From NCBI GenBank assembly GCA_022824025.1, contig JAJEBF010000003.1, positions 248,001 through 312,000 on the forward strand: a stretch of DNA of 64,000 bases, in the 5' to 3' direction. A program made the translations under genes and the position numbers. The stretch is from Caldilineaceae bacterium. GTDB taxonomy: Bacteria > Chloroflexota > Anaerolineae > Caldilineales > Caldilineaceae. The notes beneath the pieces are model-generated. The model had not been told where the DNA came from, made no database searches, and worked only from the letters and a program-made list of their open reading frames with translations. Positions 1-64,000 of this stretch are shown piece by piece. Position 1 is the stretch's first letter. Each line of letters begins with the position of its first letter.

Positions 1-803
<803 letters not shown>

Positions 804-827
804 ACGCCTCTTCGACCCTTCCTCCCT

Positions 828-1736
828 TTACTCGCTCGCTCGCAAGCGGGGGTTGAACACGAGCTCAAGCGAACGGGTCATCGAAATAATCGCCAGCTGC
901 AAAATCGCAATCGCCACAATCGGCGCCATAATGTACCAGACGCTGTCCTTATAAAAAATCGCGCCCCGCACCCATGCCAGCTGAATCATCACACTCCAGT
1001 TGCCGGCGCTGATCGGCACCAGGCCCAGGAAAACTAGCCCGGCCTGCTGGTAAACGGCGAAGGTCATCCCAAGCGCAAAACTGACAACGATATACGGCAT
1101 CATGTTGGGCACCATCTCCCGCAGCACAATGTGCCACACCCCCAAATCCAGCGCTCTGGCCGCTTCGATAAAGTCTCGCTGCTTGAGAGACAGGGCCTGG
1201 GCGCGCAGAGCCCGCAGAAGCGTCGGCCAGTTCAGAAGCCCCATCAGAATGCCGAGAAACGTCAGACTGTTTAACGAAATAAACGCAGCCAGCACGGCGA
1301 GGAGCGGGAACTGGGGGATCGTGAGAATAATGTCGGTCACCGACATGATGGCGCTGTCCATCCAGCCCCCGATAAAGCCACTCATCGTCCCAAACACAAC
1401 CGCGATCAACGTCGATATCAGGGCCGCCAAAAATGCGACATAGATGACGTCCTTGCCGCCGTTTACGATCTGCGACCAGATGTCCCGACCCTGGTGATCA
1501 GTTCCCAGGGGATGTTCAAGGGTCGGCGTGATGTAGATCCTGTCGATCTTTGTCTTCGTGTCCAGTTCGATGAAGACGGGACCTGCATAGGAAAGCAGAA
1601 CGACAAACAGGACAACGATGAAGCCGATAAAGCCGACGCGATTGTAGGCCAGGAGGCGCACAACGGTCCGAAACCCTTTCCATGTTCCCGCGATGACCCC
1701 GTCTGCCTGTTTGTTGTCCATCGCTTGTGCCGTCAT
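828..1736 (-). CDS. dppC: Peptide-type ABC transporter permease (DppC-like)
   Basis: Inner-membrane permease of a DppC/OppC-type importer, 303 residues. An N-terminal helix (residues about 30-50) is followed by a periplasmic stretch with the LGTDHQGRD motif typical of DppC proteins. A five-helix BPD_transp_1 core comes next, with the EAA loop FIEAARALDLGVWHIVLRE that docks on the ATPase. The ATG at 1736 was preferred over an in-frame start at 1799 because a GGGAG ribosome site sits about seven bases before it and the protein then begins like other DppC proteins. It lies between dppB and dppD on the same strand. No substrate-binding protein gene is in the window. Confidence 0.92.
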   Translation of the reverse strand: MTAQAMDNKQADGVIAGTWKGFRTVVRLLAYNRVGFIGFIVVLFVVLLSYAGPVFIELDTKTKIDRIYITPTLEHPLGTDHQGRDIWSQIVNGGKDVIYVAFLAALISTLIAVVFGTMSGFIGGWMDSAIMSVTDIILTIPQFPLLAVLAAFISLNSLTFLGILMGLLNWPTLLRALRAQALSLKQRDFIEAARALDLGVWHIVLREMVPNMMPYIVVSFALGMTFAVYQQAGLVFLGLVPISAGNWSVMIQLAWVRGAIFYKDSVWYIMAPIVAIAILQLAIISMTRSLELVFNPRLRASE

Positions 1737-1812
1737 ATCTCTACTCCCGGCCTCCCATGGTTCTGATTCCCCGCATAACCCGCTCCCCTTTGGAAACACT
1801 CAGGGGCAGGTC

Positions 1813-2895
1813 TCAATTGTCCTGCAGCTTGATGCGGGGGTCGAGCCAGCCGTACAGGACATCGGCAAAGAAGTTGGCGAAGATCACGGAAAACGTAATG
1901 ATCAGGAAGATGCCCTGCATCAGCGTATAGTCCCGCTGGTTGATCGCCTGGCCCAACATGCGGCCTATCCCGCCATACTCGAAAATTTGCTCCACAAGCA
2001 GCGAACCGCCTACCACAAAACCGATCCGGATCGTCAGAATCGTGAACAGAGGTAAGATCGCATTCCGTCCCACATAGGCTGTGGTAATACGCCACTCCTT
2101 CAGCCCGCGCGCCTTGGCAATCGTCACATAGTCCTCGCCCAACGTGCTGATCGTGTTGCTCTTCATGCTCAGCATCCAGAATCCAATACTGGTCAGTACA
2201 TATGTTGAGATCGGCAAGGCGCCGTGAAAGAGGGCGTCAAGAAAGAACTCGAAATTCAATCCCGGCGTCATCCCCGACGAGTACGCGCCCCGCATCGCCG
2301 CGATCGGCAGAATCTTCCACTGTACGCCCAACCACACCACGATCAACAGCCCAATAAGGAAATCAGGGACCGAACTCACCACCGAGCTCAGCACCGTCAA
2401 ACCATGGTCGAGATAGCTGTCGCGGCGGTAGGCCATGATCACGCCCAGCAGCACGCCGATCGTGAAGCTGATCAGCAGCCCCAGACCAACGCTGAACAGA
2501 GTCCAGGGCAAGAAGCGCAGGATCACCTCGGTTACAGTCGTTCCGGGTGACAGGACCGACTGGCCGAAATTGCCCCGCGCCAGGTTTTGCAGATAGGAGA
2601 AATACTGGAGTATGACCGGCTGTTCCAGGTCGATGGCAAAGAGGGCCGCCGCCTGGTCCTTGGCCTCATGAACCGGCATTCCGTACGTGACGATCAGCTG
2701 GTTCACATAGATCTCAATTGGATTGCCCGGCAGAAGTCGAACCAGAAAGAAGATGATCGTCGTAACAATGAAGATAGTGGCCAGCGCACGCAGAAGCTTG
2801 CGGAAGAAATAGGAGCCCCAGATCGCGCTGAGAATCGATAGCGGGCTGGTAGCGCCACCGCCGCGGACATCAGACAGGTCAGCCACTGTCGCCAT
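1813..2895 (-). CDS. dppB: Peptide-type ABC transporter permease (DppB-like)
   Basis: Second inner-membrane permease of the importer, 360 residues. After an N-terminal helix it shows the DppB hallmarks RLLPGNPIE and, further on, YLDHGLTVLSSVVSSVPDFL. The EAA loop reads YVTIAKARGLKEWRITTAY, and the C-terminal region has EQIFEYGGIGRM. A TTG at 2910 is in frame, but the ATG at 2895 has a GGAAG site eight bases upstream and is taken as the start. It is the first gene of the dppBCD operon, about 140 bases downstream of a clear minus-strand promoter. The usual binding protein could be encoded elsewhere. Confidence 0.92.
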   Translation of the reverse strand: MATVADLSDVRGGGATSPLSILSAIWGSYFFRKLLRALATIFIVTTIIFFLVRLLPGNPIEIYVNQLIVTYGMPVHEAKDQAAALFAIDLEQPVILQYFSYLQNLARGNFGQSVLSPGTTVTEVILRFLPWTLFSVGLGLLISFTIGVLLGVIMAYRRDSYLDHGLTVLSSVVSSVPDFLIGLLIVVWLGVQWKILPIAAMRGAYSSGMTPGLNFEFFLDALFHGALPISTYVLTSIGFWMLSMKSNTISTLGEDYVTIAKARGLKEWRITTAYVGRNAILPLFTILTIRIGFVVGGSLLVEQIFEYGGIGRMLGQAINQRDYTLMQGIFLIITFSVIFANFFADVLYGWLDPRIKLQDN

Positions 2896-3262
2896 ACTGA
2901 TCACTTCCAATCTTTAGTTGGATTGCTTTCGGGGGTACACCCAGCCGAAACCGGTGTGTTCGCGCCGCCTATTGCCCAAACGGTACGTTGGACAAGCCTT
3001 CGGGGGCGAAGGCCACTGCAGTTGCGCTTTCGGCGAAAGTATAGCACGTTTCTTGCTTCTGACAAACTATCGCGCCCGCTCTGAACAGCTCAAGCGCCTA
3101 CTCCTTGCTTCGCCGCCAATCCGAGGCCTGGCTCGCCGAGGTGCCTTCACCTCAACATGAACCTGACGGCCGGCGCTTCTTCGCCCCTCCCGGTGTGCCA
3201 TTCCGCGCCACTTCACGTACAATGAATGCAGCTTGACTGCAAAACAACTGTGGAGAAACCAG
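2896..3262. other. Divergent intergenic region between dppB and malic enzyme gene
   Basis: No gene is seen here. It carries the promoter for the dpp operon on the minus strand (listed separately) and must also hold the promoter of the malic enzyme gene. For the latter only a TACAAT -10-like box at about 3218-3223 is visible, without a convincing -35 box. Confidence 0.6.
3038..3065 (-). promoter_or_regulatory. Sigma-70-type promoter for dppBCD
   Basis: On the minus strand a -35 box TTGTCA (3060-3065) and a -10 box TATACT (3038-3043) are separated by 16 bases. The site faces the dpp operon and would give a leader of about 135 bases. Confidence 0.65.
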
Positions 3263-5530
<2,268 letters not shown>

Positions 5531-5572
5531 GCGTGTCGAGCGAAGCCGTCCCGGCGCTCCTGCCCCGGGCGA

Positions 5573-5905
5573 TCAAAGATTCCAGCTCTCGTCGCAGTTT
5601 GACACCGTATACATGATCATCTCAGCCGCCGCCTCCACCTGGGGCCAGACCTCCTGGTGGATGTCGCGGCCTACCCACGCCTGGCGCAGCTCCTCGCTCT
5701 CCCAGTAGGATAGCACCTCGTGCGAGAACGGCGGCCTCACCGCGCCCATCGCCTCCAGCTCCTCCTGCGGCAACGGCGTCATCAGTGTCGCGTTCACAAA
5801 GCCCGGCTGCTGACGCATCGCCTCCATCCATACCTCCACAATCACCCGTTCAAGCTCGGCGCTTTCGCCGTCCTTCGCATTGAAATAGACATCCAGTGCA
5901 ATCAT
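5573..5905 (-). CDS. Small dimeric alpha/beta-barrel (ABM-like) monooxygenase family protein
   Basis: A 110-residue protein starting MIALDVYF, with the beta-alpha-beta pattern of antibiotic-biosynthesis-monooxygenase (ABM) proteins. A first strand is followed by a helix (ERVIVEVWMEAMRQQPGF), a strand with NATLMTPL, and a second half containing VLSYWESEELRQAWV. That last segment resembles the W/F-rich 'ESEEAFRAW' stretch of the family. ATG 5905 was chosen over an upstream in-frame codon because AGGAG lies about ten bases before it. Family members are cofactor-free oxygenases or unknown; no substrate can be inferred. It follows the gluconolactonase gene on the same strand after a 480-base gap, so it probably has its own promoter. 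Confidence 0.65.
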   Translation of the reverse strand: MIALDVYFNAKDGESAELERVIVEVWMEAMRQQPGFVNATLMTPLPQEELEAMGAVRPPFSHEVLSYWESEELRQAWVGRDIHQEVWPQVEAAAEMIMYTVSNCDESWNL

Positions 5906-6388
5906 TGCCTGCGCTCTCCTGACTCCTTGAAAGTTTCGTCGCCGCAAACTCCGGCCAAAGGAAACATTATCATCTCAGGCGGCCCAATCCGCAATTCCCT
6001 GGACGTCTGTCCGCCTATGCTCTGTCCTTGGGGCCTCCCCCAACCCCCACCCTACGGTCCATACGCCAATGCGATCGGTTCGCGGCCCCTCCGCGCCCCG
6101 CCCTTCGCGCCACCCAACACACCCCTGCGCAACCACACGCCGCCCGCCGCCAATATGCCTGCGCAACGGGGCGGGGCATGCAGGGAGCGGGTAGCCTTGC
6201 GACAAACGTCAACCCCCGTCACGCCCAACCGCCCGCCCCGGCCCGTCCCAATGCGGCCATCCCGCAAGCGACGCCGGCCAAGCCTGCGGGCGATACGCCT
6301 CCATCCTCCTTGCCCGCACTTAGACGCGCCAATTCAACTCTGTCACCACCTACCTTGCAGGACCCGAGCCCGGCCAAGGCATTCACCC
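5906..6388. other. Long GC-rich spacer, no gene recognised
   Basis: About 480 bases between the gluconolactonase stop and the ABM-like start, both on the minus strand. Open frames here have repetitive Pro/Arg/Ala-rich translations and no family motif, so none is accepted. No riboswitch or clear terminator was recognised. Confidence 0.5.
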
Positions 6389-7276
6389 TCAAAACATGCG
6401 TCTCCCTGCGACCTGGACCCGTACGCGGTAGAGCGACGTGCTGGCAGTGACGAACAGGCTCTTCATATCGTCGTCGCCCCAACAGAAGTTTGCGCAGCCC
6501 TGAGGCATCTTGATAACGCCGAGACAGACGGCGTCCGGGTCAAAAACGTGGATTCCCCCCGGCCCTGTTACAAAGAGATTGCCTTGGCTGTCGACCTTCA
6601 TTCCGTCGGGCGCGCCATCGCGGCCCCCTGTGACCTCGGCCCAGACGCGGCCGTTTTCGAGTACACCTTCACTGTTTACATCAAAGACGCGAATGTGCGC
6701 CCGCATCGTGTCGTTTATGAAGATTTGCGACTCGTCCAACGAGAAACAGAGGCCGTTGGGCTGGTCGAAATCGTCGACGAGCAGTGTCAATTCGCCACTG
6801 TCCGGTTCGAGCCGGTACACGCCCTGAAAGTCAAGCGCCTGCGGGCGGGGCAAGCCATAGTACTCCATCCGACCGAAACCGGGATCTGTGAAATAGACTG
6901 TGCCGTCACGCTTCACCGCGATGTCATTCGGGCTGTTGAGCTCCTTGTCACCGTAATGGGTCGCCAGTACCGTGACGGAACCGTCGCTCTCCGTGCGAGT
7001 AACGCGGCTGGTTGCGTGTTCGCAGGTCACGACGCGACCTTCGCGGTCGTAGGCGTTGCCGTTAGCCATGTTGCTGGGGTGGCGCCAGGTCTCTACGCTG
7101 CCGTCGGGCCGCCAGCGGCGCATGATGTTGCCCGGTATATCGCTGAAGATGAGGTGCTTCTCGACATGGTTCCAGATCGGGCCCTCGGTGAATTCAAAGC
7201 CGCTGCCGGCTTCTTCGATTTCGACACCGTCGTCGATGACGGCGCGGAATCGTTTGTCGCGAATCTCGACGTTCAC
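6389..7276 (-). CDS. SMP-30/gluconolactonase-family lactonase
   Basis: Predicted metal-dependent sugar lactonase, a six-bladed beta-propeller of 295 residues that hydrolyses aldonolactones to aldonic acids. Family landmarks are FTEGPIW near residue 30 (metal-ligand Glu), FSDIPGNIMRRW, SNMANGNAYDREGRVVTCEH, LNSPNDIAVKRDGTVYFTDP and the metal-site region QPNGLCFSLDES followed by DGAPDGMKVDSQGN. The GTG start at 7276 is supported by GGAGG five bases upstream. There is no signal peptide, so it should be cytoplasmic. It resembles a second lactonase at 15236-16213 and may share the oxidative sugar route. The exact lactone is unknown. Confidence 0.88.
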   Translation of the reverse strand: MNVEIRDKRFRAVIDDGVEIEEAGSGFEFTEGPIWNHVEKHLIFSDIPGNIMRRWRPDGSVETWRHPSNMANGNAYDREGRVVTCEHATSRVTRTESDGSVTVLATHYGDKELNSPNDIAVKRDGTVYFTDPGFGRMEYYGLPRPQALDFQGVYRLEPDSGELTLLVDDFDQPNGLCFSLDESQIFINDTMRAHIRVFDVNSEGVLENGRVWAEVTGGRDGAPDGMKVDSQGNLFVTGPGGIHVFDPDAVCLGVIKMPQGCANFCWGDDDMKSLFVTASTSLYRVRVQVAGRRMF

Positions 7277-7327
7277 TTTGTCCTCCGAGTGCGCTGTTTG
7301 AGAGTGAATGGGGTGTGATCGTGTCTA

Positions 7328-7906
7328 CTATTCGTCCGATTCGTATTTCCGCATGAAGTAGCCGAACGACGTGTTCTTGGAGCGCGCCGTATCCTGATCG
7401 AACACTTGCAAGATTTCCAGCATGAATTCTGCTCTTGAATTGTATCTTTTTGGCATCAGGCCGAGAAACCGTTCTTTCGTGAGATGGTCGGTGTTATGCA
7501 GATCTGTAGAGATTCCCAGCCTCTCACATTCACCGGCGTTCAGACCCGCGAGATACCAACTCTCAATCTCTCTGCACACAATCAAGATTCGAATCGAATG
7601 GCGAGGATCAGTGGGGTCTGAAGCGTTTGAAGATAAAGATCTGAAACTGGAGAGAACGCGCTCTTTCCTGTCTGTCACACATGGAGACTCATCCAGGTCC
7701 GCCACGACGATTATGTCGGCCAGGCCAGCATCCTGCATGGACCTGATACTGTTCAGGAAGCTGTTTATCTTCTCCTTCTTCTTCTGGCTATACTGCCAGC
7801 ATTGCACGATGTTGTATTCATTTTCACAAATGGGCTTGATGACGCTCTCGAAGAATCTCTCGTCGTCGTTTCCCTCCACCAATATATAGAGCCGCCGATA
7901 GTTCAA
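7328..7906 (-). CDS. TOPRIM-like nuclease-type protein (DUF4276-like), partner of the upstream AAA ATPase
   Basis: A 192-residue protein with a TOPRIM signature. The acidic start is ILVEGNDDERFFE (Glu 11), a strand ending in the DxD motif VVADLDES (Asp 70, Asp 72) follows, and then CREIESWYLAG, characteristic of DUF4276/OLD-type proteins. TOPRIM folds of this kind act as metal-dependent nucleases in OLD, Gabija and PARIS defence systems. It starts with TTG, and the TTGA overlaps the stop of the ATPase gene, so translation is coupled. Base composition is visibly poorer in GC than the neighbours (one 60-base line inside it counts 29 G/C against 37 in the E1-beta gene), suggesting transfer. Nuclease activity is inference. 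Confidence 0.72.
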   Translation of the reverse strand: MNYRRLYILVEGNDDERFFESVIKPICENEYNIVQCWQYSQKKKEKINSFLNSIRSMQDAGLADIIVVADLDESPCVTDRKERVLSSFRSLSSNASDPTDPRHSIRILIVCREIESWYLAGLNAGECERLGISTDLHNTDHLTKERFLGLMPKRYNSRAEFMLEILQVFDQDTARSKNTSFGYFMRKYESDE

Positions 7907-9207
7907 CGTTCTGCACCCAACAGATTGTCAATAAAGAGGTCCTCTACTCCCAAATCATGTTCCAGAAAGATCCTGACATGCTCACTGGCGGCGGGCTTTG
8001 TTATGCGGCTGAAACCGTTCTTGTCACGGCTTACCAGAAGGATTTTCTCGATACCTGTGTACTTAACAACCTCCGGATTGTGTGTGGTCACAAGGATCTG
8101 TCTCCGTTCGGACACCTCTTTAAACAGTTCCATCAGCCCAGAGAGTGCCTTGGGGTGCAGGTGCATGTCTGGCTCTTCGAAAATGGCGAACCGTTTCTGT
8201 TTCTGAAAGAAGAGAGCGACAACGATAGCAATTATATTGGCCGTTCCGTCGGAGAATAGAAAGGCTGGCAGTTCCTTGTCTTCGGCGAAAGTTTCCCGAG
8301 CCTTAATCGCTATAAACCTGTCTGCCAGTTGTTCAATCCCCAGGTCCTTGAGGTAGGGAAGATTGTACTGGCACAGATTGCGGACACTTCGTCTGGTGTC
8401 TTTGTCGCTGAGCAGCTTTTTGAGTACAACGGCCAAGTTGCTGCCGTCCGTCTCCAGTTCTGAGCGGCCGGCGACTGGAATGACTTCCTTGGCTCTTCTC
8501 GGATCAAAATCGTAGATGCCAATTTCCTTAAACCAATCCATATTTGTTCCTGCAACATGGTGAAGAATAGGCGTTTCAATCAGAAGTGTTTTCTCGGCAA
8601 TCTGCTCGCCTCCGAGTGAAGATAGGTGTTCCATTTTCGGAACCGTTGACCTGACGCTAAGCTTGCCAGAAGAGTTCTCGGCAGTTATTTTGGCGGAGTC
8701 GCTAGCACTCTCCCATGCATTGGCAGGATTCTCATGTGCATAGCTGAGAGTCATTCTATCTCGTTCAACGGAATATTCATCTCCTCTCTCGTGAAATCTA
8801 AGCGAAAACTCATAGTTGAACGACTCAAGCTCTTGAGGAATTTGAATCGAGAGCCCTTGAACTTTCTTGGCATCAAAGCCTTCGCCCACATCTACTCTTC
8901 TGTCCACCTTGTGAGATTCACCTCGAAGAGTCAATTGAAATGAGAGAGGCTCACTTGCAGCTATCCCATAGTTGCGCAAGTATTCCACCCCTCCTTGCAA
9001 AGAGATTGCGTCCTCCAGTCCGTGCGTAGCGATGTCGCGCAGGAACTTGAAGGCCTGAACGAAGTTGGATTTGCCCGACGCGTTCGCGCCGACCACCAGG
9101 TTGAAGCCGTTCAATTCAACCGTCTGGTCCTCGAAACTCTTGAAGTTGGCGATTCTGATTTTGCAAACTGGCATTTTGTTTTTCTCACAATGAAGGCTGA
9201 TCTCCAT
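7903..9207 (-). CDS. OLD/RecF-like AAA ATPase (AAA_21-type), putative defence ATPase
   Basis: A 434-residue SMC/RecF-type ATPase. Walker A is GANASGKSNF (residues 40-49), preceded by IANFKSFEDQTVELNGFN as in RecF/OLD proteins. The D-loop/Walker B region FAIFEEPDMHLHP lies at about 340-352, and the H-switch TTHNPEVV at about 375-382. The C-terminal TOPRIM part of full-length OLD proteins is absent and is instead encoded by the next gene, overlapping by four bases. Start: ATG 9207 has no strong ribosome site; an internal ATG at 9174 is the alternative and would begin MPVCKIRI. ATPase-plus-TOPRIM pairs are typical of anti-phage systems such as PARIS and Gabija, but this subfamily was not matched to a named one. 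Confidence 0.82.
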   Translation of the reverse strand: MEISLHCEKNKMPVCKIRIANFKSFEDQTVELNGFNLVVGANASGKSNFVQAFKFLRDIATHGLEDAISLQGGVEYLRNYGIAASEPLSFQLTLRGESHKVDRRVDVGEGFDAKKVQGLSIQIPQELESFNYEFSLRFHERGDEYSVERDRMTLSYAHENPANAWESASDSAKITAENSSGKLSVRSTVPKMEHLSSLGGEQIAEKTLLIETPILHHVAGTNMDWFKEIGIYDFDPRRAKEVIPVAGRSELETDGSNLAVVLKKLLSDKDTRRSVRNLCQYNLPYLKDLGIEQLADRFIAIKARETFAEDKELPAFLFSDGTANIIAIVVALFFQKQKRFAIFEEPDMHLHPKALSGLMELFKEVSERRQILVTTHNPEVVKYTGIEKILLVSRDKNGFSRITKPAASEHVRIFLEHDLGVEDLFIDNLLGAER

Positions 9208-9524
9208 AATGAGTTGTCATCAGCCTTCAAATTCTCAAGAGAGCTTTTCCCAGGTTTCAAGCGTCGATCCGCGCCGCCGGCATCTGCCCAAACGGAACCA
9301 ACCATCGAGCCAACGACCTTGAACCACCTCTCGATCCCGTGCCACAATTATGACCGCGCTTTACCCAAACGCAAACTTGCGGCTAAATATGTTCTGACTC
9401 CCCAATCGTCCCAGGGAGCCCGCAAACGGCGTATTCTCCTTCACTCTATGGTAAAATACCCGCCAATCAGACCATACACCGCCACCGGAGGGGCGAAGCC
9501 GCACAAGCCCGGGGGAATCTGAAG
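9208..9524. other. Divergent spacer between ATPase gene and E1-beta gene
   Basis: No gene is seen. It holds a candidate minus-strand promoter for the ATPase/TOPRIM pair (9347-9374). A TAAAAT box at 9452-9457 may be the -10 element of the E1-beta gene, without a good -35 partner. Confidence 0.5.
9347..9374 (-). promoter_or_regulatory. Candidate promoter for the ATPase/TOPRIM operon
   Basis: Minus strand -35 TTGCGT (9369-9374) and -10 CATAAT (9347-9352), 16 bases apart. Both boxes deviate from consensus, so this is only a candidate. Confidence 0.35.
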
Positions 9525-10511
9525 ATGAGCAGCACGCGGGAATTAACCTACATCGCAGCCATCACCGAGGCGCTCGACGTGGAAATGGCGCGCGACCCGG
9601 AGGTAATCATTTTCGGCGAAGACGTTGCCGGGCCCTTCGGCGGCGCATTCAAAGTGACCAAGCCCCTGACCGATAAGTACCCGCCCGAACGCATCTTCAA
9701 TACGCCCATGTGCGAAAACGCCTTCATCAGCATGGGCACAGGCATGGCCCTGATGGGCATGCGCCCCGTAATCGAAATGCAGTTCGCCGACTTTATCTCC
9801 AGCGGCTTCGACAGCATCGTCCAGTTCGCCGCCACCAACCACTATCGCTGGGGCGCGCCCGTGCCTTGGGTGATCAGGGCGCCGAGCGACGGCGGCCTGC
9901 GCTCCGGCCCTTTTCACAGCCAGAATCCGGAGGCCTGGTTCACACACTCTCCCGGTCTCAAAGTCGTCGCCCCCGCCACGCCGGCAGATGCCAAGGGCCT
10001 CCTGATCGCCTCCATCCGCGACAACAACCCTGTCATCTACATGGAGAGCAAAATCCTCTACCGTTCAGAGCGCGGCCCCGTACCCGCTGGCGACTACTCT
10101 GTGCCAATTGGCAAGGCCCACACGGCCCGCGAGGGCGCCGACCTCTCCATCATCACCTACGGCGCCCAGGTACGCGAGGCCCAACGAGCCGCGCAGCAGC
10201 TCGCGGAAGAAGATATCGAAGCCGAAATCCTGGACCTGCGCACGCTCAAGCCGTTGGACAAAGAGGCCATCCTCACCTGCGCCCGCAAAACCGGCAAGGT
10301 TCTGATCGTCCACAGCGCAACCGGAAACACCGGCGTCGGCGCCGAAGTGGCCGCGTTGATCGCGCAAGAGGCGTTCGAATGGCTCGACGCGCCCATCCAG
10401 CGGCTGACCGGGCTCGACGTTCCCGTTCCCTTCAGCCCCACCCTGGAAGACGCATACCGTCCCAGCGCGGAAAAGATCCACGCCCGCGCCGCTGAACTGG
10501 CGGCGTTCTGA
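9525..10511 (+). CDS. Thiamine-dependent 2-oxoacid dehydrogenase E1 beta subunit (pyruvate/acetoin/branched-chain type)
   Basis: A 328-residue E1-beta subunit with the pattern of PdhB, AcoB and BkdA2. It begins with a transketolase pyrimidine-binding domain (ITEALDVEMARDPEVIIFGE, with the TPP-activating Glu in GED). FNTPMCENAFISMGTGMALM and PVIEMQFADFI follow, and the C-terminal transketolase domain contains GADLSIITYGAQV and DLRTLKPLDKEAI. Such subunits normally work as alpha2beta2 with an E1-alpha and transfer an acyl group to the E2 lipoyl domain. No E1-alpha, E2 or E3 gene is adjacent, which is unusual. The next gene, a Nudix protein, begins two bases after the stop. The substrate cannot be assigned. 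Confidence 0.87.
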   Translation: MSSTRELTYIAAITEALDVEMARDPEVIIFGEDVAGPFGGAFKVTKPLTDKYPPERIFNTPMCENAFISMGTGMALMGMRPVIEMQFADFISSGFDSIVQFAATNHYRWGAPVPWVIRAPSDGGLRSGPFHSQNPEAWFTHSPGLKVVAPATPADAKGLLIASIRDNNPVIYMESKILYRSERGPVPAGDYSVPIGKAHTAREGADLSIITYGAQVREAQRAAQQLAEEDIEAEILDLRTLKPLDKEAILTCARKTGKVLIVHSATGNTGVGAEVAALIAQEAFEWLDAPIQRLTGLDVPVPFSPTLEDAYRPSAEKIHARAAELAAF

Positions 10512-10513
10512 AC

Positions 10514-11173
10514 ATGGCCGAACTCAATCTGAAACTGGCAACGCTCTGCTATGTGCAACGGCCCGGCCAAACTCTGATGCTGCACCGGGTCAAACGAGCC
10601 AACGACTACCACGAGGGCAAGTGGAACGGGCTCGGCGGGAAATTCGAGCCCGGTGAATCACCTGAGGAGTGTGTCGTGCGCGAGGTCTACGAGGAAAGCG
10701 GCCTCGTCTGTACCCAACCCGCGCTGCGCGGCCAGATTACATTTCCCAACTTCGACGGCGAATCCGACTGGTATGTCTGGCTCTTCCTCGCCAGCCGTTG
10801 GACCGGCAAACTCCGCGACTCGGAAGAGGGCCGACTGGCCTGGATCGATAACGACCGCTTGCTGGATCTGAACCTCTGGCCGGGTGACCGGATGTTCATC
10901 CCCTGGATGTTCGAGGACCGCTTCTTCTCGGCCAAATTCCTCTACGCCGACGGCGACTTCCTGGGCTATGACGTCACCTTCTACGGTCCGGACGGACGCA
11001 TCGAACGCCAGAGCTACCAGCACACCGAAGCCGCACCCGCGCCCAACTTCGTGCCGGTCTACCAGCCTGCGGACGACACCAGTTGCTGGCTGTGCGGCGG
11101 CCCGGTCAGCAAACGCCACTGCAAAATCATCTGCCAGCAGTGCGGGTTTACCCGCGACTGCAGCGATCCCTGA
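10514..11173 (+). CDS. Nudix hydrolase with C-terminal zinc ribbon
   Basis: A 219-residue protein whose first 140 residues form a MutT-like Nudix domain. The Nudix box matches GX5EX7REUXEEXGU at residues 42-64 (GKFEPGES ... REVYEESGL), so pyrophosphohydrolase activity on a nucleoside diphosphate derivative such as 8-oxo-dGTP is likely. The last 30 residues hold two CxxC knuckles (Cys 191/194 and Cys 207/210) plus Cys 203 and Cys 216, forming a probable zinc ribbon that ordinary MutT proteins lack. The segment between (about 140-185) looks like a linker. It starts two bases after the E1-beta stop and is almost certainly cotranscribed with it. Confidence 0.85.
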   Translation: MAELNLKLATLCYVQRPGQTLMLHRVKRANDYHEGKWNGLGGKFEPGESPEECVVREVYEESGLVCTQPALRGQITFPNFDGESDWYVWLFLASRWTGKLRDSEEGRLAWIDNDRLLDLNLWPGDRMFIPWMFEDRFFSAKFLYADGDFLGYDVTFYGPDGRIERQSYQHTEAAPAPNFVPVYQPADDTSCWLCGGPVSKRHCKIICQQCGFTRDCSDP

Positions 11174-11259
11174 TCGCCGCGCCGCCGCATTCCCCGCCTG
11201 GCTGCCGCGGCTATGAGAAAGCGCGCCTGCACTGAAGCCGCCGGCTTGTACCTGCGCTC

Positions 11260-13287
11260 CTACCGCTGCGCAAGCGCCTCTTCGCCAGCAGCGAGCACCT
11301 CAAGTATCCTGTCCGTGTCATAGACGCAGCCGCCCCAAGTGCCGCCGCTGACCGCCTGCAGCGCCGCCCACAGCCGCGTATCTCCGGGAAGCCGCGGATC
11401 CGCGGCCAGCTCAGGATGTAACGCCCTGCCGGCCAGCAGCTCCGCCCCCGCCTCCCGCCGCTCCTGCGCGCCGGAGCCATTCCCGCCGGGCCCGCTACCA
11501 TTTGGACTCGCCCCGGTCACCAGGTCCAGGCTTCCCTGAAGATTGACCGTGTCGACTTCAATCTGAATCGTATCCCCTTCACGCACGCGCCCTATCGCCC
11601 CGCCCGCCAGCGCCTCCGGACCAATGTGGCCGATGCACGCGCCCGTGCTGACGCCCGAGAACCGTGCATCCGTGATCAGCGCCACCTCCTTGCCAAAAGG
11701 CAGATAACGCAGCGCCGACGTCAGCTGGTACGTCTCCTCCATGCCGCTCCCCATCGGGCCGCGCCCGATCAGGACGATCACGTCTCCCGCTTGAATTGGC
11801 TTTTCATGGTTGCCCTTGATCGCCGCGATCGCCTCGCGCTCGCTCACGAAGACCCGCGCCGGCCCCGTCTTGCGGTACACCCCGTCCTCGTCCACCACCG
11901 CCGGGTCGATGGCCGTGCTCTTGATGACCGAGCCTTCAGGCGCCAGGTTTCCCATCGGGAACGTAACCGTGCTCGTCAACCCGCGCGCCGCCGCCGTCTT
12001 CGGGTCCATGATCACGTCATCCGGGTCCACGCCGTCAGCCGAATGCAGACGTTCCCGTAGCCGGCTGCGCCGCTCACTCCCCTCCCACTCATCCAGGAGC
12101 GGTCCCAGCGCGCGTCCATGGACCGTGAGCGCGTCCAGATGCAGAAGATTCAGCTCGCGTAAATGCAGCATCACCTCAGGCACGCCCCCAGCCAGAAATG
12201 CCTGAACCGTAGTATGCCCTTCCGGCCCGTTGGGCAGCACGTCGACCAGCCGCGGCACCTCCGCGTTCACCCGCTGCCAGTCTTCAACCGTCGGACGCGG
12301 CAGCTCCGCGGCGTGCGCCACTGCCGGAATATGCAGCAGCAAATTGGTCGATCCGCCAAACGCGGCGTGCACCACCATTGCATTGTGAAGGGCCTTCTCA
12401 GTCAGGATGTCGGCGCAGGCGATCTCGTTTTCGTGTAGTGATACCAAGGCCCGCGCAGACCGGTCCGCGGCTTCTCGCCAAATCGGCTGTCCCGATGGCG
12501 ACAGCGCAGCGTGCATCAGCGTCAGGCCCAGAGCCTCGGCCACGACCTGGGCGGTCGCCGCCGTCCCCAGAAACTGGCAGCCGCCCCCAGGCGAGGCGCA
12601 CGCCCGGCAACCCAGCTCAGCCGCCTCCTCCATCGTGATCTCACCGTGAGAAAAGCGGGCGCCGATCGTCTGCACCTTGCCCGCGTCTTCGCCGTCGCTG
12701 GGCGGGAGGGTCACCCCTCCCGGCACGATCACGACCGGCAGCTCCCGCTGCGCAGCCAGCGCGATCATCATCGCCGGCAGCCCCTTGTCGCAAGTGGCGA
12801 CGCCCATGACTCCCTTTCGTGTAGGCAACGACCGGACCAGCCGGCGCAATACGATCGCGGCGTCGTTACGGTAGGGCAACGAGTCCATCATGCCGGTCGT
12901 CCCCTGAGAACGGCCGTCGCAGGGATCTGTGACAAAACCGGCAAACGGCACCATCCCAAGCTCCTTGAGCCGCTCAGCCGCCGCCTCCATCAGCAGACCA
13001 ACCTCCCAGTGTCCGGTGTGGTACCCAAGCGCGATCGGCGTCCCGTCAGGGGCGCGGATTCCCCCTTGCGTACTCAGGATCAGAAACTCTGGATTGCGCA
13101 GGCGGCGCGGGCTCCATCCCATCCCCGCGTCCTGGGTAAGTCCGAATATGTCGCCGCTGGGCGCGTCGCGCAAAAACTCTTCATCCAGCGGCAGGGAGCC
13201 TGTCGGCCCGGCTGCGTGGGTCTCAACCTCGAAAAGGCTGGTGTCGTCATTGTCTACCGGAATGCGGCTGGATTCTCTGGCTGCCAT
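11260..13287 (-). CDS. yjhG: YjhG/YagF-family D-xylonate dehydratase (IlvD/Edd superfamily)
   Basis: Fe-S dehydratase predicted to convert D-xylonate to 2-keto-3-deoxy-xylonate. It follows the E. coli YjhG/YagF pattern closely from end to end: [84 protein letters not shown] and [20 protein letters not shown]. The three Fe-S cysteines sit in DPCDG, TCDKG and GGGCQ. It is about 675 residues, slightly longer than YjhG (about 655); the extra part is a Gly/Ser/Asn-rich stretch near residue 595. ATG 13287 is better placed than ATG 13293 relative to the AAGGA site. Neighbouring dehydrogenase and lactonase genes fit an oxidative pentose pathway. Confidence 0.9.
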
Positions 13288-13424
13288 TGTCATTTCCTTT
13301 GCGGAGGGTCGTGCATCAATCTGTCAGAACACATAGGCCTTGCTGCTTGCCCTTTATAGCATGGGCGGGTAAGATGGACAACCACTGAGGAAGCCCATTT
13401 CTTGTAGTCATCCAGGTCTGCCCG

Positions 13425-14159
13425 ATGCTTAATTCGTCCCGTCAGGATGCCTTCGGCCTCCTGTTGACCCACCATCTCGCCGGTGAGCCCTGCGAAGAGT
13501 TCATCGAGCGCGATGACGGCTACCTGATGGCAACCGGCAATCTTGCCGCATACTTTGCGCCCTATGCTGAATGGCCCCCCCGCATGCAGCAGGCCATGAG
13601 CTTCGTGCGCGGACGCGTGCTAGATGTCGGTGTAGGCGCCGGTCGTTTTGCCCTGTATCTGCAGGAACAAGGCCGCGATGTAGTTGGGATCGATGTATCG
13701 CCCGGCGCGCTGGAAGTCTGCCGCAAGAGGGGCGTAAGAAACGTGCGCAGATTGCCCTTTCACAGGATCGACGCGTCGTTGGGCAGGTTCGATACCGTCC
13801 TGATGATGGGCAATAACTTCGGCCTCTTCGCCAACCCGCGCCGGGCGCGATGGATGCTGCGGCGATTGAAAAACCTGACCAGCCGCAATGCCCGCATCGT
13901 GGCCGAAACACTCGACGTCTACGGCACAGACAAGCCGGAGCACCTCGCCTACCACGCCCGCAACAGGCAAAACGGTAAAATGGCCGGCGAAATCCGCCTG
14001 CGCGTCCGCTACCGCGAACTGATCGGAGACTGGTTCGACTATCTGATGGTTTCCCAACCGGAAATGCAGGAGATCGTTGAGGGAACAGGCTGGCATGTCA
14101 CCGAATTCATCGGCAGCGCCGGCGGCCAGTATATTGGCATAATCGAAAAGACGAATTGA
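13425..14159 (+). CDS. Class I SAM-dependent methyltransferase
   Basis: A 244-residue Rossmann-type methyltransferase. Motif I reads VLDVGVGAGRFALYLQEQG (about residues 66-84), followed by the acidic end of strand 2 in VVGIDVSPGALEVCRKRGV. Later comes the strand-4 region FDTVLMMGNNFGLFANP. This is the Methyltransf_25/11 arrangement with SAM-binding residues intact. The C-terminal part (MAGEIRLRVRYRELIGDWF) fits small-molecule methyltransferases. The substrate is unknown. It is divergent from the xylonate dehydratase gene and is followed by a GC-rich hairpin and the SDR gene on the same strand. Confidence 0.82.
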   Translation: MLNSSRQDAFGLLLTHHLAGEPCEEFIERDDGYLMATGNLAAYFAPYAEWPPRMQQAMSFVRGRVLDVGVGAGRFALYLQEQGRDVVGIDVSPGALEVCRKRGVRNVRRLPFHRIDASLGRFDTVLMMGNNFGLFANPRRARWMLRRLKNLTSRNARIVAETLDVYGTDKPEHLAYHARNRQNGKMAGEIRLRVRYRELIGDWFDYLMVSQPEMQEIVEGTGWHVTEFIGSAGGQYIGIIEKTN

Positions 14160-14160
14160 C

Positions 14161-14181
14161 CCGCCGCCCCGTTTGCGGCGG
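14161..14181 (+). terminator. GC-rich hairpin after methyltransferase stop
   Basis: CCGCCGC (14161-14167) pairs perfectly with GCGGCGG (14175-14181) around a seven-base loop, directly after the stop codon. No U-tract follows, so it may be an RNA-stability or partial-termination element. Confidence 0.35.
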
Positions 14182-14213
14182 CAGAAAGTCCAAATACTAC
14201 ATGAGGGACAGTG

Positions 14214-14951
14214 ATGACTCGCAAAATTCTGCTTACCGGCGCGGCCGGCAAGATCGGAAGCTTCTTTCACAACACCTATGCCGGCGAATATGAGTTCGTC
14301 CTGACCGATATCGCAGAGCCGGCCGACACCAAAGGCGCGCCCTTCACGCAGGCCGATCTAAGCGATTTCGAGGCAGTCCGGCCCCTCTTCGACGGCATCG
14401 ACACGGTCATTCATCTGGGCGCCGATCCAAGCATGGATGCTTCATGGGAAAGCCTGCTGCCCAACAATGTGATCGCCGCCTACAATGTATTCGAAGCGGC
14501 CCGCCAGGCCGGCTGCCGGCGAGTCGTCTTCGCCAGCAGCATCAACGCCGTGCTGGGCTACCCCCGCGATCAGCAGGTCCACACCAGTCAGCCCGTCTAC
14601 CCCATCAACCTCTACGGCGCAACCAAATGCTGGGGCGAGGCGCTGGCCCGTTACTACTCTGCCGCGCACGGCCTATCCTCGCTCTGCCTGCGTTTCGGAG
14701 CCGTTCAGTACCGCGATTCGGAATGGATACACTGGGATCATGAGTACGTCGACATCATCCAGACGCTGGAAGACAACGCCAGCCTGATCGCAGCCGCGGT
14801 CGAGGCCGGCGAAGACGTTCTTTTCGGCAACTTCCATGGCATCTCAGACAATCAGTTCAAGCGGCTGGACATGACCGACACCAGGGAGATTCTCAACTAC
14901 ACACCCCAGGACGACGCATTCAAAATCGCGCGCCGGCGCGGCAACCACTGA
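14214..14951 (+). CDS. NAD-dependent SDR epimerase/dehydratase, uronate dehydrogenase-like
   Basis: An extended short-chain dehydrogenase of 245 residues. The NAD-binding motif ILLTGAAGKIGSFF is at the N-terminus, the Asp of TDIAEP selects NAD, and the catalytic Tyr and Lys are in LYGATKCWGE. The order IDTVIHLGAD, NVFEAARQAGCRRVVFASS and LCLRFGAVQ is what uronate dehydrogenases show; these oxidise glucuronate or galacturonate to the lactone. ATG 14214 follows GAGGG by eight bases and is preferred to the GTG at 14211. A lactonase and a sugar-acid dehydratase nearby support a role in oxidative sugar catabolism, but a nucleotide-sugar epimerase role cannot be excluded. Confidence 0.75.
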   Translation: MTRKILLTGAAGKIGSFFHNTYAGEYEFVLTDIAEPADTKGAPFTQADLSDFEAVRPLFDGIDTVIHLGADPSMDASWESLLPNNVIAAYNVFEAARQAGCRRVVFASSINAVLGYPRDQQVHTSQPVYPINLYGATKCWGEALARYYSAAHGLSSLCLRFGAVQYRDSEWIHWDHEYVDIIQTLEDNASLIAAAVEAGEDVLFGNFHGISDNQFKRLDMTDTREILNYTPQDDAFKIARRRGNH

Positions 14952-14984
14952 AGCCCTGCCGCGCCGGTCGCCGCGCTTCGCTCC

Positions 14985-15206
14985 TCAACCCAGCGCCTTC
15001 AGGTCCGCGTCGATCGCCTGCAGAGTCTCCTGCGTAACACCTGCCTCCACCGCCTCCGGGTAGTAGGAAATCTGCTGCAGTGTCATGTGCATGGCCATCG
15101 GCAGGTCGGGATGGGAGGAAACGCCCGGCAAGTGCCTCTCCAGAACGGCCTTCGCCCCTTCGTCACTCAGAATATCCCGCAGGGTTGAATGAATGCTGTA
15201 GGACAT
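14985..15206 (-). CDS. Small conserved protein, stand-alone helical domain (73 aa)
   Basis: A 73-residue protein with a good ribosome site (GGAGAG about seven bases before ATG 15206). The pattern MSYSIHSTLRDILSDEGAKA followed by VLERHLPG, then a Met/Leu-rich segment and a terminal helix, resembles a short helical domain I recall at the C-termini of some glycoside hydrolases and esterases (LDTPLGELL...AVLEKHLPG). Here it is a free-standing protein. It is encoded 29 bases after the gluconolactonase stop, on the same strand, and is probably cotranscribed. Its function is unknown; a carbohydrate-related or oligomerisation role is a guess from context. Confidence 0.7.
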   Translation of the reverse strand: MSYSIHSTLRDILSDEGAKAVLERHLPGVSSHPDLPMAMHMTLQQISYYPEAVEAGVTQETLQAIDADLKALG

Positions 15207-15235
15207 CGCGTGCTCTCCTTCAGTTTTTGTAGGTA

Positions 15236-16213
15236 TTATGGATGCTGCGCGCCGGCGGTCTCAACGTAAACCGCATAGAGCGACTGGCTCCCAGCCATAA
15301 AGAGCCGGTTCTTCAACGCGCCGCCAAAACACAGATTGGCGCATATCTCAGGCAGATGTATCTGCCCAATGCGCGTGCCGTCGGGCGCATAGCAGTGAAC
15401 GCCGTCAAACCCGGCGCCGGCCCATCCGGCCGCGGCCCAAAGGTTGCCGTCCACATCACAACGAATTCCATCGGCCATACCCGGGTTCATGTCAACAAAG
15501 AGGCGCCCATTCTCCAGCCGGTTGTCCGCCGTTACATCGAAAACGCGAATGTGCGAGGGACCGTCGGGGTCGTGCGAGCGTCCCGTGTCCACAATATAGA
15601 GCAGTTCTTCATCCGGCGAAAAACAGAGCCCGTTCGGCCGCAGAAAGTCATCCGCTACAATCGTCGCCTCTCCCGATTCCGTGTCGAGCCGGTAGACGCG
15701 CGTCGGAAGCTCAGCCTCGGCAATTTCGCCTTCATAGTTGAGCATGATTCCATAGCCGGGGTCGGTGAACCAGACGCTCCCATCCGAATGAACGACAACA
15801 TCGTTCGGCGAGCTGAGAGGCTTTCCCTCGAAGCTGTCCATCAACACCGTGATCGACCCGTCATGCTCCGTGCGCGTGACCCGGCGGCCAGTATGCTCGC
15901 ACGTGACGAGCCGCCCCTGCCGGTCGCGTGTATTGCCGTTGCTGTGTTTCGCCGGGCTGCGAAATACGCTGACCTCGCCGCTCTCCTCGTTCCAGCGCAA
16001 CATGCGATTGCTGGGGATGTCGCTCCAGATCAGGCAACGCGCATCCCCGAACCAGACTGGACCCTCTGCCCAGCGGCTGCCCGTGTAGAGTCGCTCCACC
16101 ACAGCGTTTCCAATCCTGTACTTCGCAAATCGCTCATCCAACACCTCGACCGCCGGGTCCGGGTAGCGTACGACGGCCCCGCTCCAATCCCGCTCTGCCA
16201 ATGACGTGGTCAT
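15236..16213 (-). CDS. SMP-30/gluconolactonase-family lactonase
   Basis: A 325-residue beta-propeller lactonase, a paralog of the one at 6389-7276. Landmarks are RWAEGPVWFGDARCLIWSD (metal-binding Glu), HSNGNTRDRQGRLVTCEH, LSSPNDVVVHSDGSVWFTDP, LRPNGLCFSPDEELLYIVDT, MADGIRCDVDGNLWAA and a C-terminal LCFGGALKNRLFMAGSQSLY. ATG 16213 is preceded by AGGAG at eight to nine bases. No signal peptide is seen. It probably opens the lactone made by an aldose or uronate dehydrogenase, giving the acid used by the dehydratase encoded at 11.3-13.3 kb. The 73-aa gene follows in the same transcription unit. Confidence 0.9.
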   Translation of the reverse strand: MTTSLAERDWSGAVVRYPDPAVEVLDERFAKYRIGNAVVERLYTGSRWAEGPVWFGDARCLIWSDIPSNRMLRWNEESGEVSVFRSPAKHSNGNTRDRQGRLVTCEHTGRRVTRTEHDGSITVLMDSFEGKPLSSPNDVVVHSDGSVWFTDPGYGIMLNYEGEIAEAELPTRVYRLDTESGEATIVADDFLRPNGLCFSPDEELLYIVDTGRSHDPDGPSHIRVFDVTADNRLENGRLFVDMNPGMADGIRCDVDGNLWAAAGWAGAGFDGVHCYAPDGTRIGQIHLPEICANLCFGGALKNRLFMAGSQSLYAVYVETAGAQHP

Positions 16214-16300
16214 CTGTTTTGCTCCTTATGGTTTGACGGTGGCCTGCGGTTGCCCTTGCTTCCACCAAGTATCACAGATCAACTGCTCCTGTCGCCAACC

Positions 16301-18241
16301 CTAAAGGGGCCAGAAGAACGGGATCAGAACAGTCGCCAAAGCCCACATGATCAAAGTGAGCGGGATCCCGATCCGCAGATAGTCCCCAAAAGTGTAACCT
16401 CCGGCGCCCCGCACAATCGCATTTGTCTGATACCCCATCGGCGTCATGAAGCTGGCCGAAGCGCCAAACGCGATCGTCATCAGCAGCGGTTGCGGATTCA
16501 CCTGCAGCGTCGCCGCCATCGAAAGCGCGATCGGCGTGAGCAGAACCGCTACCGCATTGTTGCTGATCAGCTGCGTCAGAAGGCTGGTAAAGAGATAGAA
16601 AAGAGAGATCATGACAACCGGACTGACCTGGCCCGAAACCAGTATCAGCTGGTCCACCAGCAGTTGCGCCAGGCCGGTCTTCTGCATCGCGATCCCCATC
16701 GGAATCGTGCCCGCGAGGAGCAACAGAGTTGCCCCGTCAAGCGACGACATCGCCTCGTCCGCGCGCAGGCAGCGCGTTGCCACCATCAGCGCCGCGCCGC
16801 CCAACGCCAGCACGACGATCGGAACGGCCGTCAGGCTGGCCAGCAGGATCACTGCCCCCATTATGATCAGCGCCAGGCGGTTCTTTGCCCGCCGCACGAT
16901 CGCCGATTCCACGCCTTCAACCAGCAACAGCTTGAACAACTCGCTCACCGCGTGCAGTCCGTTCGCCGTCCCCTGCAAAAGCAGAACGTCCCCGCTGTTG
17001 AGACGCGCCTGGCGCGGACCGACCCTGCGCTGTCCTCCCCGCCTCTGCACGCCCAACACGTGAACCTGGTGACTGTCCTCAAATTCCAACTGCTCCAGCT
17101 GCCGCCCAATCGCCACCGAATCCGGCAAGATGACCGCCTCGACGATCCGCGTGGCCGGCGCCCTGCCAGCCGACCTGGAGGGAGGCGGCGGCGCAGTCTG
17201 ACCCGGCTCCATTCCTAACCCGGAGTAGGTCTCGATAAAGCGGGCGATCACCGGCGGCGCGCCGCAGAAGACCAGTACGTCCCCCTCCTGTATCCGTAAG
17301 GATTCGGCATCGTCCGCTTCAAACCGCCGCACCAATCCAAAACGGGGAGGACGCGGTCTCCGGGCGCGGTGTGGGCTCCCGTCCCGCAATAGCTCGAGCA
17401 GTTCGATTTGCTGGTTCGCTGAATCACCGTTGCTGTGAATCGCTCTGTGCAGGTGCGTCAGTCGCCGGTGGTGACGCTCCGACCTGCGCCGCGAAAACCG
17501 GACACCCGCCCCCTCGCTGAACAGTTCGCCTACATTCTGGCCCAGCAGCGGGCTTGTCTTCTCCACAATCAGCTCCGCCACAAAAGGTGTGTGCTGGTGG
17601 CGGCCCTCGCCCAACGCCCCTGCCGGGGACCGGTCAGGCAACAGTTTCTGGCTGGTGAGTACAATGAAAATGCCGCCGGCAACCGTAAAAATCAGGCCGA
17701 GCGGCGTGAAAGTCAGAAAATTGAAGCCAGGCCCGCCCGCCCCACGGTAGAGATCATCGACAAGGATATTGGTGCTTGTGCCCAGAAGTGTGATCGTGCC
17801 GCCCAAGACGGCAAAATAACTCAGCGGAATGAGCAGCTTGGACGGCTGGATTCTGAATCGCTGGCTGAGGGACAGTACGACCGGCGCCATCATTACAACG
17901 ACCGGCGTGTTGTTCATGATCGCGCTCGCCAGCGGAATCACGCCGCCCAGCAAAATGAGCAACCGGCGCGGACTGCCGCCCGAAAAGCGCGCCAGCCCAA
18001 TCGTCACGATCTCCAACGCGCCAGTGCGAAGCAGGCCGCCGCTGATCACAAACATCGCTCCCACCGTCAACGTCGCGGTACTGGCGAAACCGGAAAGCGC
18101 CTCGCCGGTATCCAGTATGCCGGTCAACGCAAGCGCCGCGATCGCAAGAGCCGACGTCGTCTCCGTCGCCAGCCAGTCAGTGAGATACAAGTAGGTCGCC
18201 ACCACAAGAATGACGACCAGCATAATCATGTCGGCAGTCAT
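16301..18241 (-). CDS. SLC13/DASS-type anion transporter with central RCK_C (TrkA-C) domains
   Basis: A 646-residue polytopic membrane protein of the divalent-anion:Na+ symporter/CitMHS type. The N-terminal half has NNTPVVVMMAPVVLSLSQRF and LGTSTNILVDDL; the C-terminal half has ISNNAVAVLLTPIALSMAA and FMTPMGYQTNAIV. These two SNT/NNT-type repeats form the substrate and sodium sites. Between them lie about 200 hydrophilic residues with two TrkA-C-like segments (LRIQEGDVLVFCGAP and LNSGDVLLLQGTANGLHAV). Transporters of this layout carry sulfate or dicarboxylates. The start was set at ATG 18241, where a membrane helix begins at once; a longer in-frame extension to 18340 looks non-coding. Substrate unknown. 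Confidence 0.85.
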   Translation of the reverse strand: MTADMIMLVVILVVATYLYLTDWLATETTSALAIAALALTGILDTGEALSGFASTATLTVGAMFVISGGLLRTGALEIVTIGLARFSGGSPRRLLILLGGVIPLASAIMNNTPVVVMMAPVVLSLSQRFRIQPSKLLIPLSYFAVLGGTITLLGTSTNILVDDLYRGAGGPGFNFLTFTPLGLIFTVAGGIFIVLTSQKLLPDRSPAGALGEGRHQHTPFVAELIVEKTSPLLGQNVGELFSEGAGVRFSRRRSERHHRRLTHLHRAIHSNGDSANQQIELLELLRDGSPHRARRPRPPRFGLVRRFEADDAESLRIQEGDVLVFCGAPPVIARFIETYSGLGMEPGQTAPPPPSRSAGRAPATRIVEAVILPDSVAIGRQLEQLEFEDSHQVHVLGVQRRGGQRRVGPRQARLNSGDVLLLQGTANGLHAVSELFKLLLVEGVESAIVRRAKNRLALIIMGAVILLASLTAVPIVVLALGGAALMVATRCLRADEAMSSLDGATLLLLAGTIPMGIAMQKTGLAQLLVDQLILVSGQVSPVVMISLFYLFTSLLTQLISNNAVAVLLTPIALSMAATLQVNPQPLLMTIAFGASASFMTPMGYQTNAIVRGAGGYTFGDYLRIGIPLTLIMWALATVLIPFFWPL

Positions 18242-18842
18242 GAATGGAATGCTCTCTTGGGCACAAGCCTCTTCGCCTCCCCACCCGGATCCGTGTTGAA
18301 ATTTGCAGGAACGCCCGAACCTGCGAGACCTGCTGAACATGGACTCCTGCGACGCCGGGCACTACTCTGCCCTGCCCCGCTTGCCAGGCCCGCCCTCTGC
18401 AATGTTCGCATAGACAAATGCCAGTGCCGAGACGGCGTGGGAACCGCACCGCGCCAGTCAATGCAGACTTCAGCATACTTTCTTGCCCCATTCCGCGTCA
18501 AACCTGTAAGCGTGACGGGCGCAGTCCAGATCCGGGACTGTCAAGCGAGGCTGGCTGCAGTCTCCACAAAGACTCCCCCGAGGTAGCCTGAAAGAACACC
18601 CCTTCTTCCCTGGCCACCACATCCCCGCCCCGCGGCGCCTCCCCTCCCGCCACTGACCACTGACCACTGACCACTGACCACTGACCACTGACCACTGACC
18701 ACTGACCACCGACCACTGACCACCGCAGTTCAGTTTGACGGAGCAGGCCCGCCATGTTAGTCTTCGTGTATTCCCCTGCCCGTTTCCCCCCGCCGCGTCC
18801 CCGTCCGATAGCGTAGAAACGGGGACAACTGAGGTCCCGTAC
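18242..18842. other. Divergent intergenic region with heptanucleotide repeat
   Basis: About 600 bases between the SLC13-type gene and the sialidase-like gene. It contains the 7-base tandem repeat listed separately. Open frames running through the repeat are artefacts of its simple sequence. No convincing promoter was seen. Confidence 0.55.
18651..18724. repeat. Heptanucleotide tandem repeat (CACTGAC)n
   Basis: Ten head-to-tail units of CACTGAC plus a partial unit; unit 9 reads CACCGAC. A 7-base period shifts the reading frame each unit, so it is not coding. Read on the other strand it is GTCAGTG. Confidence 0.97.
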
Positions 18843-19916
18843 ATGGCCGCAAGAAGCAACCACCAAACCGGCGGAAACCGCTGGCTGGACCCGGACTGCC
18901 AGCCGATGTCCATCAACGTGCGCTGGCCCTATGTCAGATTGCCCGACGTCGGCCTCATGGCTGTCGCAGGAAACACCACCGTAATCAGCAAGGATGACGC
19001 AACCAGCTGGCAGGACCCACGCCCCATATTCGCTGGCAACGGATCCTCCCTGCACTCATCAGGTCCCGGCATACCCAACAACCGCGGCCAACTCCTGTAT
19101 ACCAGCGACGGCGTCCTCGTCTATGTCTGGATGGACGAGCGCGTATTGAACTGGGACGCAGACCAGCGAGAGCCCGGCGCCGACGCCACCGGCGATCTGT
19201 GGGCCATCCGCAGCCTCGACACCGGCGCCACCTGGACCGACCGCCAGCGTCTCTTTCGCGGCGTATGCGGCCACCCGCCCATTAATTTCATTGAGACTGC
19301 AAACGGCCGCATTGTCGTAACCTGCCAGTTTTACCTGCGCCACCCAGGGAGAAACGTCATTCGAGTCTATTCGTCCGGCGACGCCGGCCAAACTTGGCGC
19401 GGCAGCAATATCATAGACCTGGGCGGTCATGGCCACCACGATGGCGCTTTCGAACCGACCTTCGTCCAGAGGCGCGACGGCTCTCTTTGGATGTTGATTC
19501 GCACCAACTGGGATCGTTTCTGGGAAACCATCTCCCTCGATGACGGACTCTCCTGGCGCACGATCCGACCCAGCGCCATCGAAGCCAGCTCGTCGCCCGG
19601 CTATCTCCTCCGATTGCGCAGCGGCCGTCTACTCCTCGCCTGGAACCAACTCTACCCGGAAGGGACAGACTCCTATCTCCGCCGCAGCGGTCAGTTCTCG
19701 GAAGACATGGCCAGCTGGCACCGGGAGGAGCTATCTGTCTCCCTCTCGGAGGATGACGGCCGCAGTTGGTCGAACCCGCGCGTGCTCGCACGCGAAAAAG
19801 ATGCCTGGATCTCATACCCATACGTCTTCGAACACGCGCCGGGCCGCCTCTGGATCATGACCGGCCAGGGCGACCTGCAGTTGCGCGTAGCCGAAAACGA
19901 CCTGTTTACAACATGA
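18843..19916 (+). CDS. BNR/Asp-box sialidase-like beta-propeller protein
   Basis: A 357-residue six-bladed propeller of the sialidase superfamily. Four Asp-boxes (SxDxGxxW) are visible: SLDTGATW, SGDAGQTW, SLDDGLSW and SEDDGRSW. These are structural and occur in exo-sialidases and many other glycan-acting propellers. A FIETANGRIVV blade and GLRIRxG-like segments (YLLRLRSGRLLLAWNQ) also fit. The arginine triad of true sialidases cannot be confirmed by eye. ATG 18843 has an AGG site at eight bases; the in-frame extension to 18735 reads through the repeat spacer and was dropped. There is no signal peptide, so an intracellular glycosidase-like or unrelated propeller role is possible. Confidence 0.78.
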   Translation: MAARSNHQTGGNRWLDPDCQPMSINVRWPYVRLPDVGLMAVAGNTTVISKDDATSWQDPRPIFAGNGSSLHSSGPGIPNNRGQLLYTSDGVLVYVWMDERVLNWDADQREPGADATGDLWAIRSLDTGATWTDRQRLFRGVCGHPPINFIETANGRIVVTCQFYLRHPGRNVIRVYSSGDAGQTWRGSNIIDLGGHGHHDGAFEPTFVQRRDGSLWMLIRTNWDRFWETISLDDGLSWRTIRPSAIEASSSPGYLLRLRSGRLLLAWNQLYPEGTDSYLRRSGQFSEDMASWHREELSVSLSEDDGRSWSNPRVLAREKDAWISYPYVFEHAPGRLWIMTGQGDLQLRVAENDLFTT

Positions 19917-20038
19917 AACAGACTAAAACACGCGGCGATTCTTATTTCTAAGGGAATTCAGGAACTGCAGAGGAGAACCCGCCGTCCACTTCAGACGACT
20001 TCCTTCGATTGCCGCTCGTGGCGGCCTGTTACATTGTG

Positions 20039-20110
20039 AGCGGGCGAACGGACTCGAACCGTCGACATTCAGCTTGGGAAGCTGACGTTCTACCACTGAA
20101 CTACGCCCGC
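20039..20110 (-). tRNA. tRNA-Gly (anticodon CCC)
   Basis: The minus strand folds into a complete cloverleaf. The acceptor stem GCGGGCG/CGCCCGC is perfect, the D-arm contains GTTCAGTGGTAGAAC, and the anticodon stem TCAGC/GCTGA encloses loop TTCCCAA (anticodon CCC). The T-arm is CGACGGTTCGAGTCCGTTCG. The discriminator base is U, as expected for glycine. CCA is not encoded. Confidence 0.96.
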
Positions 20111-20389
20111 AATTCGAGCGCTCTTCCAGATAAACGCAACTTGGGTCGGGCAGAAGAACTCTCCCCGCAATAGTACAAATTCACTGCGAAACTGTCAAGT
20201 TGGCAAGAGCCGCTTGCGCTATGCATTTGTTTCGTGTAAAACTATCATGTGGAGTGCTACGCTTTTCGACTCGATGCGCTAACTCCACTATCGTATGGCT
20301 AAACTTGAAATTTTCGGAATTACTGGTTCCGGGTATGGCTTACACGTTACGCCAAAAACACCAATTTCGTGATAGGAGGGAACGATCGA

Positions 20390-21490
20390 ATGATACAGTT
20401 TGACTTTGGCCGCCTGGAGCAAGTAGAACTGCGAACCGTTTGGGTGAGTGAAGACAGCGACTTCGCCTCGTGGCTGGCACGCGGCGATAGCCTCGCGCTG
20501 CTCGGCGAAGCCATCAATATGGACCTGGAATTGGAGGACACCGAAGGCTGGGTGGCGCCCTACCCGCGCGGCGTTGTCTGCCGTTCCCGCGGCAGCGGCG
20601 GGTACGTAGTCATCGAGAATCAACTGGAACATACAGACCAGAGCCACCTGGGCCAGCTGCTCACCTACGCAGCCGAGTTGAAAGCCGTGACCATGGTGTG
20701 GGTAGCCGCGCAATTTACCCAGGAAGATCGCAACACGCTCAACTGGCTTAACGAGGTTACCAGCGACAATATTCGGTTTTTCGGCCTGGAAGTAGAGCTT
20801 TGGCGAATCGGCGAATCGCCCCTGGCCCCCAAATTCTATCTCGTTAGCAAGCCCAGCGGCTGGGGCGGCAACGCCGATGAGCGCACGCGATCACCCGTCG
20901 ATAGCTCACCTTCCTCCACCCCGAACCAAACGCCGCCGCCCACACCTGCCCCGACAACCGAACCGTCCCCGAATCCATCCGATACATCGCTGGAAGATCA
21001 GCTTCAACAAGTCGAAAACGAACTCCAGCTCGAATATCAACTCGTAGAAAATGAACTGCAGATGGAATACTGGCAGGCGTTGCGAAAACACCTGGAAGAC
21101 AGCGGCAGCTTCATCCGGCCTGGTACGCCCCGTTCACAGAATTGGATGAACTTTGACGTGGGACACTGGCGCCTGCGTATGACCGCTTTCAACAATATGC
21201 GGGAAGGCGGAATTGGCGTTCAACTGGTGATTCGGGAAGGTGATGCCGAGGTCTCCTACAATACGCTCTACCAGCAGCGCGGCGAAATCGGAGCCGAAAT
21301 CGGCGACGCCCTCGAGTGGCGCGAACTGCCCGAACACAAACAGGGCCAGGTGATGTTGCGCAAGTACAATGCCGACCCGACCAACAGGGCGCAGTGGCAG
21401 GAACAACACGACTGGTTCCGGGAGAAACTGGAAGCGTTCGATCGGGCTTTCCGCCCCCGTATTTCCACCTTCGGCGCCTCCGCCTCGTAA
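20390..21490 (+). CDS. DUF4268-family protein with PD-(D/E)XK-like N-terminal domain
   Basis: A 366-residue protein in two domains. The N-terminal part has the conserved block VIENQLEHTDQSHLGQLLTY, then VWVAAQFTQEDRNTLNWLNE and FFGLEVELWRIGESPLAPKF, which is how DUF4268 proteins look. The ExQ/H arrangement suggests a restriction-endonuclease-like fold (inference). A Pro/Thr/Ser-rich linker (about residues 170-200) and an acidic coiled segment with an exact 11-residue duplication (21005-21037 and 21038-21070) lead to a C-terminal DUF4268 domain with FNNMREGGIGVQLVI. ATG 20390 follows AGGAGG by ten bases; the upstream GTG at 20369 precedes that site. A strong terminator follows. Function unknown; the family is often found with restriction or defence genes. 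Confidence 0.78.
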   Translation: MIQFDFGRLEQVELRTVWVSEDSDFASWLARGDSLALLGEAINMDLELEDTEGWVAPYPRGVVCRSRGSGGYVVIENQLEHTDQSHLGQLLTYAAELKAVTMVWVAAQFTQEDRNTLNWLNEVTSDNIRFFGLEVELWRIGESPLAPKFYLVSKPSGWGGNADERTRSPVDSSPSSTPNQTPPPTPAPTTEPSPNPSDTSLEDQLQQVENELQLEYQLVENELQMEYWQALRKHLEDSGSFIRPGTPRSQNWMNFDVGHWRLRMTAFNNMREGGIGVQLVIREGDAEVSYNTLYQQRGEIGAEIGDALEWRELPEHKQGQVMLRKYNADPTNRAQWQEQHDWFREKLEAFDRAFRPRISTFGASAS

Positions 21491-21542
21491 CCGACGCGAC
21501 GCGCCCGGCCCGCCCTGATCTCGCAACTCCTCCGATCGTTCG

Positions 21543-21593
21543 CCGCCCATCCGGCCCCTTTTGCCAAAGCCGAATGGGCGGTTTGCTTTTTTT
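21543..21593 (+). terminator. Rho-independent terminator for the DUF4268 gene
   Basis: A 13-base stem CCGCCCATCCGGC/GCCGAATGGGCGG (12 of 13 paired) with a short loop is followed by TTTGCTTTTTTT. The U-tract ends at the stop codon of the convergent aminopeptidase gene. It works only in the plus direction. Confidence 0.9.
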
Positions 21594-22650
21594 AGTCCCC
21601 GTCCCGCTCCCCTTCTCTGACGATCTCAGGCGCAAAGACCCCCTTGTCCATGATACGCTCCCCGTCCACGTAGATCGTGCACTGCGTTGGAATGACATCG
21701 ACATGATGGTCCGATTTCCAATCCGCGCCTGTCTGCGTCCCGTACGGGTCGCCAAAGGCAACGTGTACACCCGGGAACTTCTCGTCCTGAAGTAGGTTCC
21801 CCACCAGTCCAGTCAAGGCGATGTTGGTGCCAATCGCGAACTCCCCGACCCGGTCTGCGTTTTCCGCCCCAAAAATGTAGGAGCGGACATCCTCCGCCAA
21901 AATCTCGTCTTCGCAACGTATCTCGACCACCCTTCCCTTCTCAACCGCAAATGTCACCGGCGTGTCGAGAATCCCGTATCGTTCACTGAAATAGTCACCC
22001 AACTCGTCCGCCACCAGAACACCATTGACGTCCCGCGGCGACGTAAACGTCTCTCCCTCCGGCAAATTCCCCCACTCGCCCGCTTCATGGTAGAGCCCGT
22101 GACAAGGGATCCAATTGAACGCCGGATCAAAGCTGGCCGTCAAATCCGTTCCCTTCGGATTGGTCACCCGTATCTCCGCCGCGTTGCGCACGATCCCGTG
22201 GACCCGCATCGTGACTTCGTAAATCCGCTGGTAGTCCACTCGCATCCCCTGCATCATCAACGGCGGCGTGATGTTGATCATGTGTCCGTGGCGGGCCCCG
22301 TCCGGGTTTGCCTGCATGACAGCGGGCATATAGGCCATCCGGAACTTCAGCTCACCCGGACGGCTGCTGGCTGTGTAAAAGCTGACGTGCGGCTGGAATC
22401 GTTCCAGCGCCGCCTGCAGCGCAGCAGGCATCGCCGTAATCGGCCGCGTGCCAAACGTCTCCAACGTATATGTCTCCACGGCCGCGGCGATCGGACCTGC
22501 GGCATCGGCCAAAGCCTGGCTGATCAGCGAAGAACCTTCGTCCCCGAGAATCAGCGCTCGCTCGCCCGGCTGCAGCCCCATGCAGACCCGCACCGCGGCC
22601 TCCGCCCCAGCCCTCATCTCTTCAAGAGTATATTCCCTTGTTGCCTTCAT
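21592..22650 (-). CDS. M29-type aminopeptidase
   Basis: A 352-residue metallo-aminopeptidase of family M29 (AmpS/aminopeptidase T type), which removes N-terminal residues from peptides in the cytoplasm using two metal ions. Recognisable blocks are GNLPEGETFTSP (metal-binding Glu), VGEFAIGTN (second Glu), HVAFGDPYG and SDHHVDVIPTQCTIYVDGER (His and Asp ligands), in the order seen in the family. It is somewhat shorter than the usual 400-410 residues; the N-terminal domain begins at MKATREYTLEEMRAGAEAAV. An AGGAGG lies about eleven bases upstream of ATG 22650. It is convergent with the DUF4268 gene and 85 bases downstream of the TrkH-type gene. Confidence 0.83.
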   Translation of the reverse strand: MKATREYTLEEMRAGAEAAVRVCMGLQPGERALILGDEGSSLISQALADAAGPIAAAVETYTLETFGTRPITAMPAALQAALERFQPHVSFYTASSRPGELKFRMAYMPAVMQANPDGARHGHMINITPPLMMQGMRVDYQRIYEVTMRVHGIVRNAAEIRVTNPKGTDLTASFDPAFNWIPCHGLYHEAGEWGNLPEGETFTSPRDVNGVLVADELGDYFSERYGILDTPVTFAVEKGRVVEIRCEDEILAEDVRSYIFGAENADRVGEFAIGTNIALTGLVGNLLQDEKFPGVHVAFGDPYGTQTGADWKSDHHVDVIPTQCTIYVDGERIMDKGVFAPEIVREGERDGD

Positions 22651-22735
22651 CTCCTTGCACGCCTCCTGAACTGTAGATGTATTCGCGGCGGCGCCTCAAC
22701 AGCCAGCGGGCTCCAGCCGTTTTCTTCTATGCCCC

Positions 22736-24277
22736 CTACCCAAGAATAACCGGTTCCTCCGGATATTGAATGAGCGAAGGCCGCTCCCTTTGCGCCAGGG
22801 CGATCACAATCGTCAACGGCCCCAGTCGACCCCAAAACATCGTCAACGCGATCAGCGCTTGACCCCATTCATTCAGCCTCTCCGTAAAACCAAGCGAGTA
22901 GCCGGCATTGGCGAACGCGCTGACTACCTCGAAACCAAGCGCGAAGATATCCCCCTGGTGCAACAGCGACAGCACCATCGTAACGGCCCCCACCAGGAGA
23001 GTGCTGACTGTCATGATCGCGACCGCCTTATTCAGAGTTTCTCGCGGAACCGAGCGGCCAAACGCCACGGCCTGGTTGTCGCCCCCCTTGGCCGTTGCCA
23101 GGGCCGAAATCAGCAACACACCGACTGTGCTGCTCGTTACACCTCCAGCCATGCTCGCCGGCGCGCCGCCGATGAACATCCAGAAAAGCAGCATCAGCTG
23201 CGTGCTCTGGCTCAACTCTTCCAGGGGCAGAATCGTCAAGCCCGCAGTGCGCGCCGATATAACTGTGAAGGCACTGACCGCAACCTGCTCTCCTAATGTA
23301 TGGGCGGCCAGGTTAACAGCGATAAGCTCCCGATCCAGAAACATCACGGCCAAGCCGATTGCGAGAAGGGCTGCGGTCAGGCCCAATGTGATGCGTGTAT
23401 TCAGCGCCAGCATCCGATTCCTGAAGTAACTGGCCAGATCGTACAGCACCGCAACGCCCACGCCTCCAAGAATGATGAGGATGGACATCACCGCTAGCGT
23501 GAAATAGTCGGCGCCAAAACCGAAAACCGGTTCGTGGCCGCTGCCGGCAAACAGGTCGAAACCGGCATTGCAGTAGCTGCTGACGGCATGAAAAAGCGCC
23601 AACCACAGCGCCTCCCCATCAGGAAGCTCCGTCCGCCAGCGCAGCCAAAGCAGCAGCGTGCCGACCGCCTCTATCGACACAGTGATGACCAAAACATAGA
23701 GCGCAAGATTGGCCACGCTGCCCAGCCGGCCCCAGCGACGCGTGAGGCCAAACTGTCTGTCCCCTCCCAGCGACTGATGGATCACAAACCGTTCGTTGAG
23801 CGTGACGCGCCGCCCGACCAGGCGGAAGAGCAGCACGCTGAAGGCGATGAACCCGACCCCGCCCACCTGGAGCAGCGCCAAGAGGACGACCTGTCCAAAC
23901 CTGCTGAAGTCCGTGGCCGTCGTGAGCACCCCCAACCCCGTCACCGTTACCGCGCTGGTTGACGTGAAGACGGCCTCAACCCAGGAAATCGTCACGCCCG
24001 AATTCGTGGCCGCGGGCAGCTTCAGCAGAAGCGTTCCCAACGCAATGATGCCGGCGAAACCATAAATCAGCATGCGGGGCGCCTGCGCCTTCGAGGCCCG
24101 CCGCTCCGAAATGCTTCCGTTCCGTGCGTCGCCACGGCCCCGCCCATTGCCCTGCCCATTGGGCTTGGCCGCTTCCTCCTGCTCTTCCGGGTGGAGCCTC
24201 AGCAGCAGCTCGCCGGAGGACCCGTCCTCGGAGGCGCCGCGTTCTTCCTTTTCTCGATCAGCCAAACCGTTCTTCAT
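22736..24277 (-). CDS. TrkH/KtrB-family potassium channel subunit
   Basis: Membrane subunit of a Trk/Ktr potassium uptake system. Four pore loops are present, each with the filter glycine: SAVTVTGLGVLTT, SSYCNAGFDLF, ARTAGLTILPL and SAFANAGYSLGF. The intramembrane loop of the third repeat reads GGAPASMAGGVTSSTVGVLL. A hydrophilic, Glu/Ser-rich N-terminal extension of about 65 residues precedes the first helix, longer than in most KtrB proteins. ATG 24277 is taken as the start (GGAGG lies close, two bases away); the in-frame codon at 24334 is the alternative. The cytosolic RCK partner (TrkA/KtrA) is not adjacent, so it must be encoded elsewhere. Confidence 0.9.
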   Translation of the reverse strand: MKNGLADREKEERGASEDGSSGELLLRLHPEEQEEAAKPNGQGNGRGRGDARNGSISERRASKAQAPRMLIYGFAGIIALGTLLLKLPAATNSGVTISWVEAVFTSTSAVTVTGLGVLTTATDFSRFGQVVLLALLQVGGVGFIAFSVLLFRLVGRRVTLNERFVIHQSLGGDRQFGLTRRWGRLGSVANLALYVLVITVSIEAVGTLLLWLRWRTELPDGEALWLALFHAVSSYCNAGFDLFAGSGHEPVFGFGADYFTLAVMSILIILGGVGVAVLYDLASYFRNRMLALNTRITLGLTAALLAIGLAVMFLDRELIAVNLAAHTLGEQVAVSAFTVISARTAGLTILPLEELSQSTQLMLLFWMFIGGAPASMAGGVTSSTVGVLLISALATAKGGDNQAVAFGRSVPRETLNKAVAIMTVSTLLVGAVTMVLSLLHQGDIFALGFEVVSAFANAGYSLGFTERLNEWGQALIALTMFWGRLGPLTIVIALAQRERPSLIQYPEEPVILG

Positions 24278-25278
24278 CGCCTCCGTATGCGGCCATCTGC
24301 TTTCTGCTCTCCAGCGAACCTTTCGCCGCAACATCCTGCCCCAGCCAACCTGAATGTAATGTACACCCGCGCCTGGGCCATTTCAAAAGGAGAAGGCCTC
24401 CCGCCTGAATTCTCAGACATTTCACTTCACCCCCGCTAGGCCCGCTTCTGCGCCTGCTTCACGCCAGGCGCGCATCCCGACCGCAAGTCGGAGGGTCACC
24501 TTGCGCCGCGCTGGTTCTCTGGCTCCAACGCGCCAGTTGCGAGAATGCGCACTTGCCGCCCCCTCCCCCCTCCCCCAACTCTTTACTTTGTATAAAAACT
24601 ATTATACGGAATAAAAAGCCAGGTCGGCATCAGGACCCCTCCCCCGGTCTGTTTCCCTGCGCTCCGGGTCCTTCGCTTCCTGAAAGTGCAGCGGCCCCCC
24701 ATCGTACGCACGCTAAAAGTGTGATGAGACTGTCCGCCCGCCGGCTCCTGAACAGCAGGCGAAACTCTGCAGGGAATTCAGTTTTGTCAAGTTGGCTGAG
24801 GCCCAGTCCGTTGCCCCACTTTGCTCGATCTGCTATGCGAAACAGATCCTGGGATACGCGCGCCAACCCCTTCTGAGACCCGCCAAATCAAAAAAACACA
24901 CGTGAACACACGTGAACACACGTAAACGCTCGTAAACGCTCGTAAACGCTCACGCCACGGCTGCCGTCTTCGCCCTACCACCACGCTCCCCAATACCCCG
25001 ATTCTACTTGGCCCCAACCGCAATGAATCGACTGGAAACCGCGACAGCGCTACTGATCTGTACAGCGTGGTAAAGGATCCGTTCACGTCCTCCTCCGCAG
25101 ATACCTGGCGCATCAGATGCCACAGTTCAACACGCCGCAAACCCCCTTCTCGCGCTACATTCTTTTGTCCCAATTCTTGCCAATTCGTCCCTGTTCATGT
25201 AACCTCACTCTGAATGCGCGTTTCCTTTGTGCCAGGATTTCACATTCTCTCTTTCTGAGTGCGGAGAACTGCCTTCAA
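24278..25278. other. One-kilobase spacer with decanucleotide repeat and AT-rich patch
   Basis: Divergent region between the TrkH-type and histidine phosphatase genes. Apart from a 10-base tandem repeat (24897-24950) and an AT-rich patch at about 24581-24620 containing TATAAA and TATTATAC, nothing is recognised. The patch could hold a promoter, but no -35/-10 pair is convincing. Open frames here carry no family motif and cross the repeat. Confidence 0.55.
24897..24950. repeat. Decanucleotide tandem repeat
   Basis: Period 10: two units CGTGAACACA (24901-24920) then three units CGTAAACGCT (24921-24950), with a partial unit on the left. The two unit types differ at three positions, as if one variant had spread within the array. 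Confidence 0.92.
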
Positions 25279-26004
25279 ATGATACTCTATCTGATTCGTC
25301 ACGGACAGTCAGCCAACAATCTTCTCGCCGAGAAACTTAAAGAGCGAGCCGGCCCGTATCCCTTCGAGACCTACATGAAGCAGCGCGTCGCCGAACCGCC
25401 TCTGACCGACATGGGGGAAATCCAGGCCGAAAGGCTTGGCGAACACGCCCAAACTCTGCCCTTGACCCGCCTCTATTGCAGCCCCATGCTACGCACAATG
25501 CAGACAGTTCGGCCCCTTGCCCAACTGAAGGGACTCAATCCCGCCGTGTGGATCGACCTGCACGAACACGGCGGCGTCTTCCATCGACCCGGCTCCGACG
25601 TCGCAGCTGTTGGCCAGCCGGGCCTCGACCGCTCGGAAATGAGCAAACTTTTCCCTGGTTATCAGCTCAACGGAATCAGCGACAAAGGCTGGTGGCGCGG
25701 CGGCGAAGAGGACCTCGCCTCCTGCCATGCCCGCGCCGTGCGCGTCGCCGACAGACTGCACCGCATGGCCGGAGAATTGGCAGAGGATGAGAGCGTCGCC
25801 GCTGTCAGTCACGGCACCTTTATGGACAGCCTCCTGAAGGCTCTCCTTGGCCGCCTGCCCGGCGCAGGACTCTATTTCAACCACCACAACACCGGTGTAA
25901 CCCGCGTCGACCTTCACTCGCCTGAAAACGGCGGCAGCGTAATCGTCAACGTACGCTATACGAACCGGGCCGAACACCTCACTGAAGACCATCTGACCTA
26001 CTGA
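25279..26004 (+). CDS. Histidine phosphatase family protein (phosphoglycerate mutase-like)
   Basis: A 241-residue member of the branch-1 histidine phosphatases. The catalytic His is in YLIRHGQSANN at the N-terminus; the substrate-orienting region is LYCSPMLRTMQTVRPLA, and the second catalytic His is in AVSHGTFMDSLLKALLG. The middle part is longer than in GpmA, typical of broad phosphatases. ATG 25279 places the RHG motif at residue 7-9, as usual; an in-frame extension to 25117 was rejected. The thrH gene begins 12 bases after its stop, so the two are cotranscribed. A phosphomonoesterase is likely; the substrate is unknown. Confidence 0.85.
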   Translation: MILYLIRHGQSANNLLAEKLKERAGPYPFETYMKQRVAEPPLTDMGEIQAERLGEHAQTLPLTRLYCSPMLRTMQTVRPLAQLKGLNPAVWIDLHEHGGVFHRPGSDVAAVGQPGLDRSEMSKLFPGYQLNGISDKGWWRGGEEDLASCHARAVRVADRLHRMAGELAEDESVAAVSHGTFMDSLLKALLGRLPGAGLYFNHHNTGVTRVDLHSPENGGSVIVNVRYTNRAEHLTEDHLTY

Positions 26005-26016
26005 GAGGAGCGATAA

Positions 26017-26643
26017 TTGGCCGACTTACGCCCCTGCCTGTTCGCCAGTGACCTGGAGGGCGTTCTCGTCCCGGAAATCTGGATCGCCTTTGCCGAAAGG
26101 ACCGGTATCGAGCAGCTGCGCCTCACCACGCGCGACGTGTCCGACTATGATCAGCTGATGCAAATGAGGCTCAGAATCCTGAAAGAACGCAACCTCCGCC
26201 TACAGGACATTCAGGACGTTATCGCCGCCGTCACGCCCCTGCCCGGAGCCGGGCGGTTCGTAGACTGGGTTCGAGAGCGTACACAATTCGTAATCATCTC
26301 CGATACCTTCTACGAGTTCGCCCAACCGCTCATGGCGCAACTCGGCTATCCAACCATCTTCTGCCACTCTCTCGAAGTCGACGCAGAAGGAACAATTACC
26401 GGCTATCGCCTGCGCCTGAACCAATCCAAACGCAAGGCGATGGCAGCATTTCGCGAACTGCAGTTCCGGACCATGGCGATGGGTGACTCATACAACGACA
26501 TCGCCATGCTCAGGAATGCCGACACTGGTGTCCTCTTCGACCCCCCTGCCAACGTCATCGAAGACCATCCCGACCTGCCTGTAGTCCGAAACTATTGTGA
26601 AGCGCAGTCAAGCATAGAGGCCTGGTTAGCGGACGGAGCATAG
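26017..26643 (+). CDS. thrH: ThrH, bifunctional phosphoserine phosphatase/phosphoserine:homoserine phosphotransferase
   Basis: HAD-superfamily enzyme of 208 residues. In Pseudomonas ThrH dephosphorylates phosphoserine and can pass the phosphate to homoserine, touching both serine and threonine synthesis. The sequence matches ThrH along its length: DLEGVLVPEIWIAFAERTGI (nucleophile Asp), TTRDVSDYDQLMQMRLRIL, VIISDTFYEFAQPLMAQLG (motif II Ser) and MGDSYNDIAMLRNADTGVLF (motif III Asp residues). The TTG start at 26017 is supported by GAGGAG seven bases upstream. It sits between a histidine phosphatase gene and a membrane protein gene in one transcription unit. Confidence 0.93.
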   Translation: MADLRPCLFASDLEGVLVPEIWIAFAERTGIEQLRLTTRDVSDYDQLMQMRLRILKERNLRLQDIQDVIAAVTPLPGAGRFVDWVRERTQFVIISDTFYEFAQPLMAQLGYPTIFCHSLEVDAEGTITGYRLRLNQSKRKAMAAFRELQFRTMAMGDSYNDIAMLRNADTGVLFDPPANVIEDHPDLPVVRNYCEAQSSIEAWLADGA

Positions 26644-26686
26644 GATTCCCCCCTGCCCTTTCCGCTCCGCATTTGAGATTGGACAG

Positions 26687-27187
26687 ATGGCCGCATCGCC
26701 GATCGGCCCCAAACAGGCGGCTCAGAAGGCCGGCTCCACCGAGTTGGTGACCGTTCTCGGCTACATTCTGACGGTGTCCTACCCGCTTCTCGCGCTGTCT
26801 ACTGGCGTCCGGGCGCTGTTTCAGCTCTTGCTGAAAGAGGGCGTCGTCAACTACCTCGCTCCATCCTTGAGCCTTGTGGCCGCCCTCTCCTACCTGACAG
26901 CCGCAATCGGATTCGCCTACCGCACGCGCTGGGCTTGGCGCCTCTCCGTATACGTGCTTTTCTTCGAGACTGTTCTCACACTCCTCGTCGGTTCTCTGAG
27001 CCTCTTCATACCCGAAGCGATCGGCCGTACTGTCTGGCGTCACTTTGGCGCCGACTACGGCTACTTTCCCCTGTTCCAACCGGCAATCGGTCTGGCCTGG
27101 CTATTCTGGCCCTCGATACGAAAACAGTATGGTCTGTCCCCTGGCCCCAATCGGGTCGCGAGCGGACCCGTCGAAAAGCAAGGGTAA
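26687..27187 (+). CDS. Hypothetical four-helix membrane protein
   Basis: A 166-residue protein with about four predicted membrane helices (around residues 20-48, 56-78, 85-108 and 128-142) and short hydrophilic ends. No family motif is recognised. It lies 43 bases after thrH and its stop is seven bases before the Fbp-type permease start, so it is probably cotranscribed with both. Whether it takes part in transport is unknown. Confidence 0.7.
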   Translation: MAASPIGPKQAAQKAGSTELVTVLGYILTVSYPLLALSTGVRALFQLLLKEGVVNYLAPSLSLVAALSYLTAAIGFAYRTRWAWRLSVYVLFFETVLTLLVGSLSLFIPEAIGRTVWRHFGADYGYFPLFQPAIGLAWLFWPSIRKQYGLSPGPNRVASGPVEKQG

Positions 27188-27194
27188 GAGGCAA

Positions 27195-28898
27195 ATGAGC
27201 AGCGGGAAAGGGTCGCATGCGCCGAACAGAAGGAGCATAGCAAGTCAAGTCCTGCGCAACGCATATGCCTCCGGGCCGCTCAGCCATGCAGGGCACGCCA
27301 CCCGTCTTGCCGTTCACCGGCACTTCGGCTTCCTGTTCAAAACCACGGTCCTCCTCGTCGCGCTGGCCATGTTGCTGCCTCCCGCCTACCTGGTCTACCG
27401 AGCCGCTGGCGTGGGCTTGAACGAGCTGACAAGCCTGCTCGGCCGCACGCGCATCCTCCAGATTCTGTGGAACAGCCTTCTGCTCACCTGCGGCGTCACC
27501 ACCTTGTCCCTCGCCCTCGCCCTACCCCTGGCATGGCTGACCGAGCGAACCGACCTTCCGGGACGAAAGGTCTGGACTGTGCTGGCAATGATGCCGCTTG
27601 TCATTCCGAGCTATGTCGGCGGTTACACCCTGATCGCCATGTTCGGACCGCGCGGGATTCTGCAGGAACTGCTGCATCCTTTCGGTGTAGAGCGGCTGCC
27701 ATCGATCTACGGCTTTACCGGCGCGCTTTGGGTCCTTACGCTCTTCACCTATCCCTATATCTTCATGAGCGTTCGCGCCGCGCTTCACCGATTCGACCCT
27801 TCGCTCGAAGAAGCCTCGCGCTCACTTGGCTACAACGGGCTGCAGACCTTTCTGAGAGTCACATTGCCCAATCTGCGTCCCGCAATCACCGCAGGCGGCC
27901 TCCTGGTCGCCCTGTACACACTCAGCGACTTCGGCGCTGTCTCCCTCCTGCGCTTCAACAGCTTTACCCGGGCGATCTACGTTCAGTATCTGAGCAGCTT
28001 CGACCGCAACGTCGCTTCTCTTCTGTCATTGGCGCTGATCGTGTTTACGATTATACTACTGCTGCTTGAACGCAACAGCAGAGGGCGCGGCCGACCTCGC
28101 TACTACCGCAGCAGCGGCGGCGTGGTCGCCCCCCGTAAACGCATTGAGCTCGCTCGTCGCAAATGGCCTGCGCTCGCCTTCTGTTCAATCGTCGTGATGG
28201 CCGCCCTTGTGTTGCCTACCAGCGTGATCTTGTACTGGTTGCTGCGAGGACTCGCAGCCGGCGAGCCCCTGGCCCCCGTTTGGGCGGCGACGCTTAACAG
28301 TTTCCGCGCCGGCGCCCTGGCCGCCGTCGCCGCCGCCGCCCTCGGCCTTCCTGTCGCCTATGGGGCCATCAGATTGGGGGGCCGCTTGATGACTTTCGCG
28401 GCGCGAGCCGTCTATCTTGGTTATGGGCTGCCGGGCATCGTTATCGCCCTTAGCCTGGTTTTCTTTGGCGCAAACTTTGCTCCGTGGCTTTATCAGACTC
28501 TGTGGATCTTGGTGTTCGCCTATGTCGTACGCTTTCTGCCCCAGGCCATGGGCGCGATGCAAATCAGCTTGTCGCAGATGAATCCTCGCCTGGAGGAAGC
28601 CGGACGAAGTCTGGGCTTGGGCAATCGCGCCGTTTTCAGGCGCATAACCGCCCCAATCCTGCGCCCCGGCATCCTGGCTGGAATGGCTCTCGTCTTTCTG
28701 ACAACGGTGAAAGAGTTGCCGGCAACTTTGCTCCTGAGCCCAACCGGCTTCTCAACACTGGCGACAAAAATCTGGTCGGCAACCGACGAAGCTTTCTTTG
28801 CCCGGGCCGCAGCGCCCGCGCTGATTCTGTTGGCAATGTCAGCCTTTAGTATCTTTCTTGTCCTTACGCAGGAGGAAAGGGAAGTGAGCGGCGGCTAG
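27195..28898 (+). CDS. fbpB: Fe(3+)-type ABC transporter permease (FbpB/ThiP-like, two fused permease domains)
   Basis: Inner-membrane permease of 567 residues with two tandem BPD_transp_1 domains, about twelve helices. The two EAA loops read EEASRSLGYNGLQTFLRVT and EEAGRSLGLGNRAVFRRIT, each followed by P-x-LRP. This double layout is that of FbpB/SfuB iron permeases and the related ThiP and PhnV families. ATG 27195 follows GAGG closely; an in-frame extension to 27045 overlaps the upstream gene and was rejected. The ATPase gene follows after 37 bases. No periplasmic binding protein gene is in the window, so the substrate (ferric iron, thiamine or other) is uncertain. Confidence 0.88.
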   Translation: MSSGKGSHAPNRRSIASQVLRNAYASGPLSHAGHATRLAVHRHFGFLFKTTVLLVALAMLLPPAYLVYRAAGVGLNELTSLLGRTRILQILWNSLLLTCGVTTLSLALALPLAWLTERTDLPGRKVWTVLAMMPLVIPSYVGGYTLIAMFGPRGILQELLHPFGVERLPSIYGFTGALWVLTLFTYPYIFMSVRAALHRFDPSLEEASRSLGYNGLQTFLRVTLPNLRPAITAGGLLVALYTLSDFGAVSLLRFNSFTRAIYVQYLSSFDRNVASLLSLALIVFTIILLLLERNSRGRGRPRYYRSSGGVVAPRKRIELARRKWPALAFCSIVVMAALVLPTSVILYWLLRGLAAGEPLAPVWAATLNSFRAGALAAVAAAALGLPVAYGAIRLGGRLMTFAARAVYLGYGLPGIVIALSLVFFGANFAPWLYQTLWILVFAYVVRFLPQAMGAMQISLSQMNPRLEEAGRSLGLGNRAVFRRITAPILRPGILAGMALVFLTTVKELPATLLLSPTGFSTLATKIWSATDEAFFARAAAPALILLAMSAFSIFLVLTQEEREVSGG

Positions 28899-28935
28899 CC
28901 ATTCATCCAGCCGCAGAACACACCCCCAACGCGCC

Positions 28936-30012
28936 GTGAGTCGACTGAACCAAAGGCCGGCAGGACTCCATCTACAAGGTGTATCCAAACAGTTTGGCCC
29001 CAAGGATGCCCCCGTACGGGCCGCCCGTGACGTAACCCTGGAGGTTGACCACGGTGAACTTCTCGCCCTGCTGGGTCCCTCCGGCTGCGGCAAAACGACA
29101 ACACTGCGCCTGATCGCTGGATTTGAACGCGTCGACGCCGGAACCATAGAGATCGACGGCGCTCTCGTGGCAAGCAGATCCGGCCACCTGCAGCCCGAAA
29201 AGCGCCGTGTCGGCATGGTCTTCCAGGAGTACGCCCTATTTCCCCACGTCACCGTTCTTGCCAACATTCAGTTCGGACTTCGCCGAATGCGGGCAGACGA
29301 CAGAAAAGCGCGCACGAAGGAAATCGTGGAGTTGACCGGGCTGGCTGGCTTGGAAGAACGCATGCCCCACGAACTGAGCGGCGGCCAGCAGCAGAGAGTC
29401 GCTCTCGCGAGGGCGCTTGCTCCCAAACCCGCGCTCATTCTCCTGGACGAGCCCTTCAGCAACCTGGATGCCGGCCTGCGCGCCCGGGTCCGCACCGAGG
29501 TAAGCGACATTCTGCACGCTGCCGATACCACCGGAGTCTTTGTCACGCACGACCAGGAAGAGGCCCTCAGCCTGGTCGATCGGGTCGCCGTCATGCTGAA
29601 TGGCGCCGTGGTGCAGGTAGCGTCTCCTTATGAACTATATACCGACCCGGCCACAAAGGCTGTTGCCGAATTTATCGGCGACGCCAACTTCCTGCCCGGA
29701 ATCGGCCAGGGAGATACGATCGAGTGTGAGTTGGGCATTCTCGCTGCCCGCAGGCCGATACGCGGGCCCGTTGACATCCTTCTGCGCCCCGAAAACGTTG
29801 AGCTTCTCGTCGCGCAGCCAGGGCTTCCCGCTGCCCGCGTTCGCAAATCGCTCTTTTTCGGCCATGATCAGCTGATTACCGTGCAGCTTCCAACCGGAAC
29901 GTCTATCACCGCCCGGTCGGGCCCATCTGACGGCTTTATACCGGATCAACCGCTCCAGGTGGCCGTTCACGCGCCCGTCATCGCGTTCCCGCGCAACAAA
30001 AGCGGCAGCTAA
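28936..30012 (+). CDS. fbpC: ABC transporter ATP-binding protein (FbpC/PotA-like)
   Basis: A 358-residue ATPase of the CUT1/Fbp type, partner of the preceding permease. Walker A is LGPSGCGKTTT, the Q-loop GMVFQEYALFPH, the signature ELSGGQQQRVALARAL, Walker B LILLDEPFSNLD and the H-loop VFVTHDQEEAL. The C-terminal 110 residues form a TOBE domain (PVDILLRPENVELL), as in FbpC and PotA. It begins with GTG at 28936 and no clear ribosome site is seen, so it may depend on the upstream gene for translation. The zwf gene begins 59 bases after its stop. Confidence 0.9.
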   Translation: MSRLNQRPAGLHLQGVSKQFGPKDAPVRAARDVTLEVDHGELLALLGPSGCGKTTTLRLIAGFERVDAGTIEIDGALVASRSGHLQPEKRRVGMVFQEYALFPHVTVLANIQFGLRRMRADDRKARTKEIVELTGLAGLEERMPHELSGGQQQRVALARALAPKPALILLDEPFSNLDAGLRARVRTEVSDILHAADTTGVFVTHDQEEALSLVDRVAVMLNGAVVQVASPYELYTDPATKAVAEFIGDANFLPGIGQGDTIECELGILAARRPIRGPVDILLRPENVELLVAQPGLPAARVRKSLFFGHDQLITVQLPTGTSITARSGPSDGFIPDQPLQVAVHAPVIAFPRNKSGS

Positions 30013-30071
30013 TGCCCGTCAGCTGGCACAAGAATTGACCTATCAGGCGAGATGCAAGGAGGTGACTGAAT

Positions 30072-31703
30072 ATGAGCGAAGGAATCGTTCTTGAGGAAGT
30101 TCCTGACGTCCAGGCGCAGTTTCAAGTCTCAACGCCTGCCATGATGGTAATTTTTGGCGCATCCGGCGACCTGGCGAACCGCAAGCTGATCCCGGCAATC
30201 TACAGACTGTCGCAGCAGCGGCTCCTGCCTCCCAATTTCGTGGTTCTGGGCTACGCCCGCTCGCCGCTCAACGATGAAGAACTGCGCCTGCGCGCCCGCA
30301 ACAGCCTGCTTGCCAATCCGGAGGTCGATTTCCAAAGCGCCGACTGGGAGGCATTTGCCCCCCGGCTCTACTATATGTCCGGCGAATATGACGACGCCGA
30401 AGGCTTCAATCGCTTGCGCGAACGCATCGTTGATCTGGAAGACCAGTGGAATATCGGAGGCAACCGACTCTTCTACCTGTCGACCCCCCCTTCAGTTTAC
30501 GAGCCGGTCATCACATGCCTGGGATCCGCCGGCCTCGTTGCCCCGGTCGACAACCACTGCTGGACTCGAGTCGTCATCGAAAAACCCTTTGGCAGCGATC
30601 TGCATAGCGCCCACAAGCTCAACGATCACGTCCTCTCCGTCTTTGACGAAGAACAGGTCTACCGAATCGACCACTACCTGGGCAAAGAGACAGTGCAGAA
30701 TGTGCTCGTCTTCCGATTCGCCAACGGAATCTTCGAGCCGATCTGGAATCGCAACTATGTCGATAACGTCCAGATAACGGTGGCTGAAAGCATCGGTGTT
30801 GAGGGCAGGGGCGGCTACTACGAAAAGTCCGGCGCCCTGCGCGACATGATGCAGAATCATCTCATGCAACTGGTCTCGCTCACTGCCATGGAGCCGCCCA
30901 TCGCCTTTGACGCCAAAGCAGTCCGGGATCAAAAGGTCAACCTGCTTCAGGCCATCCGCCCGTTGCGGCCCGAAGAGGTGCCGAACTATGTCGTCCGCGC
31001 ACAATACGGGGCCGGCACAGCCGACACGCGGCCTGTTCCCGCCTATCTGGATGAGAACGGCGTCGCTTCAAATTCCACCACCGAAACCTATGTCGCGTGG
31101 CGCCTCGAAATCGATAACTGGCGCTGGCAGGGCGTGCCCTTCTATCTTCGTACCGGCAAAGCCCTTCCCAGAAAAGCGTCCGAAATCTCGGTCACCTTCC
31201 GCCGCGCGCCCCACCTGCTCTTCGACTCAGCCGACGGATTCGACGGCGCGACACGCCCACCCGAGGAGATTAATCAGCCATCCACCCTGGGCATGATACA
31301 GAACGGTGACAGCCTCAGCCGTAATGTCCTGACAATGCGCATCCAACCGGATGAGGGGATAACCTTGAAGACCCTGGCCAAACGCCCGGGCCCTTCCGTC
31401 AATCTGACTCCCGTCAACCTTGAGTTCACCTACGGCCACAGTTTCGGCGAACCGCCGGACGCCTACCAAAGGCTTCTTCTGGACGTCGTACTCGGAGACT
31501 CCACCCTTTTTACCCGGCGGGATGAGGTTGAGTTGGCGTGGCAGCGCATTACCCAGGTCTTGGACGGTTGGCAGATGCAGGAAGAGCTCGGCGCCAACGG
31601 CAGCGCCCCCTTCCGCCTGCCCCACTACCCTGCCGGAACCTGGGGCCCCGCAGAGGCCAATGCGCTGCTCGAACGAGAAGGACAGCACTGGGTGATCGAA
31701 TAA
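30072..31703 (+). CDS. zwf: Glucose-6-phosphate 1-dehydrogenase
   Basis: First enzyme of the oxidative pentose phosphate pathway: glucose 6-phosphate plus NADP+ gives 6-phosphogluconolactone. At 543 residues it is slightly longer than the usual 490-510. The NADP-binding motif is [20 protein letters not shown], the substrate motif [14 protein letters not shown] holds the catalytic His-Asp/Lys set, and [14 protein letters not shown] precedes it. The C-terminal domain has [13 protein letters not shown]. An excellent ribosome site, AGGAGGTGA, lies six bases before ATG 30072. The pgl gene lies 657 bases downstream on the same strand; gnd and opcA are not in the window. Confidence 0.96.
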
Positions 31704-32360
31704 GCGCGCTAGCGGCGCCCACAGCGTCCAAACAACCCTTCGCCCCGAAGTCGTCCTGCATCCGGGCGGCCTGCCGCGAGCAGCCTCCCTTCTGCGGGAA
31801 ATGACCCCCGCAACGCCCCCTGCCCTTCGCAGCGCCACGCCTTGCGGCCGCTCACCGTGCAACGCCGTCTCACTGCTCGCAGCCATCCCCAGACCACTGG
31901 CCACCTACGCCCGACCAAGTCCGCGCCGTCCGGAGTTGGCGTTGTCTGTAGACGCGGGCTGCAACTGTCAGTCTGAAGTCACAGAGGCAGCCTGGAACCC
32001 ACCCCCTTTCAGGACTGCGCACCAGGACTGCGCACCAGGACTCGCACAAAGGCCTCTCCGCTACCGGCCTGTGAGGTACTGGGCTATAATAGTGACCGTC
32101 CGGATCGCCGGGATCGTTGACCGCTTCCAAATAGCGGCGTCCCCGAGTAGAGGGACCTCTGCGTCTCCGACACCCAAGGCATGCCGTCAATCAGCAAGAG
32201 CGGGCGCCGAGCAACCACCGTTCGGGGCGCCTTTATTGGGAATGCAAGCCATTCCCATTGCTTCTGTCCAGCCTGTCCCGAAAGGCAGGAAGAGAAAGAT
32301 GGCGAAGTCGGGCGCAGCAACGCCGTAGCACCCGACCAATTTCAACGGAAACTGAATGTA
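31704..32360. other. Spacer between zwf and pgl with short direct repeat
   Basis: 657 bases without a recognisable gene. It contains a 13-base direct repeat (32011-32047) and a perfect TATAAT at 32085-32090, 270 bases before pgl, without a matching -35 box. The open frames present have low-complexity translations. Confidence 0.5.
32011..32047. repeat. 13-base direct repeat
   Basis: AGGACTGCGCACC occurs twice in tandem (32011-32023 and 32024-32036), followed by a degenerate third copy AGGACTCGCAC. Confidence 0.85.
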
Positions 32361-33152
32361 ATGACTATCGACAGCTCGAATTCCGACCGTGACTCCGTAT
32401 GCGGGCGGCGCCATGCCTGCTCAGATGACAACATTATCATCCAGCAAGACCGCACAGAACTCGCCGAAACCGCCGCCAGTATGATCCTGGCTGCATCGAT
32501 AATCAGTATCGCCCAAAGAGGCGTCTTCACGATCGCCCTCGCAGGCGGTTCCACGCCTGGCCCGGTGTACGAACGACTGACCACCCTTGCCGAAATCGAC
32601 TGGCCGCGCTGGCGCATCTTCTGGAGCGACGAACGGTGTGTGTCCCCTGCGCATGCCGACAGCAACTATCAAATGGCCCGTGAATCCCTTCTCGATCGGC
32701 TGCCGCAGGCCCCCGGCACAGTGTCGCGCCTGCGCGGAGAACTGCCGCCGCAGGAAGCCGCGCGCGTGTACGAACAGGCCATTCGGAAAACTGTCGCAGC
32801 GCCCGATTCAAACTTTCCCCGCTTCGACCTGATCCTGCTTGGAATGGGTGACGACGGCCACACCGCCAGTCTGTTTCCAGGTTCGCCGGCGCTGAACAAC
32901 ACCAAAGACCTGGTTGTCGCCGACTTTGTCAGCAAGCTCACTGCCAATCGTCTGACTTTCACCTATCCTCTTATCAACGCCGCCCGCCACGTCTTGATCC
33001 TTGTCAGCGGGTCATCCAAGGCAGACGCGCTGGTTTCAGCGCTGAATGGCCCCCATAGGCCAAATGAGTTGCCTGTTCAGGGCGTAAAACCGGTGGACGG
33101 CCAGCTAAGATGGCTTGTTGATGCCGACGCCGCCCAGAGCTTGAGTCAGTAG
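32361..33152 (+). CDS. pgl: 6-phosphogluconolactonase (DevB type)
   Basis: Hydrolyses 6-phosphogluconolactone, the product of Zwf, to 6-phosphogluconate. The 263-residue protein shows the DevB/NagB-like landmarks TIALAGGSTPGPVYERL, IFWSDERCVSPAHADSNYQM (active-site region) and LILLGMGDDGHTASLFPGSP. The C-terminal part has LTFTYPLINAARHVLILVSG. ATG 32361 was chosen because the family's first strand begins about 27 residues later; an in-frame extension to 32181 has no homology-like features. The ribosome site is weak (GGAAAC). It follows zwf, as is common, though the gap is large. Confidence 0.93.
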   Translation: MTIDSSNSDRDSVCGRRHACSDDNIIIQQDRTELAETAASMILAASIISIAQRGVFTIALAGGSTPGPVYERLTTLAEIDWPRWRIFWSDERCVSPAHADSNYQMARESLLDRLPQAPGTVSRLRGELPPQEAARVYEQAIRKTVAAPDSNFPRFDLILLGMGDDGHTASLFPGSPALNNTKDLVVADFVSKLTANRLTFTYPLINAARHVLILVSGSSKADALVSALNGPHRPNELPVQGVKPVDGQLRWLVDADAAQSLSQ

Positions 33153-33184
33153 GTTCGTGCCTTCCCCTCCAGGAGCGTGTCTTT

Positions 33185-35776
33185 GTGAATATCGTAGGCA
33201 ATATCTCCGTTCTTCCACCTCTTCCCCAACCCATCAGCCGCCTACAAGAACTGGCGTACAACCTCTGGTGGACCTGGAATCCTGACGCGCAGGACCTCTA
33301 CGCATCAATTGACTGTAAACTGTGGGAGCAAGTCAGCGAGAATCCAGTCAAGTTCCTTCGAACGGTCTCCTTGCGGCGCCTGCAAGAAGCTTCCCGCGAT
33401 CCCGGCTACCTTCAGCGGTACAGTTCGGTCATTCAGAAATTCGACAGCTACATGGCTGAAGGATCCGACACCTGGTTCAAACGTCATTTTCCCGGTAAAC
33501 AAGACGAGCTGATCGCCTATTTCAGCGCAGAGTTTGGCCTCCACGAAGCCCTGCCAATCTATAGCGGCGGCCTCGGAATCCTCAGCGGAGATCACTGCAA
33601 AGAAGCCAGTGACATGGACCTGCCCTTTGTCGGGGTAGGTTTCCTCTATCCGCAGGGCTACTTCACACAACAGATAAACGCCAAGGGCGGCCAGGACGCA
33701 ATCTACGAAAAAATCGACTTCTCTGAGGTGCCGGCAACACAGGCCGTGGATCCGGAAGGCAATCCAGTCGTCGTCCACGTCGATCTCCCTGGCCGAACCG
33801 TCTATGCCAAGGTTTGGAAGATCCAGGTGGGGCGCGTCCCTCTCTATCTGATGGATACGGACGTAGAGCAGAATGCCCTCCAGGACAGGGAGCTGAGCGC
33901 CAGGTTATACGGCGGCGATCGGGAAATGCGTATCAGCCAGGAATATGTGCTGGGCATCGCCGGCGTGCGAACGCTCAGGGCTCTGGGCTATGAACCGACA
34001 GTTTGGCACATGAACGAAGGCCACAGCGCATTCCTCAGCCTCGAACGAATCCGGGAGCTGGTCCAAGGAGGAATGGAATTCAACGCGGCGGCCGAAATCG
34101 TGCGAGCCGGCAACATTTTTACCACGCACACCCCCGTAGCCGCCGGTCATGACGCCTTCCCTCTCGAACTGGTCGACAAATTCTTCTGGCAATATTGGGG
34201 CCAGATGGGCATCGACCGGGAAGGATTCCTCGCGCTTGCCCGCCACGAGCACGAATGGGGCGCCGAATTCAGCATGACCGTTCTGGCGTTCCGCCTGAGC
34301 GCCTACCACAACGGCGTCAGCGCGCTGCACGGCGAAGTTTCGAGGAGAATGTGGAGCCATCTCTGGCCAGGCACGCCGGAAGCCCAGGTCCCAATCGACC
34401 ACATCACAAACGGTGTGCACACAGAGTCATGGCTTGCCCCGGAATTACGGGACCTGTTCAACTGTCACTTCAAAGCAGACTGGCTTGAAGAAGCCGACGA
34501 CATGAGGGCATGGGCAGGGATCGCCGAAGTCCCCAGCGAAGAACTTCGAGCGGCTCACCAGGCATGCAAAGAAAGACTCGTAAGTTTCCTTCGCGCACGT
34601 CTGAAACGGCAGCAACTGCGCCAAGGCGAAGGATACTCCAAACTTGCCATGACAGATAGCGTGTTTGATCCAAATGCGCTGACCCTGGGTTTCGCCCGCA
34701 GATTCGCGACGTATAAGCGCGCCACACTGATTTTCCATGACAAGGAACGTCTCAAACGACTCCTGAACGATCCGGAGCGGCCTGTCCAGCTCGTCTTCGC
34801 CGGCAAAGCCCATCCAGCCGACGACTATGGCAAGGCGTTTATCGAGCGCATCTACCGGTTGAGCCAGGAACGCGATTTCTACGGCAAGATCGCCATCGTC
34901 GAGAACTATGACATCAACGTCGCCAGACACCTGGTCGGCGGCGTCGATGTCTGGCTCAATACGCCTCGACGGCCCTTCGAAGCCAGCGGGACGAGCGGCC
35001 AAAAGGCGGCCATAAATGGCGCGCCGAATCTGAGCATTCTCGACGGGTGGTGGCGAGAAGGCTATAACGCCAAAAATGGCTGGGCAATCGGAGAAGAGCG
35101 CGAATATAAGGATGAGGATACCCAGGACGAGGCCGACGCCCTGAGCCTTTACACGATCCTGGAGCAGGAGGTTGTTCCTGAGTACTACGAACGCCCTCAA
35201 GACTGGACGAATCGCATGCGCAGCGCAATCGCGTCCTGTGGGCCCCAGTTCAGCATGAGACGCATGTTGGCGGAATACACCCGAAAATTCTACGTCCCCG
35301 CGATGGAAAGCGGCAACGCGTACAGCGCCGGCATCGGAGAAACAGCGCGACAGATCTCCCGTTGGAAGGAATACGTTCGCAGAGAGTGGCAAACGGTATT
35401 CGTGACCGTGCCCCATCTCCCCCCTTCACAGGCGAAGACCGGCCAACCGATCGAGATTGAGGCCCAAGTCTGGCCGGGAAGGCTCTCAGCAGAGGATCTG
35501 GCGGTCGAAATGGTTACATTCGTGGCCGCGGAAGATGAAAATGCCTCGCGGCAAGGGGAGGCGCCGAACCAGCCAATCGCCTTGCAGACGCTTTCCATGC
35601 AGTGCGCGATGGCTGGCCAAGAGGAGCCTGGCCACGATCCGCATGACAACAGCGTTCGTTTCCGCGGCCTCTTTGTGCCAGAGGAAACTGGCAAGTACAG
35701 CTTCGGTGTGCGCGTGCGGCCCTATCACCCGGCGCTCATCCATCCACTGGAAATGGGCCTGAGCGTCTGGGCCTGA
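33185..35776 (+). CDS. glgP: Alpha-glucan (glycogen/maltodextrin) phosphorylase
   Basis: PLP-dependent GT35 enzyme that releases glucose 1-phosphate from alpha-1,4-glucans. Its 863 residues and N-terminal domain ([17 protein letters not shown]) match the 'alpha-glucan family phosphorylase' branch with a DUF3417 N-terminus, shorter and distinct from E. coli MalP. Core blocks are [70 protein letters not shown] and the PLP-lysine motif [23 protein letters not shown] 33185 has AGGAG nine bases upstream. It starts 32 bases after pgl, so glycogen breakdown and the oxidative pentose route look coexpressed. Confidence 0.94.
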
Positions 35777-35850
35777 TCCGTAGTTGGCGATTCCCCCCAG
35801 ATCGCCGCCCACCGGCGCTCAATGAAGAAGCGCCACTAGAGGAGGATACG

Positions 35851-36759
35851 ATGAGAGTACTGATTGCTGGAGGAACAGGTCTGATCGGTTCGGCATTGGC
35901 TGCCAATCTGCTCGACAGCGACTGGGAAGTGACAGCTCTCACAAGGTCCCCTGATCTCCCCCAGTCAGGAAAATTCAAGCGCGTGGAGCTGGTAAAGTGG
36001 GATGGCGAAACGCCCGAAGGTTGGGGCCACCTTGTTTCACAAGTGGATGCCATTGTAAACCTTGCAGGCGAGGGGATTGCAGACGGACGTTGGACGCCAG
36101 AGCGCAAAGCCAGGATTCGGGAAAGTCGAAAAAACGCCGGTCAGGCCCTCGTGTCCGCGCTGCAAAATGCGGACGCCGTCCCGAAAGTGCTGATTCAGGC
36201 TTCCGCCGTGGGGTACTACGGGCCTTGCGCCGATCAAGAACTGACCGAGCAGGCCCCGCCAGGCACAGATTTCCTCGCGCAAGTTTGCGTCGACTGGGAG
36301 GCCTCGACTGAATCCGCCGAATCCATGGGTGTACGGCGCGTTGTCGTACGCACAGGCGTTGTTCTCAGCGATCGCGGCGGCGCCCTGCCCAAAATGGCTC
36401 TGCCCTTCCGCCTGTTCGCAGGCGGCCCGCTCGGCAGCGGCCGTCAGTTCTTTCCCTGGATCCACATCGCCGACGAGGTGGCCGCCATCCGCTTCCTCAT
36501 TGAGAACGACGCTGCCGCCGGCCCTTACAACCTCGCTGCCCCCAACCCGCCCCGCAACAGAGATTTCGTGCGCGACCTGGGACGAGCAATGGGTAGGCCG
36601 TCCCTTATGCCGACTCCCTCCTTTGCGCTCCGAGCTCTCTTCGGCGAGATGTCCACCGTCCTCCTCGATGGCCAGAGGGCAGTGCCGGCTAGCCTGCAAA
36701 GAGGGGGTTTCGCCTTCACTTACCCCCACGCCATTGCCGCCCTGCAGGACTTGGTCTAG
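35851..36759 (+). CDS. TIGR01777-family epimerase (YfcH/SulA-like SDR)
   Basis: A 302-residue atypical SDR of the YfcH/TIGR01777 family. The NAD(P)-binding motif [16 protein letters not shown] is at residues 5-20, followed by [19 protein letters not shown] and [19 protein letters not shown] (the GYYG tyrosine). It ends with [18 protein letters not shown] and a DUF1731-like C-terminus ([19 protein letters not shown]). A strong site GGAGG lies five bases before ATG 35851. The family's reaction is not well defined; in cyanobacteria and plants relatives affect cell division or plastid biology. It stands between glgP and a membrane protein gene. Confidence 0.92.
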
Positions 36760-36869
36760 CATGGGACTTAACGGAGCGGGCGCCGACTTCCTGCAAAAAA
36801 GGATCCCACAAGCCTGCCTCGGAGAGGGCCGCTTCTGCCCGGCGCATCCATTCCAGGAGGTGAGCGGAA

Positions 36870-37940
36870 ATGCTAAGATCAGCTGCTGATTCTCCTCAGC
36901 AAACAGCAGGATTGAGTGCGAGTCCTGAAGAGGCATCAGGACCCGGCAGCGATTCCAAAACGACTGCCTCCCTCATCCTCTGGGCCGGTATCGCCTTTAG
37001 CGCACTGTTCACTCTGCTCATCTGGGCGCTGGACTTCCGGCTGGCCAGCATCGAGTTGCTCCCCGATACCGGCGCCAGCTGGTACTATTGGAAACTCCCC
37101 TCACCAACTTTCTGGACCCGCGCCACCTCTTGGGGTTTCTACCTCGCCCACCAGTTCGCTATCTGGGCCATTATTTACTATGCCCAAAGCTATCGCAGGC
37201 ATCGCTATACCAAGGGGCTGCACAAGGCCAACATCTGGGCCCTGGCGGTTAATGCCGCGTTTATCTTCCTTCACCTGATCCAGACTTACATCTGGTATGA
37301 CGGGTTAGCTCAGGACACGCCAATCTTTAGCAGCCAGGGAGCCGTAATCGTTCTCCTTGTCTGGGTCCTCCTGATGGAAAACAACCGCCGCGGACAGTTC
37401 TTCGGCCGTCCGGCCCCCTTCTCGAAGGAGATCGTCCGCTTCGCCCGCACCTATCACGGTTACTTCTTCGCTTGGGCCATCATCTACACTTTTTGGTTCC
37501 ACCCGATGGTCTCAACCTCGGGACATCTGATCGGCTTCTTCTACATGTTCCTTTTGCTGCTGCAAGGCAGTCTCTTCTACACGCGGATCCATACCAATAG
37601 ATGGTGGACCTTCGCCCTGGAGGGCACCGTGCTTGTACACGGAACACTGGTGGCCGTCATGCAGGGCAATGGGCTTTGGCCGATGTTCCTCTTCGGATTT
37701 GCCGGGATCCTTGTCGTTACGCAAATGTACGGTCTGGGCCTGTCGCTTCCCTATCGCCTTCTCATCCTCGGCGCCTTCGTTGGCTCCGCGCTTCTGGTTT
37801 ACGGTAACTTCGGCTGGTACCGGCTAAACGAAATTGTTCGTATCCCGCTCATCGAGTACGCCTCCGTCTTTGTTCTGGCAGGGATCTTCTGGCTCGGACT
37901 TCGGATTGCACGGATCGTACGGCATATGCGCAGCGTGTGA
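36870..37940 (+). CDS. Polytopic membrane protein of unknown function
   Basis: A 356-residue protein with a 30-residue hydrophilic N-terminus and roughly nine to ten membrane helices. Aromatic-rich stretches occur, such as SWYYWKLPSPTFW and FARTYHGYFFAWAIIYTFWF. Charged residues sit in short loops (YRRHRYTKG, ENNRRGQFFG). No transporter or enzyme motif is recognised. AGGAGG nine bases before ATG 36870 supports the start. The menA gene begins 34 bases after its stop and crtO-like follows, so it may be a partner in quinone or carotenoid metabolism or in membrane homeostasis; this is only positional inference. Confidence 0.72.
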   Translation: MLRSAADSPQQTAGLSASPEEASGPGSDSKTTASLILWAGIAFSALFTLLIWALDFRLASIELLPDTGASWYYWKLPSPTFWTRATSWGFYLAHQFAIWAIIYYAQSYRRHRYTKGLHKANIWALAVNAAFIFLHLIQTYIWYDGLAQDTPIFSSQGAVIVLLVWVLLMENNRRGQFFGRPAPFSKEIVRFARTYHGYFFAWAIIYTFWFHPMVSTSGHLIGFFYMFLLLLQGSLFYTRIHTNRWWTFALEGTVLVHGTLVAVMQGNGLWPMFLFGFAGILVVTQMYGLGLSLPYRLLILGAFVGSALLVYGNFGWYRLNEIVRIPLIEYASVFVLAGIFWLGLRIARIVRHMRSV

Positions 37941-37974
37941 TGCCGACAAACTTTTACCATTCACGGCGCCGAAA

Positions 37975-38934
37975 ATGAGTCAACACCAGCCCGATCAAGG
38001 CGCTGCCGACGACGTAGCCCGCAAAGACGACAATGGGTCCTCCCGGCCAGGACGAGCGCAAAGGAAGCTCCGGATTTGGCTGCTTGCCGCCCGTCCAAAG
38101 ACGCTCCCGGCCGCAATCTCGCCCGTGTTGGTCGGGACGTCGCTGGCCTGGGCTGACGGCCGCTTCTCGCCGGCGCCTGCCCTGGCGGCAACGGTCGGCG
38201 CGCTCCTGCTGCAAATCCTCTCAAATTTCGCCAACGATTACTTCGACTACGTCAAAGGAGCGGATACCAGGGAACGGCTTGGCCCCACGCGCGCCCTGGC
38301 CGCCGGTCTGCTCTCCGCAAAGGAGCTTCGAGTCGGAATCGTCGTTACCGCCGTCCTGGCGATACTCGTCGGAGTCTATCTTGCGCTGGTTGGCGGCTGG
38401 CCTATCGTGGCGATCGGCGTCGCCTCCCTGCTTGCCGCCGTCCTGTATACCGGGGGCCCGCTTCCCTATGGCTATCACGGCCTGGGGGATCTGTTCGTCT
38501 TTGTCTTCTTCGGGCTTGCCGCCGTCTGCGGAACCTACTTCGTGCAAGCCGGGACGATTTCGGCGCCAGTATTTCTTGCCTCAGTACCCGTCGGCCTCCT
38601 GATCACCGCCATTCTCGTTGTCAACAACCTGCGCGACCTGGACACCGACGCAAAGGCTGGCAAGCGCACGCTGGCCGTGCTGATCGGCCCCCGCTCTACG
38701 CGCCTACAATTCATCGCCCTGCTCGCGCTGGCCTATGGTTCCACGCCTGCCCTCTGGCTGATCTATGGCCACGGCCCCGCCGTTCTCCTGCCATTTGTCA
38801 GCCTGCCTCTCGCTGTCCGAAGAGCCGTTTCAATGTATACCTCCAGCGGTAAAGAGCTCAACCCCGTCCTGGCCGCGACCGCGCAACTGTCATTGCAGTT
38901 CAGCCTGCTCCTTTCTCTCGGCATCCTTCTCTGA
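37975..38934 (+). CDS. menA: 1,4-dihydroxy-2-naphthoate polyprenyltransferase (MenA)
   Basis: Membrane UbiA-superfamily prenyltransferase that attaches a polyprenyl chain to DHNA in menaquinone synthesis. It has 319 residues and about nine helices. The first Asp-rich motif is FANDYFDYVKGADT and the second NNLRDLDTDAKAGKRTL, both characteristic of MenA and not UbiA. The N-terminal block WLLAARPKTLPAAISPVLVG is also diagnostic. ATG 37975 was chosen because it leaves a short hydrophilic leader; a longer in-frame start at 37834 overlaps the upstream gene. No clear ribosome site is seen. The crtO-like gene starts two bases after its stop. Other men genes are not in the window. Confidence 0.92.
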   Translation: MSQHQPDQGAADDVARKDDNGSSRPGRAQRKLRIWLLAARPKTLPAAISPVLVGTSLAWADGRFSPAPALAATVGALLLQILSNFANDYFDYVKGADTRERLGPTRALAAGLLSAKELRVGIVVTAVLAILVGVYLALVGGWPIVAIGVASLLAAVLYTGGPLPYGYHGLGDLFVFVFFGLAAVCGTYFVQAGTISAPVFLASVPVGLLITAILVVNNLRDLDTDAKAGKRTLAVLIGPRSTRLQFIALLALAYGSTPALWLIYGHGPAVLLPFVSLPLAVRRAVSMYTSSGKELNPVLAATAQLSLQFSLLLSLGILL

Positions 38935-38936
38935 CA

Positions 38937-40523
38937 ATGTCGGATTTCGATGTCCTCTTCATTGGGGCGGGCCACAACGCCCTTGTCTGCGCTGGCTACC
39001 TGGCCAGGGCAGGCTATCGGGTAGGCATGCTTGAGCGCCGTTCGACCGTCGGAGGCGCAGTCGTAACCGAAGAAACCGTTCCCGGCTTCCGATTCGATCT
39101 GGGCGGCAGCGCCCACATTCTCATCCATCACACGCCAATCGTCCGTGATCTCTCCTTGGAGAATTTCGGCCTCAGTTATCTCGATATCGATCCTCTCTTC
39201 TTTGCCCCCTTTCCCGATGGAGACCAGATCTTTGTCTGGAAAGACCTCGACCGGACTTGCGAGAGCATTGCAGCGGTCTCGCCTGAAGATGCCCAGAGGT
39301 ACCACAAATTCATCAAGGACTGGACCCCTTTTGCGGAGGCAATGGTAGCCTCCTTTCTCCATGCCCCTACACCATTCAATCTTGCAAAGTGGCTGGTCTT
39401 CAAGAGCGGTGTAGCCGCGGACCTCGGGCCGCGACTTCAAGCCGTTTTGGGAAGCTATGGCCAGTTTCTGCGCAACGCCTTTGTCTCCCCCAAGGTCCAG
39501 GCTCTCATCGGTTGGATGGCTGCCCAATCCGGGCCGCCGCCAGGGGAACGGCTCAGCGCTCCGTTCGCCCTCTGGCAACCCATGTATCACGTTTCCGGCG
39601 TCAAAAGGCCGCGCGGCGGATCCGGTATGCTGACACAGGCGCTGGCGCGAATGATTAGAGCCAACCGCGGCACAATAACCGTTGACGCTGCGGTCGAACA
39701 GATCATCGTCAGGAACGGAAAAGCTGTCGGCGTTCAGACCGACGCAGGCGAGCAGGTCACAGCAAGCGAGGCAATCGTATCCGGGACGCACATCCACACA
39801 ACGCTCAAGCTCCTCGAGGGTCAGGTCCCGGCCCGGCGCATCTCATCGGCGCGTCGATCCAGGATCGGCAATGGCTTTGGCATGATGTTACGTTGCGCGC
39901 TGACGGACCTGCCCGACTACTCCGACCGGGGACGGACGCAAGGCGGCCCTCCTCGCCCGGAACATCGCGCTTTGCAGTTTATTTGTCCGGATCTGGACTA
40001 CCTGGAACGCGCCTACGACGACTATCTCGCCGGTCGCCCTCCCGCAGACCCTGCCCTTATTGCAATGACCTTTTCTGCGGTGGATCCGTCACTCGCCCCG
40101 CCCGGCAAACACGTGCTCTTCCTGTGGGGACAGTACTATCCCTATGAACTGGCGTCCGGCAGGAGTTGGGATGAGATTGGGGACACCGTTGCCGATCAGA
40201 TGATTGCCAAGCTGGCGGAGTACGCGCCCAACATAAGGCAAACGGTAACAGGCAGGCTCGTTCAGACTCCGCTATGGTTGGAGAGAGAGTTGGGGCTGCT
40301 GCGTGGCAATGTCATGCATCTTGAAATGTCTGTCAACCAGATGTTTGCCTTGCGTCCAACCCTCGGTTGGAGCAACTATCGCGGACCAGTGAAGGGACTC
40401 TATCTGACCGGCGCCAGCACCCATCCCGGCGGCGGCATCATGGGCGCTTCCGGCAGAAATGCGGCCGCCGCGATCCTGTATGACCTCGATCGCAAGTCTT
40501 TGAATTTCTTGGGCATTCAGTAA
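38937..40523 (+). CDS. crtO: CrtO-family carotenoid ketolase-like FAD oxidoreductase
   Basis: A 528-residue FAD-dependent protein of the phytoene desaturase superfamily. It begins with the dinucleotide motif [20 protein letters not shown] and [14 protein letters not shown]. Further landmarks are [38 protein letters not shown] and the C-terminal [20 protein letters not shown]. The ends and middle agree closely with the CrtO beta-carotene ketolase of Deinococcus, and Chloroflexus also has CrtO. It may therefore add a 4-keto group to beta- or gamma-carotene, although other PYROXD2-like roles are possible. No phytoene synthase, desaturase or cyclase gene is nearby. It is coupled to menA (two-base gap). 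Confidence 0.8.
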
Positions 40524-40625
40524 TGGGAATCCCCTGGCAACCGACGCGGCGTCCGGCAGACACTCATTCACGTCGTAAAGGGCTCGCGCATTGGAACTGA
40601 CTGTTGAAAGTGTTAGAATCGAGCC

Positions 40626-41054
40626 ATGCCCCCCTCCACAGACACAGTCCCGGAACGCACAACAATTTTTCGCTTTCGCGCCAGTGGCGACGACGCTGTT
40701 GGATACGTTCTCGCCAACGGAATCTACCGCCTTCGCTGGCAGGAGGGCATTGTAATCGGCCGCTGCGAAACTGGGGATTCTGGTGGGCGCATCTTTCGAA
40801 CAACGCGGTTCGGCGAGAAAGAGCTCGGAGGAATCACGCTTGAAGGTGTCATCCACAGTCACGGTCTGTTTGAGGGCGGCAACCTGGGCTGGTTGGAGCC
40901 AGACGGAACAGTAATTCGGGGCGGATACATATTTGCCGAAGAGGAAGTCGGCCGCGTCAATGGCCCGCAAGTGCAGCTGGCGGCGGCAGCGTTACTGTTG
41001 ATCTTTTTGCCTGAAGAGGAGGAAGAGGATCGAGAGGCGAAGAGGTTAGTTTGA
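40626..41054 (+). CDS. Small hypothetical protein (142 aa)
   Basis: A 142-residue protein rich in beta-strand-like, Gly-containing segments (GDDAVGYVLANGIYRLRW, GRIFRTTRFGEKELGG, GLFEGGNLGWLEPDG). It has one short hydrophobic stretch LAAAALLLIFLP near the C-terminus and an acidic tail EEEEEDREAK. No family is recognised. The spacing from the crtO-like gene (102 bases) and the alpha/beta hydrolase (53 bases) fits either its own unit or readthrough. The ribosome site is weak. Function unknown. Confidence 0.55.
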   Translation: MPPSTDTVPERTTIFRFRASGDDAVGYVLANGIYRLRWQEGIVIGRCETGDSGGRIFRTTRFGEKELGGITLEGVIHSHGLFEGGNLGWLEPDGTVIRGGYIFAEEEVGRVNGPQVQLAAAALLLIFLPEEEEEDREAKRLV

Positions 41055-41107
41055 AATGAGGATGGTTGGATTTTGGATGTTTTATATGACTACGCGAAAA
41101 AAATCCC

Positions 41108-41977
41108 GTGTTCACCATTGTAACAGATCCCATCACCTTTAATCTCCGGTCATCGGGCAGCAAAGATGGTGTCCCCATTCTCCTGCTCCACGGCTCCCAC
41201 GCAACCAGCCGCTGGTGGGAACCTCTCTTCGCTGTCTTGCCGGATTCGATCCACGCCATCGCGCCCGACCTGCGCGGCTGTGGAAGGAGCACGCAGTCCG
41301 ATACGGGCTACGATATTGAAAACCAGGCCGAAGATATCTCAGAATTGGCAGCCGCGCTGGACTTAACAGACTTCGATCTCGTGGGGCATGGCAGCGGCGG
41401 CGCCATCGCCGTGGAATTCGCGCTGCGCCACCCTCAGAAGCTGCACAGCCTCATCCTTGTTGATAGTGTCCCTATCGAAGGCGCCTTCACCCCGCTTCAA
41501 GGGCTGCAACTCCTCTCCCAAATGCGCGAGGACCGCTCCCTCCTCCGCCGCGCCCTTTCCTCGCTCATGCCGACCGCGCCGCCTCCCACCATGACCGACT
41601 CAGAATTCGAAACATTTTTCGATCTACTGGTCGACGACGCCGCCGCCATGGCCCCCGCAGCATTCACCGCTGTGGCAGAGGCGCTGAATCGCTGGAATCG
41701 CCTCGAAGAGGCCCACAGGCTTACTCTGCCTACACTTCTCCTTCTGGGAACAGAAGACACAATAGTTGAAAGAGATGCCGCCACGCGCACCCTGCTTGCC
41801 ATACCCGGCGCCGCCAATTTGGAGATTCTAAGAGGATTGGGCCACTCCCCCATGATCGAATCGCCGGTTGTCCTCGCCGAGCGAATCATTGAGTTCATAA
41901 CGGAGGACTTTGAGAGCTTCGAAGAGGCCAGAGAAGTCGCGCGCCAGGACAGCGAAAGCGCTGGCAACGCCGAGTAG
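41108..41977 (+). CDS. Alpha/beta hydrolase
   Basis: A 289-residue alpha/beta-hydrolase of the haloalkane dehalogenase/epoxide hydrolase/lipase-like class. The oxyanion strand is LLLHGSHATSRWW, the nucleophile elbow VGHGSGGAIAVEFALRHP (Ser), the acid in LLGTEDTIVERDAA and the catalytic His in RGLGHSPMIESP. A helical lid sits between (about residues 125-200). The protein starts with GTG at 41108, and no strong ribosome site is visible. The substrate cannot be predicted. A methyltransferase gene follows on the same strand after 65 bases. Confidence 0.85.
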   Translation: MFTIVTDPITFNLRSSGSKDGVPILLLHGSHATSRWWEPLFAVLPDSIHAIAPDLRGCGRSTQSDTGYDIENQAEDISELAAALDLTDFDLVGHGSGGAIAVEFALRHPQKLHSLILVDSVPIEGAFTPLQGLQLLSQMREDRSLLRRALSSLMPTAPPPTMTDSEFETFFDLLVDDAAAMAPAAFTAVAEALNRWNRLEEAHRLTLPTLLLLGTEDTIVERDAATRTLLAIPGAANLEILRGLGHSPMIESPVVLAERIIEFITEDFESFEEAREVARQDSESAGNAE

Positions 41978-42042
41978 GCTGTCCAACACATTCCTACCCA
42001 ACCGGGCAATTCCCACCTGCCTCACATTAGTTTGAACGGGTT

Positions 42043-42681
42043 ATGAACACTGAAAGCGATCAAGAACTGCGTGCCCACTGGGATGAGCGCTACCGCAGCG
42101 GACATACACCGTGGGATACCGGAATCACCCCTCCCGAAGTGCGGACATTCTGGAAGGAATCCAATTTACCCAGAGCCGGAAACCTGGCAATCGATATTGG
42201 TTGCGGCACCGGGTTGAACACCCTGTTCCTGGCAAGGCAAGGATTGTATGCAATCGGGTTTGATCTCTCAGGACAGGCTTTGATGCTCGCCCGCAAGAGA
42301 ATCAGCCCTGACGCTGCCAGTGAACAGGAGCCTCCGCGAGGCAAGGCGATGTTCGTGCAGGCGGACGTATCCAGACTGCCTGTAGGCAGCCTTGACGCTT
42401 GTTACGCCCTGGATATCGGTTGCCTTCACAGCCTTCCGGACGACCGCAGGCCCGCATACGCCCAGGGTGTCATCCGCGCTCTCAGACCCGGAGGCTACTA
42501 CCATCTTTATGTGTTCGACCGGAGCAAATCTGATGGGCCTGGCGCCAGGGGGATGGACGACGGAGAGGTAGCCGCCCTGTTCGACGGCAAAATGGAAATT
42601 GTGTCAGAGGAACGAGGCGTTTCTTCTGCTCAGGTCTCCCGACCCTCACGCTGGTTTCTGCTGAGAATGACAGAAAGGTAG
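42043..42681 (+). CDS. Class I SAM-dependent methyltransferase (TPMT/TehB-like)
   Basis: A 212-residue methyltransferase. The N-terminal HWDERYRSGHTPWDTGITPP is typical of the thiopurine-methyltransferase/TehB-like group. Motif I is AIDIGCGTGLNTLFLARQG, motif II GFDLSGQALMLARKRI, and a post-I acidic region FVQADVSRLP and strand-4 CYALDIGCLHSLPDD follow. SAM-binding residues look intact. Such proteins detoxify small nucleophiles or oxyanions, or modify metabolites; the substrate is not known. The start at ATG 42043 lacks a strong ribosome site but matches the family's N-terminus. The next gene is convergent. Confidence 0.85.
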   Translation: MNTESDQELRAHWDERYRSGHTPWDTGITPPEVRTFWKESNLPRAGNLAIDIGCGTGLNTLFLARQGLYAIGFDLSGQALMLARKRISPDAASEQEPPRGKAMFVQADVSRLPVGSLDACYALDIGCLHSLPDDRRPAYAQGVIRALRPGGYYHLYVFDRSKSDGPGARGMDDGEVAALFDGKMEIVSEERGVSSAQVSRPSRWFLLRMTER

Positions 42682-42814
42682 CTTCTGGGTCTACGGAATC
42701 GAGCCTTTCCCCTCAGCGACGCGTTCAAAGCAGGCTTCCTTTCCCGTCCCCACTGGTTAAAGAGCCGTCTGCCCCTTCCCTCCAGGGGAGCATTCCACCC
42801 GACGCCTCAAACTC

Positions 42815-44074
42815 CTAAGGGCAAAGGGGCCTCGATACGGGGGCCGGGCCCCCGCCGTCATCCGGCTGTGGGTTCTCAGGGCTGATCGACGTATTCGTCT
42901 CCACCAGTGGCGGCCTGTCAAAGACGCCTCTTAGCTCTTCCGCGATATAGTCCCAATTGACCACAAAGACCGCCATCCCCTCGCGCCAGCCATGGCGCAT
43001 CGCATCCGGGGGACCCATCACCATACCCTTGACATCCGTCTCGCTCAGAGACAAGCCGAACCGTGCATACCGCACTGTGTCCCATCTGCCTACATCCGTG
43101 TCAACCGAATAACGCAGCGCGTCATACAAAAGGAAGGCTCTCGGCAGGAGATTCTGTTCCACAAGCTGCTTTCTCAGCGCCCACACGACACGCTGTTGCC
43201 TGCGCGCCCGCTCAAGATCGCCGCCGCCAGATCGCCGGCTGCGCACGTAACTGAGCGCCTGTTCTCCACTCAGCAGATGCTCGCCGGGCGGCAGATTCAG
43301 GTAAATTCCTTCCTCGGGATAATATTCGTAGAGGTAGCAGTCTACGTGTATCTTGAGACCGCCAAGGGCATCGATCAGGTTCTTGAAGCCTTCAAATCGA
43401 AAACGGATGAAATTATCTATCGTGATTCCGAGCCTTTCCTCCAGAATCGAAGTCAGCAGACGAGGCCCTCCCCCTCCCGGGGCATCCATTTCACCCAGGT
43501 AATCGATGACATTGATCCGATTGGGAAGGTGGCCCGGTATGTGGTCAATGTACATATCTCGAGGAAAGGAAACGATTGCCGCTTCGCCCAGCTCCGGATT
43601 CATCATGAGCAAAATGATTACGTCTGTCCGCCAATTGGGCTGATCCGGGCGCTGATCGCTGCCCAATATCAGAATACTTGTCGTGTTTTCGAGGTCGGTT
43701 ATTGGCGGGGTTGGCTCTGGGCTTGGCGTTGCTGTAGGCGTAGCAGACGGTACCGGTGTCGCAGTGGCAGTTTCGACAACCGAACTTTCGCCTGCTGCCG
43801 GTTTCAACTGTTGCCTGGTTTGAGCGCTTTCAGGCAGCCTGTCGAGTGATTCCGACTCGCCCGGTTGCTTTTCAATCTGCGCCTCTCTGGGCAGTGAAAC
43901 TTCAACTCGTGGTTCTTCCCCCGGTGCTGACTCTCTGTTGACAATGACGAAACTGAGCAGAATTGCGCTGCCGAGAATCAGGAGCAGATAGGGTCGAACA
44001 AACGGATGGAGTCCGCGTCGAATCGTCGTTCGTGTCTGTTTCTGAAGAGCAGGAAGGTTGCGCCGCAGGCTCAT
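42815..44074 (-). CDS. LytR-CpsA-Psr (LCP) family protein
   Basis: Membrane-anchored phosphotransferase of the LCP family, which ligates glycopolymers to the cell wall or cell-surface acceptors. The 419-residue protein has a cytoplasmic N-terminus, one membrane helix (about 29-46), and a Thr/Pro-rich spacer (about 95-125, TPVPSATPTATPSPEPTPP). The LCP domain has SILILGSDQRPDQPNWRTD, VSFPRDMYIDHIPGHLP, FRFEGFKNLIDALGGLKI and LSYVRSRRSGGGDLERARRQ, including the arginine and aspartate residues that bind pyrophosphate-lipid substrates. It lies downstream of the cinA-like gene on the minus strand with a gap of 166 bases. Confidence 0.9.
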   Translation of the reverse strand: MSLRRNLPALQKQTRTTIRRGLHPFVRPYLLLILGSAILLSFVIVNRESAPGEEPRVEVSLPREAQIEKQPGESESLDRLPESAQTRQQLKPAAGESSVVETATATPVPSATPTATPSPEPTPPITDLENTTSILILGSDQRPDQPNWRTDVIILLMMNPELGEAAIVSFPRDMYIDHIPGHLPNRINVIDYLGEMDAPGGGGPRLLTSILEERLGITIDNFIRFRFEGFKNLIDALGGLKIHVDCYLYEYYPEEGIYLNLPPGEHLLSGEQALSYVRSRRSGGGDLERARRQQRVVWALRKQLVEQNLLPRAFLLYDALRYSVDTDVGRWDTVRYARFGLSLSETDVKGMVMGPPDAMRHGWREGMAVFVVNWDYIAEELRGVFDRPPLVETNTSISPENPQPDDGGGPAPVSRPLCP

Positions 44075-44240
44075 AGCCGGAAGGTTCGTCCATCAAAAAG
44101 GCAAGTCGACGATCGTCTCACCAAGAGACCTGGTCTTGGATTTGCAAAGGGCAATGGGACGGCGAGAAGTGAGGTTCGGGAAGTGAGACCGGCTCTTTCT
44201 CCTCCTTGCTCATTCCTCTGCTCGAGAAAGGGCCCGTGGG

Positions 44241-45497
44241 CTAGACTTCAAGGTCAAGTAAAATTCGGCGGAGCAGGTCCATCGCTCGATTCCCAACCCA
44301 TGCATTCGTCAACCTGTCAGCCCCGCCAAAGGGGAATCGCGCCACTTCAGTTCGTTCAGGCCCTGCGCAGCCGATCCATGTTTCGCCGCCCTGATTGGAG
44401 TGGAAGGTCTCGTCGGGTCGGCCACTGGTGATGACGGCCAGCCCATGGGAAGCCTTGCATTCGTCACGCAGCTTAAGTGCCAAATCACCGGCGACTTCGC
44501 TTGTCGGGGGCTGCCTGAGCAACTGTTCGAAAGTGTCCTGTCCAGGGTTTCCTTCCAGGATCCGCCGGGCATTCTCCGGACCCGCTCCGCTTTTCATTCG
44601 TTCAGCGATTGCCCCTCCGGTAACCGTCTCGAGGAGGGCTACACTGGCGTCAGTCTTCGCGAGCAGACGCGCAAGGACCGCCTCAACCGTCTCTTCCGGC
44701 GTCGTGCTGTAAATGTAGTCGCCGATTACAGCGCGTACTTCCCTTTCCATCCCGTCCAGGAGACTCTCGGCCTCCTCCGCGCTTGGCGCCCTCGCCGCAA
44801 TGCGTACATCGGCCTGACCCAGATGCGCTGCCAGCCCCATCGTTGGATTCCTGCTATCCATCAGTCCGCCCAATTCTGCGTCCAGGCTGCTCTCCCCGAT
44901 TCCAACCGTCCGCAGAATTCGCCTGCGAATGACGCCTATACCGCCTGTCAATTCGTTCAGGTACGGCAATACCAGGTCAGCCATCATTCGCTTCATTTCC
45001 CGGGGAACGCCCGGCATGGCAATGACCTTCCCATTCCGTCCGTGCCTTCGATCGTAGGCGATAAACCCGGGCGCGGTGCCGACCGGGTTTTCCAGAATGG
45101 TTGCACTCTCGGGAATCTGGGCTTGGCGAAGGTTGTTCTCGCTCATCCGTTGGTAACCCCAGCGAGCGAATCGTTCTTTCAACTTTTCCTCAATGTCAAT
45201 GTGTCTTTCCAGTGGACAGCCAGTGGCATTGGCAATCGCGTCGCGCGTGATATCATCCGCGGTTGGCCCCAGGCCGCCCGTTACCAGGACGACGTCGCTG
45301 CGGGCCAGAGCCATCTCCAAAACGCCTCGCAGACGCGGCTCGTTGTCGCCGACACTCGTCTTGTAGTATATGTTGACGCCGATCTCCCGTAGCTCCTGGG
45401 CAATCCAGGCCGCGTTGGTGTCGACTATATCGCCGAGTAGAATCTCCGTACCGGACGTGACGAGCTCCGCTGAGACCTCTTTTGTGTCTGACGTCAT
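44241..45497 (-). CDS. cinA: CinA-like protein with degenerate C-terminal deamidase domain
   Basis: A 418-residue protein. The N-terminal two-thirds is a well-preserved CinA/COG1058 domain: AELVTSGTEILLGDIVDTNA, VLVTGGLGPTADDITRDAIA and VIAMPGVPREMKRMM. It is related to MoaB/MogA and linked to ADP-ribose/NAD turnover. The C-terminal third aligns with the NMN-deamidase (PncC) domain, but the hallmark ESCTGG reads ETVTGG (residues 290-295). The later GIAGPGG-type loop is VITSGRPDE. The deamidase half is therefore probably inactive or altered (inference). ATG 45497 has AGGA upstream. It follows the CpXC gene on the same strand after 66 bases. Confidence 0.87.
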   Translation of the reverse strand: MTSDTKEVSAELVTSGTEILLGDIVDTNAAWIAQELREIGVNIYYKTSVGDNEPRLRGVLEMALARSDVVLVTGGLGPTADDITRDAIANATGCPLERHIDIEEKLKERFARWGYQRMSENNLRQAQIPESATILENPVGTAPGFIAYDRRHGRNGKVIAMPGVPREMKRMMADLVLPYLNELTGGIGVIRRRILRTVGIGESSLDAELGGLMDSRNPTMGLAAHLGQADVRIAARAPSAEEAESLLDGMEREVRAVIGDYIYSTTPEETVEAVLARLLAKTDASVALLETVTGGAIAERMKSGAGPENARRILEGNPGQDTFEQLLRQPPTSEVAGDLALKLRDECKASHGLAVITSGRPDETFHSNQGGETWIGCAGPERTEVARFPFGGADRLTNAWVGNRAMDLLRRILLDLEV

Positions 45498-45563
45498 GGC
45501 TGTCGGTTCCTGGTCCTTGCTTTTTCCTGAACTGATCGTCCATCCTCGCTTTGCACACCAAAG

Positions 45564-47147
45564 CTAAAGCATGAGAGCTGCCTGTCCTCGAATGCTCCTC
45601 ACCCGGCTTGCCAGAGCCCCGTTCCCCTCACTGCTGAATCGCTCCTCCAGCCCCTTCAGCGCCTCGACAAATTCTGGAGAAAGTTCTGATCGGTTCTCCT
45701 GCAGCAGGCTGCGCATGGCGCCTTCGTCCGGCGCGGAAAGGAGACGGTTGAGGAGCTTCATCTCCGGTGGCATACGCTCTTCCAGGATGGCCACCGCCTT
45801 TCCATAGATGGAACGCAATCTCTGAACTGCGAACGCCGCATTGTTTTGTTCGGCCTGCTGAATGTTCGAAGCCAGGACCGCCAGGAACATCTCGTTGATC
45901 TGGTCGGCGTTTTCTTTCAGAGCCGCGTCGGTATCCGGGGCCTGCAAGACCTCTTGCAATACTGCCTGTACCTCCTGCGCCGCAGCCTGCTGACTCTGCG
46001 TTCGTTGCTCGTTTAGCTCGACCGTACGTTCACGAATCTCAATCAGGGCTGATCGCTCTTCAGGATCAGTGGAGTTCTCCAAACGATCGGCGAGCCCAAG
46101 CAGAAATGAGTAATCGGTGATCGCGGCCGCCGCGTTAATAACTGCAGTAGCTATGGCTTCCCCTTCTTCCCCTTCCAGCCAGTACTCAAGTAGCTGCGTC
46201 AGTAGTTCGTCACGCGTCGTCCGCGGCCCGAGCCTCGAAAGAGCTTTCTGAACCCGTTCCTCTAACGCTTTCAACTCTTGACCGGCTTCAGTGGTTTCAA
46301 GGAGCGTACTGCGAAGGCTGACCAGGGCCTCCTGCTGCTCAGTCTGACCTTCGGCGGCAACCGCGTTGATCACCTGTCCCAGTAGCACAAAGAAGCTCGA
46401 ATCGATCAAAGACTTGCTTCGTTCAACGACCATCTGCATCGCGTTCAAGTCGCCGCCAAGTCGAACCAGGTTGCTGATCAACTCCGACTGTTCACGGCGC
46501 CGGCGAAGCATCTCGGGTGTGACACCCTCGAATCCCCACAGCTTTTCAATCAATGAGTCCCACTCAAAAAACTGTTGCGCCTGAAACATGTAGCCTTTGC
46601 GCTGGTCCGTAGGCAGCCGCGCCATGAGCGCCTGGCTTAACTCCCCTATCATTTTCTGCGTCTGCATGTCATCCAGCTGCGCCTGACCGGGCACGACAAC
46701 GCCGAGAAACTCATGCTCAGGTTCGTGGACCATCAGCGGCACGCTGAGTGGGCCGCCTGCGCCGCAGGAACTGCAAATGGCTGTATTGATCTGCCCGCCA
46801 AGCAGGGGACCCTTCAGCTCAGGGTTGGCGCCAAAATCAACAATCGAAAACACGGCCGTCGTGTAAGCGGCGCCGCAACCGGGGCAGGTGACTTGCGCCC
46901 CGGTGGGAGGGAAAAGTAGATTCAATTCGGGTTGCTGGCCGGCGCCAGCCTCGGCGGAAGCCTGCGGATCCGAAGGTGCCTGGGGGCGTTCTTCACTCGC
47001 TGTTTCCTCGGCCTCAGACGTTGGCTCCGCCTCAGCCTCTGGCTTGCTCGGCTCTTGTCGCCTGGAAGTGGAAAACCCTTTCGGGAGCTCGATGCCGCCG
47101 GACGATTCTGACGGAGGTGGGCTGCCAGGAGTCCAGATTTCACTCAT
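45564..47147 (-). CDS. CpXC-domain protein with long helical C-terminus
   Basis: A 527-residue protein in three parts. The first 75 residues are a Pro/Glu/Ser-rich, probably disordered leader. A zinc-binding CpXC domain follows (VTCPGCGAAYTTAVF near residue 86 and ICSSCGAGG about 50 residues later). The remaining 350 residues are almost entirely helical and Glu/Gln/Leu-rich (for example LNEQRTQSQQAAAQEVQAV), likely an elongated bundle or coiled coil. CpXC proteins are common in Chloroflexota and have no established function. It starts five bases after the TPR gene stop, so the pair is surely cotranscribed. Confidence 0.8.
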   Translation of the reverse strand: MSEIWTPGSPPPSESSGGIELPKGFSTSRRQEPSKPEAEAEPTSEAEETASEERPQAPSDPQASAEAGAGQQPELNLLFPPTGAQVTCPGCGAAYTTAVFSIVDFGANPELKGPLLGGQINTAICSSCGAGGPLSVPLMVHEPEHEFLGVVVPGQAQLDDMQTQKMIGELSQALMARLPTDQRKGYMFQAQQFFEWDSLIEKLWGFEGVTPEMLRRRREQSELISNLVRLGGDLNAMQMVVERSKSLIDSSFFVLLGQVINAVAAEGQTEQQEALVSLRSTLLETTEAGQELKALEERVQKALSRLGPRTTRDELLTQLLEYWLEGEEGEAIATAVINAAAAITDYSFLLGLADRLENSTDPEERSALIEIRERTVELNEQRTQSQQAAAQEVQAVLQEVLQAPDTDAALKENADQINEMFLAVLASNIQQAEQNNAAFAVQRLRSIYGKAVAILEERMPPEMKLLNRLLSAPDEGAMRSLLQENRSELSPEFVEALKGLEERFSSEGNGALASRVRSIRGQAALML

Positions 47148-47152
47148 GATTG

Positions 47153-47950
47153 TTAGTCCAGTTCCTCGTGAAAACGCAGTCTTGTGTGTAAGGTCTCTTT
47201 TACCAGGGCAGCCAGACCCCAGCGCCTCTTTGTCATCGCATCTACGAGCCAGGCCTGATGTGTGGCCCGCGCCGCAAGGCGGCGTCGTCCCGGCGGTTCC
47301 AGATCAGGCTCCTCAGCCATCACGCCAAGAGGAGTAAACACACCGGCCACAGTTGCTGCCAGCTCCGCAAAATCACCCGACGCCGGCAACCTCCCTCTCG
47401 CGGCGCTCTCCACGCCTTGGGCCAGCGCCGCGCCTAAAGGCAACAGACCGCCAACCTGGTCCAATTCGACCAGGTATCTTGCTGTTGGCACAACCTGATC
47501 GAGTGTCGACAGCACCAATCGTTCATCCAATTGCAACGACAAGCTGAGAGCCTTGGCAAAGCAGTGAGCTGCAGCGGTCGTTTCTCCCCTTCGAACGTTC
47601 AGGAAGCCATCCACACGAAAAGTCTGCACGAGCCCTGCGCCGTCACCAATCTCAAGGAATGCCTCCTGCGCCTTTCGATTGTGGTCAGACGCCGCTTCGG
47701 ACTCCCCGCGGGACTCCTCCAATGACGCCAACTGCGCCATCGCCCTACCGTACCCGGCAATATCATTTGAGGTCGCAGCTTCCTGCGCAGCAGCCGCAAA
47801 CGTAAGCGCTGCGCTGCTCTCCTCGCCCTGCGCGAGCAAGGCTGCGCCCTCATCCAGCTTTCTTGCTACGCCTGCGGAAGGCAGCAAGCCACCCTCCTTT
47901 GCGCCGCTGGTTGACGGGACCTTGTTATCGGAATGAGTATTGATTGCCAA
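47153..47950 (-). CDS. TPR-like helical protein, CpXC partner
   Basis: A 265-residue, Ala/Leu-rich helical protein. Paired helices such as KLDEGAALLAQGEESSAALT, YGRAMAQLASLEESRGESEA and TTAAAHCFAKALSLSLQLDE have TPR-like spacing, so it is probably a tetratricopeptide scaffold. No catalytic motif is seen. It starts with TTG at 47950 and the ribosome site is poor. It lies 89 bases downstream of the ligA stop and five bases upstream of the CpXC gene. It may bind the CpXC protein; that is inference from adjacency. Confidence 0.65.
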   Translation of the reverse strand: MAINTHSDNKVPSTSGAKEGGLLPSAGVARKLDEGAALLAQGEESSAALTFAAAAQEAATSNDIAGYGRAMAQLASLEESRGESEAASDHNRKAQEAFLEIGDGAGLVQTFRVDGFLNVRRGETTAAAHCFAKALSLSLQLDERLVLSTLDQVVPTARYLVELDQVGGLLPLGAALAQGVESAARGRLPASGDFAELAATVAGVFTPLGVMAEEPDLEPPGRRRLAARATHQAWLVDAMTKRRWGLAALVKETLHTRLRFHEELD

Positions 47951-48039
47951 CCTACTGAATTTTATCGGATCACACCTGATTCGGCTATTCTTCCTTGCAG
48001 CGCGCGTCGCGGACTACAGAGGCCCCCTTTCGGCGACTT

Positions 48040-51145
<3,106 letters not shown>

Positions 51146-51149
<4 letters not shown>

Positions 51150-53017
51150 TTTATGCTCCTCCCGGATCTGTTTCGCTTCAGCATCGCCAGAAGTTCATCC
51201 AACGGCCTTGCGTTCAACACATCCTGCGGGCGCAGCCATGCCCTTCGAGCCGTATGGATTCCGTACGGCAGGAGATCGAGCTGGCCGATGCTATGCGCGT
51301 CGCAGTTAATCACGATGGCGCAACCCAGGTCAACGGCCATGCGCGCATGTTCGGCTGAAAGGTCCAGCCGCTCCGGATTGGCATTGATCTCGACCGCGGT
51401 GCCCGTTGCTGCGCAGGCCCGGAATATCTGCTCCAAGTCGACTTCAGAAGGCGGGCGCCGGCCCAACAGCCTGCCCGTCGGGTGGCCGATTATGTCTACG
51501 TAAGGGTTTTCGACCGCCTTGAGACATCGCTCGGTGATACGCTGGCTCTCTTGCCTCAGGCCGCTGTGTATGCTGGCCACCACAATGTCCAACGAGGCCA
51601 GGACCTCGTCCGATAGACCCAGCGCGCCGTCGCCCAGAACTTCAACTTCAGTCCCCTGTATCAACCGGAAGTCGACTCCCCTGTCGGCATAGTACGCGTT
51701 GGTTGCATCAATCTCTTTGCGTTGCTCAGCCAGCGCCGCGGCGTCCACGCCCTGCGTGACCCCCAGTCCGACGCTGTGATCGGTGACCGCCCAGTAAGTG
51801 TAGCCCCTTTCGCGGGCCGCCTCAGCCATATCGGCAACCGGCGACTTGCCGTCGCTCCACGTCGTATGCCCATGCAGTTCACCGGCGATCGCCCCGGCCG
51901 AAATCAGTTCGGGAAGCGCGTCGCCCATCGCGGCGGCAACCTCACCGCCGCCTTCCCGCAACTCCGGCGGCACCCATCTCATTCCCAGGAACCTGTAGAG
52001 CGCCTCTTCATTTTCGAAGCAATGACGTTCTGCCGCCGTCTCCTGAGAAGGCTGTGCGCCGTTGCCAGGCTCTTCCTTGCCAGGATCCGAAGCGATGCCA
52101 AACTCTCCAATTTGCCAGCCTCGCTCTTGCGCCTGCAAGCGAAGTCCGTCGAGGTGGGACTTGCTGCCGGTGGCAAGGCACAGAGACGTTCCCCAGTCCG
52201 CTTCATCAACCAGCGTCAATGTCGCTTGGGGACCGTCTCGAAGGGAGACTGTCACCGCAAATGGTCTTTTCTCTTTCGTCTCGTTTACGAGCGGCAACTG
52301 GCTGAACTTCCGTAAGGCACGTTCCGGGAAATCGCTTGTTGCCAAAAGCCCGATTTCGCCGGTCGTCTCCCGCCAGCGCCGGAGGCTTCCGACAATCTCG
52401 ACCCGTTCGAAGACGCCCTTCTCTTCATTTTCTTTCAGCGCCTTCACAAGCATCTCTGCCAAGGGACGCGAAGCGCCAATCGGCGTCCGATCATCAGTTC
52501 GGCGGTTGAGCAAGTCGATACTTTTGAGTATGCGTTGTTCGGTTTTTGCGCCGAACCCTTTCAGCGCCCTGAGCTTGCCCTCGTGCGCGGCGTCCTTCAA
52601 CATGTCGATGCTGGTGATATCCAACTCTCGCCAGAGGCGTTGCACCGTCTTCGGTCCAACATCCGGCACCTGCAACATCGCCGCGACCCCTTCGGGCACC
52701 TGTGCCGCGGCTTCATCATGAATTGGCAGTGAACCAGTGGCCAGCAGAGTCTCGATCTTTTCGGCAATCGCCTTCCCGATCCTGGGCAGATCCTGAAGTC
52801 CGCCTGACTCGGCAACTGCATTGATGTCCTCTTCCAGACTGTCAATTGTCCTGGCTGCATTCTGGTACGCCATCACCACAAATCGGCTCTCCCCGAGGAT
52901 CTGCAAGAGGTCCCCTGTCGCCTTGAAAAGGCTGGCTGCCTGCCGATTGTCGATCGGAGAACGCTCGTTGCTTTCGACCACTTCCTCAACCCCAAAAAAA
53001 GTTGGCACAGTTTTCAA
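51146..53017 (-). CDS. polX: PolX-family protein with intact PHP domain but degenerate polymerase site
   Basis: A 623-residue homolog of bacterial PolX. The helix-hairpin-helix N-terminus is intact (IDNRQAASLFKATGDLLQIL, LQDLPRIGKAIAEKIETLL, VPDVGPKTVQRLWRELDITS). In the palm, where PolX normally has GSxRRxxExxxDxD, this protein has GSLRRWRETTGEIG (210-223), and the third aspartate of the QVDLR strand is Thr 266. All three metal-binding aspartates are thus gone. The C-terminal PHP domain keeps its metal ligands: ELHGHTTWSDG (His 382, His 384), VTDHS, GTEVEVLGDG, ASIHSG, IGHPTGR and INCDAHS. It probably acts as a nuclease or phosphoesterase, not a polymerase. It starts with TTG at 53017 and leads the ligA operon. 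Confidence 0.9.
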
Positions 53018-53307
53018 GATAGTCCGGACATTTAGGTTACACTGATAGTCAGGATCAACGCAAATGAACTATATAGTACTGCAATATAGATTCCTCGAAT
53101 TTGGACACTGAAACACGCCCCTGCCCCTCCTCCGGCCATCGCCCCGACATTCGCCCAGAACGTGTTTCGCCGGTACAATATCGTTGCGCTTGGCGTTGAA
53201 GATTTGAGTGCTTCTGTCGCAACTAAATTTGGCGCCTCCTCAGTAGAAGGCCGCGAGGGAGAAAGTTCTTCCTGGCATGGGCATATCGCTCGAAAAGGGC
53301 ACATTCC

Positions 53308-54531
53308 TTGGCTACAATTCGTTTGAGCAACGTTTCCAAAGATTTCGGGTCGCACAGCAGGATCGCGCGCGAAAGCCTCATTCCCTGGATGCGTTCTTCG
53401 ACACCTGTCCCGCGTGAGGACGAAGGTGAAGGTGAGCAATCCGATCGGATCATGGCGCTCGACGGTGTCGACTTGACTGTGCCTGACGGACGGACCATGG
53501 CAGTCCTGGGACCGTCGGGCTGCGGCAAAAGCACGCTCCTGCGGGTTGTCTCCGGCCTGGAGCCCGACCACGACGGCTCCCTCTTCTACGACGACCAGAA
53601 TATGCAGGATGTACCCCCAAGAGACCGCTACATCGGCATGGTCTTCCAGAACTACGCGCTCTACCCCCACTTTGAAGGGCACGGCAACCTCTCCTTCTTC
53701 TTTCGTCTGCGCAAGGCCCCCGATGAAGAGACCGAGGAGAGGATACGCATCACATCCGAAATCATGGGGATCGGCTTCCGTTCCCTGCTCCAACGAAAGC
53801 CGGGCACGCTTTCCGGGGGGCAGCAGCAGCGAGTCGCCATCGCCCGCGCCATCGTGCGCAGGCCGCGCGTCTTCCTGTTTGACGAGCCGCTCTCCAATCT
53901 GGACGCGAAACTGCGATCCCAAACTCGAGTCGAAATCAAGAGACTCTTGAACCGGTTCGCCATCACCTCCCTCTACGTAACCCATGATCAGACCGAGGCA
54001 ATGGCCCTCGGTGACCTGGTTGCCGTGATGAGAGCTGGCCGGATCGAGCAGGTTGGCGCTTTCCACGAAATCATCCGGCAGCCCGCCAATACCTTTGTCG
54101 CCGGCTTTCTTGGGATACCCCCGATGAGCCTGGTGACGAGCGCCGTTGTAAATGACGGCGGAATCGACGCCGCCAGCGGGCTTCGCCTCAAACCGCGACC
54201 CTCCCAACTGCAGGCGCTCACATCCGGCCAGAATGTTACCGTCGGGATCCCGTCGGAATCAGTGAAGATTGTCGTTGATGAAGGAAAGGATCCAACGAGC
54301 GAACGGTCAACTGAGGATGCCCGCGCCAACCTCTGGCGCGGGACGGTGGAGTCAGTTGAGCCTGACTTTGGTAGACAGATTCAGTTTGTACAGTTTCGTG
54401 TGGGAGACCTGCCCTTGATGGGACAGGCGAGTATGCGCGACCGAATTACCCAGGGGGAGCGGATCGTTGCCCGATTTGAGGAAAAGGGATTTCACATTTT
54501 TGACGGCGAAAGTGGAGCTCGCATCGCCTGA
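53308..54531 (+). CDS. Orphan MalK/UgpC-type ABC transporter ATP-binding protein
   Basis: A 407-residue ATPase of the carbohydrate (CUT1) importer type. Walker A is LGPSGCGKSTLLR, the Q-loop GMVFQNYALYPHFEGHGN, the signature GTLSGGQQQRVAIARAI, Walker B FLFDEPLSNLDAKLR and the H-loop YVTHDQTEAMALG. A TOBE/MalK-type regulatory domain makes up the last 120 residues. Between the first strand and Walker A there is a 30-residue insertion rich in Glu and Arg (about residues 15-48), absent from standard MalK. It starts with TTG at 53308. No permease or binding protein gene is adjacent, so like MsmX it may serve several importers. It is convergent with the exporter genes (eight-base gap). Confidence 0.88.
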   Translation: MATIRLSNVSKDFGSHSRIARESLIPWMRSSTPVPREDEGEGEQSDRIMALDGVDLTVPDGRTMAVLGPSGCGKSTLLRVVSGLEPDHDGSLFYDDQNMQDVPPRDRYIGMVFQNYALYPHFEGHGNLSFFFRLRKAPDEETEERIRITSEIMGIGFRSLLQRKPGTLSGGQQQRVAIARAIVRRPRVFLFDEPLSNLDAKLRSQTRVEIKRLLNRFAITSLYVTHDQTEAMALGDLVAVMRAGRIEQVGAFHEIIRQPANTFVAGFLGIPPMSLVTSAVVNDGGIDAASGLRLKPRPSQLQALTSGQNVTVGIPSESVKIVVDEGKDPTSERSTEDARANLWRGTVESVEPDFGRQIQFVQFRVGDLPLMGQASMRDRITQGERIVARFEEKGFHIFDGESGARIA

Positions 54532-54539
54532 ACTGTCCT

Positions 54540-56480
54540 TCAATTCACAAGTGCGTCTGCCGGCGCCGGCCCGGCCCCCGTCACCCGCATATACTGGCTC
54601 ATATACAGGTCGTGATAGAAGCCCTTCAGCGCCAGGAGCTCTTCATGCGACCCGCGTTCAATTATGCGATGGTCATTTACAACAAGCACCTCATCGGCAT
54701 TGCGGATGGTACTGAGCCGGTGGGCGATGACAAAGGCGGTTCGGCCCTCCAGCAGACGCAATAGCGCCTGTTGCAGGTGAACTTCAGTGCGGGTGTCAAC
54801 ACTGCTGGTCGCCTCGTCCAGGATGAGAATGCGGGGATCCGCCAGAATCGCCCGGGCGATTGCAATCAGCTGGCGCTGTCCTTCGCTAAAGTTGTTGCCC
54901 TGTTCCGATACTTGCGATCTGTAGCCTCCGGGAAGCAACCGGATGAACGCGTCGGCGTTGGCCAGCTTCGCCGCAGCCACCACCTCTTCGTCGGTTGCGT
55001 CCAGCTTACCGTAGCGAATGTTCTCGCCCACAGTGCCGGAGAACAGGAAGGTGTCCTGAAGGACGATACCCAGCTGTCTTCTCAACGATGCCTGCTGGAT
55101 GTCACGAATATCGTGGCCGTCAATGCGAATGCTCCCCTCGTTCACATCGTAAAAGCGGCTCAACAGGCTGATGATCGTCGTCTTGCCCGCGCCGGTCGGG
55201 CCAACCAATGCGACGGTGGATCCCGGCTTGGCATGAAGGCTTATGTTTTCCAGGACGGTCTCAGGCTCCCTCTCCGTCTCTTTCGAGCCGTTCTCGGCCG
55301 CCTTTGGCCTGGGCCCTCGCCCATTCCACACCGGTTCCGGCGACGGCGGCGGCGCGTCGTAACTGAAGCTGACGTTTTCAAATTCTACTTCACCTGCAAT
55401 CTTATCCAGTGGCGGCGCGTCCGGCTTGTCGGTAACAACCGGAGCCACGTCCAATGTCTGGAAAATCCGCTCCGCGCCGGCCAGCGCTGACTGCAGCTGG
55501 TTATAGAGCATCGCGATGCCGCGCATCGGCCGGAAAAAGTTCATGATGTAAATGATGAAAGCAGCCAGGACCCCGACTTCCAGAACACCCTCGATCGCCA
55601 GCCAGCCTCCCAGAAGAGCGGCCACCGCAATCGTAACGGTCATCATCGTCGTAAACATCGGACCAAGCGCAGCCGTAATAATGTCTGCCGTCATCCCGGC
55701 GCGGCGGTACCTGGTGTTTACGTCGTGAAAGCTGGCGTAAACCTCCTTCTCGCGGGCAAATGCCTGCACGACCCGCGCCCCGGCAATGTTCTCCTCCATC
55801 ACCGCGTTCAACGCGCCCAGGTTCTTCTGCACGGTTCGGAAGGCCGCACGGCTGCGCCTTGTCACCTCGCCCGTAATGAACAACATCAGCGGCATCAGAA
55901 TCAGCATCGCAAGCCCCAGCTGCCAGTTTAACAGGAACATGGCGACAAACGTGCCGCCCAGGAGCAGAATGTTGGACGTAAACTCGATTAACCCGTTCGT
56001 AAGCGTTCGGTTAATCGCCTCCGAATCATTTGTGATCCGGCTCATCAGGTCCCCAACCTGATTGCGGTCGTGGAAGACCATCGACAGCCCTTGAATGTGG
56101 TTGAACAGTCCTGCCCGAATGTCGGACACAAACCGTTGCCCCAACACCACCATGATCAGGCCCTGCACAGCCGATGTCGCGCTGGCAGTTACATAGACGG
56201 CGATGATCATGAACACCAGGTTCCGGAGCCCGACCGCGTCGCCGGGAGCGATGAAGTTGTCAATTGCGCGGCCAAGCAACATCGGGCCGATGAGCCGCAG
56301 CACAGTGCTGACGGTCACGAAGAGCGCGACAACAACCAGCTGAAGTCGGTAGGGCCGCAAATAGCTGGCCATACGCAGAAGGGTCTGCCGCGTGTTGGCC
56401 GCGGCTTCGCCCGTGAGCATGCCGCCCCCGCCGAAGCCGAGACGCATAGGTTGACGTTGAGGGGGTCGCATTACTGACAT
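54540..56480 (-). CDS. ABC exporter half-transporter, catalytically canonical subunit
   Basis: A 646-residue fused membrane/ATPase half-transporter of the MsbA/BmrA/TM288 class. About six helices in the first 330 residues are followed by a nucleotide-binding domain: Walker A VGPTGAGKTTIIS, signature FSEGQRQLIAIARA, Walker B ILILDEATSSVDTRT with the catalytic Glu, and the H-loop VIAHRLSTIRNAD. A Pro/Glu-rich insertion (PPPSPEPVWNGRGPRPKAA) precedes the ATPase core. It follows the other half-transporter gene by 51 bases and pairs with it as a heterodimer. Substrate is unknown: lipid, peptide or drug. Confidence 0.92.
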   Translation of the reverse strand: MSVMRPPQRQPMRLGFGGGGMLTGEAAANTRQTLLRMASYLRPYRLQLVVVALFVTVSTVLRLIGPMLLGRAIDNFIAPGDAVGLRNLVFMIIAVYVTASATSAVQGLIMVVLGQRFVSDIRAGLFNHIQGLSMVFHDRNQVGDLMSRITNDSEAINRTLTNGLIEFTSNILLLGGTFVAMFLLNWQLGLAMLILMPLMLFITGEVTRRSRAAFRTVQKNLGALNAVMEENIAGARVVQAFAREKEVYASFHDVNTRYRRAGMTADIITAALGPMFTTMMTVTIAVAALLGGWLAIEGVLEVGVLAAFIIYIMNFFRPMRGIAMLYNQLQSALAGAERIFQTLDVAPVVTDKPDAPPLDKIAGEVEFENVSFSYDAPPPSPEPVWNGRGPRPKAAENGSKETEREPETVLENISLHAKPGSTVALVGPTGAGKTTIISLLSRFYDVNEGSIRIDGHDIRDIQQASLRRQLGIVLQDTFLFSGTVGENIRYGKLDATDEEVVAAAKLANADAFIRLLPGGYRSQVSEQGNNFSEGQRQLIAIARAILADPRILILDEATSSVDTRTEVHLQQALLRLLEGRTAFVIAHRLSTIRNADEVLVVNDHRIIERGSHEELLALKGFYHDLYMSQYMRVTGAGPAPADALVN

Positions 56481-56531
56481 TGGTGATCGGCTCGCACATG
56501 GCCGCGGGATAACCGCGGGCAGATTTCAGTC

Positions 56532-58397
56532 CTATGCCTCTTCAAACTGCGAATAATAGATCTCCTGGTAAATCTCGCTGTCCTTCAGGAGTTCCTCGTG
56601 TGTGCCCCGCGCTGCGATCTTTCCGTCGTCGAGAACCAGGATCAGGTCCGCGTCGACAACGCTGCTGATGCGTTGCGCAACAAGGAAGGTCGTCGTGTCC
56701 GTCAGCTTCTCTTTGAGCGCTTCCTGCAGCCGCAACTCGGTATCAAGGTCGACCGCGCTGGTGGAATCGTCAAGAATGAGGACGGCCGGCTTTGTCAGTA
56801 GTGCCCGGGCAATGGCGATTCTTTGCTTCTGGCCGCCGGAAAGATTGGCCCCGCGCGCTTCCACCATGCTGTCGTAGCCGTCCGGCATCCGCGTGATAAA
56901 GTCATGGGCCTGCGCCGCCTCTGCCGCCCCAACAACCTCTTCGATGGGGGCATCGGGCCGCCCGTAGGCAATGTTTTCGTGTACGGTTCCCGCAAACAGG
57001 GTCGTCTGCTGCAAGACAACGCCGATATGTTTCCGCAACAGAGTCGGTTCCCATCCCTTTACATCGACGCCGTCCAACTTTACTTTGCCGCCAATTGCGT
57101 CGTAGAAACGGGGAATCAGGTTGACGAGCGTGCTTTTGCCCGAACCGGTTACGCCCAACAGGGCTACCTTCTGGCCGGGCCTGGCGTGCAGATTAATGCC
57201 GTCAAGAACCTCTTCGCCGATGGCGCCGTTGCGGCCGTTACTGGGCAGCGACGATTGCAGTGCCGAATCGCCGCTGTCCTTTCCGTTCGCAGAGGCGCCG
57301 ACCACTGCTGCCTGGCCGTTTCCAGTTGCCGTCCCGCCTAAACTCCCTGTCGGTTGCGAACCGGAATAATGGAAGGAAACATTTTCGAAACTGATTTCAC
57401 CTGTTGGTTCCGCAATCACCTGCGGCTGGGCCGGCGCCTGGATGGCTGGCTCTGTGTCCAGCACTTCAACCAGGCGTTTTGACGAGGCTTCGGCCCGGGA
57501 GATCATCGACAGTATGTTGCTCAGAAGCAGCAGAGGCGACATCCCGATCAACATGTAATTGCTGAAAGCGACGAGCTCGCCTATCGTCAACCGGCCGCCG
57601 ATTACGTCCATCCCCCCCCGCCAGATCACTACAGTCGCGCCAAGGTTGGTCAGGACCAGTAACACCGGCATTACCAGGGCCAGGTACCTGCCGACCTTGA
57701 TGTTCTCATCCATGTATTCCACATTCTGCGCGCTAAACCTGTCGATCTCATACCCTTCGCGCACAAATGCCTTGACAACATGGACCCCGGCCAGATTTTC
57801 CTGTACCAGGGTATTCAGTTTGCCCAGCTTCTGCTGAACAATCGTGAAGAGCGGCCCAACGACTCGCAGGAACCAGAAAATCACCGACCCTGAAATCGCG
57901 AGCATCACAATCATCACCAGGCTTAGCTGCCAGTCGATGAAGAGCATCATAATCAGGCTGCCGACAACCATCAACAAGGATCGAAGCAGAAGAGCAAGAC
58001 CCGCGCTGAGGAACATCCGCGCCACATCCACGTCGCTCGAAACCCGAGTCATCAGTTGCCCGGTCTGCATTCGGTCCAGATTGGCGAATGAGAAGCGCTG
58101 GATGTGCTGGAACAGATCATTGCGCAGGTCGAAGGCGATACCCTGCGAAATCTGTGCCCTGGCTATCCCCTGCCCGACGGTCGTTGCCGCGCCGAACACA
58201 GCCGCAAGAAGCATCACCGCGCAGCCTTGCCAGACGACGGTCATGTTTCCGACGCGGATGCCCTGGTCGATAATGAACTGGACCATACGCGGCGTAACCA
58301 GCTCCATCACCACCGGTAGGATCGTCGTTACGATGCCCAAGACCGCCATCCAAGTATAGGGCTTCACGTAGCGTATAACTCTGGATAATCCACGCAT
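56532..58397 (-). CDS. ABC exporter half-transporter, degenerate-site subunit
   Basis: A 621-residue half-transporter that pairs with the next gene. Membrane helices occupy the first 320 residues; the ATPase has Walker A LLGVTGSGKSTLVN and an intact signature ANLSGGQKQRIAIARAL. Walker B ends LILDDSTSAVD, with Asp replacing the catalytic Glu, and the H-loop reads FLVAQRISSVVDAD, with Gln replacing His. These two changes are typical of the TM287/BmrC half in heterodimeric exporters, where one ATP site does not hydrolyse. ATG 58397 is preferred to the TTG at 58403 by its spacing from AGAGG. A good promoter lies about 80 bases upstream. Confidence 0.92.
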   Translation of the reverse strand: MRGLSRVIRYVKPYTWMAVLGIVTTILPVVMELVTPRMVQFIIDQGIRVGNMTVVWQGCAVMLLAAVFGAATTVGQGIARAQISQGIAFDLRNDLFQHIQRFSFANLDRMQTGQLMTRVSSDVDVARMFLSAGLALLLRSLLMVVGSLIMMLFIDWQLSLVMIVMLAISGSVIFWFLRVVGPLFTIVQQKLGKLNTLVQENLAGVHVVKAFVREGYEIDRFSAQNVEYMDENIKVGRYLALVMPVLLVLTNLGATVVIWRGGMDVIGGRLTIGELVAFSNYMLIGMSPLLLLSNILSMISRAEASSKRLVEVLDTEPAIQAPAQPQVIAEPTGEISFENVSFHYSGSQPTGSLGGTATGNGQAAVVGASANGKDSGDSALQSSLPSNGRNGAIGEEVLDGINLHARPGQKVALLGVTGSGKSTLVNLIPRFYDAIGGKVKLDGVDVKGWEPTLLRKHIGVVLQQTTLFAGTVHENIAYGRPDAPIEEVVGAAEAAQAHDFITRMPDGYDSMVEARGANLSGGQKQRIAIARALLTKPAVLILDDSTSAVDLDTELRLQEALKEKLTDTTTFLVAQRISSVVDADLILVLDDGKIAARGTHEELLKDSEIYQEIYYSQFEEA

Positions 58398-58473
58398 CGG
58401 CAACAGGCCTCTGAAGCTAGAGTGAACGAGCCGGCAATCTGTCTGGTTTTCAGCTTACTAAAGCGGTTTCGAA

Positions 58474-58502
58474 AGTATAGACTGAAATCCGCGAAACCGC
58501 AA
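58474..58502 (-). promoter_or_regulatory. Promoter for the ABC exporter operon
   Basis: Minus strand -35 TTGCGG (58497-58502) and -10 TATACT (58474-58479) with ideal 17-base spacing, about 80 bases upstream of the first exporter gene. Confidence 0.6.
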
Positions 58503-58535
58503 ATGAGGATCGCCAGAGGGTACTGCCCAGATTTG

Positions 58536-58586
58536 GGACGAGGGATTTTGTCTGGACGAGGGATTCTGTCTGAACGGGGATTTGGG
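58536..58586. repeat. 18-base tandem repeat
   Basis: GGACGAGGGATTTTGTCT (58536-58553) is followed by a copy with one change (58554-58571) and a decayed third unit starting GAACGGGGATTTGGG. Confidence 0.88.
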
Positions 58587-58626
58587 CGGATTCTTGGGAT
58601 TTGGGGGATTAGGGCGAACGGCAATC

Positions 58627-58737
58627 GCGAAATTCAACATCTCTTGATCCACGAAGGGACGCGAAGGGGCGCGAAGGGGCGCGAAGAAGGGCAACGGCGA
58701 ACTTCAACATCTTTTGATCCACGGAGGGACACGGATG
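58627..58737. repeat. Pair of ~40-base imperfect direct repeats with decamer array between
   Basis: The segment at 58627-58666 recurs exactly 70 bases later at 58697-58737 (core TTCAACATC, then TTGATCCACG and GAGGGAC-like). Between them the decamer GCGAAGGGGC is repeated about three times (58661-58690). Confidence 0.85.
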
Positions 58738-58821
58738 AGGGCAGAGGGAGGGCGCGAGGGAGGGCGCGAGGGCCGTGTTGGCGTCTCTGGATTGGGGGCT
58801 GGTTTCTGTGCGGAGGGGCTT

Positions 58822-58842
58822 GGGCGCCCACAAGGGACGCCC
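58822..58842. repeat. Short inverted repeat GGGCGCCC/GGGACGCCC
   Basis: GGGCGCCC (58822-58829) and GGGACGCCC (58834-58842) can pair with one bulge around a four-base loop. I recall similar GGGGCGTCCC...GGGCGCCC motifs in intergenic regions of other GC-rich genomes, but cannot verify this here. Confidence 0.6.
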
Positions 58843-59180
58843 CTACGGAAGGTTTGCGGAGCGAGGGAGGGGTGCATGGCGCGAACAAGGGCAACCATTC
58901 GGGCAGCCGTTGTTCGCGGTAAGTGGTGGGGCGGAGTCTCAGGCGCGGGAGGAGGGGGCAAGGGAAACTGCGGGGGAGGGGCGGGTGAAGGCGAGTAATC
59001 CATTGAATCCTGGGACCCGTTTCTCCTGGCAACCCCAAATGTGGACTGCACCCTTGGGGCAACTGGGGGCATAAGCATCTTATTGGGAGAGAACTTTCAG
59101 CAGAAAGTCAGTTTTCCAACCGGCTCGTTACCGTTGACCCGATTCAGATGCGATTGCCCTGCCCCAAATTCGGTCCATGC

Positions 59181-59209
59181 TTGACTTTCCTACGCCTCTG
59201 ATGTATAAG
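59181..59209 (+). promoter_or_regulatory. Sigma-70-type promoter upstream of the PhyH cluster
   Basis: TTGACT (59181-59186) and TATAAG (59204-59209) with 17-base spacing. It faces the PhyH genes and predicts a 5' leader of about 190 bases. Confidence 0.72.
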
Positions 59210-59404
59210 AATTCGAGCATTTGCCCGCTGTGATTGCCTTGGAAAAAGACACGACAATCGGGGCGTCACGCACGAGCCTGGATTCTCGTCTTTCCAGCCG
59301 CTCACTCAGGCCGCACTCTCTAGAATTGCCGCTATCGCGTTGAACTGCCTTTTTCCAAGAGCATCGCCAACAAGAACTTTCTGACACAAATCCCGAGGTC
59401 TACG

Positions 59405-60169
59405 ATGCACATTACCGACGCCCAACGAGAGCAATACCGCAATGAAGGATTCATGATTCTCGAAAACGTAATACGTCCTGATCAGGTGGAAGGACTGCGA
59501 GAGGAGTGTCAGCGCAACATCGACAAGTACGATGCCGAAATGGAAGCCAAAGGAGTAACGGTACAGGGCATCAATCACTACAAGAAACGCTACTTTATCC
59601 CCAGGCGAGGCATGGAAAGCCCCATCATCACTGACTTTCTTTTCAGCGAGCTGATGGGGGACATCTGCAGAGCCACTCTGGGCGACAACGCGTTTCTGTT
59701 CCACGAGCAATACGTCGTCAAATTCGCCGAAGTGGGCACAAAGTTTGGTTGGCATCAGGATTCAGGATACATTGGCCACTACCACAGACCCTACCTTTCA
59801 TGTTGGTGCGCGCTGGACGATATGTCCAACGAGAATGGTACCGTTTCAGTGCTGCCTTACTCTGCAATCGGCATGAAACCGGACGATCTTTACGACCATG
59901 AAATTGAGGCCGGCAGCAACGACAAGATTGGATACCAGGGGGATCACCCAGGTGTCCCGGCCCTGGTTCCCTCAGGCAGCATCGTCGTCTTCAGCAGCCG
60001 TACCTTTCACCGCAGCGGACCCAACACCACGTCGAAGGTCCGGCGCTGCTATCTCGCCCAGTATTCCGCCGAACCCATTATGAACCGCGAAGGGACGGAT
60101 TTCTGGGCCCAGGCCATACCCGTCCTGCAGGACGGCAAGCTCTGCCGGCCTGATTTCGCCGCAACCTAA
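59405..60169 (+). CDS. Phytanoyl-CoA dioxygenase (PhyH) family protein
   Basis: Predicted non-heme Fe(II)/2-oxoglutarate-dependent dioxygenase of 254 residues. The N-terminus ITDAQREQYRNEGFMILENV is the usual PhyH opening. The iron ligands are His 117 and Asp 119 in FGWHQDSGYIGHY and His 202 in SRTFHRSGPNTT, with the 2-oxoglutarate arginine about ten residues later. The jelly-roll strands DDMSNENGTVSVLPYS and PSGSIVVFSSR are clear. GAGG lies before ATG 59405. It is the first of three PhyH genes, 217 bases ahead of the second. Family members hydroxylate lipids, amino acids or natural products; the substrate is unknown. Confidence 0.9.
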   Translation: MHITDAQREQYRNEGFMILENVIRPDQVEGLREECQRNIDKYDAEMEAKGVTVQGINHYKKRYFIPRRGMESPIITDFLFSELMGDICRATLGDNAFLFHEQYVVKFAEVGTKFGWHQDSGYIGHYHRPYLSCWCALDDMSNENGTVSVLPYSAIGMKPDDLYDHEIEAGSNDKIGYQGDHPGVPALVPSGSIVVFSSRTFHRSGPNTTSKVRRCYLAQYSAEPIMNREGTDFWAQAIPVLQDGKLCRPDFAAT

Positions 60170-60386
60170 TGGATATCCCACACGAGCCCAAGAGTACTTG
60201 AATTTCGAATCAGCGGTGCAGCATGGTGTGCTCCAGTCACGACGCCATCGCGAAAAGTCGTAGTTTCAAATGAGATCCACATTAGTTGGGCATCTCAACG
60301 CATTTGCGGCCCTCTTGATATTATTTCTTTGACACAATTCACACTGCTCTAGCGCAGCCCTGTAACGAACGAGGAAGGGAAGTGAA

Positions 60387-61808
60387 ATGAGCGTTTCCAA
60401 CTATCTTCTGACTGACGATCAGATGCAACAGTTCATCTCTCGCGGGTACCTGGTCTTGCAGACCGACTTTCCCAAGGAATTTCATGAAGGGCTCAACGCC
60501 AAACTGAATGAAGTCATGGAGAAGGAGGGGAACCCGGGCAACAACATACTGCCCCGATTAAGTGAAGTCGGTGAAATCGTTCAGAATCCTGTCGTGCGCG
60601 GGGCGTTGACGAGCGTCCTGGGGAATGACTACACGATTCACCCACATCGCCACTGTCACTTCACCTACCCTGGGCGCAAGGTGCAGGGCTGGCACAAGGA
60701 CAGCTACTGGGGCCACCAGAAGGTTCGAAACCACCACAACTGGTGGGCCATGATCTTCTATTACCCCCAGGCCGTCGATGAAAGGATGGGCCCGTCAGGC
60801 CTGCTGGAAGGATCACAATACTATACGAAACGGGCCGGAGACAGCACCGAAAAGCCGGTTTTCCTTGAAGGACCGGAAGGGACCTTCGCCCTCATCCATT
60901 ACGATCTGTGGCACAGGGGCGGCGCGAATCTTTCCCAAAAGAACCGGGCCATGATGAAGTTCCAATTCGTGCGCATGGAAGCGCCTTCAGGGCCGGCCTG
61001 GAAGAACAAGAATGATGACTGGACCCCAGTCGAGAATGCACAGGTCGATCACAACGCCGTTTGGTCTCACCAGTGGAACTGGCACCGCGGCTATTCGAAC
61101 TCGCAGCAAAACGGCGACGCCCGCCAGGCCGTTAGACAGAATGGACACGGGAATGAGAGATCCGATGCGGCCGAACTGGCGGAGAAGCTGGCCTCCAGAT
61201 ACGAACCGGAAGGCGTCGAATCAGCCTATCGTCTGGCTTCATCTGGCGCCAAGGCAGTTCCATTTCTTGCCGATGCCCTGACCAGCGGAGACGCAACGGC
61301 CTCCCGCAATGCGGGGTACGCGTTGAGCGCGATCGGGAACGCCGGGCAGGAAACCTTGATCGATGCCCTGAAGCACGACACAGAAACGGCGCGTACGCAC
61401 GCTGCTTTTGCGCTGGGCGAATCCGGGCACGCCGGCAGCGACGTAGCCGGCGCCGTAGCTGAAGCCGTGACAGACTCATCCGTTGTGGTTCGGCGCACCG
61501 CTGTCGAGGCCCTGGGCCAGCTTCAATGTCCGGCAGAAAGGATCCTCCCGGCCCTGGAAAGGGCAATGAAAGACGACGACGGGCAGGTTCGCTTCACCGC
61601 CGCCCTTTCGATGCAGCGCCTCGGGACCAAGGCAGCCCCGGCCATTCCCGCATTGCAGGACGCTCTTCGCGACGAAAACCGATACGTTTGCGCCAACGCA
61701 GTTGACGCGCTGCGACGTATCGGAACCGCCGAGAGCCTCAACATCGCCCTTGACTACCTGAGCGCCCATCGCTGGTGCCCATCCACGACGCCGGACAATC
61801 TCTTTTAG
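60387..61808 (+). CDS. PhyH-family dioxygenase fused to C-terminal HEAT repeats
   Basis: A 473-residue two-domain protein. Residues 1-200 form a PhyH dioxygenase with His 103 and Asp 105 in QGWHKDSYWGH, His 176 in YDLWHRGGANLS and the likely 2-oxoglutarate Arg 187. A linker rich in Gln, Asn and Arg (about 235-258) leads to five or six HEAT/PBS-lyase-type repeats (about 260-460). Examples are ATASRNAGYALSAIGNAGQE, RTHAAFALGESGHAGSD, VVRRTAVEALGQLQCPAE and VRFTAALSMQRLGTKAAPA. HEAT arrays bind proteins or phycobilin-like ligands. The ribosome site GGAAGGGAAG supports ATG 60387. The third PhyH gene begins 12 bases after the stop. Confidence 0.9.
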   Translation: MSVSNYLLTDDQMQQFISRGYLVLQTDFPKEFHEGLNAKLNEVMEKEGNPGNNILPRLSEVGEIVQNPVVRGALTSVLGNDYTIHPHRHCHFTYPGRKVQGWHKDSYWGHQKVRNHHNWWAMIFYYPQAVDERMGPSGLLEGSQYYTKRAGDSTEKPVFLEGPEGTFALIHYDLWHRGGANLSQKNRAMMKFQFVRMEAPSGPAWKNKNDDWTPVENAQVDHNAVWSHQWNWHRGYSNSQQNGDARQAVRQNGHGNERSDAAELAEKLASRYEPEGVESAYRLASSGAKAVPFLADALTSGDATASRNAGYALSAIGNAGQETLIDALKHDTETARTHAAFALGESGHAGSDVAGAVAEAVTDSSVVVRRTAVEALGQLQCPAERILPALERAMKDDDGQVRFTAALSMQRLGTKAAPAIPALQDALRDENRYVCANAVDALRRIGTAESLNIALDYLSAHRWCPSTTPDNLF

Positions 61809-61820
61809 AGGAATGCAACC

Positions 61821-62747
61821 ATGAAGCAATCCGTCATGGACCCGGGAATCGAGGCGGGTCTCATTTCCCTGTCAGTCGAAGACCTGGACGTTGCCGAGGC
61901 CGCGGCAATCTACAGGCAGTACGGATGCCTCGTCGTGCGCGGTCTGATGAAGCCATATGTGGAGGACATGGCAGCAGACATAGCCGCCACAGTCGAACAG
62001 TCGATTGCGCTCCTCGACCAGGCCGAAAAGAAACCTGAAGGATGGGTCTCGCCCAACGGCTCGCTCTTCATCCCCGCGCCCGAAGGATATAGCCGTGACA
62101 AGCAGATCATGACCGTAGGAATCAGCTATCTGACGAGCGCGGCATTCCTCCGCTCTGCTTTGGATCCGACTGCCCTGGATATCCTGGAAGCAATTCTTGG
62201 CCCTAACATCGAGCTCTTCGGACAGGGCCAGTCGCTTGTCAAGGAACCGGTGGGCGGCCATCCCAAACATTTGCACCAGGACTCAGCCTATTTCGAGCAT
62301 CGGTTCGAAGGGCCGGTGGCTATCCTGTCCTATGTTGTCGACACAGACCTCTCCAATGGCGCTCTTCATGTCGTGCCCGGCACGCACAAGAAGGGCCAGC
62401 TCCGCCATGTGGACACCTTCTCGCACCTCGGCCTCGACGAAGACGAATGGCCCTGGGACGCATCCCTCCCCGTTACCGGACTGGCGGGAGATTCAATCTT
62501 CTTTCACGTCAGGACTGTGCACGGTTCGAAGCAGAACTACTCCGACTCGCCCCGTCCGGTTTTCATAAATCGCTACAGACGGCCTGACGATTACGCAGTC
62601 ATCAGAGCAACGACCACGGCCAATCGCGCTGAAGCGGAGAAGCGGGCCCTGCGCGCCCGCCGCGATGACGAGCCGAAAGGGCTGATGGTCAGAGGTTTCC
62701 GGCCTTTCTCAATGTCCGACGGGGCCGGCGCTGATGGGGCGGCATAG
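61821..62747 (+). CDS. Phytanoyl-CoA dioxygenase (PhyH) family protein
   Basis: A 308-residue predicted Fe(II)/2-oxoglutarate dioxygenase. The opening AAAIYRQYGCLVVRGLMKPY is typical. The iron ligands are His 152 and Asp 154 in KHLHQDSAYFEH and His 234 in VRTVHGSKQNYS, with arginines in FINRYRRPDDY for 2-oxoglutarate. The stretch NGALHVVPGTHKKGQLRH is the conserved PhyH 'GTH' loop. GAGG lies nine bases before ATG 61821. It is tightly linked to the PhyH-HEAT gene upstream, and the MFS gene starts inside its last codons. Substrate unknown. Confidence 0.91.
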   Translation: MKQSVMDPGIEAGLISLSVEDLDVAEAAAIYRQYGCLVVRGLMKPYVEDMAADIAATVEQSIALLDQAEKKPEGWVSPNGSLFIPAPEGYSRDKQIMTVGISYLTSAAFLRSALDPTALDILEAILGPNIELFGQGQSLVKEPVGGHPKHLHQDSAYFEHRFEGPVAILSYVVDTDLSNGALHVVPGTHKKGQLRHVDTFSHLGLDEDEWPWDASLPVTGLAGDSIFFHVRTVHGSKQNYSDSPRPVFINRYRRPDDYAVIRATTTANRAEAEKRALRARRDDEPKGLMVRGFRPFSMSDGAGADGAA

Positions 62748-64000
62748 CGACCAAGCGAACTGGAATTTCTCGGTAAGCCTCTGGGATATCACCTTCATCA
62801 CCCTGGCGTTCAGTTTCATTTCGCGCGAAACTGTGATCCCTGTCCTGGTGAGCCAGCTGACCGACTCCAAGCTGGTAATCGGCCTGATTCCGGCCATGTG
62901 GGCCCTCGGCCTATACCTTCCCCAACTCCTGACAGCCAATTGGGCCGAAAGTATGCCCTATAAGAAGCCCTTTGTTATGCGAATCGGCTTCTTCCTGGAA
63001 AGACTGCCCTATTTTCTTGTTGGCCTCTCCATCCTTTTCTTCGCCCTCTCTGCCCCCACTGTCGCCCTCGTCACTGTTCTTGTTGGCCTCGCCATGGCAG
63101 CCTCGGGCGCCGGCCTCGGCACGCCTCCCTGGCTGGATATGATCGCCAAGGTGATCCCGGTCCGGCGTCGCGGCCTTTGGCTTGGCTTGGGCCATGGAAT
63201 CGGCCAGCTGATGGGCGTAATCGGCGCTTTTTTCGTGGGCCGGATTCTCGTCAGCCGCGCCTTTCCGGGCAACTACGCGCTACTCTTCTTTTTGGCCTTT
63301 ACCTTTACGGTGGTCTCTTGGTTTGGCCTCGCGCTGACCAGGGAGCCTGCCAGCCAGGCAACCAAAAAGGCGCTTCCCGTCCTGCACTATCTGGGCCGCG
63401 TATCGTCTGTACTCAAGTGCGACGTCAATTACCGGCGCTACCTGGTCAGCAAGTCATTTGTCAATTTGGGAGGGATGAGCGCCGGGTTCTTCGCCGTCTA
63501 CGGTACCGAAACATTCGCGCTCGACGGTCGCGGCGTTGGACTTCTCACCGCCGTCCTCGTAGGGACCCAAGCGGTTCTCAATCCGATGTGGGGCATTTTG
63601 GCCGATCGCGTCGGTCACAAGACCGTGTTGGCGGCCGCTGCCTTCTTTGTCTCGCTTGCCCCGCTCAGCGCGCTCTTCATCGGCGGCTTCGGGGGCCTTC
63701 TGCCCCAGCCTCAGCCCAACGAAGGCATTGGCGCACTGGTCATCTCGACCGTGACCCAGTCCCCGATCTGGGGGACCGTGCCGCTCGGCCTCATTCTAAC
63801 CTTCGTTTTCGTCGGATCTTTCCTGGCCGCGGATCACACCTCTTCACTCAACATCACCCTGGAATTCTCCGCGCCGCAGGACCGTCCTACCTATATCGGT
63901 CTTACCAATACCATCCTGGCTCCCGTCCTGATTGGGGCGCCTATTCTAGGTGGTTTGCTAGCCGGCTCGTTGGGCTACACCGCACTTTTTGCGGCGGCTT
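62734..64000 (+). CDS. MFS transporter, C-terminus cut by window
   Basis: A major facilitator protein; 422 codons are visible and no stop occurs before the window ends. It opens MGRHSDQANWNFSVSLWD and shows at least ten hydrophobic helices. The motif-A-like loop between helices 8 and 9 is present (WGILADRVGHKTVLAAAAFF), and the corresponding N-terminal loop is NWAESMPYKKPFVMRIG. A hydrophilic loop of about 30 residues separates the two halves (LTREPASQATKKALPVL). The start overlaps the third PhyH gene by 14 bases, so the two are translationally coupled. It may export or import the PhyH pathway's compound; substrate unknown. Confidence 0.85.
   Translation, partial: MGRHSDQANWNFSVSLWDITFITLAFSFISRETVIPVLVSQLTDSKLVIGLIPAMWALGLYLPQLLTANWAESMPYKKPFVMRIGFFLERLPYFLVGLSILFFALSAPTVALVTVLVGLAMAASGAGLGTPPWLDMIAKVIPVRRRGLWLGLGHGIGQLMGVIGAFFVGRILVSRAFPGNYALLFFLAFTFTVVSWFGLALTREPASQATKKALPVLHYLGRVSSVLKCDVNYRRYLVSKSFVNLGGMSAGFFAVYGTETFALDGRGVGLLTAVLVGTQAVLNPMWGILADRVGHKTVLAAAAFFVSLAPLSALFIGGFGGLLPQPQPNEGIGALVISTVTQSPIWGTVPLGLILTFVFVGSFLAADHTSSLNITLEFSAPQDRPTYIGLTNTILAPVLIGAPILGGLLAGSLGYTALFAAA

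Follow-up and report, generated by a model that had tools for sequence, protein, structure and literature searches.

The window analysed here, the whole 64,000-nt stretch of DNA presented above, holds a compact pair of genes between a gluconolactonase-like gene and a PDH E1-beta gene. A reading made from the letters alone (hereafter the sequence-only reading) had taken the pair for a transferred defence module. The locus thus raises the question of whether an ATPase and a small partner protein, placed among genes of central metabolism, form an anti-phage system, and if so of which kind, or whether they serve their neighbours, the stability of the region or the chromosome.

The gene pair and its setting

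The genes and the interval that they occupy are as follows.

6389-7276, minus strand: gluconolactonase-like gene, neighbour of the small gene
7277..9524: variable-cargo interval, bounded by the gluconolactonase-like gene (minus strand) and the PDH E1-beta gene (plus strand)
7328..7906, minus strand: small-protein gene, 192 aa, TTG start; TOPRIM-like putative nuclease, DUF3226 above cut-off, HEC-01B
7903..7906, minus strand: TTGA, stop/start overlap of 4 nt that couples both genes
7903..9174, minus strand: ATPase gene, 423 aa; OLD/SMC-type ABC ATPase, AAA_21/AAA_15, best PADLOC model HEC-01A
9525-10511, plus strand: PDH E1-beta gene, neighbour of the ATPase gene

Both open reading frames were found where the sequence-only reading had placed them, on the minus strand and overlapping by four bases. 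The ATPase frame opens at 9207 (7903-9207, 434 aa); its relatives begin at an internal ATG, at 9174, so the real start is probably 9174 rather than 9207 and the probable ATPase is the 423-aa protein of 7903-9174. Tight coupling of the two genes, by an overlap or a gap of no more than about 12 nt, also occurs in other Bacteria, in one archaeon and in one phage contig. Intact and adjacent homologues in the same order are present in many genomes, which excludes chance reading frames. The host, to judge by its relatives a Caldilineaceae (Chloroflexota) bacterium, carries the small gene in one copy.

With a G+C content of 48.8%, where the window averages 59.4%, the pair is the poorest stretch of the window in G+C, and only 1 of 622 windows of equal size is as low; the hint of low G+C, given earlier from sample lines, was thus confirmed. 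GC3 of the pair is 0.55-0.63, compared with 0.75-0.81 in the five neighbours measured. No recognised defence gene adjoining the pair was found in the window, and an Rfam search of the window returned a tRNA as its sole match. Two repeat features lie elsewhere in the window: a heptamer array (CCACTGA, 10.6 copies) at 18650-18723, where overlapping ORFs read VVSGQWS repeats, and a region of strong G skew (0.385) with short degenerate tandem repeats at 58500-59000.

The ATPase

The larger protein matches Pfam AAA_21 and AAA_15, and a TOPRIM part is absent from it. Its motifs are listed below.

9067..9090, minus strand: Walker A, GANASGKS; GxNxSGKS invariant in 13 relatives
8242..8253, minus strand: ABC signature-like SDGT; invariant
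8165..8192, minus strand: Walker B and the next loop, FAIFEEPD..LHP
8080..8088, minus strand: H-switch, T-T-H; T-x-H in relatives

Walker A (GxNxSGKSN), SDGT, Walker B with EEP and the H-switch are kept in relatives of as low as 40% identity, and the sequence stops shortly beyond the H-switch. The Pfam matches and the alignment of relatives agree with the initial description of a RecF/OLD-type ATPase that has Walker A, Walker B and an H-switch and lacks the TOPRIM domain. A Foldseek search with the AF2 model of the ATPase, which is of moderate quality (pLDDT 66.5), placed GajA, PtuA, OLD and the ATPase of retron-Eco8 nearest, and Rad50 was also found.

The small protein

Three acidic motifs were located in the small protein.

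7862..7876, minus strand: TOPRIM motif 1, E11-G-N-D-D15, an acidic E, E+4 pair like E400/E404 of Bp OLD
7691..7699, minus strand: TOPRIM DxD, D70-L-D72; D70 invariant, position 72 D or N, paired by hhalign with the DxD of OLD
7562..7570, minus strand: E113-I-E115 in REIESWY, candidate metal-B ligand; E115 invariant

Across 19 relatives, E11, D70, E115, W117, Y118 and L119 are invariant and D15 is nearly so. Glu 11, Asp 70, Asp 72 and the REIESWY motif, singled out by the sequence-only reading, are thus all present, but Asp 72 is not invariant, position 72 being mostly D or N and often Asn in these relatives. The metal ligands of Bp OLD are E400/E404, D455/D457 and E508 (PMC6755086). By their match to this arrangement, E11, D15, D70, D/N72 and E115 appear to correspond to the OLD active site, and E113/E115 may be equivalent to T506/E508.

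An hhalign comparison of the relatives' profile with OLD TOPRIM domains gave 89.5% and an E-value of 2e-6, with E11 aligned to the Glu and D70xD72 to the DxD; as controls, 12 column-shuffled profiles gave E-values of at least 0.35 and nine unrelated gene families of at least 0.096. The AF2 model of the small protein shows alternating beta-alpha elements with the motifs at the expected ends; it is weak (pLDDT 73.5, pTM 0.49), and a Foldseek search with it against the PDB gave no significant match, so the TOPRIM fold rests on the profile and the motifs. A PDB sequence search with the small protein found no match. Taken together, the small protein is best described as a TOPRIM-like putative nuclease, and the proposal of a split pair, an OLD-type ATPase without TOPRIM beside a TOPRIM-like protein, holds.

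Assignment to HEC-01

The small protein had been called DUF4276-type, a label that it narrowly misses (27.3 bits, cut-off 30.2), while DUF3226 passes (28.1, cut-off 27); DUF4435 (17.2, cut-off 27) and RloB (14.9, cut-off 31.5) score lower. When Pfam and PADLOC models were searched, as had been proposed, HEC-01 was best for both proteins. The best PADLOC model of the ATPase is HEC-01A (163.7 bits, residues 11-405) and that of the small protein is HEC-01B, at a weak 29 bits (E 2.2e-7); the match of model PDLC04196 to the small protein spans profile positions 8-188 of 197, and of the small protein's 19 relatives, 18 hit HEC-01B. The gene adjacency of HEC-01 is present as well, with the 4-nt overlap and a conserved gene order. 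Two further PADLOC labels look swapped, since PDLC04143, named 'HEC-01A' (190 positions), matches the small protein and PDLC04144, named 'HEC-01B', matches the ATPase; the family names used here are the annotators' labels.

HEC-01, or Hma-embedded candidate 1, is a candidate system of PADLOC, traced here through its models and PMC12988326 to a preprint by Payne et al. (10.1101/2024.01.29.577857). Judged by the highest-scoring models, not by PADLOC's own system cut-offs, the pair is a member of this candidate type, which is already catalogued and little studied. It is not a new type: the suggestion that the pair might be unnamed failed because both proteins match HEC-01 models. Only indirect mentions of HEC-01 and DUF4276 were found in the literature searched, and no description of a HEC-01-like mechanism.

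Distribution

The small gene is present in 11 of 17 congener genomes, most of the genomes compared being MAGs that may be incomplete, and the loci of two of those counted without the pair (G007, G008) run off their contigs and are unreadable at the site. It was found in none of 29 other genomes of the family and in 8 of 400 genomes of a sample of the phylum Chloroflexota, being absent from 98%. Farther afield, contigs assigned to Latescibacterota, Synergistetes and a Methanophagales archaeon also carry pairs. The pair is therefore accessory. The case named beforehand as refuting, a housekeeping family kept at a single locus throughout the phylum, does not hold; a housekeeping role was rejected on the patchy distribution together with the deletion scar and empty sites described below.

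Two relatives have associations of the defence type anticipated for the pair. On an IMG/VR viral contig (L058) a pair lies between ssb and terminase-like genes, and in G015 (L014) the pair stands behind a PD-T4-4_A homologue and one further ORF. Annotated phage records gave no match, nor did a plasmid search with the small protein. Plasmid carriage was rejected: the ATPase hits on plasmids, at 26-27% identity, belong to a different protein, and the one that was inspected has no partner gene listed next to it.

A variable interval within the genus

The pair sits at the same spot in 10 of 11 carriers, G015 being the carrier with the pair elsewhere; the contig of G009 begins within the ATPase. 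Other congeners fill the interval differently. In G018 it contains a FitA-type antitoxin and a PIN gene instead of the pair, with similar ORFs in G015, and in G010 it contains HicA, with similar ORFs in G016. The interval of G020 has two N6/N4 methyltransferase-Mrr genes, and between the methyltransferases (L031 4944-5150) lies a frame made of the ATPase start, a stop and the last residues of the small protein; judging from these remnants, it is a deletion scar of the entire pair. In G014 (L002 5060-6688) a methyltransferase fused to an Mrr-like domain lies directly upstream of an intact pair and is 71-75% identical to the same-site copies in G020. In G019 the small (TOPRIM) gene has an internal stop and the ATPase frame is open.

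Two other genes of the genus deserve mention. A protein of 274-289 aa (L030 4425-5294, L032) shares the interval with the FitA-type antitoxin and PIN gene in G018 and G015; in G018 it matches nothing in Pfam or PADLOC, and it is possibly an unrecognised defence or toxin gene. The close congener G013 (L064 1030-2975) has a second, different pair of an AAA protein and a small TOPRIM-like protein, the latter matching PADLOC PDC-M38B.

Divergence, selection and allele exchange

Between the deeper clades of the genus, identity is 53-64% for the small protein and 58-88% for the ATPase, compared with 72-98% for flanking proteins, and the pair diverges much faster than its neighbours. The dN/dS of both genes is about 0.1-0.6, below 1 and mostly indicating weaker constraint than in the neighbours (0.02-0.16). 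By this measure, both genes are under net purifying selection and are kept by selection.

The flank tree unites L004 and L007 with a support of 100/100, and this grouping is rejected by the ATPase tree (p 7e-6) and by the TOPRIM tree (p 4e-5), where the long branch of L007 makes its position uncertain; the trees contain 10-14 rows. At the DNA level, identity between the window and L007 is 83-94% from about 9180 down to 8100, falls to 62-74% across the end of the ATPase gene and the small gene, and is back at about 90% in the gluconolactonase-like gene. The simplest reading of this pattern is that recombination replaced the small gene and the ATPase C-terminus from a different source. The term 'transferred module', used in the sequence-only reading, is too simple because the pair is old at this site in the genus, alleles were replaced and the pair was lost repeatedly: the accessory nature and horizontal exchange stand, a single recent arrival does not.

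Proposed function

The cassette is likely a two-gene anti-phage system of the split OLD kind (HEC-01), as far as its sequence features and genomic behaviour indicate. The ABC-type ATPase would bind ATP, assemble into an oligomer and hold the TOPRIM-like protein inactive. A phage product or activity would alter the state of the ATPase, and the TOPRIM protein would be released or activated and might then cut nucleic acid by a two-metal mechanism, either tRNA as AriB does or DNA as OLD and GajA do. Cutting would stop the infection, probably through cell arrest or death. For the sensing, the nuclease control, the substrate and the abortive outcome we infer by analogy. In PARIS, the sensing of a phage product by AriA sets free AriB, a TOPRIM tRNase (PMC12409363; PMC12839542), and AAA ATPase and TOPRIM_OLD pairs behave as antitoxin and toxin in neutralisation assays (PMC10440598); it is because of these two analogies that the ATPase is assigned the sensing and restraining role and the small protein the cutting one.

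The same assays would also fit a toxin-antitoxin addiction module, with a TOPRIM toxin and an ATPase antitoxin kept for the stability of the region and not for defence, and the HicA and FitA/PIN genes that fill the same interval in congeners point in this direction. However, several congeners have lost the pair and one keeps a scar of it, and its relatives include one on a phage contig and one close to PD-T4-4. Moreover, the two functions are not mutually exclusive, as the toxin-antitoxin study itself suspects abortive infection (PMC10440598). The stop in the TOPRIM gene of G019, where the ATPase is open, fits both. An addiction role without defence is considered unlikely.

A still less probable proposal is that the pair serves as the removable effector arm in a guard linked to restriction, in which the ATPase would detect phage anti-restriction activity and fire the TOPRIM nuclease, and the small protein and the ATPase C-terminus would be swapped between lineages, changing the trigger or the target. 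Its basis is the methyltransferase-Mrr gene found beside the intact pair in G014 and beside the scar in G020.

A second genus and the metabolic neighbours

The preferred reading, a split OLD-type anti-phage system, has also to be weighed against a regulator of metabolism or stress linked to the central-metabolism genes next to it, since metabolic operons contain or adjoin several of the relatives. In other Chloroflexota (L052-L055) pairs are found within operons of glutamate-synthase, GXGXG, homocysteine S-methyltransferase and sarcosine-oxidase-type genes, which we take to resemble N-methylglutamate pathways; two pairs are beside PEPCK (L056, L057) and an archaeal one (L012) is beside a glutamate-synthase-domain gene. 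The gene-neighbourhood survey, suggested earlier as a check, showed, however, that the neighbours differ from genus to genus and that the pair is accessory.

The genus g71, of another Chloroflexota family, is informative here. In two of its six genomes, a glutamate-synthase-domain gene and a sarcosine-oxidase-type gene flank a related pair. Three others (G122, G078 and G162) have complete empty sites, in which these two flanking genes adjoin each other, separated by a short gap or by one small unrelated ORF, and the fragmentary assembly G353 has the same empty appearance. The flanking gene is about 95% identical between genomes with and without the pair. The two carriers share 57% identity in the small protein and 83% in the ATPase, compared with 96% in the flanking gene. 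The pair is therefore optional in g71, which is evidence against a metabolic role; with its divergence far above that of the neighbours, this makes such a role very improbable.

Least probable of all is a chromosome-maintenance or DNA-repair factor akin to RecF/Rad50/OLD: the ATPase fold is common to Rad50/SMC/RecF and an OLD protein of archaea, Cran1, has a role in the cell cycle (PMC12796447), but the absence from 6 of 17 congener assemblies, from the other sampled genera of the family and from 98% of the phylum sample, together with allele exchange and the deletion scar, leaves an essential role of this kind largely refuted.

Significance

Within one genus and at one address, the cassette occurs in intact, mosaic, stop-containing and deleted forms with well-resolved flanks, which is a natural comparative set, and the second genus adds clean empty sites to it. 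This allows a search for those regions of the two proteins that vary together, and that on this account are likely to face the phage, with no prior guess of the trigger. Such cassettes can also be housed among genes of central metabolism where neither an integrase nor a tRNA adjoins them, and island-based searches would miss these.

Comparison with known systems

Like Gabija GajA and the class 1 OLD nucleases, the pair has an OLD-type ATPase and the corresponding TOPRIM acidic residues. Unlike in Gabija, TOPRIM is on a separate protein and no UvrD-like GajB adjoins it; Gabija was rejected, the ATPase and TOPRIM being unfused and the neighbours being the gluconolactonase-like and PDH E1-beta genes and not a GajB helicase. 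Several features recall MADS: the ATPase is MAD3-like (109.6 bits), the small protein is MAD4-like (27.3 bits) and one congener has a DNA methyltransferase next to the pair. MADS was likewise rejected, the NCBIfam MAD3 score being 115.5 against a cut-off of 420 and a multi-gene MADS operon being absent.

The two-gene layout of an ATPase and a TOPRIM-like effector is common to AbiL (AbiLi/AbiLii) and the AAA-TOPRIM_OLD toxin-antitoxin pairs (PMC10440598), and the ATPase scores 93.5 bits with the PADLOC AbiLi model; membership of AbiL was rejected, as the partner is not RloB by the Pfam score given above. With PARIS (AriA/AriB; class 4 OLD) the pair shares an ATPase and a TOPRIM protein coded by adjacent separate genes, and the ATPase scores 107.8 bits against AriA. 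The small partner differs from that of PARIS: it falls below the DUF4435 cut-off, on which PARIS membership was rejected, and reaches just 21.3 bits with the AriB model.

The closest likeness by model score is to HEC-01, in which an AAA_21-type ATPase adjoins a small DUF3226/DUF4276-like protein and whose models are best for both proteins. Differences from HEC-01 are that this pair is not embedded in another defence system in the window, that its HEC-01B score is weak, and that the Caldilineaceae clade has a locus behaviour of its own.
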